Assembly: GCF_009827545.1 (NCBI RefSeq)
Contig: NZ_WTYS01000001.1
Coordinates: 2,629,772-2,693,771, forward strand
DNA from: Pontixanthobacter gangjinensis
GTDB lineage: Bacteria > Pseudomonadota > Alphaproteobacteria > Sphingomonadales > Sphingomonadaceae
Length of the DNA: 64,000 bases
Direction of reading: 5' to 3'
Position numbers and translations under genes: made by a program. Position 1 is the first letter of the stretch; each line of letters opens with the position of its first letter. Under the pieces are notes generated by a model. It was not told where the DNA came from. It saw only the letters and a list, made by a program, of their open reading frames with translations, and did no database searches. Shown in pieces: positions 1 through 64,000 of this stretch.

Positions 1-1
1 A

Positions 2-265
2 CAAGCCGAGACCTTTGGTGGACTGGCACCCGAAACCCGCAGAACGCTTGAACGCACCGGAGCAGTGCAAGCCGAAGGCCGCGAGCTGGGCGTCGGCGCA
101 CGCCTTACCCGTAACTGGAAAGGGCGCGAGGTCATCGTGATTATCGAGGAGGACGGGTTCCGCTGGAATGAAGATCTATTTCCCAGCCTGTCGGCTGCTG
201 CCACCGCCATCGCAGGATCGCGCTGGAACGGGCCAAGGTTCTTCGGCCTGCGAGACACACAATGA
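2..265 (+). CDS. DUF2924 family protein, C-terminal part
   Basis: This is the carboxy end of a protein whose start lies before the window; the frame is open from base 2. The tail contains the LAPETRRTL stretch, a GARLTRNWKG segment and an ending with SRWNGPRFFGL, which I recognise as typical of DUF2924 proteins. These small proteins of unknown function usually sit directly before a large serine recombinase in alphaproteobacterial mobile regions. Its stop codon overlaps the recombinase start in an ATGA, so the two are probably translated together. Its role in recombination is not known; a DNA-binding accessory role is only a guess from context. Confidence 0.75.
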   Translation, partial: QAETFGGLAPETRRTLERTGAVQAEGRELGVGARLTRNWKGREVIVIIEEDGFRWNEDLFPSLSAAATAIAGSRWNGPRFFGLRDTQ

Positions 266-1860
266 GCGAAACGAAAAAGCGCTGCGCGATCTACACACGC
301 AAAAGCTCCGAAGAAGGTCTCGACCAATCGTTCAACTCACTCGATGCGCAGCGCGAAGCTTGCGAAGCCTATGTTCTGAGCCAGACCAGCGAGGGTTGGT
401 CGGCATTGCCGACCCTTTATGACGATGGCGGGTTCTCGGGCGGGAACGTGGACCGCCCAGGCCTTCAGGCTCTACTTCGAGATATTGAAGCTGGCGAAGT
501 AGACATTGTGGTTGTTTACAAGATTGACCGGCTCACCCGTAGCCTCACGGATTTCTCTCGTATCGTCGAAACTTTCGAGAAGGCCGACTGCAGTTTCGTC
601 TCAGTGACCCAGTCGTTCAACACCACCTCCTCCATGGGCAGGTTGATGCTCAACGTGCTGCTGTCATTTGCCCAGTTCGAGCGCGAGGTTACCGGAGAGC
701 GCATTCGCGACAAGATTGCAGCATCCAAAGCGAAGGGCATGTGGATGGGCGGCAACTTACCTCTTGGGTACGACCGGCCCAAAGAAGGGATGCACAAACT
801 GCTGGTCAATGAGATGGAAGCGCAACACGTGCGCGAGATCTTCGCGCTTTATCTCGAGCTTGGATCGGTTCACGCGCTTGAGCGCGAGCTTGCTGAGCGG
901 CGTATCCATTCCAAACGCCGCGAAACTCTCAAAGGCAAAATTGTTGGCGGGACGCTGTTTAGCAGGGGCGCTCTGTTTCACCTTCTTCGCAACCAGATCT
1001 ATCTCGGTCGCATAGTGCATAAAGACGAGAGTTTTGAAGGCGAGCATGATGCCATTGTTGATCAGCAGCTATTCGATCAAGTTCAGGCAGAGCTTGATTC
1101 CCAAAAGCGCAGGCATACCGCAGCAGCGGATCAGCGCGGTGCCACCGCGCCGCTGACCGGCAAGCTATTTGATGCTTTGTGTCACCCGATGACCCCAACG
1201 ATTTCATACGGCAAGACTGGCCGAAAATATCGATACTATGTCTCGGCCCCGCTTCAGCAGGGCCGCGCGGCAGCATCAGGTAAAAAGATCCAGCGGCTTT
1301 CGGCGCCAGCTATTGAAAGCGTAGTCGCAGAAGCTGTTGGGCGTTGGGTTCCAAAAACAGCGGATGTCTTTTCACTGGTTCGCTCGGTTAGCCTTGGCGA
1401 CCAAGGTCTCCATATTACGGTAGATGCGGATCAGGCTGGGCACTTCTCCAGCATGCTTCACGAAATCGAGAAGATTACTGACCGCCACAGCGGTCAGGTC
1501 ACCATTCTCCTGCCGCTCGCCTTACCGCTTCGCGGAGGCAGACGGCACATCGTTCCAGCCAGCAGGCGCAGCGCACGGCCTGATCCGGTCCTCATTATGG
1601 CGCTGCGCAAAGCACATGCGATGGCCGCATTCAAGAAGGGGTTACCGCTTGTACCGGTCGCGCCAGCATCACCCTATGATCGCAGCATCTTGCGTCTTGC
1701 GTTTCTCGCGCCGGATATTCAGCAGGACATTCTGGACGGGCATCAACCAGCAAGCTTTAACCTCCAGATTCTCAAGAAAATCGACATCCCGCTTTGTTGG
1801 TCCAAGCAGCGTATAGCGCTCGGATTTGGCGATAATCGATTTCCCTGTTCTGCCGATTAA
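262..1860 (+). CDS. Large serine site-specific recombinase
   Basis: A 532-residue recombinase that would cut and rejoin DNA through a serine-DNA intermediate. The resolvase-type catalytic domain is at about residues 7-150, with the YTRKSS segment carrying the likely nucleophile (Ser15 or Ser16), YKIDRLTRS near 86-94 and the FEREVTGERIRDK helix. A recombinase domain follows (about 170-280, with GYD and RNQIYLGRIVHK). The C-terminal third ends in the SPYDRSILRLAFLAPD / IPLCWSKQR region common to this group in alphaproteobacteria. It overlaps the DUF2924 gene by 4 bases. The repeat-rich DNA and tRNA-Ser just downstream suggest the edge of a mobile element. The gene appears intact. Confidence 0.92.
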   Translation: MSETKKRCAIYTRKSSEEGLDQSFNSLDAQREACEAYVLSQTSEGWSALPTLYDDGGFSGGNVDRPGLQALLRDIEAGEVDIVVVYKIDRLTRSLTDFSRIVETFEKADCSFVSVTQSFNTTSSMGRLMLNVLLSFAQFEREVTGERIRDKIAASKAKGMWMGGNLPLGYDRPKEGMHKLLVNEMEAQHVREIFALYLELGSVHALERELAERRIHSKRRETLKGKIVGGTLFSRGALFHLLRNQIYLGRIVHKDESFEGEHDAIVDQQLFDQVQAELDSQKRRHTAAADQRGATAPLTGKLFDALCHPMTPTISYGKTGRKYRYYVSAPLQQGRAAASGKKIQRLSAPAIESVVAEAVGRWVPKTADVFSLVRSVSLGDQGLHITVDADQAGHFSSMLHEIEKITDRHSGQVTILLPLALPLRGGRRHIVPASRRSARPDPVLIMALRKAHAMAAFKKGLPLVPVAPASPYDRSILRLAFLAPDIQQDILDGHQPASFNLQILKKIDIPLCWSKQRIALGFGDNRFPCSAD

Positions 1861-2063
1861 CAGGCCTGTTATTGTCGATATAGCTCCCTGTTCGGGGCAT
1901 TTAATTCCCTGTTCCGTCGATTAACAGGGAAACGGTATTATCACGCCCGTAACCCACGGTAATCAAGGGCTATTTTTCAGCGTGAATCTGGAGAAATCGT
2001 GCAAAAAGCCCTGTTATTAGCCCAAAATGAGCAGTTTTCCCTGTTAATCCCTGTTATAACAGG
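1843..2063. repeat. Cluster of CCCTGTT/AACAGGG repeats
   Basis: The heptamer CCCTGTT occurs at 1843, 1886, 1907, 2009, 2039 and 2049, and its complement AACAGGG at 1923. Partial copies form a perfect palindrome AACAGGCCTGTT at 1859-1870 and an AACAGG at 2058. The cluster starts inside the last codons of the recombinase gene and runs toward tRNA-Ser. It may be a binding array for the recombinase or DUF2924 protein, or part of an attachment region; neither is shown by sequence alone. Confidence 0.7.
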
Positions 2064-2233
2064 AAAACCGAACCCATGCGGTGATCGTCAGAGACTGGCC
2101 CGCCAAAAGTCGCCTGATATTGCTGAAGAGACGCCGCTAATGATCTGCTCCATACGGAATGGGGCGCGCAAAGCCGCCTGTTCCGCGGGTTAGCGAAGGC
2201 GGTCTGTCAGTAGAGACTAGTGCTGGGGGTGCG
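1861..2233. other. Non-coding stretch between recombinase and tRNA-Ser
   Basis: No convincing gene is present in these 373 bases. The first 200 hold the CCCTGTT repeat cluster. A short open frame from about 1999 reads through the repeats and has no ribosome binding site or recognisable family, so it is not called. The rest has no feature that I can identify. Confidence 0.6.
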
Positions 2234-2323
2234 TGGAGGAGAGACAGGGATTCGAACCCTGGGTACAGTTGCCTGCACAGTAGTTTTCGAGACTACCCCG
2301 TTCGACCACTCCGGCATCTCTCC
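2234..2323 (-). tRNA. tRNA-Ser (anticodon CGA)
   Basis: Read on the minus strand, a 7-bp acceptor stem (GGAGAGA with TCTCTCC) encloses a D arm, an anticodon arm with loop CTCGAAA, a long variable arm (typical of class II serine tRNAs) and a T arm with GTTCGAATCC. The anticodon CGA reads UCG. The CCA end appears to be encoded (complement of 2234-2236). The discriminator would then be U, which is less usual for tRNA-Ser, where G is common. It lies at the boundary of the recombinase region and may mark an island edge. Confidence 0.93.
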
Positions 2324-2493
2324 CCATAGCACAAAGCGCGGCGGGCGCGCATCGACTGGTCTTGGGAGCGAGGCGGTTAGCGGATGGGTTTGCCCTTGCC
2401 AACCCCCATTTTAACTGTCCACCGCATTGGCTAGCGGGGGAAGTTTTCTAGACACGCTTGTTTCGCAACTGCGAAGGGCTATATTGGCCATAT

Positions 2494-2874
2494 ATGGAAC
2501 GCACACAGTTCTTTTCCCAGACCGCAGGCCGCACGATTGATGTTCCTCGCCATGCGAGCGCACGCTTCGGTATAGGCGATGTCGTGCGTCACCGGATGTT
2601 TGATTTTCGCGGCGTGATTTTCGACATCGATCCCGTCTTCGCCAACAGCGAGGAATGGTACCAGTCGATTCCCGAACACATTCGCCCTGATCGCGAACAG
2701 CCCTATTATCACTTATTGGCGGAAAACGACGAATCATCCTACGTCGCTTACGTCAGCCAGCAAAATCTATTGCCCGATGCCGATGGCGGCCCAGTAGAAC
2801 ACCCCAATGTTGAGGAATTGTTCGAAAGCTTTGACAATGGCGGATATAAGATGCGGCGCTCGCTCACGCACTAA
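2494..2874 (+). CDS. hspQ: HspQ-family heat shock protein / hemimethylated-DNA-binding domain
   Basis: A 126-residue protein with the YccV/HspQ domain: FGIGDVVRHRMFDFRGVIFD near residues 25-44, QPYYHLL near 69, and YVSQQNLLPD near 85. In enterobacteria HspQ specifies adaptor-dependent degradation by Lon and was first described as binding hemimethylated oriC DNA; the function here is by homology only. The ATG at 2494 is chosen over a TTG at 2458, because the extra residues do not look like family sequence. It stands alone between the tRNA and a divergent-looking region. Confidence 0.88.
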   Translation: MERTQFFSQTAGRTIDVPRHASARFGIGDVVRHRMFDFRGVIFDIDPVFANSEEWYQSIPEHIRPDREQPYYHLLAENDESSYVAYVSQQNLLPDADGGPVEHPNVEELFESFDNGGYKMRRSLTH

Positions 2875-2963
2875 GGCTTCGGACGAGGTGCTGCGCTGAC
2901 CCTAGGGGGAGGCATTATGGCGGCGCCATTTTTGCGCTATACTTTCTGTTAAGCGAGCAATCT

Positions 2964-3212
2964 TTGCGGTCGCTAACGAGCGGCTATTCTGGCTCAACAA
3001 AGGAATTATCTGCCAATCGGTCCCTGCGAAACTCATTGGGGCGGTCACCTTGGATTGAAGGCAAGGGCGAACACGGCAGTCTGCAGATCAAGCTGAAAGG
3101 CAAAGCGTGTGATTACGAACCGAAAGGACTGAAATTCATTATCGGTGACATCGCTGGCGCTGATGCAGCGAAAAAATCCATCCGCGATTTGGCCGAGAGC
3201 TTGCGGACTTAA
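2964..3212 (+). CDS. Small hypothetical protein
   Basis: An open frame of up to 82 residues from a TTG with no clear ribosome binding site. The second half looks more protein-like (KGEHGSLQIKLKGKACDYEPKG, then an AAKKSIRDLAESL helix) than the first. I do not recognise a family. It could be a real small gene with a later start, or the remnant of a larger one. It converges with the ABC permease gene and overlaps its end by 4 bases. Confidence 0.3.
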   Translation: MRSLTSGYSGSTKELSANRSLRNSLGRSPWIEGKGEHGSLQIKLKGKACDYEPKGLKFIIGDIAGADAAKKSIRDLAESLRT

Positions 3213-4099
3213 TCCTTCAGCTTCCAGCCTGATTTGAGCACGCGGTAAGTTATTATCGCGAGCACCAAATTAAACACACCCAAACCAATCGCGCTGTGCA
3301 GCACCGCCTCAGTCGTATTCCCGATATCGCTTTGGTCGAGGAAGCCGAAGCGGAAGCCTGAAATCACGTAGAAAAACGGATTTAGCCGACTGATAGTCTG
3401 GAACATTGGAGCAAGATTATCGATCACATAGAATGTGCCCGATAGCAGCGAGAGCGGCGCAACAATGAAGTTGCTAATCGCCGCGTTGTGATCGAATTTC
3501 TCAGCCCAAATCGAAGTAAGTAAGCCAAGCAGGGCGAGCATGGTGGCGCCCATCAGGCCGAACCATACCACGGCCCAAGGGTGCGCCACAGCAAGGCTGA
3601 CGCCGGGCCACAGCACCATTGCCAAAGCGACTGCCCCGCCAACCATAATTGCGCGGGTCACAGCAGCCGCGACAATTCCCGCCATCAATTCGCCTTCGGA
3701 CAAAGGCGGCATCAGCAAATCGATAATTGTGCCCTGGATTTTGCCTGCCAGCAGTGAAAAGCTGGAATTGGCGAAAGCATTTTGCATCATGCCCATCACA
3801 ATCAGCCCCGGCGCGACGAAGCTGGCGAAGGGAACACCCAGCACTTCTCGGCCCGAACGGCCTAATGCGACCGAGAAAATGACCAAGAATAGCAAGGTTG
3901 TGACCGCCGGAGCCCAAATCGTCTGCGTCTGCACCTTGAGAAACCGCCGAACCTCCTTAATATAGAGACTCCACAATCCAATGCGGTTGATGCCGGTGAT
4001 GATCGGCACGCCCCGCGGCGGAAAGCGAGTTTCCTGTTCAGGAGAATTCCCGGCCAGAGACTCGTTCGAATTATCGCTTTTGTGGGCTTGATCGGCCAT
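3209..4099 (-). CDS. ABC-2 type transporter permease
   Basis: A 296-residue membrane protein of the ABC-2 family, with a hydrophilic N-terminus (about 45 residues), then six hydrophobic segments; the first is TTLLFLVIFSVALG, and the LAPMFQTISRLNPFFYVISGFR region before the last helix is typical. These permeases pair with a separate ATPase to export drugs, lipids or polysaccharide. No ATPase gene lies next to it, so its partner must be elsewhere. The ATG at 4099 is chosen because upstream in-frame sequence is antisense to the gcrA region and not family-like. The exported substrate cannot be told. Confidence 0.88.
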   Translation of the reverse strand: MADQAHKSDNSNESLAGNSPEQETRFPPRGVPIITGINRIGLWSLYIKEVRRFLKVQTQTIWAPAVTTLLFLVIFSVALGRSGREVLGVPFASFVAPGLIVMGMMQNAFANSSFSLLAGKIQGTIIDLLMPPLSEGELMAGIVAAAVTRAIMVGGAVALAMVLWPGVSLAVAHPWAVVWFGLMGATMLALLGLLTSIWAEKFDHNAAISNFIVAPLSLLSGTFYVIDNLAPMFQTISRLNPFFYVISGFRFGFLDQSDIGNTTEAVLHSAIGLGVFNLVLAIITYRVLKSGWKLKD

Positions 4100-4184
4100 A
4101 GACCCGCGCCTAGGGCCAATGGCTAGAACTGGCAAGCGCCACCGGGGCCAAAATGCCCTGTATGAACAGATATGGAAATACTGA

Positions 4185-4880
4185 ATGAGTTGGACTGACG
4201 AACGGATCGCCACACTGCAAAAGTTGTGGGAAGGCGGTTCAACCGCAAGCCAGATCGCCGAGAAGCTCGGCGGGGTCAGCCGTAACGCGGTGATTGGCAA
4301 GGCGCACCGCCTTGGCCTAAAATCGCGCCCGTCGCCGGTAAAGGCAAATGACAAGAATGCGGCGCCTAAAAAGCCTGCTACAAAGGCAGCGCCGAAGAAA
4401 CCGGCAGCAGCAGCGCAGCCGATTCGGCGCGCAACACCGCCACCCTCGCCCAAACGCCCGCCGAGCAACGCGGTCGAATTAGCTGCGCGTGCGGCTGGCG
4501 AAACCATCCCGATGCAGCCTATCCCGAACAAGTCACCCGACATGCCCCGGATTGTCTCTGTCGGACCGGGCGGATTCTTGCGTCAGGGGCCTGGCGATCA
4601 ACAGCCCCCGATCCCGCCAGCGCCACCGCGCCGTTTGGTTCCTGCCAAGCCGGGACCTGAAGTTGCCGATAAGACAGGCTTGCTTGATCTGTCGGATAAA
4701 GTCTGTCGCTGGCCGATGGGCCACCCCGGTGAGCCGGACTTCCACTTCTGCGGCACTGAAGTAAACCCCGGTTTTCCCTATTGCGTCGAACATTGCGGTC
4801 GGGCGTTCCAGGCACAATTGCCGCGCGGTTCACGCCGCCCCCCTCCCCCTCTGCCATTCGGCGGTCCTCGGGTGCGCTAA
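4185..4880 (+). CDS. gcrA: GcrA cell cycle regulator
   Basis: A 231-residue GcrA protein. The N-terminus (MSWTDERIATLQKLWEGG, then a helix-turn-helix through IGKAHRLGLKSR, residues 1-48) is the signature of the family. A basic, Ala/Pro/Lys-rich linker follows, then a conserved C-terminal region with Cys174 (CRWP) and the FCG / YCVEHCGRAFQ cysteines. In Caulobacter, GcrA binds RNA polymerase sigma-70 and activates promoters carrying CcrM-methylated GANTC sites; the C-terminal part contacts the polymerase. It is divergent from the ABC permease gene and is followed by a clear terminator. Confidence 0.95.
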   Translation: MSWTDERIATLQKLWEGGSTASQIAEKLGGVSRNAVIGKAHRLGLKSRPSPVKANDKNAAPKKPATKAAPKKPAAAAQPIRRATPPPSPKRPPSNAVELAARAAGETIPMQPIPNKSPDMPRIVSVGPGGFLRQGPGDQQPPIPPAPPRRLVPAKPGPEVADKTGLLDLSDKVCRWPMGHPGEPDFHFCGTEVNPGFPYCVEHCGRAFQAQLPRGSRRPPPPLPFGGPRVR

Positions 4881-4915
4881 CATCCAAGCCCAATCCGAAA
4901 CATGAAGAAATATCG

Positions 4916-4945
4916 ACGGCTCGCCTAATTGGCGGGCCGTTTTTC
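4916..4945 (+). terminator. Intrinsic terminator after gcrA
   Basis: A GC-rich stem (ACGGCTCGCC with GGCGGGCCGT, one mismatch) closes a loop of about five bases and is followed by TTTTTC. It lies 35 bases after the gcrA stop. Confidence 0.8.
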
Positions 4946-5016
4946 TATGGCGTGCGGCCCTTGCTTACCGCTTTGGTCTTGCATGGCCGTCGACCTTCGA
5001 GCAACGGTCTGCATTG

Positions 5017-5793
5017 ATGTCTATGCGCGCAATTCTAACCAGTCTGTTCCTTTGGCTCGCTTCTTCGTCACTGCTATCAGCTTGTGCCGCATCTCAGCCG
5101 CGAGGCCCGATTGTATTTGCCGCATCCAGCCTGCAAAAGCCGTTGGAAGAATTGGCAAGCCTCTGGGTGGAAAAAGGCAATGATCCGCTAGTCTTGTCTT
5201 TTGCATCATCGGCAACACTAGCACGGCAAATCGACAATGGTTCGCTGTCCGATCTGTATATTTCGGCCGACGAGCAATGGATTGAGTATCTGGTTACGGC
5301 TGGACGGTTGGACGACAGCGCAGTGCGCGTTGTGGCTACAAACTCACTTGTTCTTGCGATATACGGAGAAGAGGGCGCTCTTTTGGCATCTCAAAATGTG
5401 CCCACAACACGCAAATTTGTAACTACCGGAAAAATTACTACGGGCGATCCGGAAACCGTTCCACTTGGCCGGTTTGCCGAGCAATGGCTGCAAAGCGCAG
5501 GATTGTGGGACGCGGCCAAGCCGCACCTTGTCCCCGCGCAATCATCGGGGGCTGCGGTGAAGCTGGTGCTAATCCGCGAGGCCGATGGCGGTATCCTGTA
5601 CGCAAGCGATGCGGCCAGCATCAAAAGACTTGTCGCCATTCGCGCAATACCGCCTGAAAGCCATTCGCCAATTGTCTATCAGGCGGTACTGTTGCCCAGT
5701 TCCGCCCATCCCGATGCCGGTGATTTTCTCGAATTTCTTGCATCGGACGAAGCGCGCCAGGCGTTCGCCAGATACGGATTCGGCGTTCCGTGA
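5017..5793 (+). CDS. modA: Molybdate ABC transporter, substrate-binding lipoprotein
   Basis: About 258 residues. A signal sequence ends in a lipobox (LLSAC, Cys23), so the protein should be anchored as a lipoprotein. The mature part begins with IVFAASSLQKPLEEL, followed by SFASSATLARQI, DLYISADEQWIEYL and VLIREADGGILYASDA, the ModA fold. It binds molybdate or tungstate and delivers it to ModBC. ATG 5017 is preferred to the TTG one codon earlier. The stop overlaps the modB start (GTGA), giving a modABC operon. No Mo-responsive regulator or Moco riboswitch is visible upstream. Confidence 0.93.
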   Translation: MSMRAILTSLFLWLASSSLLSACAASQPRGPIVFAASSLQKPLEELASLWVEKGNDPLVLSFASSATLARQIDNGSLSDLYISADEQWIEYLVTAGRLDDSAVRVVATNSLVLAIYGEEGALLASQNVPTTRKFVTTGKITTGDPETVPLGRFAEQWLQSAGLWDAAKPHLVPAQSSGAAVKLVLIREADGGILYASDAASIKRLVAIRAIPPESHSPIVYQAVLLPSSAHPDAGDFLEFLASDEARQAFARYGFGVP

Positions 5794-6491
5794 ATTCGTC
5801 GCTGTCTCCGGCAGAGTGGCAAATTGTCGCGCTGTCTTTGCGGGTGACTCTGATCGCCGTAGCCATGACTTTGCCGGTTGCCTACGGACTTGCGTGGGTG
5901 CTCGCTCGAAACCGGTTTCCCGGGCGCTTCTTGCTCGATGCGCTGGTGCATTTGCCTTTGGTTCTCCCGCCAGTCGTAACCGGCTACGTCCTGCTGCTAA
6001 CTTTCGGCCGCAATGGCCCGATTGGCGCGTTTCTGGAGCAGACCTTGGGGATCAGCTTGGTGTTCCACTGGACAGGCGCCGCGCTCGCCGCTGCAGTCAT
6101 GGCGCTGCCATTGATGGTGCGGGCAATGCGCCTGTCGATTGAAGCAGTGGACCGAAAATTGGTCGATGCTGCACGGACCTTGGGTGCGGGCCGGCTGCGC
6201 GCCTTTTTTACCGTCACCCTGCCTCTCAGCCTGCCCGGCATTTTGGCAGGCGGAGTGCTGGGCTTTGCCCGTGCGATCGGCGAATTTGGCGCGACCATCA
6301 CTTTTGCAGCCAATATACCGGGCGAAACACGCACCTTGCCCTTGGCGATTTACACCAAACTGCAATTGCCGGGCGGCGAAATCGCGGTTGCGCGGCTGGC
6401 GATTATCGCAGTCATCCTCTCGCTGGGCGCGTTGATACTGAGCGAATGGCTGGTGCGCCGCTCTGCTGGAAAGGACGCACATGTCCTTTAA
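5790..6491 (+). CDS. modB: Molybdate ABC transporter permease
   Basis: A 233-residue permease with five or six membrane helices. The EAA loop (DAARTLGAGRLRAFFTVTLPLSLPG in the second half) is the contact for the ATPase, and GFARAIGEFGATI is typical of ModB. It starts at a GTG that overlaps the modA stop in GTGA, and its end overlaps modC by 11 bases, so the three genes are very probably translationally coupled. Confidence 0.94.
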   Translation: MNSSLSPAEWQIVALSLRVTLIAVAMTLPVAYGLAWVLARNRFPGRFLLDALVHLPLVLPPVVTGYVLLLTFGRNGPIGAFLEQTLGISLVFHWTGAALAAAVMALPLMVRAMRLSIEAVDRKLVDAARTLGAGRLRAFFTVTLPLSLPGILAGGVLGFARAIGEFGATITFAANIPGETRTLPLAIYTKLQLPGGEIAVARLAIIAVILSLGALILSEWLVRRSAGKDAHVL

Positions 6492-7104
6492 TTTGCAAGT
6501 CAACCAACGGCTTGGTGACTGCACCATTGATGCTGCCATCCAGTCAGACGACAGGCTAATCGCGATTACCGGCCCCTCCGGCGTAGGCAAAACTTCACTG
6601 CTGAATTGCATCGCAGGATTAGCCACGCCTGCCGCAGGCCATATCATCATAGATGGCAGAACCTTGTTCGACAGCACGAGCGAACTGAACTTACCGCCAG
6701 ACGCACGCGGTTGCGGGTATGTCTTTCAAGACAACCGCTTGTTTCCGCATAAAAAAGTTTTGGCAAATCTGATCTATGGGCTGACAAGGAAGGCAGAAAG
6801 CGCTGCCCTAATGTCGTTTGATGATACGGTAAAGCTGCTTGGAATTGGTCATCTTCTGGACCGCTGGCCAGTTGCGTTATCCGGCGGAGAGGCAAGACGT
6901 GTGGCAATTGGCCGCGCGCTGCTTTCGGTGCCAAGCTTCCTGTTGCTTGATGAACCCCTAGCCTCGCTAGATGCGAGCAGGGGCGAGCAGCTGCTCTGCG
7001 CAATCGAACGGATTCGGGATGAGCTAAATTTGCCGATAATCTATGTTAGCCATGATCGCAGCGAAATTGACCGATTGGCTACCACTGTGCTTGCTATGGA
7101 CTAA
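6481..7104 (+). CDS. modC: Molybdate ABC transporter ATPase, short form
   Basis: A 207-residue ATPase: Walker A GPSGVGKT at 31-38, Q-loop VFQDNRLFPH, ABC signature LSGGE at 133-137, Walker B FLLLDEPLASLD and the switch histidine in YVSHD. ModC of E. coli is about 350 residues and carries a C-terminal TOBE/Mop molybdate-binding domain; that part is absent, because the gene stops soon after the switch region. The short form should still drive transport but would lack inhibition by bound molybdate. Confidence 0.92.
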   Translation: MSFNLQVNQRLGDCTIDAAIQSDDRLIAITGPSGVGKTSLLNCIAGLATPAAGHIIIDGRTLFDSTSELNLPPDARGCGYVFQDNRLFPHKKVLANLIYGLTRKAESAALMSFDDTVKLLGIGHLLDRWPVALSGGEARRVAIGRALLSVPSFLLLDEPLASLDASRGEQLLCAIERIRDELNLPIIYVSHDRSEIDRLATTVLAMD

Positions 7105-7154
7105 TATCGCAGCAGGCTTACACCCGTAAAAAATCAGACTTCTCGGAGGTGCCT

Positions 7155-7679
7155 ATGTCGATTTCCCTTCACACCGCAATCGTTCCAACCTGGCTTCAAG
7201 TGATCGCGTCCACCCGCGCTTTGGTAGACAAGGCAGAAGATTGGTGCGCGGAGAATAACGAACCTGCAGATACGTTGATCAATGCGAAGTTAGCCGAAGA
7301 TATGTGGGGCATCGGCTGGCAGATAAACAGCGTGTGGATGCATAGCGCGCATGCTGTGAATGCCGCGAAGTCGGGGACATTCGCGCCCGATTTTACCGAT
7401 GTTCCGAACAGTTTTGACGCTTGCCGTGCCAAACTTGATGCCGCGCGCGATACGCTGCTGGCGGTTGAATCCGATGATTTGGATGCTTGTGCCGGAAACA
7501 ATGTCGATTTCGTAATGGGCGGTAAGGTGCGGATGAGCTTTGATGCGCAGAATTTTCTGCTCGGCTTCAGCATTCCCAACTTCTATTTTCACGCTGCCAC
7601 CACCTATGATATTTTACGGATGAAAGGGCTTGAAATCGGCAAACGAGACTATCTCGGCGCGATACCTGTAAAGAGTTGA
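7155..7679 (+). CDS. DUF1993 family protein
   Basis: A 174-residue protein with the DUF1993 layout: an N-terminal HTAIVPTWLQVIASTRALVDKA helix, a central four-helix pattern and the ending FYFHAATTYDILRMKGLEIGKRDYLG. The family belongs to the DinB/YfiT-like four-helix bundle group by fold, and its role is unknown. A strong ribosome binding site (CGGAGG at 7144-7149) supports the ATG at 7155. It follows modC by 50 bases and may share its transcript. Confidence 0.85.
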   Translation: MSISLHTAIVPTWLQVIASTRALVDKAEDWCAENNEPADTLINAKLAEDMWGIGWQINSVWMHSAHAVNAAKSGTFAPDFTDVPNSFDACRAKLDAARDTLLAVESDDLDACAGNNVDFVMGGKVRMSFDAQNFLLGFSIPNFYFHAATTYDILRMKGLEIGKRDYLGAIPVKS

Positions 7680-7724
7680 ATAACGGGCTGGAAAGCAGCT
7701 GCGGCCAACATTAAGAACCCGCGC

Positions 7725-8657
7725 ATGATACATCCGACAGTAACACGTAGCGCCCATGCCGCAGCCATCACCGCCATTCTGATTGCTACTCCAGCTAATG
7801 CTGATGTGCCTCAGCCTGTGCGCGAGATGATTGATGCCGCAATCGCCACGGGTGACGCAGATAAGGTCGCGACAGTGCTGGAACTGGCTAAGGTGACCAA
7901 CCCTGATGATGCTGCAGAAATTGACAGCATCGCTGCGGCGTTTGCCGTAAAGCAGCAGCAACTTGCCAAGGCCGAGGCCGCCGAAAAAGAAGCCGCGATC
8001 CGTTCTGCCGGACTGTTCGACAATTGGTCCGGCCAAGGGCAGATCGGCGCATTCCGTTCAACCGGAAACAACAGCGACACCGGCCTTAGCGCGGGGCTGA
8101 AATTGCAGCGTACCGGAATCAATTGGCGGCACAAACTCAACGCTCTGGCTGATTTTCAGCGCACCAATGGCGTTACCACTCGGGAGCAGTTCCTGCTCGG
8201 ATATGAACCAAATTACCAGATCAACGAACGGCTGTTTGCCTATGCGCTCGGCCAATATGAGCGCGACCGATTTCAGGGGTTTTCGTCACGCCTCTCGGCA
8301 TCTGCGGGCATCGGCTATGATGTAATCGACACAGACGCGATGAGCCTGTCAGTCAAAGCAGGGCCAGCCTATCGCAAGACGTCCTTTATCGCGGGCGGCA
8401 GTGACAGCAGCATTGCCGGGCTGGCAGCAATGGATTTCGACTGGAGTGTTAGCGACACGATCAAACTGACACAGGATGCAAGCGCATTCATCCAATCGGG
8501 CAACAGCACCTATCTCTCGACAACAGGTCTGGAAGCCAGCTTGGGCGGCAGCCTGTCGGCGCGCGTGTCCTACGCAGTCGAGCATGACACCGATCCGCCA
8601 GCTGGTGCGGTGCAGACTGATACGCTGACACGCTTTACGCTGATCTATGGCTTCTGA
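7725..8657 (+). CDS. DUF481 family outer-membrane protein
   Basis: A 310-residue exported protein. A signal peptide ends near ATPANA, followed by a helical, Ala/Glu-rich part to about residue 95. The DUF481 region then has alternating beta segments with aromatic residues, for example FDNWSGQGQIGAFRSTGNNSD and LGYEPNYQINERLFAYALGQYERDRF. It ends in YGF, the terminal aromatic expected for a beta-barrel inserted in the outer membrane. The function is unknown; the family was described as salt-stress induced in some species. It is convergent with the next gene. Confidence 0.85.
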   Translation: MIHPTVTRSAHAAAITAILIATPANADVPQPVREMIDAAIATGDADKVATVLELAKVTNPDDAAEIDSIAAAFAVKQQQLAKAEAAEKEAAIRSAGLFDNWSGQGQIGAFRSTGNNSDTGLSAGLKLQRTGINWRHKLNALADFQRTNGVTTREQFLLGYEPNYQINERLFAYALGQYERDRFQGFSSRLSASAGIGYDVIDTDAMSLSVKAGPAYRKTSFIAGGSDSSIAGLAAMDFDWSVSDTIKLTQDASAFIQSGNSTYLSTTGLEASLGGSLSARVSYAVEHDTDPPAGAVQTDTLTRFTLIYGF

Positions 8658-8666
8658 CCGGACGTG

Positions 8667-9449
8667 TTACTTCCGGACCTTCTTATGCTTCTCGCCAAGC
8701 AGAAATACTATGAAGCCGCGAAAGTCAGGATCTGAGGCGAGCTGTGCGGGTGCTTCCCACTCGCCGCCTTCCACAAGCGCCACTTTGTAGGGCATGTCGA
8801 GCCGTTCAGTTGCCGCAAGATAGCGCCGATAATCCTGGATCGTCACGGTTTCACGATATGTCTGGATGACAATTTCATCGAGCGCATCGCGCATCGCATC
8901 CAGTTCCTGACGCGGCGCATTGGCCGGCCAGTCCATCAGGCCCGTTGCGGAAAGTTTCAGGCCTTCAGGCAAACGCAGCCGGATATCACGCAAGAATTTG
9001 GCGTAATCGCCCAACTCGTCAGTACTGGAATCGAAATCGACCTGCACGCCGGTCAGGCCGCCGTGCCGGTTCCACCTGTCCGCCTCGCGGGTCAATTGGG
9101 TGTAAGCCGCTTCTTGCCAATCAAGCCGTTCAGCGCGCACCACCAGCCATTTCTCGTCAACTATCGCGGTCGGCGCGGCGCGGCGCAGCGGGACTATTCT
9201 GCTCGGATCATCAATTCGCAGTTCACCCCACAACAAATATACCGCTTGGGCATCATCCATCGCAGCAGGTGCAGGCACCCCGGTCCATAGATAGAATGCA
9301 GAGTAATCGGCGGCATTGATCGTGCCGGCTTGCTGGTTGGCATTCAGATCATCTGGCTCGGCGCAAGCCGCGACTGTCAGACAGGCCAGCGCGGCAAGGA
9401 CAAACTTACCAATAATATTCCAGCTCCCTCGCCCATTTGGAGCTGCCAT
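8667..9449 (-). CDS. DUF3142-like lipoprotein
   Basis: About 260 residues. A hydrophobic segment leads to a lipobox (LTVAAC, Cys29). The rest resembles DUF3142: a YLWTGVPAPAAM start, GGLTGVQVDFDSSTDELGDYAKFLRDIR (a glycosidase-like TIM-barrel strand with acidic residues) and LDEIVIQTYRETVTI. The catalytic role, if any, is unknown. Its start overlaps the end of the next upstream gene by 44 bases, so the two are likely one operon. The exact start is uncertain because no good ribosome binding site precedes the ATG. Confidence 0.7.
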   Translation of the reverse strand: MAAPNGRGSWNIIGKFVLAALACLTVAACAEPDDLNANQQAGTINAADYSAFYLWTGVPAPAAMDDAQAVYLLWGELRIDDPSRIVPLRRAAPTAIVDEKWLVVRAERLDWQEAAYTQLTREADRWNRHGGLTGVQVDFDSSTDELGDYAKFLRDIRLRLPEGLKLSATGLMDWPANAPRQELDAMRDALDEIVIQTYRETVTIQDYRRYLAATERLDMPYKVALVEGGEWEAPAQLASDPDFRGFIVFLLGEKHKKVRK

Positions 9450-11544
9450 AGTCGCGTTTTAACCGGCGGAACCAACTTGCACGGACGGGCTCGTCGACGC
9501 CGTCACCGCCGCAAGAGTTGGCATTGGCGGGCGCGTAACAACGGATCGCACGGTAGAGTGCATAGGCGCGGTCATCGCGTGATGCCGTGCGGTCAGCCAT
9601 AATCGAAGTGTAGAAATCATGCCTTGGAGTTGCGGCGCCCGGATAGAAATTACGCTCTCCCAAAGCCCCCGAATTGTCGCCTCCATTGTAGCGATCACCG
9701 AACCCAAAATTATCGAATCCGTTCAAGCGGTAGAAATCACCCAGACACAGCCGCGATCTTGCATTTCTGGAATTTCGTGCAAGTGCCCGCACAGTTGTTT
9801 CCAGTTGGGGGCAGGCAATTCCGTCCGAGAACTTGCCCTTGTTGAAGATATGCACCGGCGATATCTCCGCATCAAGGATGCTCCAAAGGCCACTCTCATC
9901 GCTTCCCAGGAATTGTTTCGTCAAGGGCAGGTCTTGCACAAACCCGGAATATTGGCCGTGCTCTAATTGCTTGATGAGAGCAGAGAACAAAGCAAAGCTT
10001 CGCTCGGAAGCGGGTAAATCCGCGCTTCGGGCCTGCGCCTTAAGAATATCAGGACCTGCAGATTGGTCGAGCAATATCCGCCGTATACGCAGATCGGTGA
10101 TCGGCGAACCTTTGGCGAAGACCTTGTCCAATTGTCCAGCTTGTTCGTAATTTCGCGCAAGTGCCAATTCTACGGCGGGCCGCTGCCAAATGCCCTTGGA
10201 ACCCTCTATCAGATCGAGCCAGAATCCGGCTTCATTGCGGTCCTTCAATGCGTGCAGGGCAAGTCCGCGCAGATATTGGCGGCTGAAATCGAGCGGGGTG
10301 TAGCTTTCCTCCCGCGCTGCATCGGGCAACAATTGCAGCACCGCACGATAGTCACCCTGAACGTAAAATGCGTGATTGGCTTTCAGCAAGCCATACAGTT
10401 TGGGGTGATCGGCAAAGGCGGCTGCCTGTCTCTCAAGCTCGGCTGCACTGATCAGATTGTCCGGCTGTTCTTCTGAGCCTGCCCATGTTCGCATCCGGAT
10501 CAGATCATCCGCAGCCAGCAACAGGGCGCGCGTTTCGATTTGTCCATCTCTAGGATTGAGGAATTTGTCATCGACTTCGTCGATCAAATCAGCCGTGCTG
10601 CGATCCGCCGGATCTGCCCTCTGCAGCAAATCATCGTAGATCGGGGCGAGCGCTGAAAATTCACCTCGAAGCCACAAGGCCTTCCGAATTAAACCGGATG
10701 CTGATTTTGCGTATCGTCCGGCAGGATATTCAGCCAAATACTCGCGAAACTCCTTTTCCGCTCTGGCAGCTATCTGGCCATTTGTTTGGTCCGGCTCGTA
10801 ATCGCCCCACTCATCCTCGCCCGTTTCAATCGCTTCATTGAGCGAATTGCGGGCGATCATATATTTCGAGGTTTCTTTGACCCACTCGTCGCCGCCCATT
10901 CGGGCAAGTTCAGTATAGTATTTAGCCGCGCGGTCCCAATCGCCTGCATAAAAGCTCATCGACCCTTCGGCATAGGCGAGGAAGGCTCCCGGCTTGGCCG
11001 TTGCTCCGCCGAAATCGGCTTGGGTTTGGAAATACTTGCCGTTGCTGGCGAAGAGGTTTCCGACTGCTCCATTATTGCAGACGTCCTCAATTGCGCTGCG
11101 TGTGGTGCCTAAGAAGCTTCTCCATTCCGGCCGAACCGGCGGGTTCTTGGCCAAAGCGGTGGAGAAGAGTTGGCCGCCCGTCTCGACCGTCTGGCAGCGG
11201 GTCCCCGAGTGGGCCGGCCATTCCTTTTTTGCCGGGTCAGGAAACCAAGCAGCGCGCATATAGGACCAGCGCATGAAATTTCTGCCGAAGGAAGTATCCC
11301 ATCCCACATCAGGATAGCTCAGGCCCGCGCCATCCTGACCAGCGCGATCCTGAATCAGCAGAAACAAATTTATCCGCGAGTCATTGCCGGGCGAAATGGC
11401 TATCTGGCTGGCGCAATTAAGGTCGGGATTCTCCGGCTTCCAATCTGCCGAGCAATAATAGCCGCCTGCCTGTGCTGGAATGCTCCAGGCACCTATTGCC
11501 GTTCCTGCCGCCAATCCCAAGCCGAGCATTGTTTTCTTGAACAT
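9406..11544 (-). CDS. Large exported protein of unknown function with tetratricopeptide-like repeats
   Basis: A 712-residue protein that starts at an ATG preceded by a strong GGGGGAGG site. The signal peptide ends at PAQAGG. A Cys-containing N-terminal region (YYCSADW, LNCASQ) is followed by helical repeats such as AYAEGSMSFYAGDWDRAAKYYTELARMGG and AEKEFREYLAEYPAGRYAKSASG, which look like TPR or BamD-type solenoid repeats. Similar proteins in this order have been called outer-membrane assembly lipoprotein YfiO-like, but there is no lipobox here. I do not assign a function. It lies upstream of and overlaps the DUF3142 gene. Confidence 0.75.
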   Translation of the reverse strand: MFKKTMLGLGLAAGTAIGAWSIPAQAGGYYCSADWKPENPDLNCASQIAISPGNDSRINLFLLIQDRAGQDGAGLSYPDVGWDTSFGRNFMRWSYMRAAWFPDPAKKEWPAHSGTRCQTVETGGQLFSTALAKNPPVRPEWRSFLGTTRSAIEDVCNNGAVGNLFASNGKYFQTQADFGGATAKPGAFLAYAEGSMSFYAGDWDRAAKYYTELARMGGDEWVKETSKYMIARNSLNEAIETGEDEWGDYEPDQTNGQIAARAEKEFREYLAEYPAGRYAKSASGLIRKALWLRGEFSALAPIYDDLLQRADPADRSTADLIDEVDDKFLNPRDGQIETRALLLAADDLIRMRTWAGSEEQPDNLISAAELERQAAAFADHPKLYGLLKANHAFYVQGDYRAVLQLLPDAAREESYTPLDFSRQYLRGLALHALKDRNEAGFWLDLIEGSKGIWQRPAVELALARNYEQAGQLDKVFAKGSPITDLRIRRILLDQSAGPDILKAQARSADLPASERSFALFSALIKQLEHGQYSGFVQDLPLTKQFLGSDESGLWSILDAEISPVHIFNKGKFSDGIACPQLETTVRALARNSRNARSRLCLGDFYRLNGFDNFGFGDRYNGGDNSGALGERNFYPGAATPRHDFYTSIMADRTASRDDRAYALYRAIRCYAPANANSCGGDGVDEPVRASWFRRLKRDYGSSKWARELEYYW

Positions 11545-11633
11545 CGCTGCCTCCCCCTTCGAGCCTGGGCAGCGTTGTCTCACATCCAAGCTGAATTAAG
11601 CAAGAACGGGTGATTTTGCAGTGAAAACGGCCT

Positions 11634-12311
11634 TCAGGCTTTGGCAAACCAGATTGTGTGGCGCGGCCCCTTGTTGTTGGGACGGGCGCGGACTTCGATT
11701 ACTTCCACCTCGAACCCGTTTTTCTCGAGCCGGTTGGTAAATCGCGGGTCTTTGTCCGCTGACCAAATCGACAGCACCCCGCCCGGTGCCATCGCCTCGC
11801 GCATCTGGCGCAGCATTCGCGGGGAATAGAGCTTGTCATTTGCTTCTCGCACCAAGCCATCAGGGCCATTGTCGACATCAAGCAATATAGCGTCGAATTG
11901 CGCGCGCATTCCGTCTGCCGCCTCTCCAATCGGGTCGGCAACATCGGTCAACTCCAGCGTCAGGCGCGGGTCATCCAGGCAATCACCAGTGTGATGCGCC
12001 ATTGGCCCCTTCGCCCACTCGATAATTTTCGGGACGATCTCCGCCACGACAATCCGTGCATCTTTCGCCAGCCGGCGTTGAGCCGCACGCAGAGTGAAGC
12101 CCATTCCATATCCGCCAATCAGAATGTTAGGCTTATCCGCCCTGACCCGGTCAATCGTCAATTCGGCCAGTTGCTCTTCGGAAAATTGCATCCGGGTGGA
12201 CATCAATTCGTTACGCTTGAGCGTGATCATATGATCGCGGCCATGCGAAATCAGCTCCAGCTCTTCGCCGCCAGGAACCTGCGCGGTGTCAATTAATTTG
12301 CGTTCTAACAT
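11634..12311 (-). CDS. Spermidine-synthase-like methyltransferase-fold protein
   Basis: A 225-residue protein with the Rossmann fold of the spermidine synthase family: ILIGGYGMGFTLRAAQRR (nucleotide-binding glycine loop), ARIVVAEIVPKIIEWA (acidic end of strand 2) and FDAILLDVDNGPDGLV. It is shorter than a true spermidine synthase and lacks a clear polyamine-binding N-terminal beta domain, so the substrate is uncertain. Proteins of this type are often annotated only as spermidine synthase-like. It is 21 bases downstream of the next gene on the same strand. Confidence 0.8.
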   Translation of the reverse strand: MLERKLIDTAQVPGGEELELISHGRDHMITLKRNELMSTRMQFSEEQLAELTIDRVRADKPNILIGGYGMGFTLRAAQRRLAKDARIVVAEIVPKIIEWAKGPMAHHTGDCLDDPRLTLELTDVADPIGEAADGMRAQFDAILLDVDNGPDGLVREANDKLYSPRMLRQMREAMAPGGVLSIWSADKDPRFTNRLEKNGFEVEVIEVRARPNNKGPRHTIWFAKA

Positions 12312-12332
12312 CTAACTACCTTTGCGCGCCGC

Positions 12333-13388
12333 TTAGACAATTTCGTCTTCATCGAACAGTCCGTCGGCGAAGGCCGCATCCTCTATATCGCTTAGCCGGT
12401 CTTCCGCGGTGCCTGGCACCTCTACCTCGGCGACATGCATCAAGGCGTCGCCCTGATTGACCACAGGCAGATTGCTGCGACCGATAATAATACCATGAAT
12501 GGGGGATTCAACCGCGACGTCTTGGTCTCCGAACGGGTCAGCCAGATAGCCAACCGCTTCGCCCTTATCGACTAAAGCGCCAAGCGGTTTGGTCGCACGG
12601 AAAATGCCGCCTTCGGGTGCGCGCACCCACATCGACCGCCGGCTGCGGATCGATTTTGCTCCGGCTTTCCGAGGCAATTTCACACCCATCCCCAGATTGG
12701 CCATGACCCGCAAAATACCCTGCACTGCCACGCGAATGCTCAATTCGTCGAACCGCAAGGCCTCGCCCGCCTCGACCAGCAATACGTCACAATCATGGTC
12801 GGCCGCGGTTTGACGCAGCGAACCTTCGCGCAATTTTGATACGATAACAGCTGGTGCACCGAATAGCGCCGCCAGCTCTTCGGCCTTGGCCCGATTGTCA
12901 CTAATCCGCACTTGAGGCAGATTTTCGCGGTGCAATCCCGCAGTATGGATATCAACGCCTATGCTGCAACGCGCGATAATCTCTGTTGTAAAACAATGCG
13001 CCAATTGCGAGGCCAGCGATCCCTTCGCAGATCCCGGGAAGCACCTGTTCAAATCGCGCCGGTCTGGCAGATAGCGCTGGTGCGCGACAAATCCGTAGGC
13101 ATTCACAATCGGGACGCAAAGCAAAGTACCTTCCAGCCGGCTGGCCGATACCGATTTGAGCAAGCGCCGCACAACTTCAACTCCGATAATCTCGTCACCA
13201 TGCACGCTGCCGCTGACGAACATGACCGGCCCCGGCTTCTTCCCGTGAATTACCCGAACCCGCATCGAAATTTCAGTGTGAGTGGAGAGGCGGCTGACAG
13301 GAATATCGATGGTTTCAGATGTGCCCGCTTTGATGCTGTGGCCAGCGAGTTCGAAATCAGCAACGCGTGTTCTGTTGAACAAGGACAA
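12333..13388 (-). CDS. Succinylglutamate desuccinylase/aspartoacylase family protein
   Basis: A 351-residue M14-like zinc hydrolase. Zinc ligands are visible in SGSVHGDEIIG (His63 and Glu66), with a later His in GVDIHTAGLHRENLPQ. The C-terminal third (GGIFRATKPLGALVDKGEAVGYLADPFG and the following GIIIGRSNLPVVNQGDALMHV) resembles a barrel-sandwich domain seen in many bacterial members. The substrate is probably an N-acyl amino acid or similar amide. It forms a short minus-strand run with the spermidine-synthase-like gene. Confidence 0.85.
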   Translation of the reverse strand: MSLFNRTRVADFELAGHSIKAGTSETIDIPVSRLSTHTEISMRVRVIHGKKPGPVMFVSGSVHGDEIIGVEVVRRLLKSVSASRLEGTLLCVPIVNAYGFVAHQRYLPDRRDLNRCFPGSAKGSLASQLAHCFTTEIIARCSIGVDIHTAGLHRENLPQVRISDNRAKAEELAALFGAPAVIVSKLREGSLRQTAADHDCDVLLVEAGEALRFDELSIRVAVQGILRVMANLGMGVKLPRKAGAKSIRSRRSMWVRAPEGGIFRATKPLGALVDKGEAVGYLADPFGDQDVAVESPIHGIIIGRSNLPVVNQGDALMHVAEVEVPGTAEDRLSDIEDAAFADGLFDEDEIV

Positions 13389-13486
13389 TAACTTTCAATT
13401 TTGCCAGCCCAATTGGCTGTACAGCATTTGCACCCTGCTCTTGCAAAAGGGAAGAGACTGCTCCCGACAAGGAAAAAGGGCTGACC

Positions 13487-13517
13487 AAAAAAAGGGGCCG
13501 CGATCTCTCGCAGCCCC
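13487..13517 (-). terminator. Intrinsic terminator after pnp
   Basis: On the minus strand, GGGGCTGCGA, a GAGA loop and TCGCGGCCCC form a stem with one mismatch, followed by seven T residues. It lies just after the pnp stop and should end the truB-rpsO-pnp transcript. Confidence 0.88.
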
Positions 13518-13540
13518 CTCTTATTCGGATGAAGTGACAA

Positions 13541-15862
13541 TTAGTCCTTCAGGAAGTCCGGCATGTGGGCTGCGTCACCGCCGCCACCTTCATTACCGCC
13601 ACCCGAAGGCTTGTCACCGCCGCCATCACGGCCACCGCCTGCACGAGGCCCGCGACCACGGCCGCCATCACGGCCACCGTCACGACCACCGCCGCCGCCG
13701 CCGCGACGTGGACCACGGTCACCGCCGCCACTGCGTGGCTTGTTTTCGCGCGGCGGGCGAGTGTCTTCCAACTCTTCACCGGTTTCCTGGTCAACTACGC
13801 GCATCGACAGACGGACTTTGCCGCGCTGATCGATTTCGAGAACCTTGACCTTTACTTCCTGACCTTCGGAGACAACGTCACCTGGCTTTTCAACGCGCTC
13901 GTTCTTCATTTCAGACACGTGGACGAGACCGTCCTTGCCGCCCATGAAGTTCACGAATGCACCGAAATCAACAATGTTGACGACCTTACCGTCGTAGATT
14001 TTGCCAACTTCGGCTTCTTCTACGATGCCAGCGATCCACTTGCGGGCCGCTTCGATCTGGGTGACGTCGGACGATGAAATCTTGATCAAGCCTTCGTCAT
14101 CGATGTCCACCTTCGCGCCAGTTTCCGCAACGATCTCACGGATCACCTTGCCGCCGGTACCGATGATGTCGCGGATCTTCGCTTTGTCGATCTGCATTGT
14201 CTCGATGCGCGGTGCGTGTGCCGAAAGTTCGGTCCGTGCGCCAGTAAGCGCCTTGGCCATCTCGCCAAGGATATGCGCGCGGCCGGCTTTCGCCTGTGCC
14301 AGCGCCTGAGCCATGATTTCCTGCGTGATGCCGGCAACCTTGATGTCCATCTGCATGGTGGTGATACCTTCTTCGGTACCGGCCACCTTGAAGTCCATAT
14401 CACCCAGGTGATCTTCATCACCCAGAATGTCGGACAGCACAGTGAAGTCATCACCTTCGAGGATCAGGCCCATGGCGATGCCCGAAACGGGGCGAGTCAC
14501 CGGAACACCGGCATCCATCATCGACAGACAGCCGCCGCAGATTGTCGCCATCGAAGACGAGCCGTTGGACTCGGTGATGTCGGACAATACGCGGATGGTG
14601 TATGGGAAATCTTCCTTGGAAGGCAGCACCGCACGCAGAGCGCGCCATGCCAGCTTGCCGTGGCCGATATCGCGGCGGCTTGGTGCGCCGAAACGGCCCA
14701 CTTCACCAACCGAATAGGGCGGGAAGTTATAGTGCAGCATGAAGTTGGTGTAGGTCAGGCCTTCCAGCCCGTCGATCATCTGCTCGCTATCCTTGGTGCC
14801 CAAGGTGGTGGTGCAGATGGCCTGCGTTTCGCCGCGGGTGAACAGCGAAGAACCATGCGCACGCGGCAGGAAGCCGACCATGGCTTCGATCTGGCGAACT
14901 TCGTCGGTCTTGCGTCCGTCGATCCGTGTGCCGTCTTTCAGAATAGCACCGCGAACGATTTCTGCTTCGAGCTTCTTCACCGCTTTACCAGCTGCCATTT
15001 GCGTCTGGCCATCTTCACCTGCGAAGGCTTCCTTGGCTTTGGCCCGAACGGCGTTGAGTGCGTCCGAACGCGCCGATTTGTCGGTCAGCTTGTAAGCAGC
15101 AGCAATATCGCCACCGACGACGCCAGCCAACTTGTCTTTGATTGCCGAATTGTCGGAGATCGCGATGTCCCAAGGATCCTTGGCAGCTTGCTCGGCCAGA
15201 TCGATGATCGCGCCGACAACTTTCTTGATTTCATCATGCGCGAACATAACCGCGCCCAACATGACTTCTTCGGAAAGCTCTTTCGCTTCGGATTCGACCA
15301 TCATCACGGCATTGCCGGTGGCAGCCACGATAAGGTCAAGCGCGCCTTCGGCAGCAACCGATTGGGCTGGGTTCAGCGTGTATTCGCCTTCTTCATAGCC
15401 CACACGGCAAGCGCCGATCGGGCCCATGAAAGGAACGCCCGAAATAGTCAGCGCAGCCGACGCTGCGATCATGGCGACGACATCTGGCTCGGTCTCGCCA
15501 TCATAGCTGAGGACCTGACAAATTACGTTGATTTCGTTGTAGAAACCTTCGGGGAACAGCGGGCGAACCGGACGGTCGATCAGGCGGCTGGTCAGCGTTT
15601 CCTTTTCGGTCGCACCACGTTCACGCTTGAAGAAGCCACCGGGGATGCGGCCTGCTGCGGAGAATTTTTCTTGATAGTGAACGGTCAGCGGGAAGAAATC
15701 CTGGCCTTCCTTCACAGATTTGGCGGCAGTCACGGCGCACAGCACCACGGTTTCGCCATAGGTTGCCAGTACTGCACCGTCTGCTTGACGGGCGATCTGA
15801 CCTGTTTCGAGGGTGAGGGTTTTGCCGCCCCACTCAATCGATACGGTTTTCTTGTCGAACAT
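13541..15862 (-). CDS. pnp: Polyribonucleotide nucleotidyltransferase (PNPase)
   Basis: A 773-residue exoribonuclease that degrades RNA 3' to 5' with phosphate. Two RNase PH-like cores are present ([19 protein letters not shown] in the first; [19 protein letters not shown] and [17 protein letters not shown] in the second), joined by a helical linker. A KH domain follows ([18 protein letters not shown]), then an S1 domain ([27 protein letters not shown]). The last 70 residues are very rich in Gly, Arg and Asp, longer and more repetitive than in E. coli, and end in PDFLKD. It is downstream of rpsO, as usual, with a structured spacer between them. Confidence 0.98.
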
Positions 15863-16037
15863 GTATTTTCCTTATGATCCCGCCAGCCATATTGCTGCGC
15901 GGGGCCTTCTGATTCCGGGGGTACCGGCCCGGACCGGTGTGGAACCTATCTGGTTCCGTGAGGCCCCTTCGCCGAATTGCGACGGGTGCCTGATAGAAGA
16001 AGGGCGGCCAGTTTCCCGGGCCGCCCTTCGTAAACTC
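15863..16037 (-). promoter_or_regulatory. Structured rpsO-pnp spacer (possible pnp leader)
   Basis: In this spacer a strong stem at 15999-16029 (GAAGGGCGGCC with GGCCGCCCTTC) is followed on the minus strand by TTCTTCT. It could act as a partial terminator for rpsO or as a processing hairpin. Closer to pnp are a GGAACC-TATCT-GGTTCC hairpin (about 15940-15956) and outer complementary GGGGCC/GGCCCC arms. In E. coli the pnp leader is cut by RNase III within a stem, and PNPase represses itself through it; a similar role here is inferred. Confidence 0.55.
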
Positions 16038-16307
16038 TTACTTACGCAGACCCAATTTCTGGATGACTACGTTGTAGCGCGCTACGTCAATCTTCTTGAG
16101 ATAGGCGAGCAGGCTACGGCGCTTATTGACCATGGTCAGCAGGCCGCGACGCGAATGGTTATCCTTGTGGTTGGCCTTGAAGTGATCGGTCAGGTTACGG
16201 ATGCGAGTTGTCAGAATGGCAACTTGAACTTCCGGCGAACCAGTGTCGCCCTCGTTCTGTGCGTATTCTTTGATAATCTCTTGCTTCTGTTCAGCGCTAA
16301 TCGTCAT
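16038..16307 (-). CDS. rpsO: Ribosomal protein uS15
   Basis: An 89-residue S15 protein with all conserved parts: [38 protein letters not shown] and the [19 protein letters not shown] end. It binds 16S rRNA in the central domain of the small subunit. It is between truB and pnp, as in most proteobacteria. Confidence 0.99.
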
Positions 16308-16312
16308 AATAT

Positions 16313-17350
16313 TTACTCCGCGACATCGTGAAGATTAAAACCCCTGACGACTTTCACCGTCCCGCCTGCAAGCTCCACCAATGCGACCGGAATATCCCGG
16401 TGCACGGCACAATAGAGCCCGTCTGCTTGGGGCTGCCCGGTTAAGACGCGGCCCTGGCGGACCGCTGCTGCCTGTTCGGACGTGAGGGATAGAGCCGGGA
16501 TGTCGTCCAGCCCTGCCTCCAATGGCAGTATTATGTCTTCAAGTCGCGCGCCCTTACCGATTTCGTTCAGTTTGTCTAGCGAAATCGCCTGTTTTTCGAG
16601 GAAGGACCCCGCCTTGATGCGCCTGAGATAAGTAACGTGTCCGACCGTTCCAAGCGCCAGTGCGATGTCCCGTGCAAGAGAACGGATATATGTGCCCTTG
16701 CTGACATGCGCGGTCAGGGTGACACTGTCCGCCAGTTCCAGCGGCGCGGCAACATCATAAGGGTCAGGGCGGCCTGCCGTCGTGGCGAAGGTCGAGGTGA
16801 GCTCCGGCCCGGCCAGACCACCTTCGTCGCCCCCGTGAAAATGGGAATCCGAGCTGAGCGAATAGATCGTCACATGCCGCGTCTTAAGCTCCACCTCTTC
16901 TCCGGCGCGCGCCAGATCATAAGCACGCTTGCCGTCAACCTTTAACGCCGAGTATTTGGGCGGCACTTGATCAATCTCGCCAGTGAAGTGCTCCAAGATC
17001 GCAGCCACAGCGGCCATCGGAGGCCTACGATCTGAAGTCCGCACCACTTCGCCCTCGCTATCAAGCGTGGAGGTTTCCTCGCCAAACTGGATTGTGAAGT
17101 CATAGATCTTGCTGGCATCAAGCATCCGCCCCGCCAGCTTTGTCGCCTCACCCAGCGCAATCGGCAAAACGCCTTCGGCCAATGGATCAAGCGTGCCCCC
17201 ATGGCCGACTTTGGTCTTGGCATAACCGCCCTCGCGCAGATTGCGCTTCACCGCGGCGACCGCTTGCGTCGAGCCAAGCCCAAGCGGCTTGTCGAGAATT
17301 ATCCAGCCATGAGGGGCAGGAAATTTGGGCGTCGGCTTGGGTATATTCAT
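16313..17350 (-). CDS. truB: tRNA pseudouridine-55 synthase
   Basis: A 345-residue TruB that makes the universal pseudouridine at position 55 of the tRNA T arm. The catalytic aspartate is Asp55 in [14 protein letters not shown]; the N-terminal [13 protein letters not shown], the [17 protein letters not shown] part and the [15 protein letters not shown] part are also typical. It lies 5 bases before rpsO. Upstream, rbfA would be expected to adjoin truB, but here about 10.9 kb of unrelated genes separates them. Confidence 0.97.
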
Positions 17351-17381
17351 ACCGCACAGCTAGGCGGTAATCAGCGCCGCC

Positions 17382-18836
17382 TCAAGCAGAAGCACCCCCG
17401 CTATTGCGCGCGCCGATGGCAAATTGAGCGGTTTGGCCAAAAAAGATCCGGTTGCTGACAAGCGCCATTGCCACCGACAAAACCAGCGTGATTGCCATAC
17501 CGTGGATATAATGGAACGGTTGCCACACCATGCTGAAATACGCGTAGAAGGCAACTCCGGTCACGACCCCGATCATGGCCGCGCCCGCCTTCACATTGCG
17601 GAACACCAGACACACGATGAACGCCGACAGGATCGGCATGGAAAGCAGACCGTACAGTTCCTGCACGGTGTTAATCAGGCTTTCCTGACTGGCGAAGAAC
17701 GGCACCAGCACCAGCGCCAATACCGACATTGCAATTGAAACGATGGCACTCAATTTCGCCACAGGCGGATTTTTCTCAAGATAAGCTTCGTGGATGTCGC
17801 ACACATATAGCGCAGCAGAAGCGTTCAAAATCGAGTTGAATGTCGTCAGCACCGCCGCCGCGATTGCCGCTGCGAACGCTCCGGCCAACCAGGTCGGCAA
17901 GACATCGCCGACGATCCGGCCATAGGCTGGATCGCCGATATCTCCGTAAAGCTTGTATGAAACGATGCCCGGAATCACGACAATCGCAGGTACAATCAGC
18001 AACCGAATGCCAGCCGCCGCCAGCACGCCTTTTTGCGCTTCGCGAATACTCGGTGCGGCCATCGCGCGCTGGGTGATTGTCTGGTTGGTGGACCAATAGA
18101 ATGTCTGAATAAAGATCATCCCGGTCAACAGCGTGGGCCACGGTATCGGCGAATCATTATCGCCAATCAGCGTCAACCGTTCTGCGGGTATGCCAGACAG
18201 GTCGAAATCAATCGCTGCGAGCGCCAGATAGACAACCAAAATTGCCAGACCGAGGATTAGCACCCCCGAATATGTATCAGACACCGCAACCGCGCGCAGT
18301 CCGCCGAAAATCGCATATGCCGCACCGACGCCCGCTAGAACAACGGACGCAAACATCAGGCTCTCGATGCCTGTATCCATCCCGCTCATCGACAGCAGGA
18401 ACAGCGAGCCTCCGTAAAGAATTGCGGGCAAGAAGATGAACAAGTTGCCAAACAGGAACAGCACCGAAATCAACGCGCGTATATGCTTGTCGCCATACTT
18501 TTTTTGCAGAAGCTCGGTCGTGGTGGTGCAATCATTCTTATAATAAACCGGCAGGAATACAAAACACAGGATCATCAGGCCAGCAACAGCGGCAAATTCC
18601 CACCAAGCGAGCAACGCCATCTGGTTACCATTCATCCCGATCAATTGGTCAGTTGAAAGGTTTGTGAGGGTGATCGAACCTGCGACAAAATACCAGGCCA
18701 GCCCGCCATTGGCGAGGAAGTAGTCCTTCTCGTCAGCCGCCGCACCTTTGCCCTTGCCCCGGCAGTGCATATAAGTGGCGAAGGCGATCAAGGCGGAGAT
18801 TCCGAGGAAAACCGCGATTTGGACCGGATTATTCAT
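17382..18836 (-). CDS. Sodium/solute symporter (SSS family), probable sugar transporter
   Basis: A 484-residue membrane protein of the SLC5-like family with about 13-14 helices. Typical parts include DYFLANGGLAWYFVAGSITLTNLSTDQLIGMNG near the N-terminus, ALIAVLFLFGNL-like helices and FYWSTNQTITQRAMAA in the middle. Members of the SGLT branch carry sugars with sodium. Its divergent placement from an alpha-galactosidase/galTK operon suggests galactose or a galactoside. ATG 18836 is preferred to 18845 because an AAGGGG site is spaced correctly only for the former. The substrate is inferred from context. Confidence 0.88.
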   Translation of the reverse strand: MNNPVQIAVFLGISALIAFATYMHCRGKGKGAAADEKDYFLANGGLAWYFVAGSITLTNLSTDQLIGMNGNQMALLAWWEFAAVAGLMILCFVFLPVYYKNDCTTTTELLQKKYGDKHIRALISVLFLFGNLFIFLPAILYGGSLFLLSMSGMDTGIESLMFASVVLAGVGAAYAIFGGLRAVAVSDTYSGVLILGLAILVVYLALAAIDFDLSGIPAERLTLIGDNDSPIPWPTLLTGMIFIQTFYWSTNQTITQRAMAAPSIREAQKGVLAAAGIRLLIVPAIVVIPGIVSYKLYGDIGDPAYGRIVGDVLPTWLAGAFAAAIAAAVLTTFNSILNASAALYVCDIHEAYLEKNPPVAKLSAIVSIAMSVLALVLVPFFASQESLINTVQELYGLLSMPILSAFIVCLVFRNVKAGAAMIGVVTGVAFYAYFSMVWQPFHYIHGMAITLVLSVAMALVSNRIFFGQTAQFAIGARNSGGASA

Positions 18837-18901
18837 ATTTGGCATTCCCCTTGGCAGCCTGATCTTCGTCAGGTCTGTCTGGCTGACTAGCTTCGTTTGC
18901 G

Positions 18902-18917
18902 AACAATACCAATTGTT
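18902..18917. promoter_or_regulatory. Inverted repeat in the divergent transporter/alpha-galactosidase promoter region
   Basis: A perfect 6-bp inverted repeat (AACAAT, spacer ACCA, ATTGTT) lies in the 99-bp gap between the two divergent genes. A second repeat, GTCAG to CTGAC, spans 18868-18887. Either could be an operator for a sugar-responsive repressor. No regulator gene is adjacent, so this is only a candidate. Confidence 0.35.
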
Positions 18918-18935
18918 TCTGTTTGCCAGCACCGC

Positions 18936-21083
18936 ATGATCTGGCAAAAGCCTTGCGTGGCTGATTTCTCCATTCTTCGCGGCAAAGACACTCTCATCGT
19001 GCTGGACGCGGCCAAGGGTGAGCGGACGTCGATTGTTTATTGTGGGCCCGATTTACCGGGCGCTACGGCTGAAGAATTGGTTTTGTTGCAGACCAGCCAG
19101 CATGTCCCCGGCGGGCCGCAGCAGCCGATAAGGGCATCACTGCTTAATCCGCTAGGCACTGGTTGGTCCGGAAGTGCGGGATTGCTTGCCCATTGCGCCA
19201 GGAAGGACTGGGCGATTGATCTGCGAGTTGCTTCGATTGACCAGACATCCGATCAGCAAATCGAAATCCTAACCGAAGACGTAAACGCCAACCTGTCCGT
19301 CACTCACAATTTGAAAGTTTGTGCGGAAACAGGCGTTCTTTCAGCTTCTTCCACGGTAACGAATACCGGAACAAGCGCGGTCCAGCTTGAATGGTGCGCG
19401 CCTGTTTGCCTTCCTTTTGACGACCGGCTGACTTCGCTCAAAACCTTTAGCGGCAAATGGGCCGATGAATTTCAAACCGAAACGATAGGCCGGTTTCGCG
19501 GGACCTATCTACGCGAGAACAAGGCTGGCCGGACCAGCCATAGCGACTTTCCCGGGCTCTTTGCAGGAACCCAGACAACTGGCGAGACGAGTGGACTGGC
19601 CGCGGGTTTTCATATCGGATGGTCGGGCAACAGCCGCGTTCGGTTGGACACCGGCCAAGACGGCCATACATTCTTGCAAATGGGCGAATTGCTATTTCCC
19701 GGAGAATTGGAACTTGGCCGTAGCTACACCACTCCCACTTTCTTCGGTTGCTGGTCACGCGACGGCTATGGCGATGTGTCGCGGCGGCTTCATCATTACC
19801 TGAAAGATTCGGTGCTGAAGCAGCGCCCCAAGTCGCGTCTTGTTCATTATAACACATGGGAAGCGGTGTATTTCGACCATTCGGAAGCGCGTCTACTCGA
19901 TCTGGCGGAGAAAGCAGCCGCAGTGGGTGCAGAGCGTTTCGTGCTCGACGATGGCTGGTTCGGCGGGCGGCGGAGCGACCAAGCGGGTCTTGGCGACTGG
20001 CGGGTTTCGTCTGAAATTTATCCTGGCGGGCTCCATCCGATAGTGAACCGTGTGCGCGAATTGGGGATGGAATTCGGGCTGTGGTTTGAACCCGAAATGG
20101 TCAATCCCGATAGCGACCTTTATCGCGCGCATCCTGATTGGGTGCTGGGTATCGGCGGCACCGATCCAATCCCCTCACGTCATCAACTCACGCTCGATCT
20201 GACCAAGCACCAAGTCACGAATTACCTGTTCGAAACGATAAGCGCGCTGATCCGCGACTATAAGATCGATTACATCAAATGGGATATGAACCGCGACACC
20301 CAGCATCCCGGCAGCGACGGCCGCGCGGTTATGCACCAGCAGACAAACGCTCTTTACGCGCTGCTTGATCGTTTCAGAACCGCGCACCCCAATACCGAAA
20401 TCGAAAGCTGTTCCTCAGGCGGAGCGCGGGCGGATTACGGCATCCTCAGGTACACAGACCGTATCTGGACATCGGACAATAATGACGCGCGCCGCCGCCA
20501 CCAGATCATGCGTGGCGCGAGCCATTTCTTCCCGCTCAAAGTGCTCGGCAACCACGTTGGACCAAAGAAATGCCACATCACAGGCCGCATGTTTTCGATG
20601 GAGTTTCGCGCCGCCAGTGCAATTTTTGGCCATATGGGCATGGAGCTTGATCTGGCGGATGAGACAGCGGAAGAACGCGCTACCCTCGCCGCCGCGATTG
20701 CGCTGCACAAGCAGCATCGAGGCTTGATCCATGATGGCGCGTATTACCGGATCGAGACACCGGATTTTCTGATGGCGCAAAGTTGCGTCGAACCCGGCAA
20801 AACCGCCGCGCTGAGCAGCTGCGCGCTACTTGACATGCACCCTTCCACTATCCCGCCAAGGTTGCGCTTCGCCGGGCTTGCTCCCGACAAAAATTATCGC
20901 ACCCGCATGGTCTGGCCGCAGCACAACCCCTCACAGTCCTCCCCCTCAATCATCGAAGAGGCAGATTTGACTGGCGAGGGCTTTATTGCCAGCGGTAGCG
21001 CGCTTATGGGGCATGGCATGCAGCTCCCGCTTACCCATCCCGACACTTGCCTGATTTTTCACAGCGAGACCGTAAATGATTGA
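18936..21083 (+). CDS. Alpha-galactosidase, glycoside hydrolase family 36
   Basis: A 715-residue GH36 enzyme that removes terminal alpha-linked galactose. An N-terminal beta-sandwich (to about 330) is followed by the catalytic barrel with FVLDDGWFGGRRSD, GLWFEPEMVNPDSDLYR and YIKWDMNRD (nucleophile Asp450). The acid/base is in TSDNNDARRR (Asp514), and a small C-terminal beta domain completes it. There is no signal peptide, so it acts in the cytoplasm on an imported galactoside. ATG 18936 is chosen over a TTG 39 bases earlier. Its end overlaps glpD by 8 bases, which makes it the first gene of the operon. Confidence 0.94.
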   Translation: MIWQKPCVADFSILRGKDTLIVLDAAKGERTSIVYCGPDLPGATAEELVLLQTSQHVPGGPQQPIRASLLNPLGTGWSGSAGLLAHCARKDWAIDLRVASIDQTSDQQIEILTEDVNANLSVTHNLKVCAETGVLSASSTVTNTGTSAVQLEWCAPVCLPFDDRLTSLKTFSGKWADEFQTETIGRFRGTYLRENKAGRTSHSDFPGLFAGTQTTGETSGLAAGFHIGWSGNSRVRLDTGQDGHTFLQMGELLFPGELELGRSYTTPTFFGCWSRDGYGDVSRRLHHYLKDSVLKQRPKSRLVHYNTWEAVYFDHSEARLLDLAEKAAAVGAERFVLDDGWFGGRRSDQAGLGDWRVSSEIYPGGLHPIVNRVRELGMEFGLWFEPEMVNPDSDLYRAHPDWVLGIGGTDPIPSRHQLTLDLTKHQVTNYLFETISALIRDYKIDYIKWDMNRDTQHPGSDGRAVMHQQTNALYALLDRFRTAHPNTEIESCSSGGARADYGILRYTDRIWTSDNNDARRRHQIMRGASHFFPLKVLGNHVGPKKCHITGRMFSMEFRAASAIFGHMGMELDLADETAEERATLAAAIALHKQHRGLIHDGAYYRIETPDFLMAQSCVEPGKTAALSSCALLDMHPSTIPPRLRFAGLAPDKNYRTRMVWPQHNPSQSSPSIIEEADLTGEGFIASGSALMGHGMQLPLTHPDTCLIFHSETVND

Positions 21084-22590
21084 AGCAGCGCCCTATGATC
21101 TGCTGGTCATCGGCGGCGGGATTAACGGCGTGGGTATCGCCCGCGATGCGGCCGGACGCGGGGCGAAGGTGATGCTGGTGGAGAAAGACGATCTCGCCAG
21201 CCATACGTCTTCAGCCAGCACCAAACTGGTGCACGGCGGCCTGCGTTATCTGGAACATTATGAATTCCGCCTTGTTCGCGAAAGCCTGATCGAGCGTGAG
21301 CGCTTGCTGGGCATGGCGCCGCATATCATCTGGCCGCTGCGCTTTGTGTTGCCGCATGACAAGGGCCTGCGCCCGGCATGGCTGCTGCGGCTCGGCCTGT
21401 TTCTTTACGACCATATCGGCGGACGAAAGCAGCTACCGGCGACCAAGACCGTTGATCTGCGCCAGTCGCCGCACGGTGAGGTGCTGGAGGATAGGCTGGT
21501 CAAGGGGTTCGAATATTCGGATTGCTGGGTCGAGGATTCGCGGCTGGTTGTGTTAAATGCGGTCGATGCAGCCGAGCGCGGCGCAGATATCCGCACCCGC
21601 ACCGAATGCACAGGGCTGGAACGGCGTGGGCCGCTCTGGGTCGCCGATTTGAAAAATGATGATCGCTCAAAAGAACAAGTGAGTGCACGCGCTGTGGTCA
21701 ATGCCGCAGGGCCGTGGGTCGACACAGTTCTGGGCCGCGCCAATCCGGGCGAAAGCCATCAGAATCTGCGACTGGTAAAGGGTAGCCATCTGATATTCCG
21801 CAAGCTGTATGACGGCGATCATTGTTACATCTTCCAGAACAAGGACGACCGGATCGTCTTTGCCATTCCTTACGAGCGGGACTTCACGCTGGTGGGCACA
21901 ACCGATGTGGCCTTTACCGGCGATCCCGACACAATCGCTATATCCGATGAAGAGAGCGCCTATATTTGCGACGCGATCAACGAATATCTCAAGACTGATG
22001 TTTCGCCCGATCAGGCGGTATGGAGTTATTCGGGGGTGCGCCCGCTTTATGATGATCATTCCGCCAACAATTCGACCGTAACGCGCGACTACGTTTTTGA
22101 ATTGGATGCACCGGATGGCGCGCCGCCGATCCTGTCGATTTTCGGCGGAAAAATAACCACCTACCGCAAGCTGGGCGAGCATGCGCTACACAAGCTTTCC
22201 AAGCTGGATGTTGTTCCGGCAGAGGCGTGGACCGAGGGCGCTACCTTGCCTGGCGGCGATATTGTTTCCGGTGGTTTCGATGCTTTCGTAAGCCAGATGC
22301 AAAGCCGGTTCAGCTGGTGTCCTGACGATACGATGCTGCGCCTTTGCCGTGCATATGGAACGCTGGTGACTGACCTGATTGGTGACGCTGATTCCTGGGC
22401 AGATCTGGGACAGGATTTCGGCGCTGGACTAACCGAGCAGGAAGTCAATTTCCTGATTGTCCGCGAATTTTCGAAGACCGCCGATGACATTTTGTGGCGA
22501 CGCAGCAAGCTGGGCCTGCATATGACCGCCGAAGAACGGGCAGCGCTCACCGAGTGGTTTGGGCGGTGCAATCCGGTAGCCGCGTCTTAG
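21076..22590 (+). CDS. glpD: Glycerol-3-phosphate dehydrogenase, FAD-dependent
   Basis: A 504-residue membrane-associated flavoenzyme that oxidises sn-glycerol-3-phosphate to dihydroxyacetone phosphate and passes electrons to quinone. The FAD-binding GGGINGVG motif starts at residue 13; the TKLVHGGLRYLEHYEFRLV and WSYSGVRPLYDD segments and the GGKITTYRKLGEHA part are diagnostic. Its position between an alpha-galactosidase gene and galT, with overlaps at both ends, is unusual. No glycerol kinase gene is present in the window. Confidence 0.95.
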   Translation: MIEAAPYDLLVIGGGINGVGIARDAAGRGAKVMLVEKDDLASHTSSASTKLVHGGLRYLEHYEFRLVRESLIERERLLGMAPHIIWPLRFVLPHDKGLRPAWLLRLGLFLYDHIGGRKQLPATKTVDLRQSPHGEVLEDRLVKGFEYSDCWVEDSRLVVLNAVDAAERGADIRTRTECTGLERRGPLWVADLKNDDRSKEQVSARAVVNAAGPWVDTVLGRANPGESHQNLRLVKGSHLIFRKLYDGDHCYIFQNKDDRIVFAIPYERDFTLVGTTDVAFTGDPDTIAISDEESAYICDAINEYLKTDVSPDQAVWSYSGVRPLYDDHSANNSTVTRDYVFELDAPDGAPPILSIFGGKITTYRKLGEHALHKLSKLDVVPAEAWTEGATLPGGDIVSGGFDAFVSQMQSRFSWCPDDTMLRLCRAYGTLVTDLIGDADSWADLGQDFGAGLTEQEVNFLIVREFSKTADDILWRRSKLGLHMTAEERAALTEWFGRCNPVAAS

Positions 22591-23666
22591 TGGACCGGCT
22601 GGGCAATCTTGATTTTGCAGCGGGCGGCCCTGTTCACCGGCGCAGCTTCACCAAAGCCGATGGCCGGATGCTGTATCTCTACGGGCGGGAGCCACACACG
22701 CTGCTGCCACAGCCGCAGGATAAGGATGCCATCGCAACCGGAGGAGAGCTCCGCTTCCATCCCTTGCGCGGCGAGTGGAATGTCTATGCCGCGCATCGAC
22801 AGAACCGCACCTTCAAACCCGCGGCCAGCGCCGACCCCCTGGCACCGACCAAGCCGAACGGTCCAGCAACGGAAATCCCATTCGAAGATTTTGAACTGGC
22901 GATTTTTGAAAACAAGTTTTCAGCCCTGCACCCCCTAGCGCCGAACCCGCCAGTACTGAACGGCATTTCCAGCGAAACGGCCAGCGGGGCGTGCGAAGTT
23001 ATCGTCTATACCCCCGATGCGGAGGGCAGCCTCCACACCATTGGGCAGGATCGGCGCTTGTTACTAATCACCGCCTGGATCGACCGCTATCGGTCGTTGT
23101 TTGCGCGCGGCTGCGACTATGTGCTGCCGTTTGAAAATCGCGGCGACGAAGTGGGCGCTACTTTGCACCATCCGCACGGCCAGATTTACGGCTTCGGCAA
23201 AGTGCCGCTGGTCCAGCAAGCCGCGATTGATGCGTTTGCTGCGGGCTATGATCTTGCAGAGGAAATTAGTCGCGCGATGCCTGGATATGGTCTGGCCGAA
23301 GAAGGCGGCATGGCGGCGTACTGTCCGCGCTACGCCCGTTTTCCCTACGAAGTGTGGATCGCTCCGCAACAACGCCGCGCAGGCCCGTGGGAATGCAGCG
23401 AAGCTGAAATCGAAGGATTTGCGACTTTGCTGGGCGACGTAACGCGCCGCTACGATGCATTCTTCGGACGGCCCACACCTTATATGTTTGCGCTGCATTC
23501 TGCGCCGCGTGAGAGCGGCGATACTTATCATTTCACCGCGCAATTCTATCCGCTGCTTCGCGGCCCGGACCGGGTTAAATATCTCGCCTCGGTTGAACAG
23601 CACACCGGCGTTTTCACGGTTGATGTCATGCCCGAGAGCGCGGCTATGGCACTAAGGTCTGTCTAA
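22590..23666 (+). CDS. galT: Galactose-1-phosphate uridylyltransferase
   Basis: A 358-residue Leloir enzyme that swaps UMP from UDP-glucose to galactose-1-phosphate. The catalytic motif HPH is at 194-196 (ATLHHPHGQIYG); LPFENRGDEVGATL precedes it, and the C-terminal FALHSAPRES and HFTAQFYPLLR parts bind metal and substrate. The start is taken as the GTG at 22590, which overlaps the glpD stop in TAGTG. The frame is open further upstream, but that part lies inside glpD. Confidence 0.94.
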   Translation: MDRLGNLDFAAGGPVHRRSFTKADGRMLYLYGREPHTLLPQPQDKDAIATGGELRFHPLRGEWNVYAAHRQNRTFKPAASADPLAPTKPNGPATEIPFEDFELAIFENKFSALHPLAPNPPVLNGISSETASGACEVIVYTPDAEGSLHTIGQDRRLLLITAWIDRYRSLFARGCDYVLPFENRGDEVGATLHHPHGQIYGFGKVPLVQQAAIDAFAAGYDLAEEISRAMPGYGLAEEGGMAAYCPRYARFPYEVWIAPQQRRAGPWECSEAEIEGFATLLGDVTRRYDAFFGRPTPYMFALHSAPRESGDTYHFTAQFYPLLRGPDRVKYLASVEQHTGVFTVDVMPESAAMALRSV

Positions 23667-23667
23667 A

Positions 23668-24711
23668 ATGAATGTAACCGCAACTTCGCCCGGCCGGGTT
23701 AATCTGATCGGCGAACACACCGATTACAACGGAGGCTGGGTGCTTCCTGCGGCGCTTTCAGTCAGCCTTACGGCAACGATTATTCCGCGCACAGACCGGC
23801 GCGTTAGCATCGCTGCGCGCGGGTATAATGGCACGGCAGAACGCACGCTGGATGACGCGGCAAGACGCCATTGGTCCGATCCAGCAGTCGGTGCAATGCG
23901 CGAGGCGGAAGCGCTGGGATTGATCGGCAACGGGGCGGACATTGCGATCAGTTCGGCCATTCCGGCTGGCGCTGGCTTGTCTTCATCTGCGGCTCTTATT
24001 GTGACCTTGCTGAAGGCCGCGCGCGAATATGCAGGCTCTGATCTTTCCGATACCGAAATCGCACTGGCGGCGAGGCGCGTAGAAAACGAATATATCGGCG
24101 TCCCGTGCGGCATCATGGACCAAATGGCGGTCGCAATCGCCAAGCCGGGCGAGGCCATGGCGCTGGACACAGCCACACTCGAATACCGCGTTGTCTCCCT
24201 GCCCTCCACGCATGAAATGGTGGTTATTCACTCAGGTCATTCACGCAGCCTAACCGATGGACGCTATGCCGCACGCAAAGAAGAATGCGATGCTGCCAAG
24301 GCATTTTTCGGCACTAAAAATTTGTGCCTGCTCGACCCGTCTGAGATCGAATCCGCAAAGGATATTGACGAAATCCTGCAAAAGCGCGCCCGCCATTGCG
24401 CGACCGAGCACCGGCGCGTGCTGGCGTCGATAGAGGCGCTGGAAGCAGGCGACACTTGCCAGTTCGGCGCGCTGATGGCGGCAAGTCACGCCTCGATGCG
24501 CGATGATTTCGAAATGTCGATTCCGGAAATTGACGCGCTGGTCGCCGATGCTGTCGATTTGGGTGCAATCGGGGCGCGGCTTACTGGCGGCGGCTTTGGC
24601 GGATGTATCGTCGTCTGCATTGGCGCGAATAAACGCGCCGCCTGGCAAGACGCTTTGTTAAAGCGTCATACCGGCGCGCGCTATATAGATCATGTCACCG
24701 CCGGGGCCTGA
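23668..24711 (+). CDS. galK: Galactokinase
   Basis: A 347-residue GHMP kinase that phosphorylates galactose at C1. The galactokinase signature GRVNLIGEHTDYN is at 9-21, the phosphate loop AGAGLSSSAAL near 104-114, and the third motif TGGGFGGCIV lies near the end. It follows galT by one base. Its last 22 bases overlap the end of the convergent M50 protease gene. No epimerase (galE) gene is in the window. Confidence 0.95.
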   Translation: MNVTATSPGRVNLIGEHTDYNGGWVLPAALSVSLTATIIPRTDRRVSIAARGYNGTAERTLDDAARRHWSDPAVGAMREAEALGLIGNGADIAISSAIPAGAGLSSSAALIVTLLKAAREYAGSDLSDTEIALAARRVENEYIGVPCGIMDQMAVAIAKPGEAMALDTATLEYRVVSLPSTHEMVVIHSGHSRSLTDGRYAARKEECDAAKAFFGTKNLCLLDPSEIESAKDIDEILQKRARHCATEHRRVLASIEALEAGDTCQFGALMAASHASMRDDFEMSIPEIDALVADAVDLGAIGARLTGGGFGGCIVVCIGANKRAAWQDALLKRHTGARYIDHVTAGA

Positions 24712-25391
24712 ACGCCTGCAATCGCGAGCGATAAGCGCAAGAATTTATCGTAAAGCCATTCAACCGGAACGCCGACAGTGTTTTCGATAATGCCTGCTTG
24801 CGGGAACGCCCAGGTCGCCGCGATCAGCGCGATCAGCAGGAACATTCCCATCTGTTGTAGCTTTGCATATTGCCCCGCCATGCTGCGCGGGAGCAAGCCT
24901 TGCACAATGTGCGAGCCGTCAAACGGAGGGATCGGAAGCAGGTTAAATAGCGCGAGAAAGATATTGATAATTATGAAGAACTGAAACGCCTGAAGCACAT
25001 AGTTAAAGGTGCCATCGGAAAGGCCGGTCAGCGAAGGGAACGCCAGACCGAAAATTATCGCGCCGATAATTCCCAATATAATGTTGGTTGCAGGTCCAGC
25101 AGCCGCGACCAGCATCATGCCGTATCGCGGATTCTTCAACCGCCGCTGCTGGACCGGAACCGGCTTCGCCCAGCCGAAAATCGGGCCGCCCATCAGCGCC
25201 AGCGCCCCGGGCACCAGCAAAGTCCCCACCGGGTCTACGTGCCGGATTGGATTGAGGCTCAGCCGCCGTTGCTCTTGGGCGGTTGGATCACCGAGCGCAA
25301 GCGCGGTCCAGCCGTGCGCCACTTCGTGGAATACGATTGCGATTATCAGGCACGGGATCAGGATTGCAGCATTGATGAGGGTTTCGGTCAT
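24690..25391 (-). CDS. Site-2 protease family (M50) membrane metalloprotease
   Basis: A 233-residue integral membrane protease with the zinc motif HEVAH at 22-26 inside the first helix. The third zinc ligand is likely in the FNLLPIPPFDGSHIV part, and LSLNPIRHVDPVGTLLVP is typical of the small rhomboid-like M50B type. These cleave substrates within the membrane, but the substrates of this subgroup are mostly unknown. It is tail-to-tail with galK, overlapping it by 22 bases. Confidence 0.9.
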   Translation of the reverse strand: MTETLINAAILIPCLIIAIVFHEVAHGWTALALGDPTAQEQRRLSLNPIRHVDPVGTLLVPGALALMGGPIFGWAKPVPVQQRRLKNPRYGMMLVAAAGPATNIILGIIGAIIFGLAFPSLTGLSDGTFNYVLQAFQFFIIINIFLALFNLLPIPPFDGSHIVQGLLPRSMAGQYAKLQQMGMFLLIALIAATWAFPQAGIIENTVGVPVEWLYDKFLRLSLAIAGVQAPAVT

Positions 25392-25419
25392 GCAGCGTAG
25401 ATAGGCTCCCTTGCCCCGG

Positions 25420-25956
25420 TCAACCAGCCCATTCTTCGCGAAGCAGGCCGAATACCGCCGTGTCGCGGATATAGCCGGTCCAAGTTATCCGATCTTGGCG
25501 CAGCGTCCCTTCGCGTAAAGCCCCCAGCTTCGCAACCGCTGCCATCGAACGCGTGTTGCGCGTATCAATATTGAAGCGGATCTTGCGGAAACCGTTCGCA
25601 AAAGCATGCTCGATCAGAAGTTTTTTCATCGCTCGATTAAAACCAGTCCTGCGCGCCATAGGTGCAATATAGGTTCCACCAATTTCGACCACGCCAAACG
25701 CATCGGGGCTGATGTAATTGGTCATTCCGACAAGCTGGCCGGTTGCAGCGTCTATGACCGCGAACTTCACCCAATTGTCCATTGCATGGAACCGCTCCAT
25801 GGCGGCATCAAAATCATCACCCAGCATATTAACCGGGTATATTTCCCAAATTTCCGGGTCTTCGGCACAAGCCGCTCGCAGGGGTTCCAGGTGATGCTGC
25901 GCCAGCGGTTCAAGCCGCACTGGCCCGCCTTCGAGAATTGCCGAGAGATTAGTCAC
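25420..25956 (-). CDS. GNAT family N-acetyltransferase
   Basis: About 178 residues from a GTG that overlaps the tdk stop by 8 bases. The acetyl-CoA-binding fold is seen in GMTNYISPDAFGVVEIGGTYI, ARRTGFNRAMKKLLIEHAF and KIRFNIDTRNTRSMAAVAKLGALREG, which resembles the RimJ/RimL-type branch. It could modify a protein N-terminus or a small molecule. The open frame continues upstream within tdk, but the overlap start fits the family length. Confidence 0.85.
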   Translation of the reverse strand: MTNLSAILEGGPVRLEPLAQHHLEPLRAACAEDPEIWEIYPVNMLGDDFDAAMERFHAMDNWVKFAVIDAATGQLVGMTNYISPDAFGVVEIGGTYIAPMARRTGFNRAMKKLLIEHAFANGFRKIRFNIDTRNTRSMAAVAKLGALREGTLRQDRITWTGYIRDTAVFGLLREEWAG

Positions 25957-26527
25957 CGAGCGCCTCGCTGAAATGTCTCCGGCACAGCGCGACATAGCGG
26001 TCATTACCGCCAATTTCAGTTTGCTCGCCTGCCTTCACCGCCGCGCCGCTGGCATCGACGCGCAAATTCATGCTCGCCTTGCGGCCGCAATGACACACAG
26101 CTTTCAGCTCCACGAGCGAATCCGCGATGCCCAGCAAAGCGGCTGACCCCGGAAACAATTCCCCCTGGAAATCGGTTCGCAATCCATAACACAGCACCGG
26201 AATGCCTGCTTGATCGGCCAACCGGGCACATTGCCAAACCTGCTCGCCGGTCAGGAATTGCGCCTCGTCAATCAGCACGCAATCAATCGGTTCGACCGAA
26301 TGCGCCGCGCTGATCCGGTCCCATAAATCGGTACCACCTTCATATCGGTGGGCCTCTGCGCCCAACCCGATACGGCTTTTGATCGCCTTGTCAGCAGCGC
26401 GGTCATCCAGCTTGGCAGTCCACAGCATAGTGGTCATGCCGCGTTCGCGGTAATTGAAATCCGCCTGCAGCAACGTGGTCGACTTGCCTGCATTCATGCT
26501 GGCATAATAGAAATAGAGTTTGGCCAT
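25949..26527 (-). CDS. tdk: Thymidine kinase
   Basis: A 192-residue type II thymidine kinase for the salvage of thymidine to dTMP. The P-loop is SMNAGKST (10-17), the DEAQFL Walker B-like segment is near the centre, the lid contains CHCGRKASMNLR, and the ending RYVALCRRHF supplies the last zinc cysteine. It precedes the GNAT gene, with an 8-base overlap. Confidence 0.95.
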   Translation of the reverse strand: MAKLYFYYASMNAGKSTTLLQADFNYRERGMTTMLWTAKLDDRAADKAIKSRIGLGAEAHRYEGGTDLWDRISAAHSVEPIDCVLIDEAQFLTGEQVWQCARLADQAGIPVLCYGLRTDFQGELFPGSAALLGIADSLVELKAVCHCGRKASMNLRVDASGAAVKAGEQTEIGGNDRYVALCRRHFSEALGD

Positions 26528-26633
26528 TGCGCCATGCTAGCGAGCCGAAACATTCTGCGCGAGAGCCATTGCAATTCCATCAACACTGAAGTTAGAAGCG
26601 CGCATAGATTTCGGCACTCAAGGGAAATTACCA

Positions 26634-28217
26634 GTGGCAGATGCGGCGGCGCAAAAGGGTGTTTTGGGTTGGATCGAACGCAGCGGTAACAAATTGCCCG
26701 ATCCGGTCTTTCTGTTCTTCTGGCTGATCGCCATTCTTGTTGTCATCTCAATTGTCGCAAGCATCTCTGGCTGGTCCGCGATGCACCCGACCGAAATCGA
26801 TGAAGCGACGGGTCAGGCGCGGATGATCTCCGCCGCCAGCTTGATATCGGCTGAAAATATCCAGCGTTTATGGGTCGAAATGCCCAAGACCTTCACCCAC
26901 TTTCACCCGCTCGGATATGTGTTGGTGGTGATGTTAGGTGCGGGCGTTGCGGAACGCGCTGGCCTGTTTGGAACCGCGATGCGCGCCGGTGTTCGCAATG
27001 CTCCGGTTGCGCTGCTGACGCCGATTGTGGTGTTGGTCGGCATGTTGGGGAACCTTGCTGCCGACGCTGCTTATGTCGTACTTATCCCACTTGCAGGCAT
27101 CATCTTTCATGCCGCTGGACGCCACCCGATTGCAGGTATCGCGGCGGCTTTTGCCGGTGTCTCAGGTGGATTTTCGGCCAATTTGTTGCCCGGTCAACTG
27201 GACGCGCTGCTGTTCGGCATAACCGAAGCCGCAGTGGAAACCGTGTTCGGAGATTTCACCGCCAATATCGCAGGCAATTGGTATTTTATCGCTGCGATGA
27301 CTTTCATTTTTCTACCGGTCATTTGGTATGTCACCGACAAAATGATTGAGCCGCGCCTCGGCAAATGGGACCCTGCCAATGCAGGCCGCGCCGATACTGA
27401 AGAACAAACCGACCGCGCATTGACCGATGGTGAGCGCAAAGGCCTTCGCTGGGCCGGCCTCGCCGTTCTGGGTGTGGTTGGGCTATGGCTCGCATTCACT
27501 TTCGGCCCGGGCACTCCGCTAATCGATGAAAGCGCGACGCCAGAGGCTCAGCTGACCCCGTTCTACCAAAGCCTCGTCGGCGGGTTCTTCCTGCTGTTCC
27601 TGCTCGCAGGCTGGGCCTACGGCAAAGGTGCCGGGACAATTGAAGATCATCGCGGCCTCGTAAAAATGATGTCGGGCGCGATGGAGGACCTTGCCTATTA
27701 CATGGTCCTCGCCTTTGCCGCCGCGCATTTTGTGGCGATGTTTGCCTGGTCCAACCTTGGCCTGATCCTGGCGGTGCAGGGCGCGGACTTCCTCGGTTCG
27801 TCCGGTCTTCCGGCTTGGGCGCTACTGGCGGCAATTATCCTCGTCTCGGCGCTGCTCAACATTTTCGTCGGTTCAGCCAGCGCAAAATGGGCGCTGCTGT
27901 CGCCCGTGCTGGTCCCAATGCTGATGCTGCTGGGTGTCTCGCCGGAAATGGCCACTGCGGCCTACCGCGTAGGTGACAGCGCGACCAATATCATCACGCC
28001 GCTGATGGTCTATTTCCCGCTGATCCTGATATTCTGCCAGCGCTGGAACAAGGATTTCGGCCTCGGCAGCTTGGCGGCGACCATGCTCCCATACTCAATC
28101 GGATTGATGGTCGCTGGCCTCGCCATGACCATCGGCTGGGTGGTGCTTGACCTACCGCTCGGACCTGGCGCGAGTGTATTTATTGACGTGCCGACTTCGG
28201 CGGCGCCCAGCAAGTAG
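26634..28217 (+). CDS. AbgT family transporter
   Basis: A 527-residue membrane protein with the AbgT layout: a cytoplasmic start (GWIERSGNKLPDPVFLFFWL), many helices and the conserved ADAAYVVLIPLAG and GVSGGFSANLLPGQLDALLFG regions. NIFVGSASAKWALLSPVLVPML and RVGDSATNIITPLMVYFPL form the second hairpin repeat. Known members take up p-aminobenzoyl-glutamate or export sulfonamides; the substrate here cannot be told. The start is a GTG with an AAGGGA site 8 bases before it. It converges on rbfA. Confidence 0.92.
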   Translation: MADAAAQKGVLGWIERSGNKLPDPVFLFFWLIAILVVISIVASISGWSAMHPTEIDEATGQARMISAASLISAENIQRLWVEMPKTFTHFHPLGYVLVVMLGAGVAERAGLFGTAMRAGVRNAPVALLTPIVVLVGMLGNLAADAAYVVLIPLAGIIFHAAGRHPIAGIAAAFAGVSGGFSANLLPGQLDALLFGITEAAVETVFGDFTANIAGNWYFIAAMTFIFLPVIWYVTDKMIEPRLGKWDPANAGRADTEEQTDRALTDGERKGLRWAGLAVLGVVGLWLAFTFGPGTPLIDESATPEAQLTPFYQSLVGGFFLLFLLAGWAYGKGAGTIEDHRGLVKMMSGAMEDLAYYMVLAFAAAHFVAMFAWSNLGLILAVQGADFLGSSGLPAWALLAAIILVSALLNIFVGSASAKWALLSPVLVPMLMLLGVSPEMATAAYRVGDSATNIITPLMVYFPLILIFCQRWNKDFGLGSLAATMLPYSIGLMVAGLAMTIGWVVLDLPLGPGASVFIDVPTSAAPSK

Positions 28218-28226
28218 TTCTATGGT

Positions 28227-28631
28227 TTAGAGATCTTGGCCATCGTCAAGATCGCGGACGATCTTGGGGTCGTTGAGCAATTGTTCGATCCGGCTGGCTT
28301 CGTCGAAGCTTTCGTCGGGTTTGAATTGCAGTTTGGGCGCAAATTTCAGGCCTAGGCGCTTGGCGACTTCGCGTTGGAAGAATGCGGTGTTAGTCCGCAG
28401 CGCTTTTAGCACCACGTCCTCATCTTCGCCGAGCAGCGGCTTTACATAGACTTTCGCATTGCGCAGATCGGGCGTCATTCGTACCTCGGTGACGCTGATC
28501 GTGGTCGCTCGTAGCACATCATCATGCGCTTCGCCGCGTGCGAGTAATTCGGACAGGATATGACGCACCCGCTCGCCCACCTTCAGGACGCGGACGGATT
28601 GCTGTTCGGAAGTTGCGGGTTGTCGGGCCAT
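28227..28631 (-). CDS. rbfA: Ribosome-binding factor A
   Basis: A 134-residue KH-like protein that helps 16S rRNA maturation in the small subunit. [38 protein letters not shown] and [36 protein letters not shown] are diagnostic. Its start overlaps the DUF1697 stop. It is the last gene of the rimP-nusA-infB transcript here, and its normal neighbour truB lies about 10.9 kb away. Confidence 0.97.
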
Positions 28632-29176
28632 CAGGCGTCCAGTTCATCCATTTTGGCGAGAATTCGCTTCATGCTGCGCATATTACGCGCCGTGCCGGAT
28701 AATCCAAGCCGCCGCTGAATGAAGTCACCGGTCAGCTTGCTGCGTGCCACGCCATCGGCATAATCGACATGCAGCGCCTTGGTCCCCGCGGCGATCCGCT
28801 CGTTCCCACGACCTTCATGATCGATAACCAGCGATTTTACGGCGAATTCACCCGGCTCGTCCGCCAGAAACATGGTGTGGACGAAATTGTCTTCACCATC
28901 TTCGGCAAACGGGTTTTCGGCGATTGTCGCAGCGAGTTCATCGCGCGTTCGCACGGCGACGAAGCTTTCGATGTCAAATTCCTCGTTTACCGTCCAAGCA
29001 AGCTTTTCGGCGATCCCTTCGGATGGCCCCTCGGCATGGGTGAATAACACATTTCCGCTGGCGACCACTGTTTCTACATCGTCAAAATCTTCGTAGCGCA
29101 GCACACGGCGCAAATCTTCCATCAGCAAGCGGTTGCCGCCGACATTGATGCTGCCAAGGAACGCGACATAGCGCAT
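28631..29176 (-). CDS. DUF1697 family protein
   Basis: A 181-residue DUF1697 protein: the start [19 protein letters not shown], the [18 protein letters not shown] segment and the ending [19 protein letters not shown] are all typical. The function is unknown. It abuts both neighbours: its start shares bases with the thioesterase stop, and its stop shares bases with the rbfA start. This implies it is translated as part of the infB-rbfA operon. Confidence 0.9.
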
Positions 29177-29586
29177 TAGGCTGTCATCCCGGGATTTTGC
29201 GTCGGAATACAGGTCGAGGTTGCGCGGGCCAGAATGGTGCCGTCTATCTCCTTAAGCTCGGCAGCGAGGAACAGCACGCGCTTGCCGGCCTTCACCACGC
29301 GGCCTTCGGCAACGATTGGACCTTGGCGAACGGGCCGTAGCAGCGAGAAATTGACGTCGAGCATTAGCGGAGAGAATTGCCCTCCGGTCGAGTAGGTGTA
29401 AGCCCAGCCCATCGCCTCATCGAGGAATCCGGCGACCAAACCGCCCTGCACGCTGCCGCGCGGGGTGATGAAGCTTTCAGGTGCAGTGAAGTTCATGGTG
29501 ATGGTATCGGTGTCTTTGTCGAAAGACACAAATTCCGCGCTCATAAGTTCGGCATGCGGCCACGCTTTTTTCATGAAATCCATCAT
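29176..29586 (-). CDS. PaaI-type hotdog thioesterase (copy 2)
   Basis: A 136-residue hotdog-fold protein. SFITPRGSVQGGLVAGFLDEAMGWAYTY carries the Gly-Gly and Asp/Glu positions used by PaaI-like acyl-CoA thioesterases. The substrate is unknown. It is clearly related to the next upstream gene: both begin with KKAWPHAELMSAEFVSFD-like or RSPSAKLMGSEFVSFD-like segments and share the P-R-G-VQGGL motif. The two overlap by 4 bases. Confidence 0.88.
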   Translation of the reverse strand: MMDFMKKAWPHAELMSAEFVSFDKDTDTITMNFTAPESFITPRGSVQGGLVAGFLDEAMGWAYTYSTGGQFSPLMLDVNFSLLRPVRQGPIVAEGRVVKAGKRVLFLAAELKEIDGTILARATSTCIPTQNPGMTA

Positions 29587-30014
29587 TGCTTCTCCGCGCC
29601 TGCAGAGGGCACGGGCGTAGGAATAGCGGTGGAAGTCGCGCGGGCCAGCAGATTGCCATCCTTGTCGAACAATTCACCCTCCAAAAACGCCACGCGGCGA
29701 CCGGAGCGGATAACCCGCCCTTTGGCTGTGATCGTTTCAAGCGGGACCATCCGGCAAAACGTCATGCTGAGATCAAGGTTGAGCGGCAGCAATTCGCCTC
29801 CCGTTACCGCGAGCAAAGCCGTGCCCATTACCTCGTCCAGAAACCCGCCGATAAGCCCGCCCTGCACCGCCCCGCGCGGTGACGCGAAGGATGGCGGCGG
29901 GGTGTAACTGACAGTCACGGTCGCAGTTTCAGCGTCAAAAGAAACAAACTCCGACCCCATCAGCTTGGCCGATGGGGATCGTTGCTTGGTAAAAATGGGC
30001 GCTTCTTCTGTCAC
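29583..30014 (-). CDS. PaaI-type hotdog thioesterase (copy 1)
   Basis: A 143-residue hotdog thioesterase with SFASPRGAVQGGLIGGFLDEVMGTALLA as the active-site helix region. It is a tandem paralogue of the downstream gene and lies only 12 bases after infB. Placement of acyl-CoA thioesterases inside the infB-rbfA operon is unusual and probably reflects gene insertion; a role in translation is not implied. Confidence 0.88.
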   Translation of the reverse strand: MTEEAPIFTKQRSPSAKLMGSEFVSFDAETATVTVSYTPPPSFASPRGAVQGGLIGGFLDEVMGTALLAVTGGELLPLNLDLSMTFCRMVPLETITAKGRVIRSGRRVAFLEGELFDKDGNLLARATSTAIPTPVPSAGAEKQ

Positions 30015-30026
30015 TCGAATCCCCGA

Positions 30027-32591
30027 TTAAAGAACCCGCTCACGCTCCTCGATTTCGAAGACTTCGAGGCTGTCGCCCGGTTTCACATCATTCGTGTCTT
30101 CCAGAACCACGCCGCATTCGAGGCCGGTGCGGACTTCATCCACATCGTCTTTGAAGCGCCGCAGCGAAGCGATAGTCGTTGCCGAGACAATGACATCGTC
30201 GCGGGTAAGGCGTGCAAACAGGCCTTTGCGCAAGACGCCTTCGGTGACCATGAGGCCAGCGGCTTTGTCCTTCTTGCCCGATTTGAAGACTTCTTTGACT
30301 TCGGCGCGACCAACAACGTGCTCGATCTTTTCCGGACCAAGTTCGCCAGCCATTTCCTTGGCGATCTCGTCGGTCAGATGATAGATTACGTCGAAATATT
30401 TCATCTCGACGCCGTCACGCTTGACCAATTCGCGCGCTTTCGGATTTGGACGAACGCCAAAGCCTATAATCGGCGCGTTCGAGGCTGCCGCCAAAGTCAC
30501 GTCGCTTTCGGTGATCGCACCCACGCCTGCATGCAGCACGCGGACCTTGATCAGATCATTGCCCAGATTGTGCAATGCAGTGACAATTGCTTGGACACTG
30601 CCCTGCACATCGGCTTTCACCAATACAGGGAATTCGACCAGATTGCTTTGCAAATTGGTGAACATCGTATCAAAGTTGGTCGGAGCCAGCGCGGTCCGCT
30701 GCTCGGTCGCTTTTTCGCGGCGATATTGGGCCACTTCGCGAGCGCGCTGTTCGTTCTCGACAACGGTCAATTGCTCGCCTGCACCCGGCACGCCGCCAAG
30801 GCCCAGAACTTCAACCGGCATTGACGGGCCAGCTTCCTTGATCTGCTTGCCTTGGTCATTGACGATTGCACGAACCTTGCCGCTTTCGGTGCCGACCACA
30901 AATGTGTCGCCGCGTTTTAGCGTACCGCGTGTAACCAGCACAGTAGCGACTGGGCCGCGGCCCTTGTCCAATTGCGCCTCGATCACAGTCGCATCGGCGA
31001 AACGATCCGGATTGGCTTTCAGCTCAAGCAATTCAGCCTGAAGCGAAATCTTTTCGATCAGTTCGTCCAGATTGGTGCCTTCCTTGGCTGAAATCTCGAC
31101 ATCCTGCACTTCACCCGACATCGATTCCACGATGACTTCATGTTCAAGCAGACGTTCGCGGATTTTCTGCGGGTTCGCTTCCGGCTTATCCATCTTGTTG
31201 ATCGCCACAATCATCGGCACACCAGCCGCCTGAGTGTGCTTAATCGCTTCGATGGTTTGCGGCATAATGCCATCATCGGCAGCCACCACCAGCACAACGA
31301 TATCGGTGACATTGGCACCGCGTTGACGCATTTCGGTGAAGGCAGCGTGGCCAGGCGTATCCAGGAACGTGATCTTGGTCTTGTCCTTGGTTTCAATCTG
31401 GTAAGAACCGATATGCTGGGTAATACCGCCAGCTTCGCCCTTGGTCACATTGGTCCCGCGCAGCGCATCGAGCAGGCTGGTTTTGCCGTGATCGACATGA
31501 CCCATAATGGTGACCACCGCCGGACGCGGTTTCAGCGTTTCTTCGGGATCGACATCCTGCTCGACCTTGATTTCGACATCATCGGCCGAAACACGCTCGA
31601 TATTGTGGCCGAATTCCTCGACCAGCAATTCTGCAGTGTCCTGATCAATCGTCTGGTTGACGGTGACCATCATATCCATGTTGAACAACGCCTTGACCAG
31701 CTGGGCACCCTTTTCACCCATCCGTTTGGCCAATTCGCCAACGGTAATCGCTTCGGGCACCTTAACATCGCGCACTTGCTTCTCGCGCGGTTTGCTAGAG
31801 CCACCGCCTTGTTCACGGCGTTCTTTCTCACGCGCACGTTTGAGCGCGGCGAGGCTGCGGGCGCGGCGGCCTTCATCCTCGTTTAGTGCCTTGGTAACGC
31901 TTAGCTTGCCCGAGCGGCGTTTGTCGGTTTCGCTGCCTTTGGTCTGGCGTTCTTCTTTTTTCTTCTTTTCAGGACGCTTAGGCTCAGGCCGTGCAACCGG
32001 GGTAAACCGGCGTGCAGCCGGCGCAGGTGCGGCTTTTTCTTCGGTCGCAGCCGCTTCAGTAGCGGGCTGTTCGGTAGCCGGAGTTTCGGACGCTTCCTCA
32101 GCCACTGTTTCAGCGGGTTTTTCAGCAGGCGCATCGGCTTCCTTCGCAGGAGCTTTCGCTTCTTCCTTTTCCTTCGCGAGGTTTTCTTCTGCGCGCTTCT
32201 TCTCGTCTTCGAGACTCTGCTGCTTCAGCTCTTCTTCACGGCGTGCGGAAGCTTCCGTTGCACGTAGGCGTGCTTCCTCGGCTTCACGCTGGAGGCGCGC
32301 AACCCGTTCTTGCGGAGTCTCGCTGGAGTCAGCGACTTTCCGCTTGGGTGCTTCCTTCTTGGGCGCAGGAGGAGGCGGAGGAGCCGCAACCGGCTCAGGC
32401 GCAGGTGCCGGCGCAGGCGTAGCCGTAGGCTCTTCGCCCGGCTTCACCAGCTTACGGCGCCGCTTTACTTCAACCGTGACTTTATTCGTCCGGCCATGAC
32501 TGAAAGTCTGTTTGACTTCGCCGCCGCCAGCCGCCGTCTTTAGCCCAAGGGGCTTGCGGGTACGGGTCGGTTTGTTGTCTTCGTCGCTCAT
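30027..32591 (-). CDS. infB: Translation initiation factor IF-2
   Basis: An 854-residue IF-2 that places fMet-tRNA on the ribosome. The first about 350 residues are a long disordered, Ala/Glu/Lys/Pro-rich region with an IF2-associated segment; the G domain begins near residue 361 with GHVDHGKT, then DTPGHAAF and NKMD. Domains II-IV follow and end in LEVFEIEERERVL. It is the fourth gene of the rimP-nusA-ylxR-infB set, 25 bases after the ylxR-like gene. Confidence 0.98.
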   Translation of the reverse strand: MSDEDNKPTRTRKPLGLKTAAGGGEVKQTFSHGRTNKVTVEVKRRRKLVKPGEEPTATPAPAPAPEPVAAPPPPPAPKKEAPKRKVADSSETPQERVARLQREAEEARLRATEASARREEELKQQSLEDEKKRAEENLAKEKEEAKAPAKEADAPAEKPAETVAEEASETPATEQPATEAAATEEKAAPAPAARRFTPVARPEPKRPEKKKKEERQTKGSETDKRRSGKLSVTKALNEDEGRRARSLAALKRAREKERREQGGGSSKPREKQVRDVKVPEAITVGELAKRMGEKGAQLVKALFNMDMMVTVNQTIDQDTAELLVEEFGHNIERVSADDVEIKVEQDVDPEETLKPRPAVVTIMGHVDHGKTSLLDALRGTNVTKGEAGGITQHIGSYQIETKDKTKITFLDTPGHAAFTEMRQRGANVTDIVVLVVAADDGIMPQTIEAIKHTQAAGVPMIVAINKMDKPEANPQKIRERLLEHEVIVESMSGEVQDVEISAKEGTNLDELIEKISLQAELLELKANPDRFADATVIEAQLDKGRGPVATVLVTRGTLKRGDTFVVGTESGKVRAIVNDQGKQIKEAGPSMPVEVLGLGGVPGAGEQLTVVENEQRAREVAQYRREKATEQRTALAPTNFDTMFTNLQSNLVEFPVLVKADVQGSVQAIVTALHNLGNDLIKVRVLHAGVGAITESDVTLAAASNAPIIGFGVRPNPKARELVKRDGVEMKYFDVIYHLTDEIAKEMAGELGPEKIEHVVGRAEVKEVFKSGKKDKAAGLMVTEGVLRKGLFARLTRDDVIVSATTIASLRRFKDDVDEVRTGLECGVVLEDTNDVKPGDSLEVFEIEERERVL

Positions 32592-32616
32592 AAAGCTCGT
32601 CTCAGTCCTTCAAATT

Positions 32617-33375
32617 TCAATTCGTCGTCACGGCATCTTGGCGCGGCGCATCATGTGCCTCGCCATCTTGTAGTAGGGGCACATCCGCCCGTAGGAAATG
32701 CATAAGGCGCGCCAGGACCGATTGGACCCGCTCGGCTGATGAATCATCCGCCAGCGCCATGTGAACGACATTCTCACGGCCCAATGCCACAGACAGGGCG
32801 GCCCGGTCCAGTGGCAAGGTTACGCCGCGTTCACCCGATCCTTCGGTTTCACGTCCCACACGCCAGGATTGGTCCAACTTCTTGCGGCCATCCTCGCTTG
32901 AGTCATTAGCGTGCAGCAGCAATGCCACACGGCCAGACCGCGCCTGTTCGGTAATACGGTCCGATCCTAAGATCAGCCTTCCCGCGCGCATTTCAAGTCC
33001 CAGCCGGTCCAACATGACGCGGATTAACGCGCTTTCGATAAGGTCGGGCAGATTGTCGGGCACATTCAGTTTTGTACCTTTGAATGCCCGCGCCAGCGCA
33101 CCGCGCAATTTGCCCTTTTGCAGCGCGATCTCCAACTCCGCCCTCGTCACGCCCAGCCACGCACCGCGCCCCGGGGCCCGCGCCAATGCGTCGGGCATCA
33201 CATCATGCGACCCATCATCCTTGGCAGGTGATATGGCGAGACGGATTAGGCTGTCTCTCGGGGTAATCTCCCCGGACAGAATACAGCGCCGTTCGGGTGC
33301 GGAGGCCTTGTGCCCTCGCCCCGATACGGTTTCAGAGATGTCGGAAGCTACAGGCTCATTGTGTGGAGTCCGCAT
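32617..33375 (-). CDS. YlxR-type RNA-binding protein with L7Ae-like C-terminal part
   Basis: A 252-residue protein. The N-terminal YlxR (DUF448) domain has RRCILSGEITPRDSLIRLAI and APGRGAWLGVTRAELE. The second half (SALIRVMLDRLGLEMRAGRLILGSDRITEQAR and VALLLHANDSSEDGRKKL) resembles the L7Ae/L30e fold. The fused form is common in alphaproteobacteria. The YlxR domain is thought to bind RNA or regulate transcription. It overlaps the nusA end by 20 bases. Confidence 0.9.
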   Translation of the reverse strand: MRTPHNEPVASDISETVSGRGHKASAPERRCILSGEITPRDSLIRLAISPAKDDGSHDVMPDALARAPGRGAWLGVTRAELEIALQKGKLRGALARAFKGTKLNVPDNLPDLIESALIRVMLDRLGLEMRAGRLILGSDRITEQARSGRVALLLHANDSSEDGRKKLDQSWRVGRETEGSGERGVTLPLDRAALSVALGRENVVHMALADDSSAERVQSVLARLMHFLRADVPLLQDGEAHDAPRQDAVTTN

Positions 33376-35032
33376 CAGCGGCCTCCTGTGTGTCGGGCTC
33401 GGCAGCGGAAGCGGCTGGAGCAGCCGGTTCCTCGTCTTCGAACCAATGCGCGCGGGCAGCCATAATAATCTCGTTGCCCTGTTCTTCGGTCAGGCCATAT
33501 TCGCCCAGCACGCCGCCTTTGTCCTCTGCGCGCTTCGACTGAACGTCGGCACGCAAACGGGGGCCATCGGCGGGATTCTGGCGACGCTTTGGCGCTTCGC
33601 GCTTTTTGGCAATCAACTCGTCGGTGGCCAGATCGGCCAGATCGTCGAGTGTCTTGATGTCCGCCTTGCCCAGCACTACCAGCATCTGCTCGGTCAGGTG
33701 AGGCATTTCAGCCAACGCATCTTCAACGCCCATTTCACGGCGCTCTGTGCGGGCAGCGGCTTCGTGACGTTCGATCGCCTCAAGCGCACGGCTTTGCAAT
33801 TCTTCGGCAAGGTCTTCGTCGAAACCTTCGATTGCACCGAGTTCTGCCAGCTCCACATAGGCAACTTCTTCCAACTCGGCAAAACCTTCGGCAACCAGCA
33901 GCTGCGACAGCGTTTCATCAACGTCGAGTTCTTCTTCGAACATCTTCGAACGTTCGGCGAATTCTTTCTGACGCTTCTCGGACGCTTCTTCCTCGGTCAT
34001 GATATCGATCTGGTGGCCGGTCAGCTGACTGGCGAGACGGACATTCTGGCCGCGGCGGCCAATAGCGAGCGACAGCTGATCATCCGGGACGACAACTTCG
34101 ATGCGGCCTTCATCCTCGTCGAGAACAACGCGGGCAACGGTCGCAGGCTGGAGCGCGTTGACCACGAAGGTCGCAGTGTCTTCCGACCATGGAATGATGT
34201 CGATCTTCTCGCCCTGCAATTCCTGCACGACGGCTTGAACACGGCTACCCTTCATACCGACGCAGGCACCGACCGGGTCGATGCTGCTGTCGTGGCTGAT
34301 AACGCCAATTTTGGCACGGCTGCCGGGATCGCGTGCGGCGGCTTTGATTTCGATAATGCCGTCGTAGATTTCAGGCACTTCCTGCGCGAATAATTTACGC
34401 ATGAATTCGGGCGCAGCGCGGCTCAAGAAGATCTGTGGACCGCGATTGTTGCGCTCAACCTTGGTGATGAGCGCGCGGACGCGCTCGCCAACACGTGCGG
34501 CTTCGCGCGGAATTTGCTGGTCGCGGCGGATGACACCTTCTGCACGGCCGAGGTTGACGATCACATGGCCAAATTCGACCGATTTGATAACGCCGGTGAT
34601 GACTTCATCAGTGCGGTCTTTAAACTCTTCATACTGACGTTCACGCTCGGCATCGCGGACCTTCTGGAAGATCACTTGCTTGGCAGATTGCGCGTCGATG
34701 CGGCCCAGATCAACAGGGGGCAGCGGATCGACAATAAAATCACCGATTTTCGCATCGGCTTCCAGCTTTTGCGCAGCCTTCAGATCTACTTGCTTGAAGT
34801 AATCTTCGACTTCCTCAACTACCTCAACCACACGCCACAAGCGCAAATCGCCCGTCATCGGGTCAAGCTTGGCGCGAATGTCATTTTCAGCACCATAGCG
34901 GTTGCGCGCGCTTTTCTGGATTGCCTCTTCCATCGCTTCGATGACGATCGATTTGTCGATCATCTTTTCGGTCGCAACAGCGTTCGCAATCGCGATCAGC
35001 TCGGCTTTATTGGCGGAAATTGCACTGGCCAT
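33356..35032 (-). CDS. nusA: Transcription termination/antitermination factor NusA
   Basis: A 558-residue NusA. An N-terminal polymerase-binding domain (to about 130) is followed by an S1 domain (GVIKSVEFGHVIVNLGRAEGVI), two KH domains (DPVGACVGMKGSRVQAVVQELQGEKIDI and LAIGRRGQNVRLASQLTGH) and C-terminal acidic and HhH-like repeats. It regulates pausing and antitermination. Its start overlaps the rimP stop in an ATGA-type join. Confidence 0.98.
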   Translation of the reverse strand: MASAISANKAELIAIANAVATEKMIDKSIVIEAMEEAIQKSARNRYGAENDIRAKLDPMTGDLRLWRVVEVVEEVEDYFKQVDLKAAQKLEADAKIGDFIVDPLPPVDLGRIDAQSAKQVIFQKVRDAERERQYEEFKDRTDEVITGVIKSVEFGHVIVNLGRAEGVIRRDQQIPREAARVGERVRALITKVERNNRGPQIFLSRAAPEFMRKLFAQEVPEIYDGIIEIKAAARDPGSRAKIGVISHDSSIDPVGACVGMKGSRVQAVVQELQGEKIDIIPWSEDTATFVVNALQPATVARVVLDEDEGRIEVVVPDDQLSLAIGRRGQNVRLASQLTGHQIDIMTEEEASEKRQKEFAERSKMFEEELDVDETLSQLLVAEGFAELEEVAYVELAELGAIEGFDEDLAEELQSRALEAIERHEAAARTERREMGVEDALAEMPHLTEQMLVVLGKADIKTLDDLADLATDELIAKKREAPKRRQNPADGPRLRADVQSKRAEDKGGVLGEYGLTEEQGNEIIMAARAHWFEDEEPAAPAASAAEPDTQEAADADSTQ

Positions 35033-35619
35033 TAGTCGTCAGCCTTCTCTTCATCGTTAGGTTCGTCGGTGGTGATTTCATCCGCGCCGCTGGTATCCAA
35101 CGGCTTGGTCGCGGCAATCAACTCGTCCGTCAGGACCAGTTTTGCCGAATGGAGTGAACCGAACGGAAAAGATACCGTCCCGGCCCGGTTATCTTCAACC
35201 GTAATAATCTCTGTGCCAGCATTGCCATCAATACCGGTCAATTTCCCGCGAATATTGCGCAGGCCATCAACCTTCTCGGTCAACGACACTTTAACCGCGT
35301 GCCCGGCCCATTTGGTAAAATCTTTCACTCGGGTGAGCGGCCGGTCGATTCCCGGCGAACTTACCTCAAGGTGATAGGCCCCCTCAATCAGCATATCGCC
35401 CTGCTCTTCCAGTGCGTCGATTTTCTCGGACACGGCGCGGGAAAGCGCAGCACATTGTTCGATGACCAGCTGACCCGTCGCGGGGTCTTCCGCCATAATC
35501 TGCAAGGCGCGGTCGCCGTCGCCGGCTTCTGAGGAAATCATCACCACGCGCACAAGATCAAAGCCGAGCGCCTGCGCTTCGGGTTCGATAATCTGTGTCA
35601 GGCGAGCCAGATCGGCCAT
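35032..35619 (-). CDS. rimP: Ribosome maturation factor RimP
   Basis: A 195-residue RimP required for 30S assembly. The start DLARLTQIIEPEAQALGFDLVRV, the central CAALSRAVSEKIDALEE and the YHLEVSSPGIDRPLTRVKDF motif are diagnostic. The tail is acidic. It is first in the rimP-nusA-ylxR-infB operon, so a promoter should lie in the 280 bases upstream, where I do not see a clear consensus. Confidence 0.96.
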   Translation of the reverse strand: MADLARLTQIIEPEAQALGFDLVRVVMISSEAGDGDRALQIMAEDPATGQLVIEQCAALSRAVSEKIDALEEQGDMLIEGAYHLEVSSPGIDRPLTRVKDFTKWAGHAVKVSLTEKVDGLRNIRGKLTGIDGNAGTEIITVEDNRAGTVSFPFGSLHSAKLVLTDELIAATKPLDTSGADEITTDEPNDEEKADD

Positions 35620-35871
35620 TCGGTCTCCAATATTTGGACATCGGTTGAAGCCAACGGGCTTTGGTGCCAGCCCCTTTCGGCGCCAGCCCTACATTGTCTC
35701 AACGATGTCGGATTGGTGTCCAGATAGGCGAGAGGATCGCCAAGCGCAAGGATCAATCTGTAATTTTGAGATACTCCGCGTCTATGCCGTCAGGAACGCC
35801 GCAAGGTTATTGGCAATAATGTTCGAAGGGTTTCGCAGAATAAGCATTAAACTTGGCTAAATATGGATTTC

Positions 35872-35909
35872 CTTATAGGCAGATTACTGGCTTATAGGCA
35901 GATTACTGG
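35872..35909. repeat. Perfect 19-bp tandem duplication at a gene end
   Basis: Two identical 19-bp units (35872-35890 and 35891-35909, starting CTTATAGGCAGATTACTGG) lie head to tail. The second includes the stop codon of the downstream exported-protein gene. Nothing similar is seen in the rest of the spacer. Confidence 0.95.
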
Positions 35910-36772
35910 GCGGCCGCAGATCCGCCCGCCACCTCTCGCCCGACCGCCTCTCGCCCGACCGTCCACAAGGCATTGCCTGCAGTGATCGACAGCGGAACAT
36001 TCGCATATTGCGCAACGAAATAGTGAATCTCGTTGGGTTGCCGGTCTAATATATGCGCAAAGCTGTAATCGTCTGGTCCGTTGGTCACATCTTCATTGAT
36101 AATCGGCGCAGCATAGCAGCCCGGCATAAACGCGCGCCCACTGATGACCATATTCTGGTCATTCACCGTCAGCAAATAATGTCCCCCGAGCGGAAATTCA
36201 TAAGGCACCGACTGCGACGACGTAATATAAACCGCAATCTGCCCTTCAGCGTCAGCCGGAAGAGAGATTATATTGGCGCCCCCAGCGCCGCAGAGCGATA
36301 AATTCTCTTTAACGCCTTGCTCCAAAGCTGCCTGACGTGCCGCTGCCTGCTTTTCCAGACTGGCCGAAAGCGGGTGCTGGGTCATATCAGAGTGGACTTC
36401 GGTAGAAATGACGGTCGAACCTTTGACTACCAGCCGGGCAAATTCGAATTTCTTGCCCGATGCTTCAGCGTAATAGACCAGCGCAATCCGGCCATCCGCG
36501 AGTTCCTCGGTCAAATAATCGCGGATTTCGGGATGCTCTCCAAATTTGATCTTGCCGGTCAAGGCATCGGTGCCGTGCCAAGCTGCCTGATCATGCCGGT
36601 AAATTCGCAAGCCGAGCGCTTTGGCCGTTGCATTCGCGGCAGATTGTTCCGCAGTGGGCTCTGCCAATGCGGGAACGGGCGGCGTCGATGCTGGCTCCAC
36701 CGCTTCAGCTTGGGCCGCAACTGATAACGGCCAGGCCGACGACAAAAGCAGAAAGGCAACAAATTTTCGCAA
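35903..36772 (-). CDS. Exported protein of unknown function
   Basis: A 289-residue protein with a signal peptide (cleavage probably after SVAAQA). I do not recognise a family. The mature part has a Pro/Ala stretch, a KFGEHPEIRDYLTEELADGRIALVYYAE segment and two later Cys (SLCGAGG and MPGCYAAP) that could form a disulfide. The C-terminus has a 5-residue repeat (VGREAVGREV) made by a 15-bp tandem duplication at 35932-35961. The next gene upstream on the same strand is a subtilisin-like protease with its own terminator between them. Confidence 0.8.
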   Translation of the reverse strand: MRKFVAFLLLSSAWPLSVAAQAEAVEPASTPPVPALAEPTAEQSAANATAKALGLRIYRHDQAAWHGTDALTGKIKFGEHPEIRDYLTEELADGRIALVYYAEASGKKFEFARLVVKGSTVISTEVHSDMTQHPLSASLEKQAAARQAALEQGVKENLSLCGAGGANIISLPADAEGQIAVYITSSQSVPYEFPLGGHYLLTVNDQNMVISGRAFMPGCYAAPIINEDVTNGPDDYSFAHILDRQPNEIHYFVAQYANVPLSITAGNALWTVGREAVGREVAGGSAAAQ

Positions 36773-36828
36773 GCTAGGGCTCCTTTAGCAATCGAGGTAA
36801 AGTGACAGCACATCGCCCATATGGCAAC

Positions 36829-36860
36829 AAAAAGGGCCCGGCGCGAACCGGACCCTTCTT
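36829..36860 (-). terminator. Intrinsic terminator after the S8 protease
   Basis: On the minus strand, AAGGGTCCGG and CCGGGCCCTT pair around a short TTCGCG loop and are followed by TTTTTG. It lies 27 bases after the protease stop. Confidence 0.85.
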
Positions 36861-36886
36861 GAATTGGTCTGTAAAATTACCGGTGC

Positions 36887-38026
36887 TTAGTTGACCACAC
36901 CAATAACATCAGGGTTTCCGTCTGGATCGCCATTTACGCGGCCGCCATTCCCGACCGCACCTTGGAGAAGGATACCCGCGAGGTGCGGTGTAGCCATCGA
37001 GGTGCCGGAAATGGTGTTGTATCCGCCGCCGGTCCATGTCGATTTGATCGACGAACCCGGCTCGGCAAAATCAACCGGCGGGTTGCCATAGTTGGAAAAG
37101 CTCGACCAGTTGTCGCCAATTGCGAAGGATGAAACGGTGAACACATTTGGTCCGTTTGCGCGTGCTGGCGAGTGGTTGTTCGCGTCATCACGCTCGTTAC
37201 CCGCTGCAAGTGCAAAGCGAACGCCGCCAGCAGCTGCATCAACAACCGCCTGATCAAGCGCGGGGCTAACACCGCCGCCTAGGCTCATATTCGCAACGTC
37301 ACCGGGACGGCCATATTGCGCTACATAATCGATACCAGCGATAACACCCGAGTTCGAACCCGAACCGCGGCGGTCAAGCACACGGACAGCCACAACAGGA
37401 GCGCCCGGCGCCACACCGATTACGCCAATATTATTGTCCAAAGCAGCAATCGTGCCGGCAACATGCGTACCGTGGCCGTTCTGGTCACCTGCATCGCCAC
37501 GGACAAAACTTGCCGAGCGCGCAACATCCACGTTGAGATCAGGGTGATCAAGCTGGATGCCGCTATCGATAACCCATGCGGTGTTGAAGCTACCAGCGCC
37601 GCCGCCATTTACGCGGGCGATGCCCCATGGGGTTTCCTGGGCTGGCTGTGCGCCACCGCCGCCATCGCCGGGCTTACCCTTGCGAATGCTAGGACCATTG
37701 CCCTGGAATTGGATGGCATTGATCACTTGATCTTGCTCGCAATAAGCGATGTTGGCATTGCCGCGCTTCATATTCTCAATCGCTTGCGGCGACGCGTTGA
37801 CCGCAAAACCGCGCAAGGCGACCGAATAGACATGCTTTAGTTGAGCAGCGTTAGCCTGAGCCGAACGCTGCGCTTCTGCGCGTGCGTTGCTGCGTGAAAC
37901 CTTGCCCTTTTCGAAAACACAGATGTAGCTTCCGGCGATCTTGTCGCCCGCGTTCTGCGCCTGCGCAGGAGTTGCCAGTGCTACCAATGGTAGAGCCGAA
38001 AGAACGGCCAATGATGCAACTTTCAT
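36887..38026 (-). CDS. Subtilisin-like S8 serine protease, secreted
   Basis: A 379-residue exported protease. A signal peptide ends in AQAQN, followed by an inhibitor-like propeptide (IAGSYICVFEKGKVS to VNASPQAIENM). The catalytic domain has Asp in VIDSGIQLDHPDL, His in GHGTHVAGTIAA and Ser in ISGTSMATPHLAG, with ALAAGNERDD carrying the oxyanion Asn. The closest general type is the proteinase K branch. It probably degrades extracellular or periplasmic protein after self-removal of the propeptide. Confidence 0.94.
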   Translation of the reverse strand: MKVASLAVLSALPLVALATPAQAQNAGDKIAGSYICVFEKGKVSRSNARAEAQRSAQANAAQLKHVYSVALRGFAVNASPQAIENMKRGNANIAYCEQDQVINAIQFQGNGPSIRKGKPGDGGGGAQPAQETPWGIARVNGGGAGSFNTAWVIDSGIQLDHPDLNVDVARSASFVRGDAGDQNGHGTHVAGTIAALDNNIGVIGVAPGAPVVAVRVLDRRGSGSNSGVIAGIDYVAQYGRPGDVANMSLGGGVSPALDQAVVDAAAGGVRFALAAGNERDDANNHSPARANGPNVFTVSSFAIGDNWSSFSNYGNPPVDFAEPGSSIKSTWTGGGYNTISGTSMATPHLAGILLQGAVGNGGRVNGDPDGNPDVIGVVN

Positions 38027-38232
38027 ATTTTTCCCTCTCCAGTTTATTTTTCAATCAGCGACCCGTGGCTGACTGGAGCAATAGGTGTATCGCTTGAAAC
38101 TGGATTGTCGAGAATAAAAGAGTATTAATTTTTAGGTAACTCAGAATTTCCTTTAATTCCGAGATTGATTTGGTTTATGGCTCGGTCACAATTTGGAGCC
38201 ATGAGAGATAGAAACTCAATCTGCCTCCTATT

Positions 38233-38251
38233 TTACAAGTACAGCTTGTAA
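38233..38251. promoter_or_regulatory. 7-bp inverted repeat in an AT-rich spacer
   Basis: TTACAAG and CTTGTAA form a perfect inverted repeat with a 5-base spacer, inside an AT-rich 270-bp gap between the secretin end and the protease start. It could be an operator for the protease gene. It has no run of T on either side long enough to call it a terminator. Confidence 0.3.
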
Positions 38252-38296
38252 TTTTATTGCCAATTTACTTTGGTTTGCGCTATAAAATACCAAGCC

Positions 38297-39922
38297 CTAC
38301 TCGGCGACTGGCTCCAGCTCAATGAGGCCGCTGGTCTCAATAGTTGATTCGCTAGCTACAGAATCAGCCTGTTCGGCAATTTCAAACCGGCGGTGCCGCA
38401 CAATGCGCGGGGTAATCACGATATAAAGTTCGGTTTTGGTACTGGTTGATCGTTCGTTGCGGAACAGGGCGCCGACGATCGGGATATCCCCCAGCAGCGG
38501 GATCTTCGAATTGGTCGTCAAAACATTTTCCTGGGTCAGCCCGCCAATCACGAAGGTTTCTCCGTCGCGGACCGAGGCGCTGGTCTCCGCCTCACGCTGG
38601 CTGATTGTGGGATAGCCTTGGGAAAAGCCGGTAACGCTCGATACCACGCCATATATCTTCGACGTTATATAGCCGTCGCTGCTAACCCGCGGCGCAATTT
38701 GCAACGTCACGCCTACATTCACATATTGGACCTGCTGCGACACGCCGTTGACACCCGACAATTGGATTGAGGTCAGAATGGGCAGGGCATCGCCGGTAAT
38801 AATCTTTGCGGTCGACCCGCTTTGCGCGGCAATGCGCGGACGCGAAACGATACGGCCTTCGCCCTTCTGGATTTGCGCATAGACCGCTGCCTGAAGCGCG
38901 CCTGATGGCAGAATATCATTCGGGTCGAGGCCAAACGGCAAAAACGATCCGGTGCTCAGTGTCCCGATACCAACCTGCCCGTTCTGGTTGTTGAGATCGA
39001 TGCCCAGATTGCGCGCACCGGTTTCTGTCAATTCGACAAATTGGGTTTCCAAAATAACGCTATCGACCGGAACATCGATTAATTCGATTTGCCTCCGGAC
39101 CCGGTCAATCCGGTCCTGCGTTCCCGTAACCCAGATTGCGTTCAACCGGCGATCGATCGCCAGCCCGTCACCAAAGTTCTGGCCAAGCGGGACCTGCTCT
39201 CGCTCGGTCTGCTGTTGCGGCGCGCCAAAATAATTCGACTGCTGCGATGCGCCGGGCGAACCAAACCCCGGCTCGCGGCGGATGAACACATCGTTGGGGG
39301 CAATCTCGACGCCCTCTGACAACAGACCGACGACTTCAGACACATCGGCGTATTTCAGAAAAATCAGATCATAGGCATCGCCGGGCTGATAGGCGTCAAC
39401 AGGCGTGCGATTGAGTTCCTGCTGAGGAATAACTTCTTCGCCAGCTGACCCGATGGGCCTGCTCCCTAACACTTCTTCGTCGGAGACTTTCTCAATCCGT
39501 ACCTGTACTGCATTATTGCCCATTCGCTGGATATTCATCGTTGCCGGCAGCGCAGTATCAAATCTCAAAACCAGGCTGCTGCCTTGATTGAAAAACTGCA
39601 GCGAACGAACAAGGCCGCGATAGGTTTGCTTGGTTCTGACCCGGCCCGTTTTCAAAGTGGTGGCCATTATCAGTTCAAGCCGGTTTGCGTTGCTTTCAGC
39701 AGGGGCTATGCGGGGTTCAGCAGGAGAGAACCGCAGGATGAAGGTCGCGCTTTCCTTATCCTCGGTTACGAGCCTCAATTCTTCGAGGACCGAGGGCACG
39801 ACTTGTGCATTTGCAATTCTCGCGCCGAAAACGCCAGAAACTGCCGCCAGAATCAAGGCCACTATCAAGGCCGAGATTAAATAATTGAGGCCCCCTGCGA
39901 TGCGGGCTCCCTTGATTGTCAT
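38297..39922 (-). CDS. AMIN-domain secretin (GspD/PilQ-like outer-membrane channel)
   Basis: A 541-residue exported protein; the hydrophobic start ends at ARIANAQ. An N-terminal AMIN-like beta domain (residues about 45-150) is followed by an N1-type ring domain with IFLKYADVSEVVGLLSEGV. The secretin core follows: LNAIWVTGTQDRIDRVRRQIELIDVPV, ILETQFVELTE, and the C-terminal ETFVIGGLTQENV and PLLGDIPIVGALFR segments. Secretins form multimeric outer-membrane pores for type II secretion or pili. No other secretion or pilus gene is adjacent. It lies 109 bases after pspF on the same strand. Confidence 0.9.
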   Translation of the reverse strand: MTIKGARIAGGLNYLISALIVALILAAVSGVFGARIANAQVVPSVLEELRLVTEDKESATFILRFSPAEPRIAPAESNANRLELIMATTLKTGRVRTKQTYRGLVRSLQFFNQGSSLVLRFDTALPATMNIQRMGNNAVQVRIEKVSDEEVLGSRPIGSAGEEVIPQQELNRTPVDAYQPGDAYDLIFLKYADVSEVVGLLSEGVEIAPNDVFIRREPGFGSPGASQQSNYFGAPQQQTEREQVPLGQNFGDGLAIDRRLNAIWVTGTQDRIDRVRRQIELIDVPVDSVILETQFVELTETGARNLGIDLNNQNGQVGIGTLSTGSFLPFGLDPNDILPSGALQAAVYAQIQKGEGRIVSRPRIAAQSGSTAKIITGDALPILTSIQLSGVNGVSQQVQYVNVGVTLQIAPRVSSDGYITSKIYGVVSSVTGFSQGYPTISQREAETSASVRDGETFVIGGLTQENVLTTNSKIPLLGDIPIVGALFRNERSTSTKTELYIVITPRIVRHRRFEIAEQADSVASESTIETSGLIELEPVAE

Positions 39923-40031
39923 TATGCAACGACCCCTTAGTCCGCCGGCGACATTACCGATGGCGGCTTAGAGGGCAAGCCCTGATTGTTTGAAAAGGCC
40001 GGTCAGTCGCCCCCGCGACAAACCGCAGATG

Positions 40032-41075
40032 TCAGGTTTCGTCGGCCAGCCCATGTTTCTTGATGCAATGGCGCAGTTGGTCATAGGTCAGGCCGAGAGC
40101 CTTGGCGGTTTGCCGCTGGTTCCAGCGGTGCTTGCCAAGCGCGTGTTCGACTATGCTGCGTTCATGGTCATCAACGGCGGCGCGCAGGTCACTGACCTCT
40201 TCAAGCGCGGCGGTTGAATTAGCCTGTGTTGCAGTCGCAGTTGCTGTAGGCTTGCCGGCATCGTCTGGGTCAAACGTGCGAGTTTTTGAGGGCAGCGGTT
40301 TCCAAGGCGAATCGAATGGATTGAATTGCACATGGCCAATCGGGTCTTTCCAATTGTCCCAGCGGTAAATCGCCCGCTCCACAACATTGCGCAATTCTCG
40401 GACGTTGCCCGGCCATTCATAATTGTCCAATTGCCTGGCGACGTGCGGGGCAAAACCGGGCCACCCTTCCCATCCGATTTCCGCAGCCATCCGCCGCCCG
40501 AAATAATCAACCAGCACTTCGACATCACCCTCGCGCACGCGCAGCGGGGGCAGCGTAATCACTTCAAAGGTGAGCCGGTCGAGCAAATCGGCACGGAAGG
40601 TTCCTTCTTCCGCCAACCGGGGCAGGTCTTCGTTTGTTGCTGCGACAATCCGGACGTCGACATTGATCGGGCGGGAGGATCCGATGCGGGTCACTTCGCC
40701 ATATTCAACCGCCCTCAGCAACCTTTCCTGCGCAGCCATCGACAGCGTGCCCAGTTCGTCGAGAAATAACGTACCTTTGTCGGCTTCTTCAAACCTTCCC
40801 GCGCGCGCTTTGGTAGCGCCGGTGAAAGCTCCTGCTTCGTGGCCGAACAATTCGGCCTCGATCAGCGTTTCGGGCAGAGCGGCGCAGTTCATCGTGACCA
40901 GCGGCTCTCCCCAACGTTCGGAGAGGCGGTGAAGGCGTTCGGCGATCAATTCCTTACCCGTGCCGCGTTCGCCGATCACCAGAACCGGACGGCGCATAGG
41001 AGCCGCGCGACTGGCACGCTCGACCGCATCAAGAAAGGCACCAGACTGGCCGATAAATTGATTTTCGCGCTCCAT
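40032..41075 (-). CDS. pspF: PspF, sigma-54-dependent activator of the psp operon
   Basis: A 347-residue enhancer-binding protein without a regulatory N-terminal domain. Walker A is GERGTGKE at 35-42, GAFTGA at 82-87 is the loop that contacts sigma-54, and TLFLDELG is Walker B. A C-terminal Fis-type helix-turn-helix (NQRQTAKALGLTYDQLRHCIKKHG) binds DNA. Unusually there is a 60-residue linker rich in Thr/Ala/Gln. PspF is normally held inactive by PspA. It is divergent from the psp operon. Confidence 0.95.
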   Translation of the reverse strand: MERENQFIGQSGAFLDAVERASRAAPMRRPVLVIGERGTGKELIAERLHRLSERWGEPLVTMNCAALPETLIEAELFGHEAGAFTGATKARAGRFEEADKGTLFLDELGTLSMAAQERLLRAVEYGEVTRIGSSRPINVDVRIVAATNEDLPRLAEEGTFRADLLDRLTFEVITLPPLRVREGDVEVLVDYFGRRMAAEIGWEGWPGFAPHVARQLDNYEWPGNVRELRNVVERAIYRWDNWKDPIGHVQFNPFDSPWKPLPSKTRTFDPDDAGKPTATATATQANSTAALEEVSDLRAAVDDHERSIVEHALGKHRWNQRQTAKALGLTYDQLRHCIKKHGLADET

Positions 41076-41104
41076 AACCCAACCTATAGTGAAATTTCCC
41101 ACAT

Positions 41105-41123
41105 CTTGGCAATAGTCGCCAAG
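41105..41123. promoter_or_regulatory. Likely PspF upstream activating site
   Basis: CTTGGC and GCCAAG form a perfect 6-bp inverted repeat with a 7-base spacer, 53 bases before the -24 element of the sigma-54 promoter and 29 bases from the pspF start. Its position fits a PspF binding site, which in E. coli also reduces pspF expression. Confidence 0.6.
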
Positions 41124-41175
41124 TCAAAAATTGATATGAACCTGTAAGATATTGAATAAATTGATAATTATCCGT

Positions 41176-41192
41176 TTGGCACACCCCTTGCT
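41176..41192 (+). promoter_or_regulatory. Sigma-54 promoter of the psp operon
   Basis: TTGGCACACCCCTTGCT matches the sigma-54 consensus: TTGGCAC (GG at -24), five bases, then TTGCT (GC at -12). It is 37 bases before the first ATG of the operon. Confidence 0.92.
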
Positions 41193-41229
41193 ATGTAATG
41201 AACAACACCAATCGGAAGGAAATCAAGCC

Positions 41230-41394
41230 ATGTATGACCGCAGCTTCTTTAAAAGCAAATTGGGTCAGGCTGCACTCGCCAGCATCGCAGCGATGTGCGC
41301 ATTTGTTGTTCTGAGTTCGCAAATGCAGTTCAGCCCCGCTTACGCTTCGGCGCATTCGGAAATCGTTCAGTTCGAAGCTGTCGAGCTGGCATGA
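41230..41394 (+). CDS. 54-residue membrane or exported peptide, first gene of the psp operon
   Basis: A small protein directly after the sigma-54 promoter, with a good GGAAGGA site. It has a basic start (MYDRSFFKSKLGQ), a single hydrophobic segment (about residues 14-33) and an acidic tail (AHSEIVQFEAVELA). SPAYA at about 36-40 could be a signal peptidase site, so it may be either an inner-membrane peptide or a short secreted one. I do not recognise a family. Its stop overlaps the next in-frame ATG (ATGA at 41391), which opens into the pspA frame. Confidence 0.8.
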   Translation: MYDRSFFKSKLGQAALASIAAMCAFVVLSSQMQFSPAYASAHSEIVQFEAVELA

Positions 41395-41420
41395 ACACCC
41401 CTTCCCCCACCAACCCCCTA

Positions 41421-41505
41421 GGGCCGGAGCGCGAAAAGAAGGCGCATCCCCAGTCTGGCGCCAACACCGCACACACCCCCCCACGCGGTTCAGGCGCTCC
41501 GGCCC
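41421..41505 (+). promoter_or_regulatory. 12-bp inverted repeat upstream of pspA
   Basis: GGGCCGGAGCGC (41421-41432) and GCGCTCCGGCCC (41494-41505) are exact complements, separated by 61 bases. In the mRNA this would make a strong stem between the small peptide gene and pspA. It could control mRNA stability or the ratio of peptide to PspA. Confidence 0.5.
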
Positions 41506-41672
41506 AAAATGTGGTGTCACGGTTCGAAGCCGAGGTTGAACGCCTCCGCACCAGCCCCACCCCAACGCAAACACCGGCACAGGCTTCAAAAAACTCGTTA
41601 CTTGCGGACTCTGGACAATCCACTTTCCGCGCAGATATCAAAGCCAATTTGTTCACCAATGGAGTACCCTTG

Positions 41673-42365
41673 ATGGGAATATTCAGTCGCACCCGTGATA
41701 TTATCGCCGCCAACTTCAACGACATGCTCGATAATGCCGATGATCCGGCAAAAATGATCCGCATGATCATCCTCGAAATGGAGGAAACTCTGGTGGAAGT
41801 GCGCGCATCCGCAGCACGCACCATTGCCGATCAAAAAGAAATGCACCGGCACACGGTTAAGCTTGACCGTTTGCAAGCCGATTGGGGCGAGAAAGCACAA
41901 TTGGCGCTTAGCAAGGATCGCGAAGATCTTGCCCGGGCAGCTTTGGTCGAGAAGAAGAAAGCTGGCGATATGTCAGAGCAACTGAAGGCCGAAATCGCCG
42001 TGCTCGACGACGCATTGCGCGCTTACGAGAAAGATATCGACAAACTGCAAAACCGCCTGCGCGAGGCCCGCAGCCGCCAGACCGCCATCGCGGCTCGTTT
42101 GGAAAGCGCAGAAAACCGGGTCAAGCTGCGCACGCTGATGTCGAACGAGCGGGTGGACGAGGCGCTGTCGCGGTTCGACCAACTCGAACGCCGGGTCGAT
42201 TACGCCGAAGGCCGCGCCGAATCGCTGTCACTGGCAGATGGATCCAAACAGCAGCCCTCTTTGTCAGACGAAATCGATGCGCTCGCAGGTGCCGATAAGG
42301 TCGATGAAGAATTGGAAGCAATGAAGGCAGCCCTGAAGGGTGCCGCACAAGATCAGAAGGACTAA
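41673..42365 (+). CDS. pspA: Phage shock protein A
   Basis: A 230-residue coiled-coil protein of the PspA/IM30 family. It binds stressed inner membrane to stop proton leak and inhibits PspF. It starts GIFSRTRDIIAANFNDMLDNADDP with an amphipathic helix, then MIRMIILEMEETLVEVRASAARTIA and long helical repeats. The ATG at 41673 has a GGAG site 8 bases away and fits the family start. The frame is also open for 94 codons upstream to an ATG at 41391 that overlaps the previous stop, so an N-extended form cannot be excluded. Confidence 0.95.
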   Translation: MGIFSRTRDIIAANFNDMLDNADDPAKMIRMIILEMEETLVEVRASAARTIADQKEMHRHTVKLDRLQADWGEKAQLALSKDREDLARAALVEKKKAGDMSEQLKAEIAVLDDALRAYEKDIDKLQNRLREARSRQTAIAARLESAENRVKLRTLMSNERVDEALSRFDQLERRVDYAEGRAESLSLADGSKQQPSLSDEIDALAGADKVDEELEAMKAALKGAAQDQKD

Positions 42366-42369
42366 GCCA

Positions 42370-42672
42370 GTGGATTTTCCAAGTGAAATTATCATCGTAC
42401 CGATACTCTTCATCGCGCTCCCGTGGCTGATTATGCATTATATCACCAAGTGGAAAACCGCTGGCACCATCACCAACGATGATGAGCAGCTACTTGATGA
42501 ATTGTATCACCTGGCCAAGCGTCTTGATGACCGGATGGACACAGTCGAGCGGCTCGTCGCCAGCGACAATCCTGACTACCGGCCAGCCAAATTGATGCAT
42601 GACCGCGATGTCGACAACCAACAATTACGCGAACTTGACCGCTTGATCGCCGAGAAGAAGGGACCCCAGTAA
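42370..42672 (+). CDS. pspB: Phage shock protein B
   Basis: A 100-residue membrane protein from a GTG (DFPSEIIIVPILFIALPWLIMHYITKW at the start). One helix is followed by a cytoplasmic coiled coil, DELYHLAKRLDDRMDTVERLVASDNPDYR, which matches the PspB end in E. coli (MRERIQALESILDAEHPNWR). With PspC it relieves PspA inhibition of PspF. Its stop overlaps the pspC start (TAATG). Confidence 0.92.
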   Translation: MDFPSEIIIVPILFIALPWLIMHYITKWKTAGTITNDDEQLLDELYHLAKRLDDRMDTVERLVASDNPDYRPAKLMHDRDVDNQQLRELDRLIAEKKGPQ

Positions 42673-43049
42673 TGACCAGCGAACGGACAACTCTTTACCG
42701 CGACAAACAGAACGCGAAATTGATGGGCGTGTGTTCGGGAATTGCCGACTACACCGGGGTCAACGCATTATGGGTTCGCCTTGGCTTCATAATCTTGTTG
42801 TTGACCATCGCGCCGATCCTGCTGCCTGCCTACTTCATCGCCGGTTTGCTTCTGAACAAGAAGCCCGCGCATCTTTATGTTGGCAAGGAAGAACAAAAAT
42901 ACTGGCAGGGCGTACGTCAAAGTCCGCAGCGCACCGCGCGACAGATCCGCAGCCAAATGCGCGATGTCGACCGCCGGCTAGCTGATATCGAAACATATTA
43001 CGTCACCAGCAATCCGCGCCTGACTGCAGAGATTGAACGGCTGCGCTGA
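42672..43049 (+). CDS. pspC: Phage shock protein C
   Basis: A 125-residue PspC. The N-terminal PspC domain has LYRDKQNAKLMGVCSGIADYTGVNALWVRLGF and two hydrophobic stretches to about residue 62. A basic, Arg-rich tail follows (RQIRSQMRDVDRRLADIETYYVTSNP). It senses stress at the membrane together with PspB. It is coupled to pspB and is 25 bases before the first PspB-like gene. Confidence 0.95.
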   Translation: MTSERTTLYRDKQNAKLMGVCSGIADYTGVNALWVRLGFIILLLTIAPILLPAYFIAGLLLNKKPAHLYVGKEEQKYWQGVRQSPQRTARQIRSQMRDVDRRLADIETYYVTSNPRLTAEIERLR

Positions 43050-43074
43050 CATTCAAATTTGAGGGGAAATTATC

Positions 43075-43386
43075 ATGGGTGATCTAATTGGATTAGTCGC
43101 CGTATCGGCACCGTTCTTGATGGTCTTGGGGATCGTCTGGATTGGCAGCCAGAAGAAGTTGGAAGAGAAACGCATCGCAGCAACCGCTGAAATGAGTTCA
43201 GAGAAAGCGGCGCAATATGCCTCGCACACCGCCGAACTCGAACAGCGCGTCCAGGTACTCGAACGCATCGTTACCGATCGCGGCTATGACATTGCCACGC
43301 AGATCGAAGCCTTGCGCGACACTCGCGAAGTCAATCAGGCAAGCAGCGGTACGCCGCTGAATATCGCCAAAGCGGAGCGGGTATAA
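43075..43386 (+). CDS. PspB-like small membrane protein, paralogue 1
   Basis: A 103-residue protein with an N-terminal helix (about 4-24), a charged linker and a coiled coil with TAELEQRVQVLERIVTDRGYDIA. The last part, SGTPLNIAKAERV, is matched in paralogue 2. The coiled coil is like that of PspB but the rest is divergent. A ribosome site (GAGGGGAAAT) precedes the ATG. Its stop overlaps the next start (TAATG). Confidence 0.85.
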   Translation: MGDLIGLVAVSAPFLMVLGIVWIGSQKKLEEKRIAATAEMSSEKAAQYASHTAELEQRVQVLERIVTDRGYDIATQIEALRDTREVNQASSGTPLNIAKAERV

Positions 43387-43733
43387 TGAATTGGGGGAGT
43401 CCTGAATTTGTTATCGCCATCATTGCCGTTTCTTACGGCGCGTGGATCATCAACAACTGGATCCGTGCCAAGCATGGATACGAGCTGGAAGATGAATGGG
43501 GCGGCAAAACCAAACCCAAGGACACCGGCGAGATCAAACAGCTCCGCGCCGAAAATGCCGAACTGGTCGGCCTGCTGAAAGACCAGGGTAAACGGATGGA
43601 GACGCTCGAACGCATCGTGACCGACAAGGGCTACCGCCTGAATGAGGAAATCGAGGCGCTGCGCGATCTGCCCGATGCCACCAGTAACAATAGCGGCGTA
43701 CCGCTCAATATTTCGAAGAAGGAAACTGCCTGA
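43386..43733 (+). CDS. PspB-like small membrane protein, paralogue 2
   Basis: A 115-residue protein: one helix (about 7-23), an acidic linker, then KRMETLERIVTDKGYRLNEEIEALRD. The tail SGVPLNISKKETA matches paralogue 1 (SGTPLNIAKAERV), which supports a recent duplication. The stop overlaps the next start in TGATG. Confidence 0.85.
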   Translation: MNWGSPEFVIAIIAVSYGAWIINNWIRAKHGYELEDEWGGKTKPKDTGEIKQLRAENAELVGLLKDQGKRMETLERIVTDKGYRLNEEIEALRDLPDATSNNSGVPLNISKKETA

Positions 43734-44035
43734 TGCCAGAACTCGTCATCATCTTCAGCTTCGTGATTGTGGCTGCGCTGATTGTATTTGGCAGCGTGAT
43801 GTCGATGCACAAACGCCAAATTGCCTATAAAGAACGCCGCGATGCTGCTGAACGTGCAGATAGCAGCGCCAATCCGGTGGCTTCGGCAAAGAAAATTGAC
43901 CAGCTCGAACAGCGCGTCCGCGTTCTTGAACGGCTTGCAACAGATCGCGGCCAGGATCTAGCGGCCCAGATCGACGAATTGCGCAGCCTGCCTGATGCTG
44001 ACCTGAATTTCGCGACTAGGGAGAAAGTCCAATGA
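43733..44035 (+). CDS. PspB-like small membrane protein, paralogue 3
   Basis: A 100-residue protein with a helix at about 4-23, a charged Ala/Arg-rich linker and IDQLEQRVRVLERLATDRGQDLAAQIDELRSLPDAD. It lacks the PLNI tail. Its end overlaps the next gene by 4 bases (ATGA). Confidence 0.85.
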   Translation: MPELVIIFSFVIVAALIVFGSVMSMHKRQIAYKERRDAAERADSSANPVASAKKIDQLEQRVRVLERLATDRGQDLAAQIDELRSLPDADLNFATREKVQ

Positions 44036-44304
44036 GTTTCTGGACGGCAGTCGTCATAATCGTGGCCATCGGCGCCGTTACAAGTGTTTTTCGCGCACGA
44101 TACCGCGCCCAGGCGGGGATTATCGCCGACAAGCAGGGCAATGAGCAATATATCCAGCAAACCGACACTTCGGACAGGCGCGAGGTCGAAGAACTGCGCG
44201 AGCGGATCAAGGTCCTCGAACGGATTGCGACCGATGCCAACACTACGGAAAGCCTGAAAATCAGGCAGATTTCAGACGAAATCGAAAATCTCAGGGACAA
44301 ATAA
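44032..44304 (+). CDS. PspB-like small membrane protein, paralogue 4
   Basis: A 90-residue protein: a short helix (about 5-20), then EVEELRERIKVLERIATDANTTESLKIRQISDEIENLRDK. The RERIKVLERIATD segment is the closest of the five to E. coli PspB (RERIQALESILDAE). It ends before a small hairpin. Confidence 0.85.
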   Translation: MSFWTAVVIIVAIGAVTSVFRARYRAQAGIIADKQGNEQYIQQTDTSDRREVEELRERIKVLERIATDANTTESLKIRQISDEIENLRDK

Positions 44305-44310
44305 TCGAGC

Positions 44311-44334
44311 CGGTGCAGCAAATTATATGCACCG
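44311..44334 (+). promoter_or_regulatory. Stem-loop between PspB-like genes 4 and 5
   Basis: CGGTGCA and TGCACCG pair around a 10-base AT-rich loop. No T run follows, so it is more likely an mRNA processing or stability hairpin than a terminator. A GGGAGGA site for the next gene starts a few bases later. Confidence 0.5.
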
Positions 44335-44355
44335 CAAATCGGGAGGATTTGTGAA

Positions 44356-44613
44356 ATGAACGAACAGATCATCATGTATGGCACAGTGATAATAGGCACA
44401 GTGATTGTCGCCATGATCGCCTTGCGCGGTTGGCAGGGTTGGCTTGCCCTGAAAGAACAAGAACTCGACCGCCGTTCGACCCCGCTGCACCAGATGCGGC
44501 AGGATTATGAATTGGAACACGGTTCGCCGGTCGGCGCAGCCCGGATCGAAATCGCCGATCTGAAAGAACGCATCCGCAAATTGGAAGCCATCGCCAGCGG
44601 GGTGGATTTGTAA
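44356..44613 (+). CDS. PspB-like small membrane protein, paralogue 5
   Basis: An 85-residue protein with a helix at about 7-25 (YGTVIIGTVIVAMIALRG), a Gln/Arg-rich linker and IADLKERIRKLEAIASGVDL at the end. It has a good ribosome site (GGGAGGA) and is separated from paralogue 4 by 51 bases. It is the last gene of the array. Confidence 0.83.
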   Translation: MNEQIIMYGTVIIGTVIVAMIALRGWQGWLALKEQELDRRSTPLHQMRQDYELEHGSPVGAARIEIADLKERIRKLEAIASGVDL

Positions 44614-44637
44614 TTCGCACGCACTACATGGGACGCC

Positions 44638-45045
44638 ATGCGAACACTCGATGACATCCTTGAAGAATATGAATTTCTCGAAGGCGATGAGCGGTACCGC
44701 CTGCTGATTGAGCTGGGCCGCGAGCTGGATGAAATGCCTGCCGCGCTAAAAACCGATGCGACTTTGGTGCGTGGTTGTTCAGCCAGCGTGTGGGTGTACC
44801 CCACCGATGATGGCGGCGCGCTTCACTTTCTGGCTGACAGCAACGCGGCGATTACCAAAGGCATTGTCGCGCTGGTGATTTCCGCTGTGCAGGACCAACC
44901 CGCCGGCAAAGTCGCATCTATGGATATCAAAGCTGCGCTTGCACCGTTTAATTTGAGCAACCAGCTGAGTTCGAACAGGACTCAAGGCATTCCCAATATG
45001 ATCGCTCTGGTACAACAACACGCCTCCCGCATCGCTGCCGCCTGA
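44638..45045 (+). CDS. sufE: SufE family Fe-S assembly protein
   Basis: A 135-residue SufE that accepts sulfur from the SufS cysteine desulfurase. The receiving residue is Cys47 in LVRGCSASVW; the YRLLIELGRELDEMP and GKVASMDIKAALAPFNLSNQLS parts are typical. It follows the psp array by 24 bases on the same strand, but nothing shows it is under the sigma-54 promoter. Confidence 0.93.
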   Translation: MRTLDDILEEYEFLEGDERYRLLIELGRELDEMPAALKTDATLVRGCSASVWVYPTDDGGALHFLADSNAAITKGIVALVISAVQDQPAGKVASMDIKAALAPFNLSNQLSSNRTQGIPNMIALVQQHASRIAAA

Positions 45046-45046
45046 T

Positions 45047-45394
45047 ATGCGGCCGCTATTTCTTGCGGGCGGTCTAATTGCGGTTGCTCTTGGCGCGATT
45101 GGTGCAGCCTTACCGATTATTCCGACCGTCCCGTTTTTGCTGCTCGCCGCATTCTGTTTTGCGCGGAGCAACCCCGAATGGGAACAACGCATGCTAAAAC
45201 ATCCGCAATGGGGCGCGCATCTGCGCGATTGGCGTGAACGCAAGGCGATCTCCCGCCGATCCAAAATTATGGCCATTGGCGCGATGACGGCCGGCGTAGT
45301 CGTTACTTGGCTCACGCTGGGCGTGCCCTATGTATATATTTCGATCGCCGTTCTGGTAATTTCCGGCAGTTGGATCGCAACCCGTAACGAGTAG
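45047..45394 (+). CDS. DUF454 (YbaN-like) membrane protein
   Basis: A 115-residue protein with helices at both ends and a central HPQWGAHLRDWRERKAISRRSKI, the DUF454 signature. Function is unknown. The gene starts one base after sufE, so the two are probably one transcript. Its last codons (CGT AAC GAG TAG) are the first copy of a five-unit 15-bp repeat that extends past the stop. Confidence 0.88.
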   Translation: MRPLFLAGGLIAVALGAIGAALPIIPTVPFLLLAAFCFARSNPEWEQRMLKHPQWGAHLRDWRERKAISRRSKIMAIGAMTAGVVVTWLTLGVPYVYISIAVLVISGSWIATRNE

Positions 45395-45455
45395 GCCCGT
45401 AACGAGTAGGCCCGTAACGAGTAGGCCCGTAACGAGTAGGCCCGTAACGAGTAGG
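45381..45455. repeat. Five perfect 15-bp tandem repeats over a stop codon
   Basis: The unit CCCGTAACGAGTAGG is repeated exactly five times. The unit length is a multiple of three, so each copy carries the same Arg-Asn-Glu-stop in the frame of the DUF454 gene. Four stops follow the real one. The repeat looks like slippage or recent duplication. Confidence 0.97.
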
Positions 45456-45756
45456 CGCCGAGCCAACGCTGATCGGGACAGGTTTCCATAAATCGGCTGC
45501 GCTGCTTGGCCGCCCTAACCAGCCTCGAAAAATTGTCGGCGCAGAATGAATTTTCCTACACGATGTTGCCGCGCTAGTCTCGCAGTCGCTCTTTCCCATC
45601 GTTAGTCAATTTGGCCGCATTTACTAAAGCCGCGGAATTGGCACCCGGGCAAATGTGTCACCTGTTCTCCAACAGAGTAATTTAGGAAAATCAGTGCTGT
45701 AGCGCAGGTGTGTTAGGTTGCAGGTGTCACCCTAAACCCCATATTTAGCGGTCAGG
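45395..45756. other. Spacer between DUF454 and crtZ
   Basis: The first 61 bases are the rest of the 15-bp repeat array. The remaining 300 contain no gene or recognisable RNA. A pair of CAGGTGT copies near 45704-45727, with a GGTGTCACC, gives weak dyad symmetry. No strong terminator is seen for either convergent gene. Confidence 0.6.
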
Positions 45757-46257
45757 TTAAGCGCCAGCGCTGTCGCGGACCACTGCGATGCCAGCCTCAC
45801 GTTGCTGCTTCAGTTCTGCCTTCAACTTCGCCGGATCGCGCGCGAAAACAAAGCCGAAGCTTACGCCGCCTTCTTTGCCCACGGTCGCATGGTGCAGCTT
45901 GTGCGCCTGAACCAGCCGTTTCGCATATCCGCGTTTGGGCACCCATCGCCAGTAACGTTGATGGACCAAGCCATCATGCACCAACGTGTAGATCAGCCCG
46001 TAAAGCGTAATACCAAAGGCGGTCCACCACAGCGTTGCGGAATAGTAATATCCGATCAAAAACATGAAAAACACGATGGTGCCGAACACCACCGCGAACA
46101 GGTCGTTTTTCTCCAACACCTTGTCATGCGGCTCGTGGTGGTCGCGATGCCAGCCCCAACCCCAGCCGTGCATGATGTATTTATGCGCCCACCACGCAAA
46201 CAGCTCCATGCCAATCAACGAAGCAAGAATGATACCGATGATTGCCAGCGTGCTCAC
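45757..46257 (-). CDS. crtZ: Beta-carotene hydroxylase (CrtZ type)
   Basis: A 166-residue membrane di-iron hydroxylase that adds hydroxyl groups at C3 of beta-rings. The His cluster is visible at 25, 30, 37, 40 and 41 (HKYIMH and HRDHH) and later in HDGLVHQRYW and AHKLHH. The GTG at 46257 overlaps the crtW stop in GTGA, so I take it as the start rather than an upstream ATG in crtW sequence. With CrtW it could form astaxanthin-type keto-hydroxy carotenoids. Confidence 0.92.
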   Translation of the reverse strand: MSTLAIIGIILASLIGMELFAWWAHKYIMHGWGWGWHRDHHEPHDKVLEKNDLFAVVFGTIVFFMFLIGYYYSATLWWTAFGITLYGLIYTLVHDGLVHQRYWRWVPKRGYAKRLVQAHKLHHATVGKEGGVSFGFVFARDPAKLKAELKQQREAGIAVVRDSAGA

Positions 46258-47036
46258 GCGGCGGCTCCTTTGTTCAACACTTCGCGCCGGACCTTTGGCA
46301 GCGCCCACCAAGGCGTGTCAGGTCGGCAGTGATGCTCGTGATGATAGCCGAAATGGAAGCAGCTGGCGAGGCTTGCCAGCGTGCCGAAATTCTCGCTGCG
46401 GGCATTGTGGCGGTCAGCGAATGTCTCGCCTTTCCCATCAACATGATGATGCGGGCGAAAAGTGCCGAAATAAAATAGCTGGATCGATGATGCGATGGCT
46501 GGCGCGCCGTACAGGAGCACAATTTTGCCAAGCGGCACGTCCAGCACCAGCCCGTAAATTATCACCACGCTGAACACGAAGACAATCGAGCCCGGCCCGA
46601 AATACCGGCGCAAGAAAGTCGCGTACCAAGGCCAGAAAGCGGCAGGATGATTTTCGTCAAAATCGGGATCGCCCTTCTTCCCCGCCAGCCGGTGATGGTC
46701 GAAATGGGCACCGCGCATTTTGGTCCAAGAGAACCCGGCATAGAGGAACAGCAAAGTCGCCCCGATCGCCGAATTGATCCGCTTGGAACCCGGGACCAGA
46801 GAGCCATGCATCGCATCATGACTGACGATGAACAGTCCGACTGACAGCCAGCATTGGACTGCCGCAATCGCAATCGCGAGCGGCAGGCTGGCAAGACTCA
46901 AATCGAACACAAACATGGAGAAAAAATGCAGACTGAGCCACGATCCGAAAATGAGCGCGGCCAGTGTCAGGCCAGTCGCCGCCTGCGAAGCGCGGCTTTT
47001 CAAACTGACAGACGGATGGGCGCGATTATCTTTCAT
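46254..47036 (-). CDS. crtW: Beta-carotene ketolase (CrtW type)
   Basis: A 260-residue membrane protein of the fatty-acid-desaturase fold with three His boxes: SHDAMH (His73 and His77), HFDHHR and YHHEHH. These features match CrtW, which adds a keto group at C4 of beta-rings. Some family members are desaturases, but the coupling to crtZ supports the carotenoid role. Start at ATG 47036. Confidence 0.88.
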   Translation of the reverse strand: MKDNRAHPSVSLKSRASQAATGLTLAALIFGSWLSLHFFSMFVFDLSLASLPLAIAIAAVQCWLSVGLFIVSHDAMHGSLVPGSKRINSAIGATLLFLYAGFSWTKMRGAHFDHHRLAGKKGDPDFDENHPAAFWPWYATFLRRYFGPGSIVFVFSVVIIYGLVLDVPLGKIVLLYGAPAIASSIQLFYFGTFRPHHHVDGKGETFADRHNARSENFGTLASLASCFHFGYHHEHHCRPDTPWWALPKVRREVLNKGAAA

Positions 47037-47103
47037 GGAACTATCTTAGGATGAATGCGCAGTGACAGCAAAATATCCCGGTTCGGTGAATTCTAACACC
47101 AAT

Positions 47104-47502
47104 TCACTTGGTGAAGAAGATTTTGGCGACCTCTTCTCCGATGCGCGCAGGGCGCAGGGTTTCGGTATCAATGCAACACCAGCTTGACTGGATCTCTGCC
47201 AGCACCTCTTCACCGCGCTGGATCACTGTGTTGTAAAATGCGCGGGCACCTTTGATGCTTTCCAGCACAGTGTTTGCGGCCACTCCCGTGTCATCAAGGA
47301 AGGCAGGTTTTCGGTAAGTGATTTCATGCTTCAGCGCGACCCAGGCCCTGCTCGCCACCGCTTCGGCAGGGGCGATGTTGTGCCAATGCGATAAAACCGC
47401 GTCCTGCACCCAACCAAGATAGCGGGCGTTGTTCACATGGCCCATGAAATCAATATCGCTGGGAATGATGGTAATCGGGAAATTATATGGCTTTGCTGAC
47501 AT
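47104..47502 (-). CDS. Acyl-CoA thioesterase (4-hydroxybenzoyl-CoA thioesterase type)
   Basis: A 132-residue hotdog protein with SDIDFMGHVNNARYLGWVQDA, the active-site region of YbgC/FadM-like thioesterases (Asp in DIDFMGHVNN). It would hydrolyse an acyl-CoA; the substrate is not known. It is divergent from leuC. Confidence 0.9.
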   Translation of the reverse strand: MSAKPYNFPITIIPSDIDFMGHVNNARYLGWVQDAVLSHWHNIAPAEAVASRAWVALKHEITYRKPAFLDDTGVAANTVLESIKGARAFYNTVIQRGEEVLAEIQSSWCCIDTETLRPARIGEEVAKIFFTK

Positions 47503-47536
47503 GAGTGTAAGTTAAGCACACAAAGCTTTCTATACC

Positions 47537-47593
47537 ATGACACAAATTTCGTTATTGCGAGATAGCTTGCCACTGTTGCTGATTGGCCGCTAA
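47537..47593 (+). CDS. Possible leucine leader peptide upstream of leuC
   Basis: An 18-codon open frame (MTQISLLRDSLPLLLIGR) ends 9 bases before the leuC ATG. Six of 18 residues are Leu, including three in a row followed by Ile, and they use both TTA/TTG and CTG codons. leuC itself has no clear ribosome site, so ribosomes finishing here could restart at leuC. A classic terminator would not fit in the 9-base gap. It may be chance; see the separate observation. Confidence 0.4.
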   Translation: MTQISLLRDSLPLLLIGR

Positions 47594-47602
47594 TTCCATC
47601 CC

Positions 47603-49057
47603 ATGGCTAGCAAACCGCGCACACTTTACGACAAGATTTGGGATTCGCACGTAGTTGAAACGCGCGACGATGGCACCGCCTTGATCTTCATCGACCGGCA
47701 TCTTGTGCATGAAGTAACCAGCCCCCAGGCGTTCGAAGCGCTGAGAATTGCCGGACGCAAGGTCCGCCGGCCTGATCTAACTTTGGCGGTACCAGATCAC
47801 AATTTACCGACCACGCCTCGCGTAGATGCCGGCGGCAAGCGCATCCCGATTGCCGATCCGCAAAGTGCAGCGCAGCTTGAAGCACTGGAAGCCAACGCAC
47901 CTGCATTCGGCATCCGCTACATAGACGCGACCGCTGCCGAGCAAGGCATTGTCCATGTTGTCGGCCCCGAACAAGGCTTCTCGCTGCCGGGCACCACCAT
48001 TGTCTGCGGAGATTCGCACACGGCGGCGCATGGCGGCATGGGCGCGCTCGCATTTGGAATTGGCACCAGCGAAGTTGAGCACGTGCTGGCGACGCAGACA
48101 CTGCTGCTGACGCAATCCAATAATATGGAGATTGTCGTCAAAGGCGAACTTGGCCCAGGTGTTACATCAAAAGATTTGATCCTTCATATTATCGGCATTG
48201 TCGGCACTGCAGGCGGCACTGGCCATGTGATCGAATATCGCGGTGACGTGTTCGAACAGATGAGCATCGAAAGCCGGCTGACCGTCTGTAATATGTCAAT
48301 CGAGGCAGGAGCGCGGGCAGGCTTGATTGCCCCTGATGACAAGACAGTTGCTTATCTGCGGGGTCGCCCCCTTTCGCCAACCGGAGATGAATGGGACAAA
48401 GCGGTATCATGGTGGGGCTCGCTTAAAACCGATGTCGGCGCGCACTTTGATAAGTCGGTCCATATTGACGCTAGCGATGTCGAGCCGACCGTCACGTGGG
48501 GTACCAGTCCAGAGGACGTTATCCCAATCGGCGGTTCTGTCCCCGATCCAGCCAGCTTCGCAGACAGTTCCAAGCAAGAAGCAGCGCAGAAAAGCCTTGA
48601 TTATATGGGACTGGTGCCGGGCCAGAGAATGTCCGAGGTCGAGGTCCAGAACATCTTCATCGGCAGCTGCACCAACAGCAGGATCGAAGATCTGCGCGCC
48701 GCAGCCGAGATCTTGAAAGGCCGCAAGAAAGCCGCAAATGTCAAATGGGCGATTATCGTGCCAGGCTCTGGCTTGGTTAAATTGCAAGCCGAAGCAGAAG
48801 GGCTGGACACGATCTTCACCGATGCCGGATTGGAATGGCGAGAGCCGGGTTGCTCCGCCTGCTTGGGAATGAACCCCGATAAAGTGCCCCCCGGAGAGCG
48901 CTGCGCGTCGACCAGCAACCGCAATTTCGTTGGCCGCCAAGGGCCAGGTGCCCGCACCCATTTGATGAGCCCCGCTATGGCCGCTGCCGCAGCTGTCACT
49001 GGCAGGCTGACTGATGTGCGGGAATTGACGCAACGAGAGAGCGGGAACTTCATTTGA
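47603..49057 (+). CDS. leuC: 3-isopropylmalate dehydratase large subunit
   Basis: A 484-residue Fe-S hydro-lyase of leucine synthesis that isomerises 2- to 3-isopropylmalate with LeuD. The cluster cysteines are Cys356 (GSCTNSR), Cys417 and Cys420 (CSACLG). [26 protein letters not shown] near residue 135 is also typical. It is followed by a 55-residue membrane peptide gene and leuD. Confidence 0.97.
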
Positions 49058-49127
49058 CCGCAACTCATGCACAAACTCGCATTTTGACCTCTTGCACGCC
49101 CGCCATAAGGCCACCATTGATAGTCCT

Positions 49128-49295
49128 ATGACAAAAAAGATTCCTGAAACGCTCGGTGGCAAGGCAGCAGTTGCTGGCGCTGCCATCGGTTCGGCCGCCA
49201 TTGCTGCGGCCCTTCTCTATGCCTCCAACCGCAAAAAGAAGAAGGCCGATAGACAACCGCAAGCGCCCACCGGCGAACCGCCTGAAACCGATTGA
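49128..49295 (+). CDS. 55-residue single-helix protein between leuC and leuD
   Basis: A small protein, [17 protein letters not shown] to ETD, with one hydrophobic helix (about 9-27) followed by a Lys-rich stretch (NRKKKKADR) and a polar tail. I do not recognise a family. Its TGA overlaps the leuD ATG (TGATG), so it is probably co-translated. It may be an inner-membrane protein with the basic tail in the cytoplasm. Confidence 0.65.
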
Positions 49296-49897
49296 TGAAA
49301 CCCGTTTCCACAATCGAAGGCCGCGCCATTCCGTTTGGCGCGAAGAATGTCGATACGGATGTGATCATTCCGGCGGCATGGCTGAAAACAATCAGCCGTG
49401 ATGGTTTGGGCCAAGGTGCTTTCGAAACTATCCGCAAAGACCCAGACAACATTTTCGACAGCGCCGAATTTTCTGGCGCACCGATCCTGATCGCAGGCGA
49501 TAATTTCGGGTGCGGCTCCAGCCGCGAACACGCGGCCTGGGCACTGCTCGACATGGGCATCACAGCGGTAATCGCGCCCAGCTTTTCCGATATATTTTCG
49601 GGCAATGCATTCAAGAACGGAATTTTGACAGTCGCCTTGCCGCAAGACCAGATTGACCGTCTGCTGGAAGTGGCAGCAACCGATGCGATTACGCTCGATC
49701 TGGAAAACCAGACGGTCACAACGCCTTTTCAGGACCGCTTCACATTTCAAGTCGACCCATTCCGCAAGCGTTGCTTGATCGAAGGACTCGATGAAGTGGG
49801 TCTGACGCTGGAACGTGACGCGCAAATTACAGAATATGAACAGCGCCAAAGGCAAGATATGCCATGGCTCGCAACAGGGACGGAGATTGCCGCATGA
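49295..49897 (+). CDS. leuD: 3-isopropylmalate dehydratase small subunit
   Basis: A 200-residue LeuD that closes the active site of Leu[18 protein letters not shown] and [17 protein letters not shown] are diagnostic. It starts at ATG 49295, not the TTG one codon earlier, and ends with ATGA at the start of the quinone oxidoreductase gene. Confidence 0.97.
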
Positions 49898-50892
49898 AAG
49901 CTCTATTATCCAAGGAAGTCGGCGGGCCAGAGACGCTCGTAATCGAAGATATCGCCGAACCGACACCCGGCAAGGGCGAAGTTCTGATTAAGGTTGCCGC
50001 CTGCGCAATCAATTTTCCCGACACTCTAATCATCCGCGACCTCTACCAGTTCAAACCGCCCCGCCCGTTTTCCCCTGGCGGTGAAATTTCCGGCACAATC
50101 GAAGCGCTTGGCGAAGGCGTTGAAGGCTGGAAGGTTGGCGATAAGGTCCTTTCCGGCATTGGTAATGGCGGCCTTCAAGAGAAAATCGTGACCTCCGCTA
50201 ACAAGCTGTTTCGGGTTCCCGATTTCGTTTCCTTGCCTGAAGCCAGCGCATTGCTGATGACCTACGGCACAACAATTCATGGCCTGAAAGATCGCGGCGA
50301 CATCAAAAAAGGCGACACGATGCTTGTCCTTGGTGCAGCAGGCGGCGTTGGCCTGTCTGCGGTTGAGTTGGGCAAAGCCTATGGTGCGCGCGTGGTCGCT
50401 GCCGTTTCAAGCGAAGAGAAGGCTGAAGTCGTTCGCAAAGCTGGCGCCGATGAAGTTGTCATCTATCCCCGCGCGCCGTTCGACAAAGATACATCGAAAG
50501 CATTGGCCAAAGCATTCAAGGATGCAGTCGGCCCTGACGGCGCGGATATCGTTTATGACATTGTCGGCGGCGATTATTCGGAGCCAGCGCTTCGGGCAAT
50601 CGCCTGGGAGGGCCGCTTTCTAGTGGTCGGCTTCCCCGCCGGTATCGCAAAAATGCCGCTCAACCTGACCTTGCTGAAAAGCTGCGATATCCGCGGTGTT
50701 TTCTGGGGGGCGTTCACAATGCGCGAACCGCGCAAGAACGAAGCCAATATTGCCGAGCTGTTCCGCTTGTGGAAAGATGGCAAGATTAATCCTCTGGTCA
50801 GCGAGACATATCCGCTGGAACGTGCGCATGAAGCGATTGCCAAGCTGGAAAGCCGCGGAGCGGTGGGCAAGCTTGTCGTAACCATGGATTAA
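49894..50892 (+). CDS. NADPH:quinone oxidoreductase family protein (MDR superfamily)
   Basis: A 332-residue zinc-free medium-chain dehydrogenase. The N-terminus ([33 protein letters not shown]) and the Rossmann motif [24 protein letters not shown] match quinone oxidoreductases. It would reduce quinones or related carbonyls with NADPH. The start overlaps leuD by 4 bases; a role in leucine metabolism is not implied. Confidence 0.92.
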
Positions 50893-50983
50893 GTCGGCCA
50901 GTTGGCATCTTCAACTTTCCATAGCGCTTGCAGCAATGCCGGCGCCCACCTATCTTTGGTGTAAACATAATAACGAGGCACCT

Positions 50984-51307
50984 ATGACCGATTTTAAAGA
51001 CCGCGAAAAAGGCGAAGAAGCCAAATTCGCATTTGATGCAGAGAACTCCTTCAAAATCGCAGCACGGCGCAATCGCTTGCTTGGCCATTGGGCAGCAGAG
51101 AAGATGGGCCTCGATGCCGAAGAAACCGAAGCCTATGCCAAGGCAGTTGTGCAAGCCGATTTCGAAGAAGCAGGCGACGAAGACGTAATTCGCAAATTGC
51201 TGGGCGATCTGACCACTGCAAATGTGGACATCGGTGAGGCCGACGTGCGCGCTGCGCTTGAAGAAAAAGCCATTGAAGCACGCCGCCAATTGATGGGCGA
51301 GTCCTGA
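50984..51307 (+). CDS. F1-ATPase inhibitor zeta subunit (DUF1476)
   Basis: A 107-residue helical protein: MTDFKDREKGEEAKFAFDAENSFKIAARRNRLLG to ADFEEAGDEDVIRKLLGDL. In Paracoccus denitrificans the zeta protein of this family blocks ATP hydrolysis by the alphaproteobacterial F1FO-ATP synthase through its N-terminus. The assignment is by recognition of the conserved start. It leads a small set with bolA and a glutaredoxin. Confidence 0.88.
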   Translation: MTDFKDREKGEEAKFAFDAENSFKIAARRNRLLGHWAAEKMGLDAEETEAYAKAVVQADFEEAGDEDVIRKLLGDLTTANVDIGEADVRAALEEKAIEARRQLMGES

Positions 51308-51311
51308 CCAA

Positions 51312-51548
51312 ATGCCGATGTCCGCAAATGAAATCGAAACTATGATCAAGGCGGGTTTGCCCGGGTCGGAAGTCGAAATGACCGACTTGGCCGGAGATGG
51401 CGATCACTGGGCGGCCAAGGTTGTTGCTCCGCAATTTGCAGGCAAGAGCCGCGTTCAGCAGCACAAGATGGTCTATGAATCGCTTGGCGGTAAGATGGGC
51501 GGCGTATTGCATGCCTTGCAACTGACCACTGCGGTTCCCACCTCCTGA
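51312..51548 (+). CDS. BolA family protein
   Basis: A 78-residue BolA-like protein with LAGDGDHWAAKVVAPQFAGKSRVQQHKMVYESLGGKMGG, the class that pairs with CGFS glutaredoxins to handle Fe-S clusters. It starts 4 bases after the zeta subunit and 28 bases before the glutaredoxin gene. Confidence 0.93.
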   Translation: MPMSANEIETMIKAGLPGSEVEMTDLAGDGDHWAAKVVAPQFAGKSRVQQHKMVYESLGGKMGGVLHALQLTTAVPTS

Positions 51549-51576
51549 TTACACAGAATTAACCGGAAGCAATCTT

Positions 51577-51903
51577 ATGTCCGATGCAAATAGCCGTATT
51601 ACTGACGTCGTAACCAGCAATGACGTGGTCCTATTCATGAAGGGCACGCCATTATTCCCGCAATGCGGCTTCTCCAGTAAAGCAGTGGCGATCCTCGAAC
51701 ATTGCGGCGTCGGTTTTGAAAGCGTTGACGTTCTGCAGGACATGGAAGTCCGCCAGGGCATCAAAGCCTATTCCGATTGGCCGACCATCCCACAGCTGTA
51801 TGTCAAAGGCGAATTCGTCGGCGGCAGCGATATCATGATGGAAATGTTTGAAGCTGGCGAATTGCAGACCATGATGGACGAGAAAAAGGTAGCAAAGGCC
51901 TAA
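51577..51903 (+). CDS. grxD: CGFS monothiol glutaredoxin (Grx4 type)
   Basis: A 108-residue glutaredoxin with CGFS at 30-33, KGTP just before it, and WPTIPQLYVKGEFVGGSDIMMEM. It binds a [2Fe-2S] cluster with glutathione and works with BolA in cluster transfer or iron sensing. A strong bidirectional terminator follows. Confidence 0.96.
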   Translation: MSDANSRITDVVTSNDVVLFMKGTPLFPQCGFSSKAVAILEHCGVGFESVDVLQDMEVRQGIKAYSDWPTIPQLYVKGEFVGGSDIMMEMFEAGELQTMMDEKKVAKA

Positions 51904-52207
51904 GCCGCCGCACCCCCGTAACACCGAACCAAATCTGCCAACAAAAAACCCCACCGCTTGCGCGAGTGGGGTTTTTTGTATTCGGTGAGGGGAGACCAGA
52001 GACCAGGAAGGCCTCCCCTCAAATCGAAGACCAGGATTATGAATGTAACTATGCAGGCACCGTGCCAGTTTTATAGAAGTGCGGTTTCCCGTGGGTGTGA
52101 TGGTTAAAATCAAATTGACGACACCCGACTTGTAAATTTTCCCGACATTGTATCGCTGTGGATTGAAGGCTTGGCTTTAATCTTCGGCTGCGCCACTGTT
52201 TAGCACA
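51904..52207. other. Spacer after the glutaredoxin gene
   Basis: It holds the terminator at 51943-51977 and a further inverted repeat (TGAGGGGAG at 51986 and CTCCCCTCA at 52013). No gene is seen in the remaining part up to the NUDIX start. Confidence 0.65.
51943..51977. terminator. Bidirectional intrinsic terminator
   Basis: AAAAAACCCCAC and GTGGGGTTTTTT form a perfect stem around CGCTTGCGCGA, with an A run on one side and a T run on the other, so it works in both directions. It ends the bolA-grxD transcript. Confidence 0.95.
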
Positions 52208-52993
52208 ATGACAGACCCTCACAAATCCTCCGATCAAAACGTAATCCCAGCCGCGACGGTCGTGGTGTTTCGGCGGGCAGCAGCAGGTGAGCCGCCCGAA
52301 TTGCTGATGGTCACCCGCTCGCGCACCATGTCCTTTGCCGGCGGTGCAGCAGTATTTCCGGGCGGGCGCGTAGATCAGGCGGATTTTGACCTTGCCGCTG
52401 ATCTGGATAGCGAATTCGCCTTAGATGAGGCCGCACACCGGATTGCCGCAGTCCGCGAAACACTTGAAGAAACCGGCTTGGCGATCGGCGTTCGAGGCAC
52501 AGTCGATGCACAGATAGCCCGCGATGCTAGAAAGATGTTGCTGACAAAAGGTTCTCTAGCTCCGGTACTCGAAGCGATGTCATGGAAGCTAGATCTGGCC
52601 ACCGTACTTCCATTTGCACGATGGTTTCCCAAGAATGAGCGGCTGACACGGATTTTCGATACGCGCTTCTACCTCGCCGATTTGGGCACAGGAGCAGTGG
52701 ATATTACGGTCGATGCAACGGAAAATACCAAGCTTTATTGGATCAGCGCGCAAGGTGCACTTGACGCTGCAGAACGCGGCGACCTGTCAATAATCTATCC
52801 GACACGGCGCAATCTTGAACGCTTGGCTCAATTTGGCGATTTCAGCGATGCTGCTGCCGACTGTGCGAAATTTCCCGTGCGCACTATCACGCCCTTCATG
52901 GAAATCCGTGATGGACAACGCTGGTTATGCATCGATGATCAGGCTGGATATCCGGTCAGCGGTGAACCGCTTGACGGTGTCTTGCGGGGATAA
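52208..52993 (+). CDS. NUDIX hydrolase
   Basis: A 261-residue protein. The NUDIX box is split between GGRVDQADFD and AAVRETLEETGLAIG, with an insertion that is typical of the NUDT19-like/acyl-CoA type. PAATVVVFRRA and SRTMSFAGGAAVFPGGRVD begin the domain. The substrate is unknown; CoA derivatives are a guess. The gene ends just before tRNA-Arg. Confidence 0.88.
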   Translation: MTDPHKSSDQNVIPAATVVVFRRAAAGEPPELLMVTRSRTMSFAGGAAVFPGGRVDQADFDLAADLDSEFALDEAAHRIAAVRETLEETGLAIGVRGTVDAQIARDARKMLLTKGSLAPVLEAMSWKLDLATVLPFARWFPKNERLTRIFDTRFYLADLGTGAVDITVDATENTKLYWISAQGALDAAERGDLSIIYPTRRNLERLAQFGDFSDAAADCAKFPVRTITPFMEIRDGQRWLCIDDQAGYPVSGEPLDGVLRG

Positions 52994-52997
52994 AGGG

Positions 52998-53074
52998 TGG
53001 TGCGCCCGGCAGGACTCGAACCTGCTGCCTCAAGATTAGAAGTCTCGCGCTCTATCCAGATGAGCTACGGGCGC
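52998..53074 (-). tRNA. tRNA-Arg (anticodon TCT)
   Basis: On the minus strand, a 7-bp acceptor stem (GCGCCCG with CGGGCGC), a D arm, an anticodon loop CTTCTAA and a T arm with GTTCGAGTCC fit a 77-base tRNA; discriminator A and CCA are encoded. The anticodon reads AGA. Confidence 0.95.
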
Positions 53075-53153
53075 ACACCGCAGAGCGCATAGCGACCTTT
53101 TCGGTTCACGCAAATGCGATTGGTTATTCCTGCGCGCAAATAGTTGGGCCCGA

Positions 53154-54665
53154 TCAGTTCTCGGCCACTCTCATCACTGGGTCTAAAGACAGTCTGTCCG
53201 CAAGCAGGGCCATATCCTTTTCGGTAGGCTGCCCGAACAAAGCAGCGTGGCTTTCATCCAAGGTCAGGACCAGCTTCGTGTCCTGAATCGACAGGTTTGA
53301 CACATTGAACAATTTGCCCGACCGCCCCCCCAATCGGCGCGACAAGCGTATTGCCAGACCCCAGCAGATTGCGTCTTCCAATTGTTCGGCGCTCGCGAGT
53401 TCATAGAGTGATTTCGGCAGATTACAGCGGTTGCCATTGCCTGCCACTGCGGCCGCCATCATTGCACGTCCGCATGCGTCAACATCTATCCAGCGCTTGT
53501 GCAAAGCCCAATCCATCGCCAGACCGACACGAAGGTTCGGTTCGATTTGCATAGAGGCAAGCGCAAGCATTGTCGCCGCCATGCGCAGGCGCTCTGAACC
53601 ATGTCCCCGTCCTTCGCCGCGCAACGCGCCCACCGTCCAACCGGCCGTTTGCGTGGCCAACATCGGCGGAGTCCCCCGCATCATCGCAAATTCGCCAACC
53701 CCAGCAAGCAGCGGATCCTGCTTGCGCGCGATAGGTTCGAGTTCATCAAACAGGATTCCTTCGCGCAGACCCCAAGATGAAAAAACGATGGCGTCGGGCT
53801 TAAGCTTGTCGAGCAGCGCTTTTAGCAACACCCCCGCATCGGGCAGGTATTCGGCGCGCATCTGTGAAACTCGTGGGTCGTTTGAGAGGTTTGCCGGGTC
53901 AGAAGCAGCGATCGTCTCAGCAAGTGCGGCAGCCTCTGATGCAGGCAATGTAAACCCATGCGGGTCCGTTAACGGATAGTTGCGATCCTCCATGGCGACG
54001 ACAGCCATTGACCGCCAAGTTCCGCCGACCAGATACAGACTGCCCCCATGAGCAGTCAGATGATCCGCCCGGCCCAATGCGGTCTTTAAATTTATACAAG
54101 TCTGCTTGTCATCTTGACCAAGATATTCCGGAAGGCGGAGTGTGCCGAGTGGCAGACTTATTCCACGGACCCCTTCGGCGCTGCCAATCTGGACAAGTTC
54201 GAGACTGCCCCCGCCAAGGTCTGCAACGACACCCTCTGCACCAGGGAAAGCGCCGAGAATACCCATTGCGCTTATCCGCGCCTCGTCTTCACCAGAAAGC
54301 AGACGCGGTTCAAAACCCATGTCGCGCGTCGTCTTTAAAAACGCCGGACCATTTGCCGCTTCTCGAACAGCAGCGGTGGCCACGACATCGATCCGGTCAA
54401 CACCCCATTCGCGCAGCAAAAGCGAAAACCGCTCCAGCCCCCGCAGGGCCATTTTGACAGAATCGTCAGGCAGCTGTCCTGTTGTTGCTATCTCCTTGCC
54501 CAGCCGGGCAGCGACTTTTTCGTTGAATAAAGTAACCGGTGCCCGCGGGGATCCGCCGTATAAGACCAGCCGGACCGTGTTCGACCCTATGTCGATAATT
54601 GCCCGTTCCACCCGGTTGCCGGAGAACATTCCTTCGCGATCCGCCTGCCGCGATCCAGCCGCCAT
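53154..54665 (-). CDS. Ppx/GppA exopolyphosphatase family protein
   Basis: About 503 residues. The actin-like ATPase fold has IIDIGSNTVRLVLYGG near residue 22, VVATAAVREA, LSGEDEARIS and VVADLGGGSLELVQI; a C-terminal HD-like helical part follows. It cleaves polyphosphate or pppGpp. The start is the ATG that overlaps the ppk stop in TGATG. The pair ppk-ppx therefore makes and removes polyphosphate from one transcript. Confidence 0.9.
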   Translation of the reverse strand: MAAGSRQADREGMFSGNRVERAIIDIGSNTVRLVLYGGSPRAPVTLFNEKVAARLGKEIATTGQLPDDSVKMALRGLERFSLLLREWGVDRIDVVATAAVREAANGPAFLKTTRDMGFEPRLLSGEDEARISAMGILGAFPGAEGVVADLGGGSLELVQIGSAEGVRGISLPLGTLRLPEYLGQDDKQTCINLKTALGRADHLTAHGGSLYLVGGTWRSMAVVAMEDRNYPLTDPHGFTLPASEAAALAETIAASDPANLSNDPRVSQMRAEYLPDAGVLLKALLDKLKPDAIVFSSWGLREGILFDELEPIARKQDPLLAGVGEFAMMRGTPPMLATQTAGWTVGALRGEGRGHGSERLRMAATMLALASMQIEPNLRVGLAMDWALHKRWIDVDACGRAMMAAAVAGNGNRCNLPKSLYELASAEQLEDAICWGLAIRLSRRLGGRSGKLFNVSNLSIQDTKLVLTLDESHAALFGQPTEKDMALLADRLSLDPVMRVAEN

Positions 54666-56824
54666 CAGGCAGCGCCCTTGCGTAACGCCAGTTTGGGAAC
54701 GTCGCCCGCTTCGAGCGACCCGCCGCGTCCAGAAAGCGAAGGGTTGGTCATGAAGTAACGATGACAATTGAACGGTTTTTCGCCCGGTTCCATGCGCGTA
54801 TATTCCCCCCCCGGCTGTTGCACCCAGCTTTGTTCGGTATCGAGCAGATTGGCCAGCAAAACCTGCTCAAGTACCTGATCGTGGACCGTCTTGTTCCTGA
54901 TCGGAACCAGCGCCTCCACTCGGCGGTTAAGATTGCGCGACATGGCATCGGCTGACGAGATATAAACTTTAGTCCGGTCACCGGGAATTTCCGCACCATT
55001 GGCAAAGGCCCAGATTCGGCTGTGTTCTAGGAACCGCCCAATGATGGATTTGACTCTGATACTATCAGACAAGCCCTCAACCCCCGAGCGCAAACAGCAA
55101 ATGCCGCGAATAACCAGTTGGATTTCGACCCCCGCCTGACTCGCCGCGTAGAGACGGTCAATCACACCCTTGTCAGTAAGCGAATTTAGCTTCGCCCATA
55201 TCGCCGCCGGTTGCCCCGCTTTGGCGTTTTCGATTTCTCTATCAATCCGCATATATAATTTCTCGCGCAGATCGATCGGAGAAATTGCAAGTAAGCCGGT
55301 CTTTCGCGGCTCAACATAACCAGTCACAAAATTGAACAATTTCGCCGCATCACGGCCAATTTTAGGATCTGCCGTGAAATAACTAAGATCGGTGTAAATC
55401 TTAGTTGTTACGGGGTGATAGTTGCCCGTTCCAAAGTGGCAATAAGTCCGGAAACCTTTTTCCTCTCGGCGAACGACCATTGATACTTTGGCGTGGGTTT
55501 TCCAATCGACGAAACCGTAGATGACCTGAACCCCCGCCCGCTCCAATTCGCTGGCCCATAACAGGTTTTGTTCTTCATCGAAGCGAGCCTTGAGCTCGAC
55601 AACCGCAGTTACCGATTTGCCCCGCTCAGCCGCGGCGATAAGCGCCATGATGACCGGCGACTGGTCGCCTGCACGGTAAAGCGTTTGTTTGATTGCCACG
55701 ACATCGGGATCCTTTGCCGCTTGGCGCAGAAAGTCGACCACCACTTCGAAACTCTCATAGGGATGGTGAATGACAATGTCTTTTTCCCGAATGGCAGCAA
55801 AGCAGTCACCATCATGTTCGAGTATGCGCTCGGGATAGCGCGGACTGTAGCTTGAGAATTTCAGATCGGGCCGATCCTCTGCGATGATGTCGGACAGTCC
55901 TGCCACGCCAATCAATCCATCGGTCTTAGTAATCGTTGTTCCTTGGGTGGATAACTGTTCGAGCAATATCTCCTCCGACACAGGATCGAAATCATGCTCC
56001 AATTCCAGCTGGATCACTTGCCCCCGCCGCCTTCGTTGGATCGCGCTGCGGAAGGTCCGGACCAAATCTTCGGCCTCCTCTTCAATTTCAATATCGCTGT
56101 CTCGCAAGACCCGGAATGCGCCGTCACCTTCCACCTTGAAGCCTGGGAAAATATGCTTTGCAAAGCGGCAAATCAGGCTTTCGATGCTGATGTAAATGGC
56201 TTTCTCGCCCGGTACGCGGACGAAGCGCGGTAAAGCTGAAGGTATCAGAACCATTTCTACCAAGCGCGCTCCGTCTGAGGCACGTGTCAGGTTGAACAGC
56301 AAACCGACCCCTTCGTTCGAAACAAACGGGAAAGGATGAGCAGGATCAAGCGCCTGCGGGGTTATCACCGGGACAACTTCGTCGAGGAAATAGGTCTTTA
56401 GAGAGGTGTACGATTCAGGCTCGACCCGCCGATTATCGGCAATGGTTATGCCCGCTTCGTCAAGCAATCCACGCAATTCGCTCCAGCATTCACGTTGCTC
56501 TGCATTGATTCTTTTCAACGTGTTACGGATGGCAGATAATTGCTGCGCGGGGCTAAGGCCGTCGATTGACAGCCGGTCGATCCCGCGCTGCGCCTGCCCG
56601 ACCAGGCCCGCAACGCGTATCATCATAAATTCATCGAGATTGCTGCCCGAAATCGACAAGAACCGCAGCCGTTCAAGGAGCGGATAATTCTCGTTCCGGG
56701 CCTCTGCCAGCACCCGTTCGTTGAATGCGAGCCAGCTCAATTCGCGGTTGATATAGGTTTCCGCCGGATCGTCTGAAATGCCCGAAATCTCCCCACCGTC
56801 ATAGGCCTCTGCGCTACGTGTCAC
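54665..56824 (-). CDS. ppk: Polyphosphate kinase 1
   Basis: A 719-residue PPK1. ETYINRELSWLAFNERVLAEA begins the N domain. The catalytic phospholipase D-like part has SVTAVVELKARFDEEQNL, VEIQLVIRGICCLRSGVEGLSD and SSADAMSRNLNRRVEALVPI. It makes polyphosphate from ATP by a phosphohistidine route. The start codon is GTG. It overlaps the Ppx gene by one base. Confidence 0.97.
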   Translation of the reverse strand: MTRSAEAYDGGEISGISDDPAETYINRELSWLAFNERVLAEARNENYPLLERLRFLSISGSNLDEFMMIRVAGLVGQAQRGIDRLSIDGLSPAQQLSAIRNTLKRINAEQRECWSELRGLLDEAGITIADNRRVEPESYTSLKTYFLDEVVPVITPQALDPAHPFPFVSNEGVGLLFNLTRASDGARLVEMVLIPSALPRFVRVPGEKAIYISIESLICRFAKHIFPGFKVEGDGAFRVLRDSDIEIEEEAEDLVRTFRSAIQRRRRGQVIQLELEHDFDPVSEEILLEQLSTQGTTITKTDGLIGVAGLSDIIAEDRPDLKFSSYSPRYPERILEHDGDCFAAIREKDIVIHHPYESFEVVVDFLRQAAKDPDVVAIKQTLYRAGDQSPVIMALIAAAERGKSVTAVVELKARFDEEQNLLWASELERAGVQVIYGFVDWKTHAKVSMVVRREEKGFRTYCHFGTGNYHPVTTKIYTDLSYFTADPKIGRDAAKLFNFVTGYVEPRKTGLLAISPIDLREKLYMRIDREIENAKAGQPAAIWAKLNSLTDKGVIDRLYAASQAGVEIQLVIRGICCLRSGVEGLSDSIRVKSIIGRFLEHSRIWAFANGAEIPGDRTKVYISSADAMSRNLNRRVEALVPIRNKTVHDQVLEQVLLANLLDTEQSWVQQPGGEYTRMEPGEKPFNCHRYFMTNPSLSGRGGSLEAGDVPKLALRKGAA

Positions 56825-56975
56825 AGCCAGATTTCGGCTAAGCGCCGGTCCTGAATTGTCGAGTGAAGGATCAGGCTTGATGGTACGTTGCTCCGGTATG
56901 AATCACACTGCTTTTCGAAACATAACTCTCTCAGTTCTCCGCGTCACGCAGCAAACCCAAAGTCTCTCGTGCGGT

Positions 56976-57971
56976 CTAGATTAGCGACTTGGTGTCGGCA
57001 ATTTCGGTAATTCCGCGCTTGCCGTCTTCGCCCCGCCCCAATTGCACGATTATGTCAATCACCGATGAGGAATAAGCAATTGTATCCGCGCGGCTCAGGC
57101 CGATTCCGGTCTGCATCACCATCAGCGCCAATTGTTCGAGCGCACCTGTTGCACTGTTCGCGTGGATGGTAGAGAAACTGCCAGGATGACCGGTATTGAT
57201 GGCACGTAGGAAACTGACGCTTTCCCCGCCGCGCAATTCGCCCAAGACAATCCTGTCCGGCCGCAATCGCAGGGCTGCTTGCAGCAAATCATTCGGTGTC
57301 ACCTTGGCCTCGCCCAGTTCACCTTTGACCGAAACCAGACCGACCCCGTTTTCACCAGGTAGCCGCAATTCGGGGGTATCTTCGACCAATACAACCCGTT
57401 CGTGTCTGGGAATTTCGCCCAGCATTGCGTTAAGGAATGTCGTTTTGCCGGTAGAGGTGCCGCCTGAAATCAGGATCGTGCGCCGCGCCATTATGGCTGC
57501 GCGCAGATATTGAATCGGTTGCTGAACGCGGTCGGGCATTTCAGGATCGGACTGCCGAGCGAGCGGGCCTGTGTCATAGGCATCTAGCGGTAGATCAAGC
57601 CGCCGGTGGCGGCGTATCGCCATCACCCAGTTCTTGCGCGCAGCGGGCGGTCCGCAAAATTGGATGCGCGCACCATCGGGCAAAGTCGCGCCGAGCAATG
57701 GGTGTTCGCGGTTAATCCCTTGGTGGCTGATGCGGGCCACCTGTTCGGCCAGCCGTTGCACCAAGCGGTCATCAATCTCGGGCACTTCGAGCCTTTGCAT
57801 TCCTGGCGACGCTGAATCCTCGATCCATAATTCGCCTGGACGATTTACCATTATTTCGGTCACCGTGTCGCGGTCCAGCCATTCGCGGAACGGTTTCAGA
57901 TAAGCGTCAAGATAAACGCTCCGTTCGAGATCCTCGCCTTCTGGCTGCAAAGGGTGAATATCAGCGGTCAT
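56976..57971 (-). CDS. virB11: VirB11-type secretion ATPase
   Basis: A 331-residue hexameric ATPase of type IV secretion. GGTSTGKTTFLNAML is the P-loop at about residue 169; the DTPELRLP Asp box and the His box TGHPGSFSTIHANSATGALEQL follow. It sits at the cytoplasmic base and powers pilus assembly and transfer. It is the last gene of the virB run. Confidence 0.95.
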   Translation of the reverse strand: MTADIHPLQPEGEDLERSVYLDAYLKPFREWLDRDTVTEIMVNRPGELWIEDSASPGMQRLEVPEIDDRLVQRLAEQVARISHQGINREHPLLGATLPDGARIQFCGPPAARKNWVMAIRRHRRLDLPLDAYDTGPLARQSDPEMPDRVQQPIQYLRAAIMARRTILISGGTSTGKTTFLNAMLGEIPRHERVVLVEDTPELRLPGENGVGLVSVKGELGEAKVTPNDLLQAALRLRPDRIVLGELRGGESVSFLRAINTGHPGSFSTIHANSATGALEQLALMVMQTGIGLSRADTIAYSSSVIDIIVQLGRGEDGKRGITEIADTKSLI

Positions 57972-57986
57972 GAAAAATGCCTGATA

Positions 57987-59105
57987 TCAGCCGCCCGTAA
58001 CCTGAGAGAAATCCAGATCGCGTGCGGTAAACACCCGTATCGGCTCACCCATGCGCACCCGGATGGTTGGCCCGATCTGGCTGTCTTGTTGGGCCGCCGC
58101 CGCTGCCGCCTGACCGCCGCCGCCCAAAACAACTGATGCGCCGCCAGTGCCAATCGCCGTCAGCCCGCCGACCACGGACAGCAGCATTGCCGAACCGAAC
58201 CGCTGGAAGAAGTTGCTGCTAACCTTGCCTTCAAGCCCGGTCGTACCATCGAATCCGACCGCCGGTGATTGCAGATTCACAGACGCCCCATCGGGCCGGA
58301 TCAACCGCGTCCAGATAACATATGCGCGTTTCTGTCCGTTCTGGAGCCCAGATTGATATTGTCCTATTAGGCGCGAGCTTCGCGGCACGAGCACATTGGT
58401 ACCATCAAAACTACGCACATCTTGACTGACGACCGCTCGTACAAAGCCCGGAACGTTGGTGTCGATAGCCGTTTCCAGAATCGCCGGGATCAGAGTGCCC
58501 TGCGTGACTGTCGTTTGTGGATTGACCATTGCCTTAGCTTGCGCGGCTCCTCCACCGACACCGCCTACACGGCTTGCAAAGTCATTGGCAGATCCGCCTC
58601 CAGGCACTGCAGCGCCAGTCTCAGCCGCATCAACCACTGTGCCGGGGACTATGCCAATTGGCGCGCCTCCGGCATCATAAACAAGTGTAGGCGTTGCAAA
58701 CGGATTAAGCGAAGGCCCCGGATTCGCAACAGGTGCGACCGAATATATCGGCGAAGGCGCGGGATCAATGAGCGGAACAACTGGAGCCGGCTGAACTGGC
58801 GCAATCGGAACCGCTGCAACCGCAGCAGGAGCCGCTACCGTAACAGGCCCTTGTTGTCCGCCGATGCCCTCTGGCGGTGCAACACGAGCGGAGTTCATGC
58901 CCCATAAGGTTACAGCGCCGATCGCTGCAACCAACGCAACGCCGGCGGCCAGTCCGAGCCCATCAGATTTTCCTTTACGCTGCGTTACAGCTGGGAAGGA
59001 ATTACGGCTGGCGAGGTCAATAACCTCTGCCGATTCCTGCTCGCGCGGATCGACATCATTCGCCGCATCGCCTTTTCGAGATGGCATTTTGGTTGCGAGG
59101 CGCAT
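57987..59105 (-). CDS. virB10: VirB10/TrbI-type secretion protein
   Basis: A 372-residue bitopic protein. A cytoplasmic start is followed by one helix (GLAAGVALVAAIGAVTLWGM near 50-70). A Pro-rich linker and the TrbI domain come next (TLIPAILETAIDTNVPGFVRAVVSQDVRSFDG, VPRSSRLIGQYQSG and the ending PIRVFTARDLDF). It spans both membranes in the core complex. Its start overlaps the virB9 stop. Confidence 0.95.
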   Translation of the reverse strand: MRLATKMPSRKGDAANDVDPREQESAEVIDLASRNSFPAVTQRKGKSDGLGLAAGVALVAAIGAVTLWGMNSARVAPPEGIGGQQGPVTVAAPAAVAAVPIAPVQPAPVVPLIDPAPSPIYSVAPVANPGPSLNPFATPTLVYDAGGAPIGIVPGTVVDAAETGAAVPGGGSANDFASRVGGVGGGAAQAKAMVNPQTTVTQGTLIPAILETAIDTNVPGFVRAVVSQDVRSFDGTNVLVPRSSRLIGQYQSGLQNGQKRAYVIWTRLIRPDGASVNLQSPAVGFDGTTGLEGKVSSNFFQRFGSAMLLSVVGGLTAIGTGGASVVLGGGGQAAAAAAQQDSQIGPTIRVRMGEPIRVFTARDLDFSQVTGG

Positions 59106-59905
59106 TATTTACCTTCCCCATCAGACATATATTCGGACCGCGCGAGCGAGGCTTCCGTCCCTATGCTCCGAACAGGACCATTATTGGTCAAGATTGCGGT
59201 ATCTTTGCCAGAGCGCAAAATGATTTGCGGCGGCACGCCATCAACCACGATCGTCGCAGCGCGAACGGAGAAATTGACCGGCCCCTCAGTGCCAGCGGCA
59301 TCAGTGATCAAAATCGCGGGAACCGGCCTTCCCCTATCCCACACTAGAAATGTCGCATAGCCATCATCATAGGCTTGCTGCGGCATCAAATCACGGTCAC
59401 CCTCGCGGCCCCATTCGAAATTTAGCGCAGCCGGATCGACTACTGCATAGGGGTCAGTCGCGGCAGCAAGTTCGATATCATTGGGGCTACCCACCAAACT
59501 TGGCTCTTCAACATCAAGCTTAATTGGCTCGGGATAGGTAAAGCGCAGCACATAAAGCGGCTTCGCATTTTGGCTGGCAACCAGATCGAACAAATAGGTA
59601 TGGCGGTCGGTAATCACCGTCATGTTGGTTCGCGCTGTGACCGTCAGTGGCTTGATAAACAGCACATTTGCCCGCTTGTTGGGGGTCACTTGCCAAGCCT
59701 GAGAATCGCCAATAGCAACATTTTCGATCCGCTCGTCTTCGGCGAACGCGATTGTCGCCTGAACCTTAGTCTTGCCCTCAATCCTGACCACTTCAGTCGG
59801 GTCATAGAGGCGTTCAACCAAGCGCGGATCATCGGCCAGCGAAGGAGATGACAGTGCACCAAGCGCCAGTGCCAAAAACGGCGCAGATTTCAGCGCGCGG
59901 ATCAT
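59105..59905 (-). CDS. virB9: VirB9/TrbG-type secretion protein
   Basis: A 266-residue periplasmic protein with a signal peptide ending near SLADDP. DPTEVVRIEGKTKVQATIAFAEDERIENVAIGD and NVLFIKPLTVTARTNMTVITDRHTYLF identify VirB9. It builds the outer ring of the core complex with VirB7 and VirB10. No VirB7 lipoprotein gene is seen beside it. Confidence 0.95.
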   Translation of the reverse strand: MIRALKSAPFLALALGALSSPSLADDPRLVERLYDPTEVVRIEGKTKVQATIAFAEDERIENVAIGDSQAWQVTPNKRANVLFIKPLTVTARTNMTVITDRHTYLFDLVASQNAKPLYVLRFTYPEPIKLDVEEPSLVGSPNDIELAAATDPYAVVDPAALNFEWGREGDRDLMPQQAYDDGYATFLVWDRGRPVPAILITDAAGTEGPVNFSVRAATIVVDGVPPQIILRSGKDTAILTNNGPVRSIGTEASLARSEYMSDGEGK

Positions 59906-61107
59906 TTCAATTTCTCCGTTAAACGAGTATTCGCGGTGCGGAACCGATTGCCGATCCCATGCGTCCTTGATTTGCTGGCGGTAAGCGGCTGCACATGTTC
60001 GCCGCCTGAAGTTGTCGCAAAAATCCGCGGTTCGCGCTTGGTCGCATTATGGCCCCCGCCCGAGCCATCATTTGCGGCCTGCGCCGGCGTGACCCCCGAC
60101 ATCGGGATCACACGGCGCGGCGCGCTGGACATACCGGCCGCCTGCGCTGTGGTTTGAACGACTGGTGCCATTACGTGCGGTGCTGGCGCCGGCGGCGATT
60201 CACTCTGATCACTCACTGCGCCGGTATGCGGGACCAAACCGAATACGCGCCAGCCCGAAACCATTGTCGTTGAAACCTTCAGCACTATGATCATCAGCGC
60301 GACATGGACCGCACCGATCAGAAAGAATGCCATGGCAGAGCGTGGGTCAATCTGGCCGGGCGTTTGGTTAAGTTTGGCCAAAATCGGCACTGCCAGTTCC
60401 AGCATTACCCCGCCGCCCAGCACAGCAAACAGAGGCGTAAGGCCCAGCATCACAACCCCCTTCAGCCACCCGGTGAACAGACCCCTTGTGCTTTGAAACA
60501 ATGCCAACACTACGAATATTGGCCCCAGCGCGATGAGCAGCGCCAGCGCGATCCGTGCAGTTACCAACACGCCGACTGTGCCTAGTAGAAGCAGCAGTGC
60601 CCCCAACCACAAAATCCCTTGCGGAGAAAACGCCGTGATTTCGGCCGCCTGTTGTTGGCCGTTGGCTTGTCCCGCGACATTGTCGGTCGCCTGTTGAACC
60701 GCCAGAAACACGACATCAATCTTGTCGCCAAAAGTCGCGGTTGCAGAACCCTGCGTCCCGGTCAGTATCCCTGCCAGATAATCGGGCGCGCTCACCGCCA
60801 GATTCCACACCACCGATTGATAGGCGACCCAGCTGGTCGCAAACGTCACCACCAACCCCAGCGTCAAGATACGCGGAACCAGCGACCGGATGCTGAGGTT
60901 TGTCCGGCCCAGCATCAAGGCAATGGCAAAGAAGGCGATAAACAGCCCGAGCAGCATGGTCAGGACAGGGGCCATCGCCCCACCTGGCGCAAACAGACGC
61001 CCGAAAGCGGCGGCGCTGACTTCGGATGCGGTGCAGTCCACCGCGCGGAGCGCCGCAGCGACGCCCGCACCGACGTCGTTCATCAAGGCATCGCACCGCT
61101 CGCTCAT
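59902..61107 (-). CDS. virB6: VirB6/TrbL-type polytopic membrane protein
   Basis: A 401-residue inner-membrane protein with about six helices between residues 35 and 290 (for example FAPGGAMAPVLTMLLGLFIAFFAIALML and LALLIALGPIFVVLALFQSTRGLFTGWLKG, the typical VirB6 region). The last 100 residues are polar. It overlaps virB9 and virB4 by 4 bases each. VirB8, which usually lies between VirB6 and VirB9, is absent. Confidence 0.9.
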   Translation of the reverse strand: MSERCDALMNDVGAGVAAALRAVDCTASEVSAAAFGRLFAPGGAMAPVLTMLLGLFIAFFAIALMLGRTNLSIRSLVPRILTLGLVVTFATSWVAYQSVVWNLAVSAPDYLAGILTGTQGSATATFGDKIDVVFLAVQQATDNVAGQANGQQQAAEITAFSPQGILWLGALLLLLGTVGVLVTARIALALLIALGPIFVVLALFQSTRGLFTGWLKGVVMLGLTPLFAVLGGGVMLELAVPILAKLNQTPGQIDPRSAMAFFLIGAVHVALMIIVLKVSTTMVSGWRVFGLVPHTGAVSDQSESPPAPAPHVMAPVVQTTAQAAGMSSAPRRVIPMSGVTPAQAANDGSGGGHNATKREPRIFATTSGGEHVQPLTASKSRTHGIGNRFRTANTRLTEKLK

Positions 61108-63545
61108 TCAGCGGCCTGCCAAACAGGGAATGTACCGTCGCCGCTTTCCTGACCGAGGCCCGGCCAGGCGCGGCCAGTCAAAGCCGGGTACCATTCAGCC
61201 GGCTCGTCACCGAGCGATTCGCGCAGCATATCAAGTTTGCGGACCGTGCTTTCGCGGCCCGAGAGGATTGTAAGCACCTCGGGTGCGCCTGATAAATCGA
61301 GCCGCACGACGACCGATGCATCGGGTTGGCGGACGAGGAAGCACCGGCTGTGCGCGGGCAGCGACCGGATCAGCGCCAACTCATGTTCGGTCAGGCCAAA
61401 GCCATCGCAATAATCCTCTGCCCGGGCGCGCGAATTGGGCATAAACACCATGGTCGCGGTCTGTTCGACCAGAGCCGTGGAAATTTTGCTCTCTAACGCA
61501 TCGCGGGCCGATTGGGTGGCGAAACCGACCAATGCATTGCGCTTGCGCAAGGTTTTGAGCCAATCGCGGATGCGCGCGGCGAACACATCATCGTCAAGCG
61601 CCTTCCACCCTTCGTCAATCAGGATCATCGTGGGATGTCCGTCCAGCCGCTCTTCTACCCGGTGGAACAGATACATCATGGTCGGCGTGCGCAATCTGGG
61701 GTTTTCGAGCAGCGCGGTCATATCGAAACCGAGCACGCGGTTGTTCAGATCAAGCTTGTCCTGCTCATTATCGAACAGCCAGCCATGCTCTCCGCCATCG
61801 CCATTGTCGGAACCGATCCATGCCGCCAACCTGTCTGCCAGATCGCCCGGCTGCGGACGGCGAGAGCCAGACAGCAATTCCTTGAAATGTCTTAGTCGGC
61901 GCAGCGATGGATCATTGGCGTAAGTCGCGTCGACGGCAGCGCTGATGGTCGCAAGTTCTTCCGGTCCCTGAGCGCCCAGCAGCACGCTTAGCCAATCGCG
62001 CAAAAACGCTCGGTTTGTCGGTGTATCGGGCAATGCCATCGGGTTGAAGCCGGATGGAGTGCCGGCGTTGATCCGGTCATACCGGCCGTTAATCCCGCGC
62101 ACGAACAGTTCCGCGCCGCGATCTTTGTCAAACAACACCGTGCGTGGCGAAAATTTCTGGGCCTGCGCCGCCAGGAAATTCATCACCACAGTCTTGCCCG
62201 AACCGCTCGGCCCGATGACCGAGAAATTGCCCAGATCACCATGATGGAAATTGAAGAAAAACGGGGTGGCGCTGGTCGTTTCAAGCAGCGTTACAGCCTC
62301 GCCCCAATGGTTGCCTTCGGCCTTGCCCAAGGCAAAGCCATGGAGCGATCCGAAACTGGCCATATTGGCGCTGGAGATAAGCGCACGGCGGACAATATAT
62401 GATTCATTCCCGGGAAACTGGCCCCAGAAAGCCGGTTCCAGATTGGTATCCTCGCGCACCGCAATCGCGCCCGTATCCGCGAGCGCTGAAGCGCAAGCCG
62501 CGGTCGCCTCGTCCAGTCTCGCCAAATCGCTTTCGCGCACCAGCACGCTAAGGTGGTGATCGCCAAACCCGACCGCGCCGTTGCCCAATGCATCACGGGC
62601 GGCCATCATATCGCCGCGCTCAGCCGCCGCATCCTCGTCCGCAGAGCGCAAGCGGCGGATCGACAGATCCATCCTTTCGCGTGCAGTCTGGCGTTCTGCA
62701 GGCGCATAGGTTTCGCTGACCACCATTTCATAGGGCAGGCGCAACAATCCATCGAGCAGGCCCGGCGATGTCGCATCGGGATATTCTTTCAGACTGACAA
62801 TTGCGGCAAAATCGGGTTCGCCCGAACCGCGCAATTCCATCGCGTCCAGCCCGAAACTAGCCCGGCGATAGGGCAACATCAGCCCTATGTCGGTTTCATT
62901 GGCGGGCCTGCGTACCGGCCGCATCTCGCCGTTATAAAGGGCGCTGAGCAGCTCCAGAATCTCGTTGTTCGAAGCCCCTTTGGCCCCGTCATAATCGCCA
63001 AGGATCTGCGCGCCATAGGCGCCAAGCGAAGATACTAGTCCGGTTGCCGCAGCTTTGAGCGACCGGATATCCTTGGGATCGGCTTCGACCTGCTTCTGAC
63101 CTTTCCTGTTCCACATCTTTGCGAAACGTTCGGCCAGACCTGCTCTGCCCCGCGCCGGTCTGCGAATGAGCGTGACAAACTGGTCATTGATAAACAGCGA
63201 CCCATGACCGAGCCGTTCTTTCCAGCGCCGGTCAATATGGGCCGACAGCGGGTCGTCAAACTCGGCGTCCAGCTCGACCTCGACGCGGCGGCGGATAACA
63301 TGGTGATACATCACAAACCGTGCATCAAGCGCCGAACGCAGCATTACTTCGCGCGTTGCCGCATGGGCATTCAGCGCATCACTGTCTTCGGTTTCAAACA
63401 GCAGTCCGGGCACTTGGATTGCAGTCAGGACCGACCCGTCGCGCAGCAACAAAGTGCTCTCATCGATCAGATGTGCATAGGGCAGCCGGTCACCCGCTTG
63501 GGCTTCCTTCGCACTCCACGCCGCTGCTCCGATCCAATTGCTCAT
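61104..63545 (-). CDS. virB4: VirB4-type secretion ATPase
   Basis: An 813-residue ATPase. The N-terminal CagE/TrbE part (YAHLIDESTLLLRDGSVLTAIQVPGLLFE) is followed by the ATPase with GPSGSGKTVVMNFLAAQ at about 444 and MILIDEGWKALDD as Walker B. It energises pilus subunit handling and substrate transfer. It ends with an overlap to virB6. Confidence 0.96.
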   Translation of the reverse strand: MSNWIGAAAWSAKEAQAGDRLPYAHLIDESTLLLRDGSVLTAIQVPGLLFETEDSDALNAHAATREVMLRSALDARFVMYHHVIRRRVEVELDAEFDDPLSAHIDRRWKERLGHGSLFINDQFVTLIRRPARGRAGLAERFAKMWNRKGQKQVEADPKDIRSLKAAATGLVSSLGAYGAQILGDYDGAKGASNNEILELLSALYNGEMRPVRRPANETDIGLMLPYRRASFGLDAMELRGSGEPDFAAIVSLKEYPDATSPGLLDGLLRLPYEMVVSETYAPAERQTARERMDLSIRRLRSADEDAAAERGDMMAARDALGNGAVGFGDHHLSVLVRESDLARLDEATAACASALADTGAIAVREDTNLEPAFWGQFPGNESYIVRRALISSANMASFGSLHGFALGKAEGNHWGEAVTLLETTSATPFFFNFHHGDLGNFSVIGPSGSGKTVVMNFLAAQAQKFSPRTVLFDKDRGAELFVRGINGRYDRINAGTPSGFNPMALPDTPTNRAFLRDWLSVLLGAQGPEELATISAAVDATYANDPSLRRLRHFKELLSGSRRPQPGDLADRLAAWIGSDNGDGGEHGWLFDNEQDKLDLNNRVLGFDMTALLENPRLRTPTMMYLFHRVEERLDGHPTMILIDEGWKALDDDVFAARIRDWLKTLRKRNALVGFATQSARDALESKISTALVEQTATMVFMPNSRARAEDYCDGFGLTEHELALIRSLPAHSRCFLVRQPDASVVVRLDLSGAPEVLTILSGRESTVRKLDMLRESLGDEPAEWYPALTGRAWPGLGQESGDGTFPVWQAAE

Positions 63546-63568
63546 CGCCTCAAGACCTTCTCACCTGG

Positions 63569-63853
63569 TTACGCAGCATAGCTGTTACAGCCCCAGCGCT
63601 TCCAATTCTTCACCCTTGGGCATTTGCTGACTTTGGTGATCCACAAATCAAACACCCGCGGTTCGCGCAAACACGCAAAATAGCCCACCAAATGCACCAC
63701 AATCGGTACCGGAATGATCCAGAAGCTCTTTAGAATCAGAAACGCCTCTGCCGTAACCAGCATATTGAGAATGAAGAAATTCATCGTCACCCCGCCAAAC
63801 ATTTGCGGTCTGGTCAGCGCCCTGTGGACGGGATGGCGGACAAGGTTGCTCAT
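63569..63853 (-). CDS. virB3: VirB3-type secretion protein
   Basis: A 94-residue membrane protein with the family start (VRHPVHRALTRPQMFGGV) and two close hydrophobic stretches (NFFILNMLVTAEAFLIL and SFWIIPVPIVVHLVGY). VirB3 works with VirB4 in pilus assembly. It is 23 bases before virB4 in the direction of transcription. Confidence 0.92.
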   Translation of the reverse strand: MSNLVRHPVHRALTRPQMFGGVTMNFFILNMLVTAEAFLILKSFWIIPVPIVVHLVGYFACLREPRVFDLWITKVSKCPRVKNWKRWGCNSYAA

Positions 63854-63859
63854 CGCCTT

Positions 63860-64000
63860 TTAACCCGCCGCCCCCTGAATCCCGGCCACGATAGTGCCCG
63901 CACCGAACAAGATAAAGACGCCGATGATCACTGTCGCGCCGAACCGCCAGTTCATCCGGCCGGTCAGCATCATGAAGCCGATTGCGGCCACCGCCATCAC
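63860..64000 (-). CDS. virB2: VirB2-type pilin, C-terminal part
   Basis: The frame runs off the window end. The 46 residues present (VMAVAAIGFMMLTGRMNWRF, then GATVIIGVFILFGAGTIVAG, and the end) have the two hydrophobic segments and short cytoplasmic loop (TGRMNWR) of VirB2 pilins. The signal peptide lies outside the window. It is 6 bases before virB3. Confidence 0.9.
   Translation of the reverse strand: MMAVAAIGFMMLTGRMNWRFGATVIIGVFILFGAGTIVAGIQGAAG

Follow-up and report, generated by a model that had tools for sequence, protein, structure and literature searches.

The bacterial ESCRT-III protein PspA contacts the membrane through its N-terminal helix. SecM and other regulatory leaders carry a signal-like N-terminus and are encoded by an open reading frame (ORF) lying directly before the regulated gene, in which they resemble the peptide described here. 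In Bacillus subtilis, LiaI of the liaIH operon tethers LiaH, a homologue of PspA, to the membrane (PMC9239133), and YjiS of Salmonella (DUF1127, 54 aa), a small membrane-associated protein, co-purifies with PspA (PMC11707872). PspD is reported only from Gammaproteobacteria in a Psp survey (PMC11237479). An earlier note on the present DNA knew of no Psp component in the form of a 54-residue peptide encoded ahead of pspA, and literature searches likewise found none that matches. A word search in two large Psp surveys returned no such gene, and no relevant paper emerged on a small gene ahead of pspA, on isoforms of PspA or on Psp in sphingomonads. Neither this peptide nor a long PspA appeared in the literature covered, which includes only a minority of subscription journals, so that absence is not proof.

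The locus lies in a genome assembly of one contig (2.89 Mb). The window, that is, the whole 64-kb stretch of DNA that was analysed, contains the following features, given in window coordinates:

40032..41075, reverse strand: pspF, encoding the divergent sigma-54 activator (TIGR02974 above cut-off)
41105..41123, no strand assigned: palindrome CTTGGCAATAGTCGCCAAG, a putative PspF activator site, from reading the sequence
41177..41192, forward strand: sigma-54 promoter TGGCACACCCCTTGCT, a perfect site
41214..41221, forward strand: ribosome-binding site GGAAGGAA of the peptide gene, preceding the ATG
41230..41394, forward strand: gene for a 54-aa small membrane protein, opening the psp operon (position and protein-level conservation)
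41391..42365, forward strand: predicted long PspA form, 324 aa, with a start that overlaps the peptide stop (ATGA)
41391..41672, forward strand: N-terminal PspA extension, 94 aa, Pro-rich, with motif SRFEAEVERLRTSPTPTQ (conserved motif columns)
41421..41432, forward strand: 5' arm of an RNA stem, GGGCCGGAGCGC (RNAalifold)
41494..41505, forward strand: 3' arm of the RNA stem, GCGCTCCGGCCC (RNAalifold)
41661..41664, forward strand: internal ribosome-binding site GGAG for canonical PspA (invariant GGA codon)
41673..42365, forward strand: canonical PspA (MGIFSRTRDI...; TIGR02977, PF04012)
42370..43049, forward strand: pspB and pspC (TIGR02976 and TIGR02978 above cut-off)

The peptide gene is thus a member of a sigma-54-led transcription unit beside pspF, together with pspA, pspB and pspC. 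Promoter TGGCACACCCCTTGCT is the sole match to TGGCAC-N5-TTGCW in the window and is separated by 37 nt from the start of the peptide ORF; a sigma-54 site of the same pattern is found 5' of the peptide gene in 119 of 121 loci, and a sequence resembling the palindrome (GGCAATA...CCAA) was seen 5' of the promoter in several relatives. As the earlier note had described, the first gene after this promoter is the 54-residue peptide and not pspA, its ATG is preceded by a strong ribosome site, and the ORF encodes one hydrophobic segment followed by an acidic tail.

Several neighbouring elements were also observed. Five tandem small ORFs lie 3' of pspC (43075-44613, forward strand), all of PspB-like build with a hydrophobic stretch at the N-terminus; some give weak TIGR02976 or TIGR02978 matches below the cut-off, and relatives occur 3' of pspA in 70-78 of 80 loci. 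Duplicated pspB genes are reported in one Psp survey (PMC11237479). A 15-bp unit, TAACGAGTAGGCCCG, is present in about five copies at about 45386-45457, at the end of a DUF454 gene and overlapping its stop codon. On the other side, a secretin gene (PF00263; 38297-39922, reverse strand) adjoins pspF. Misplaced secretins induce Psp; as a functional clue this neighbour was rejected, since it adjoins in just 1 of 69 related loci.

At E <= 1 the peptide (MYDRSFFKSKLGQAALASIAAMCAFVVLSSQMQFSPAYASAHSEIVQFEAVELA) has homologues in 38 of the 98 relatives, and 24 of these remain at E < 0.01; with E <= 0.01 as the limit, a profile of it matches 140 of the 397 genomes of the family. Locus extraction yielded 121 distinct sequences in which a homologue lies between the sigma-54 site and pspA, so that the frame is conserved in relatives, and in the same place. 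An SD-like 4-mer precedes the start in 119 of these 121. A second set, partly overlapping the first, consisted of 80 named loci picked by PspA alone, of which 78 had enough upstream sequence. Here a homologue was present in 77 of 78 loci (Erythrobacter, Qipengyuania, Pontixanthobacter, Novosphingobium and others): it was detected by profile in 76, is strongly diverged in L283, and is reduced to a six-codon remnant in L254. Across 40 independent close pairs, pN/pS of the peptide is 0.465 in frame, compared with 1.03 and 1.42 in the shifted frames, and the in-frame value is below 1 in 40/40 pairs. This frame-specific selection rules out a chance ORF or an untranslated leader, and the comparative evidence points to translation of the frame and to selection on its product. 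The peptide matched no family in Pfam or NCBIfam, and gave no hit at E <= 1 to the PspB models (PF06667, TIGR02976) or the PspC models (PF04024, TIGR02978). It had no match in PHROGs; a plasmid or phage origin was set aside, as no match was found.

Constraint within the peptide is uneven, with pN/pS of 0.36 for the N-terminus and hydrophobic helix (residues 1-31), 0.72 for the linker and 0.19 for the last four residues, V-E-L-A; the first and last of these are the parts under highest constraint. Positions A14, S18, A21, M22 and Q31, within or at the end of the helix, are near-invariant. The AlphaFold model places a 24-residue helix at residues 10-33 (pLDDT about 90) after a short helix at 4-8. 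In all 121 homologues the net charge ranges from 0 to +4 in the N-terminal flank and from 0 to -4 in the tail, which under the positive-inside rule predicts an N-in, C-out orientation. Membrane insertion is well supported and the topology is inferred from these charges; the peptide is most likely a single-pass inner-membrane protein with its N-terminus inside.

The earlier note placed the peptide ahead of pspA, and that order stands, but the next gene is not limited to the canonical PspA start (Met at 41673). An ORF beginning at 41391 overlaps the peptide stop (ATGA) and is open and in frame with PspA, an overlap and in-frame coupling to an N-terminally extended PspA that the note had missed. 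Such a start is found in 114 of 121 loci. In 112 of the 114 clean cases the TGA stop and the start codon (ATG, GTG or TTG) share bases in the pattern GC[A/G/T]TGA, and in some genera the long-form start lies up to 19 nt past the peptide stop. The start sits 132 to 342 nt 5' of the canonical Met; since none of the 114 clean cases has an intervening stop, the extension is not a separate ORF. On the long ORF the profile matches begin at residue 95 (TIGR02977) and residue 96 (PF04012). The extension carries the motif SRxxxEVERLRxSPTPTQ (fuller conserved form SRLDxEVERLRxSPTPTQ) and has a pN/pS of 0.60 in frame versus 1.11 and 1.29 in the shifted frames. In the model of long PspA it has low confidence and is mostly disordered, with a short helix at 44-54 and another helix at 78-89, the latter just before PspA.

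The canonical start has nonetheless retained a ribosome site of its own. Four codons ahead of the canonical Met, the Gly codon is GGA in 114/114 loci, and again in 76/76 named loci, compared with GGA at about 8% of the Gly codons in the PspA core. An SD 4-mer precedes the long-form start in only 39 of 114 loci; a weak site of this kind is what coupled re-initiation would lead one to expect. A selected extension combined with a conserved internal GGAG makes two PspA forms the natural reading, with the long one probably coupled to the peptide.

Within the extension, RNAalifold predicts a 12-bp stem with both-sided changes in four pairs. The double-change cells numbered 15, compared with 4.2 after shuffling and with far lower values for slid versions, in an alignment of 27 sequences that were selected from 54 with a PLGPE-like motif and that left out a few stemless relatives (L006, L007 and L016). 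When no such selection is applied, 84 of 114 loci have a best inverted repeat that exceeds those of codon-shuffled versions. Not all loci have the stem, and a role in slowing ribosomes on their way into the long form is a guess.

Taken together, these features suggest a small inner-membrane Psp protein that is real and made with the long form, and whose likeliest role is that of a membrane partner placing or tuning PspA; this account has close to an even chance of being right. PspF and sigma-54 would switch on the peptide jointly with pspA. The basic N-terminus of the peptide would remain in the cytoplasm, residues about 10-33 would form one membrane-spanning helix, and the short acidic tail ending in V-E-L-A would face the periplasm. 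Ribosomes finishing the peptide would re-initiate at the overlapping start to give long PspA with its disordered N-terminal extension, and other ribosomes would start at the internal GGAG site to give canonical PspA. The peptide would then place or tune PspA at the membrane in step with the long form. The sequence itself shows the existence of the peptide, its conservation as a protein, the promoter, the overlap, the in-frame extension and the internal ribosome site; the synthesis of both PspA forms and the partnership with PspA are inferred. Such gene order, co-regulation and coupling of translation are what partners typically show, and they favour this role here, as does the fact that LiaI does likewise for LiaH. 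Against it, PspB and PspC are already membrane partners of PspA in known systems, and in many relatives the peptide could be cleaved at a signal peptidase (A-x-A) site, after which no anchor would be left.

The main rival is that the peptide is chiefly a regulatory leader ORF, whose translation and termination at the overlap would set the amount of long PspA, helped by the hairpin and a C-rich stretch behind the overlap, while the product itself would matter little. The overlap or a close junction in nearly all loci, the weak ribosome site of the long form and the conserved 12-bp stem in the extension are all in keeping with this. In L154 and L254 (Erythrobacteraceae CFH 75059) the peptide is reduced to the six-codon remnant ATGAGGACCGTGATGCGATGA (MRTVMR*), with the ATGA overlap and the PspA extension retained; the peptide can thus be lost, and coupling is separable from the peptide sequence and can outlive it. 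GTG and GAG are also modestly enriched in the last codons (p 0.013 and 0.0003), as though they contributed to a ribosome site for the following start. As the whole reason for the conservation of V-E-L-A, such a site was rejected, because the codons vary (GTG/GTC/GTT, GAG/GAA) while the residues mostly stay, and because the SD 4-mer is so infrequent; a weak contribution of these codons to a ribosome site remains. The selection on the amino acids of the helix and of the last four residues also speaks against a mere leader, as does L283, where the helix has diverged yet the peptide still ends in MVELA. Furthermore, the peptide appears too short for its helix to exit the ribosome before termination, which would make a SecM-like stall at the membrane hard. 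A role mainly as a leader is unlikely, with perhaps one chance in four, and it is compatible with that of a membrane partner.

Less probable still is a secretory signal peptide cleaved at the A-x-A site, releasing about 10-15 residues ending in V-E-L-A to the periplasm. The peptide has the basic n-region and hydrophobic core of a Sec signal peptide, and the site proposed in the earlier note behind the hydrophobic segment is present in the window (PAYA|S) and enriched in the family, occurring in 73 of 121 homologues versus 37.5 in shuffled tails (maximum 50). Also in keeping with secretion, the first psp gene of some Sphingomonas-type relatives encodes a signal-bearing TonB_C-like or UrcA protein. 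By contrast, a correctly placed A-x-A is missing from 48 of 121 homologues (about 40%), which nevertheless retain the helix and, for the most part, the C-terminal motif, so that the action outside the cell suggested in the note is not supported as a general function. The modelled helix of 24 residues could span the membrane, and the part presumed to be released evolves fastest, its last four residues excepted. The membrane-inserted state is taken as general, with cleavage possible in those lineages that have A-x-A, the window included, and secretion possible in part of the family.

The first psp genes of other loci were compared with the peptide. In 25 of 31 loci of the family not captured by the profile, the interval from the sigma-54 site to pspA holds an ORF that is preceded by an SD and encodes an N-terminal hydrophobic segment (shuffled expectation 0.3 on average, maximum 2). 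The count in 15 loci from other families of the order is 0. The first gene encodes an exported TonB_C-like protein in L177, L178, L181, L205 and L289, a UrcA family protein behind a signal peptide in L187, and a signal peptide with just a short tail in L175 and L185. That the peptide is the decayed remnant of an ancestral exported TonB_C-like protein, of which the signal peptide alone was left and kept for translation coupling, is very improbable: a similar signal peptide does carry either a TonB_C domain (L177, L181) or a short tail (L175, L185), but comparison of the window peptide with the signal peptides encoded by the Sphingomonas-type first genes gave an hhalign probability of 28%, which does not establish homology, and a remnant would not retain so low a pN/pS over its four final residues.

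Different ORFs were seen in this position further afield. In five loci from other families of the order (L189, L193, L194, L197, L202), the stretch from the sigma-54 site to pspA contains an ORF of about 50-60 residues that lacks a hydrophobic segment and has a basic C-terminus (MN.L...D..DRE...RRRxRxRR). In six loci of more distant alphaproteobacteria (L291, L292, L294, L297, L299, L302), the ORF before pspA resembles a tail-anchored small membrane protein ending in ..RxxExWLFFxAGxxxGxxL, and in L292 a weakly DUF1127-like ORF lies ahead of it.

Returning to the membrane partner, the operon seems to yield an additional component as well as two forms of PspA. A stronger proposal, tentative and with roughly one chance in three, is that the peptide is an undescribed Psp component whose translation is coupled to that of an N-terminally extended isoform of PspA, the ratio of long to short form controlling polymerisation. 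If this is true, termination and re-initiation at the end of the peptide would set the long/short PspA ratio at stressed membranes. An extension of 45-115 residues before the PspA helix, in a second isoform coupled to a membrane peptide, would offer a natural experiment on the control of PspA assembly. The locus also suggests that Psp surveys can miss the first gene of an operon and the true start of the second. Other alphaproteobacterial psp operons tend to open with small, seemingly unrelated ORFs, pointing to a general slot before pspA for a membrane or regulatory small protein.

Set against the known systems, the peptide is much shorter than SecM and has no known arrest motif that was recognised, and YjiS has a DUF1127 domain, which the peptide does not match. 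PspB, PspC, PspD and PspG are, like the peptide, small membrane proteins of the PspF regulon; unlike them, the peptide is encoded before pspA and not after it, and has no Pfam or NCBIfam match. LiaI differs in its regulator, being controlled by LiaRS and not by PspF and sigma-54, and the comparison concerns how the two might work, no sequence relation having been found in a comparison limited to family profiles. Like LiaI, the peptide is a small membrane protein whose gene shares a stress-induced operon with that of a PspA homologue, and it occupies a LiaI-like position, its predicted helix being encoded directly before the PspA homologue.
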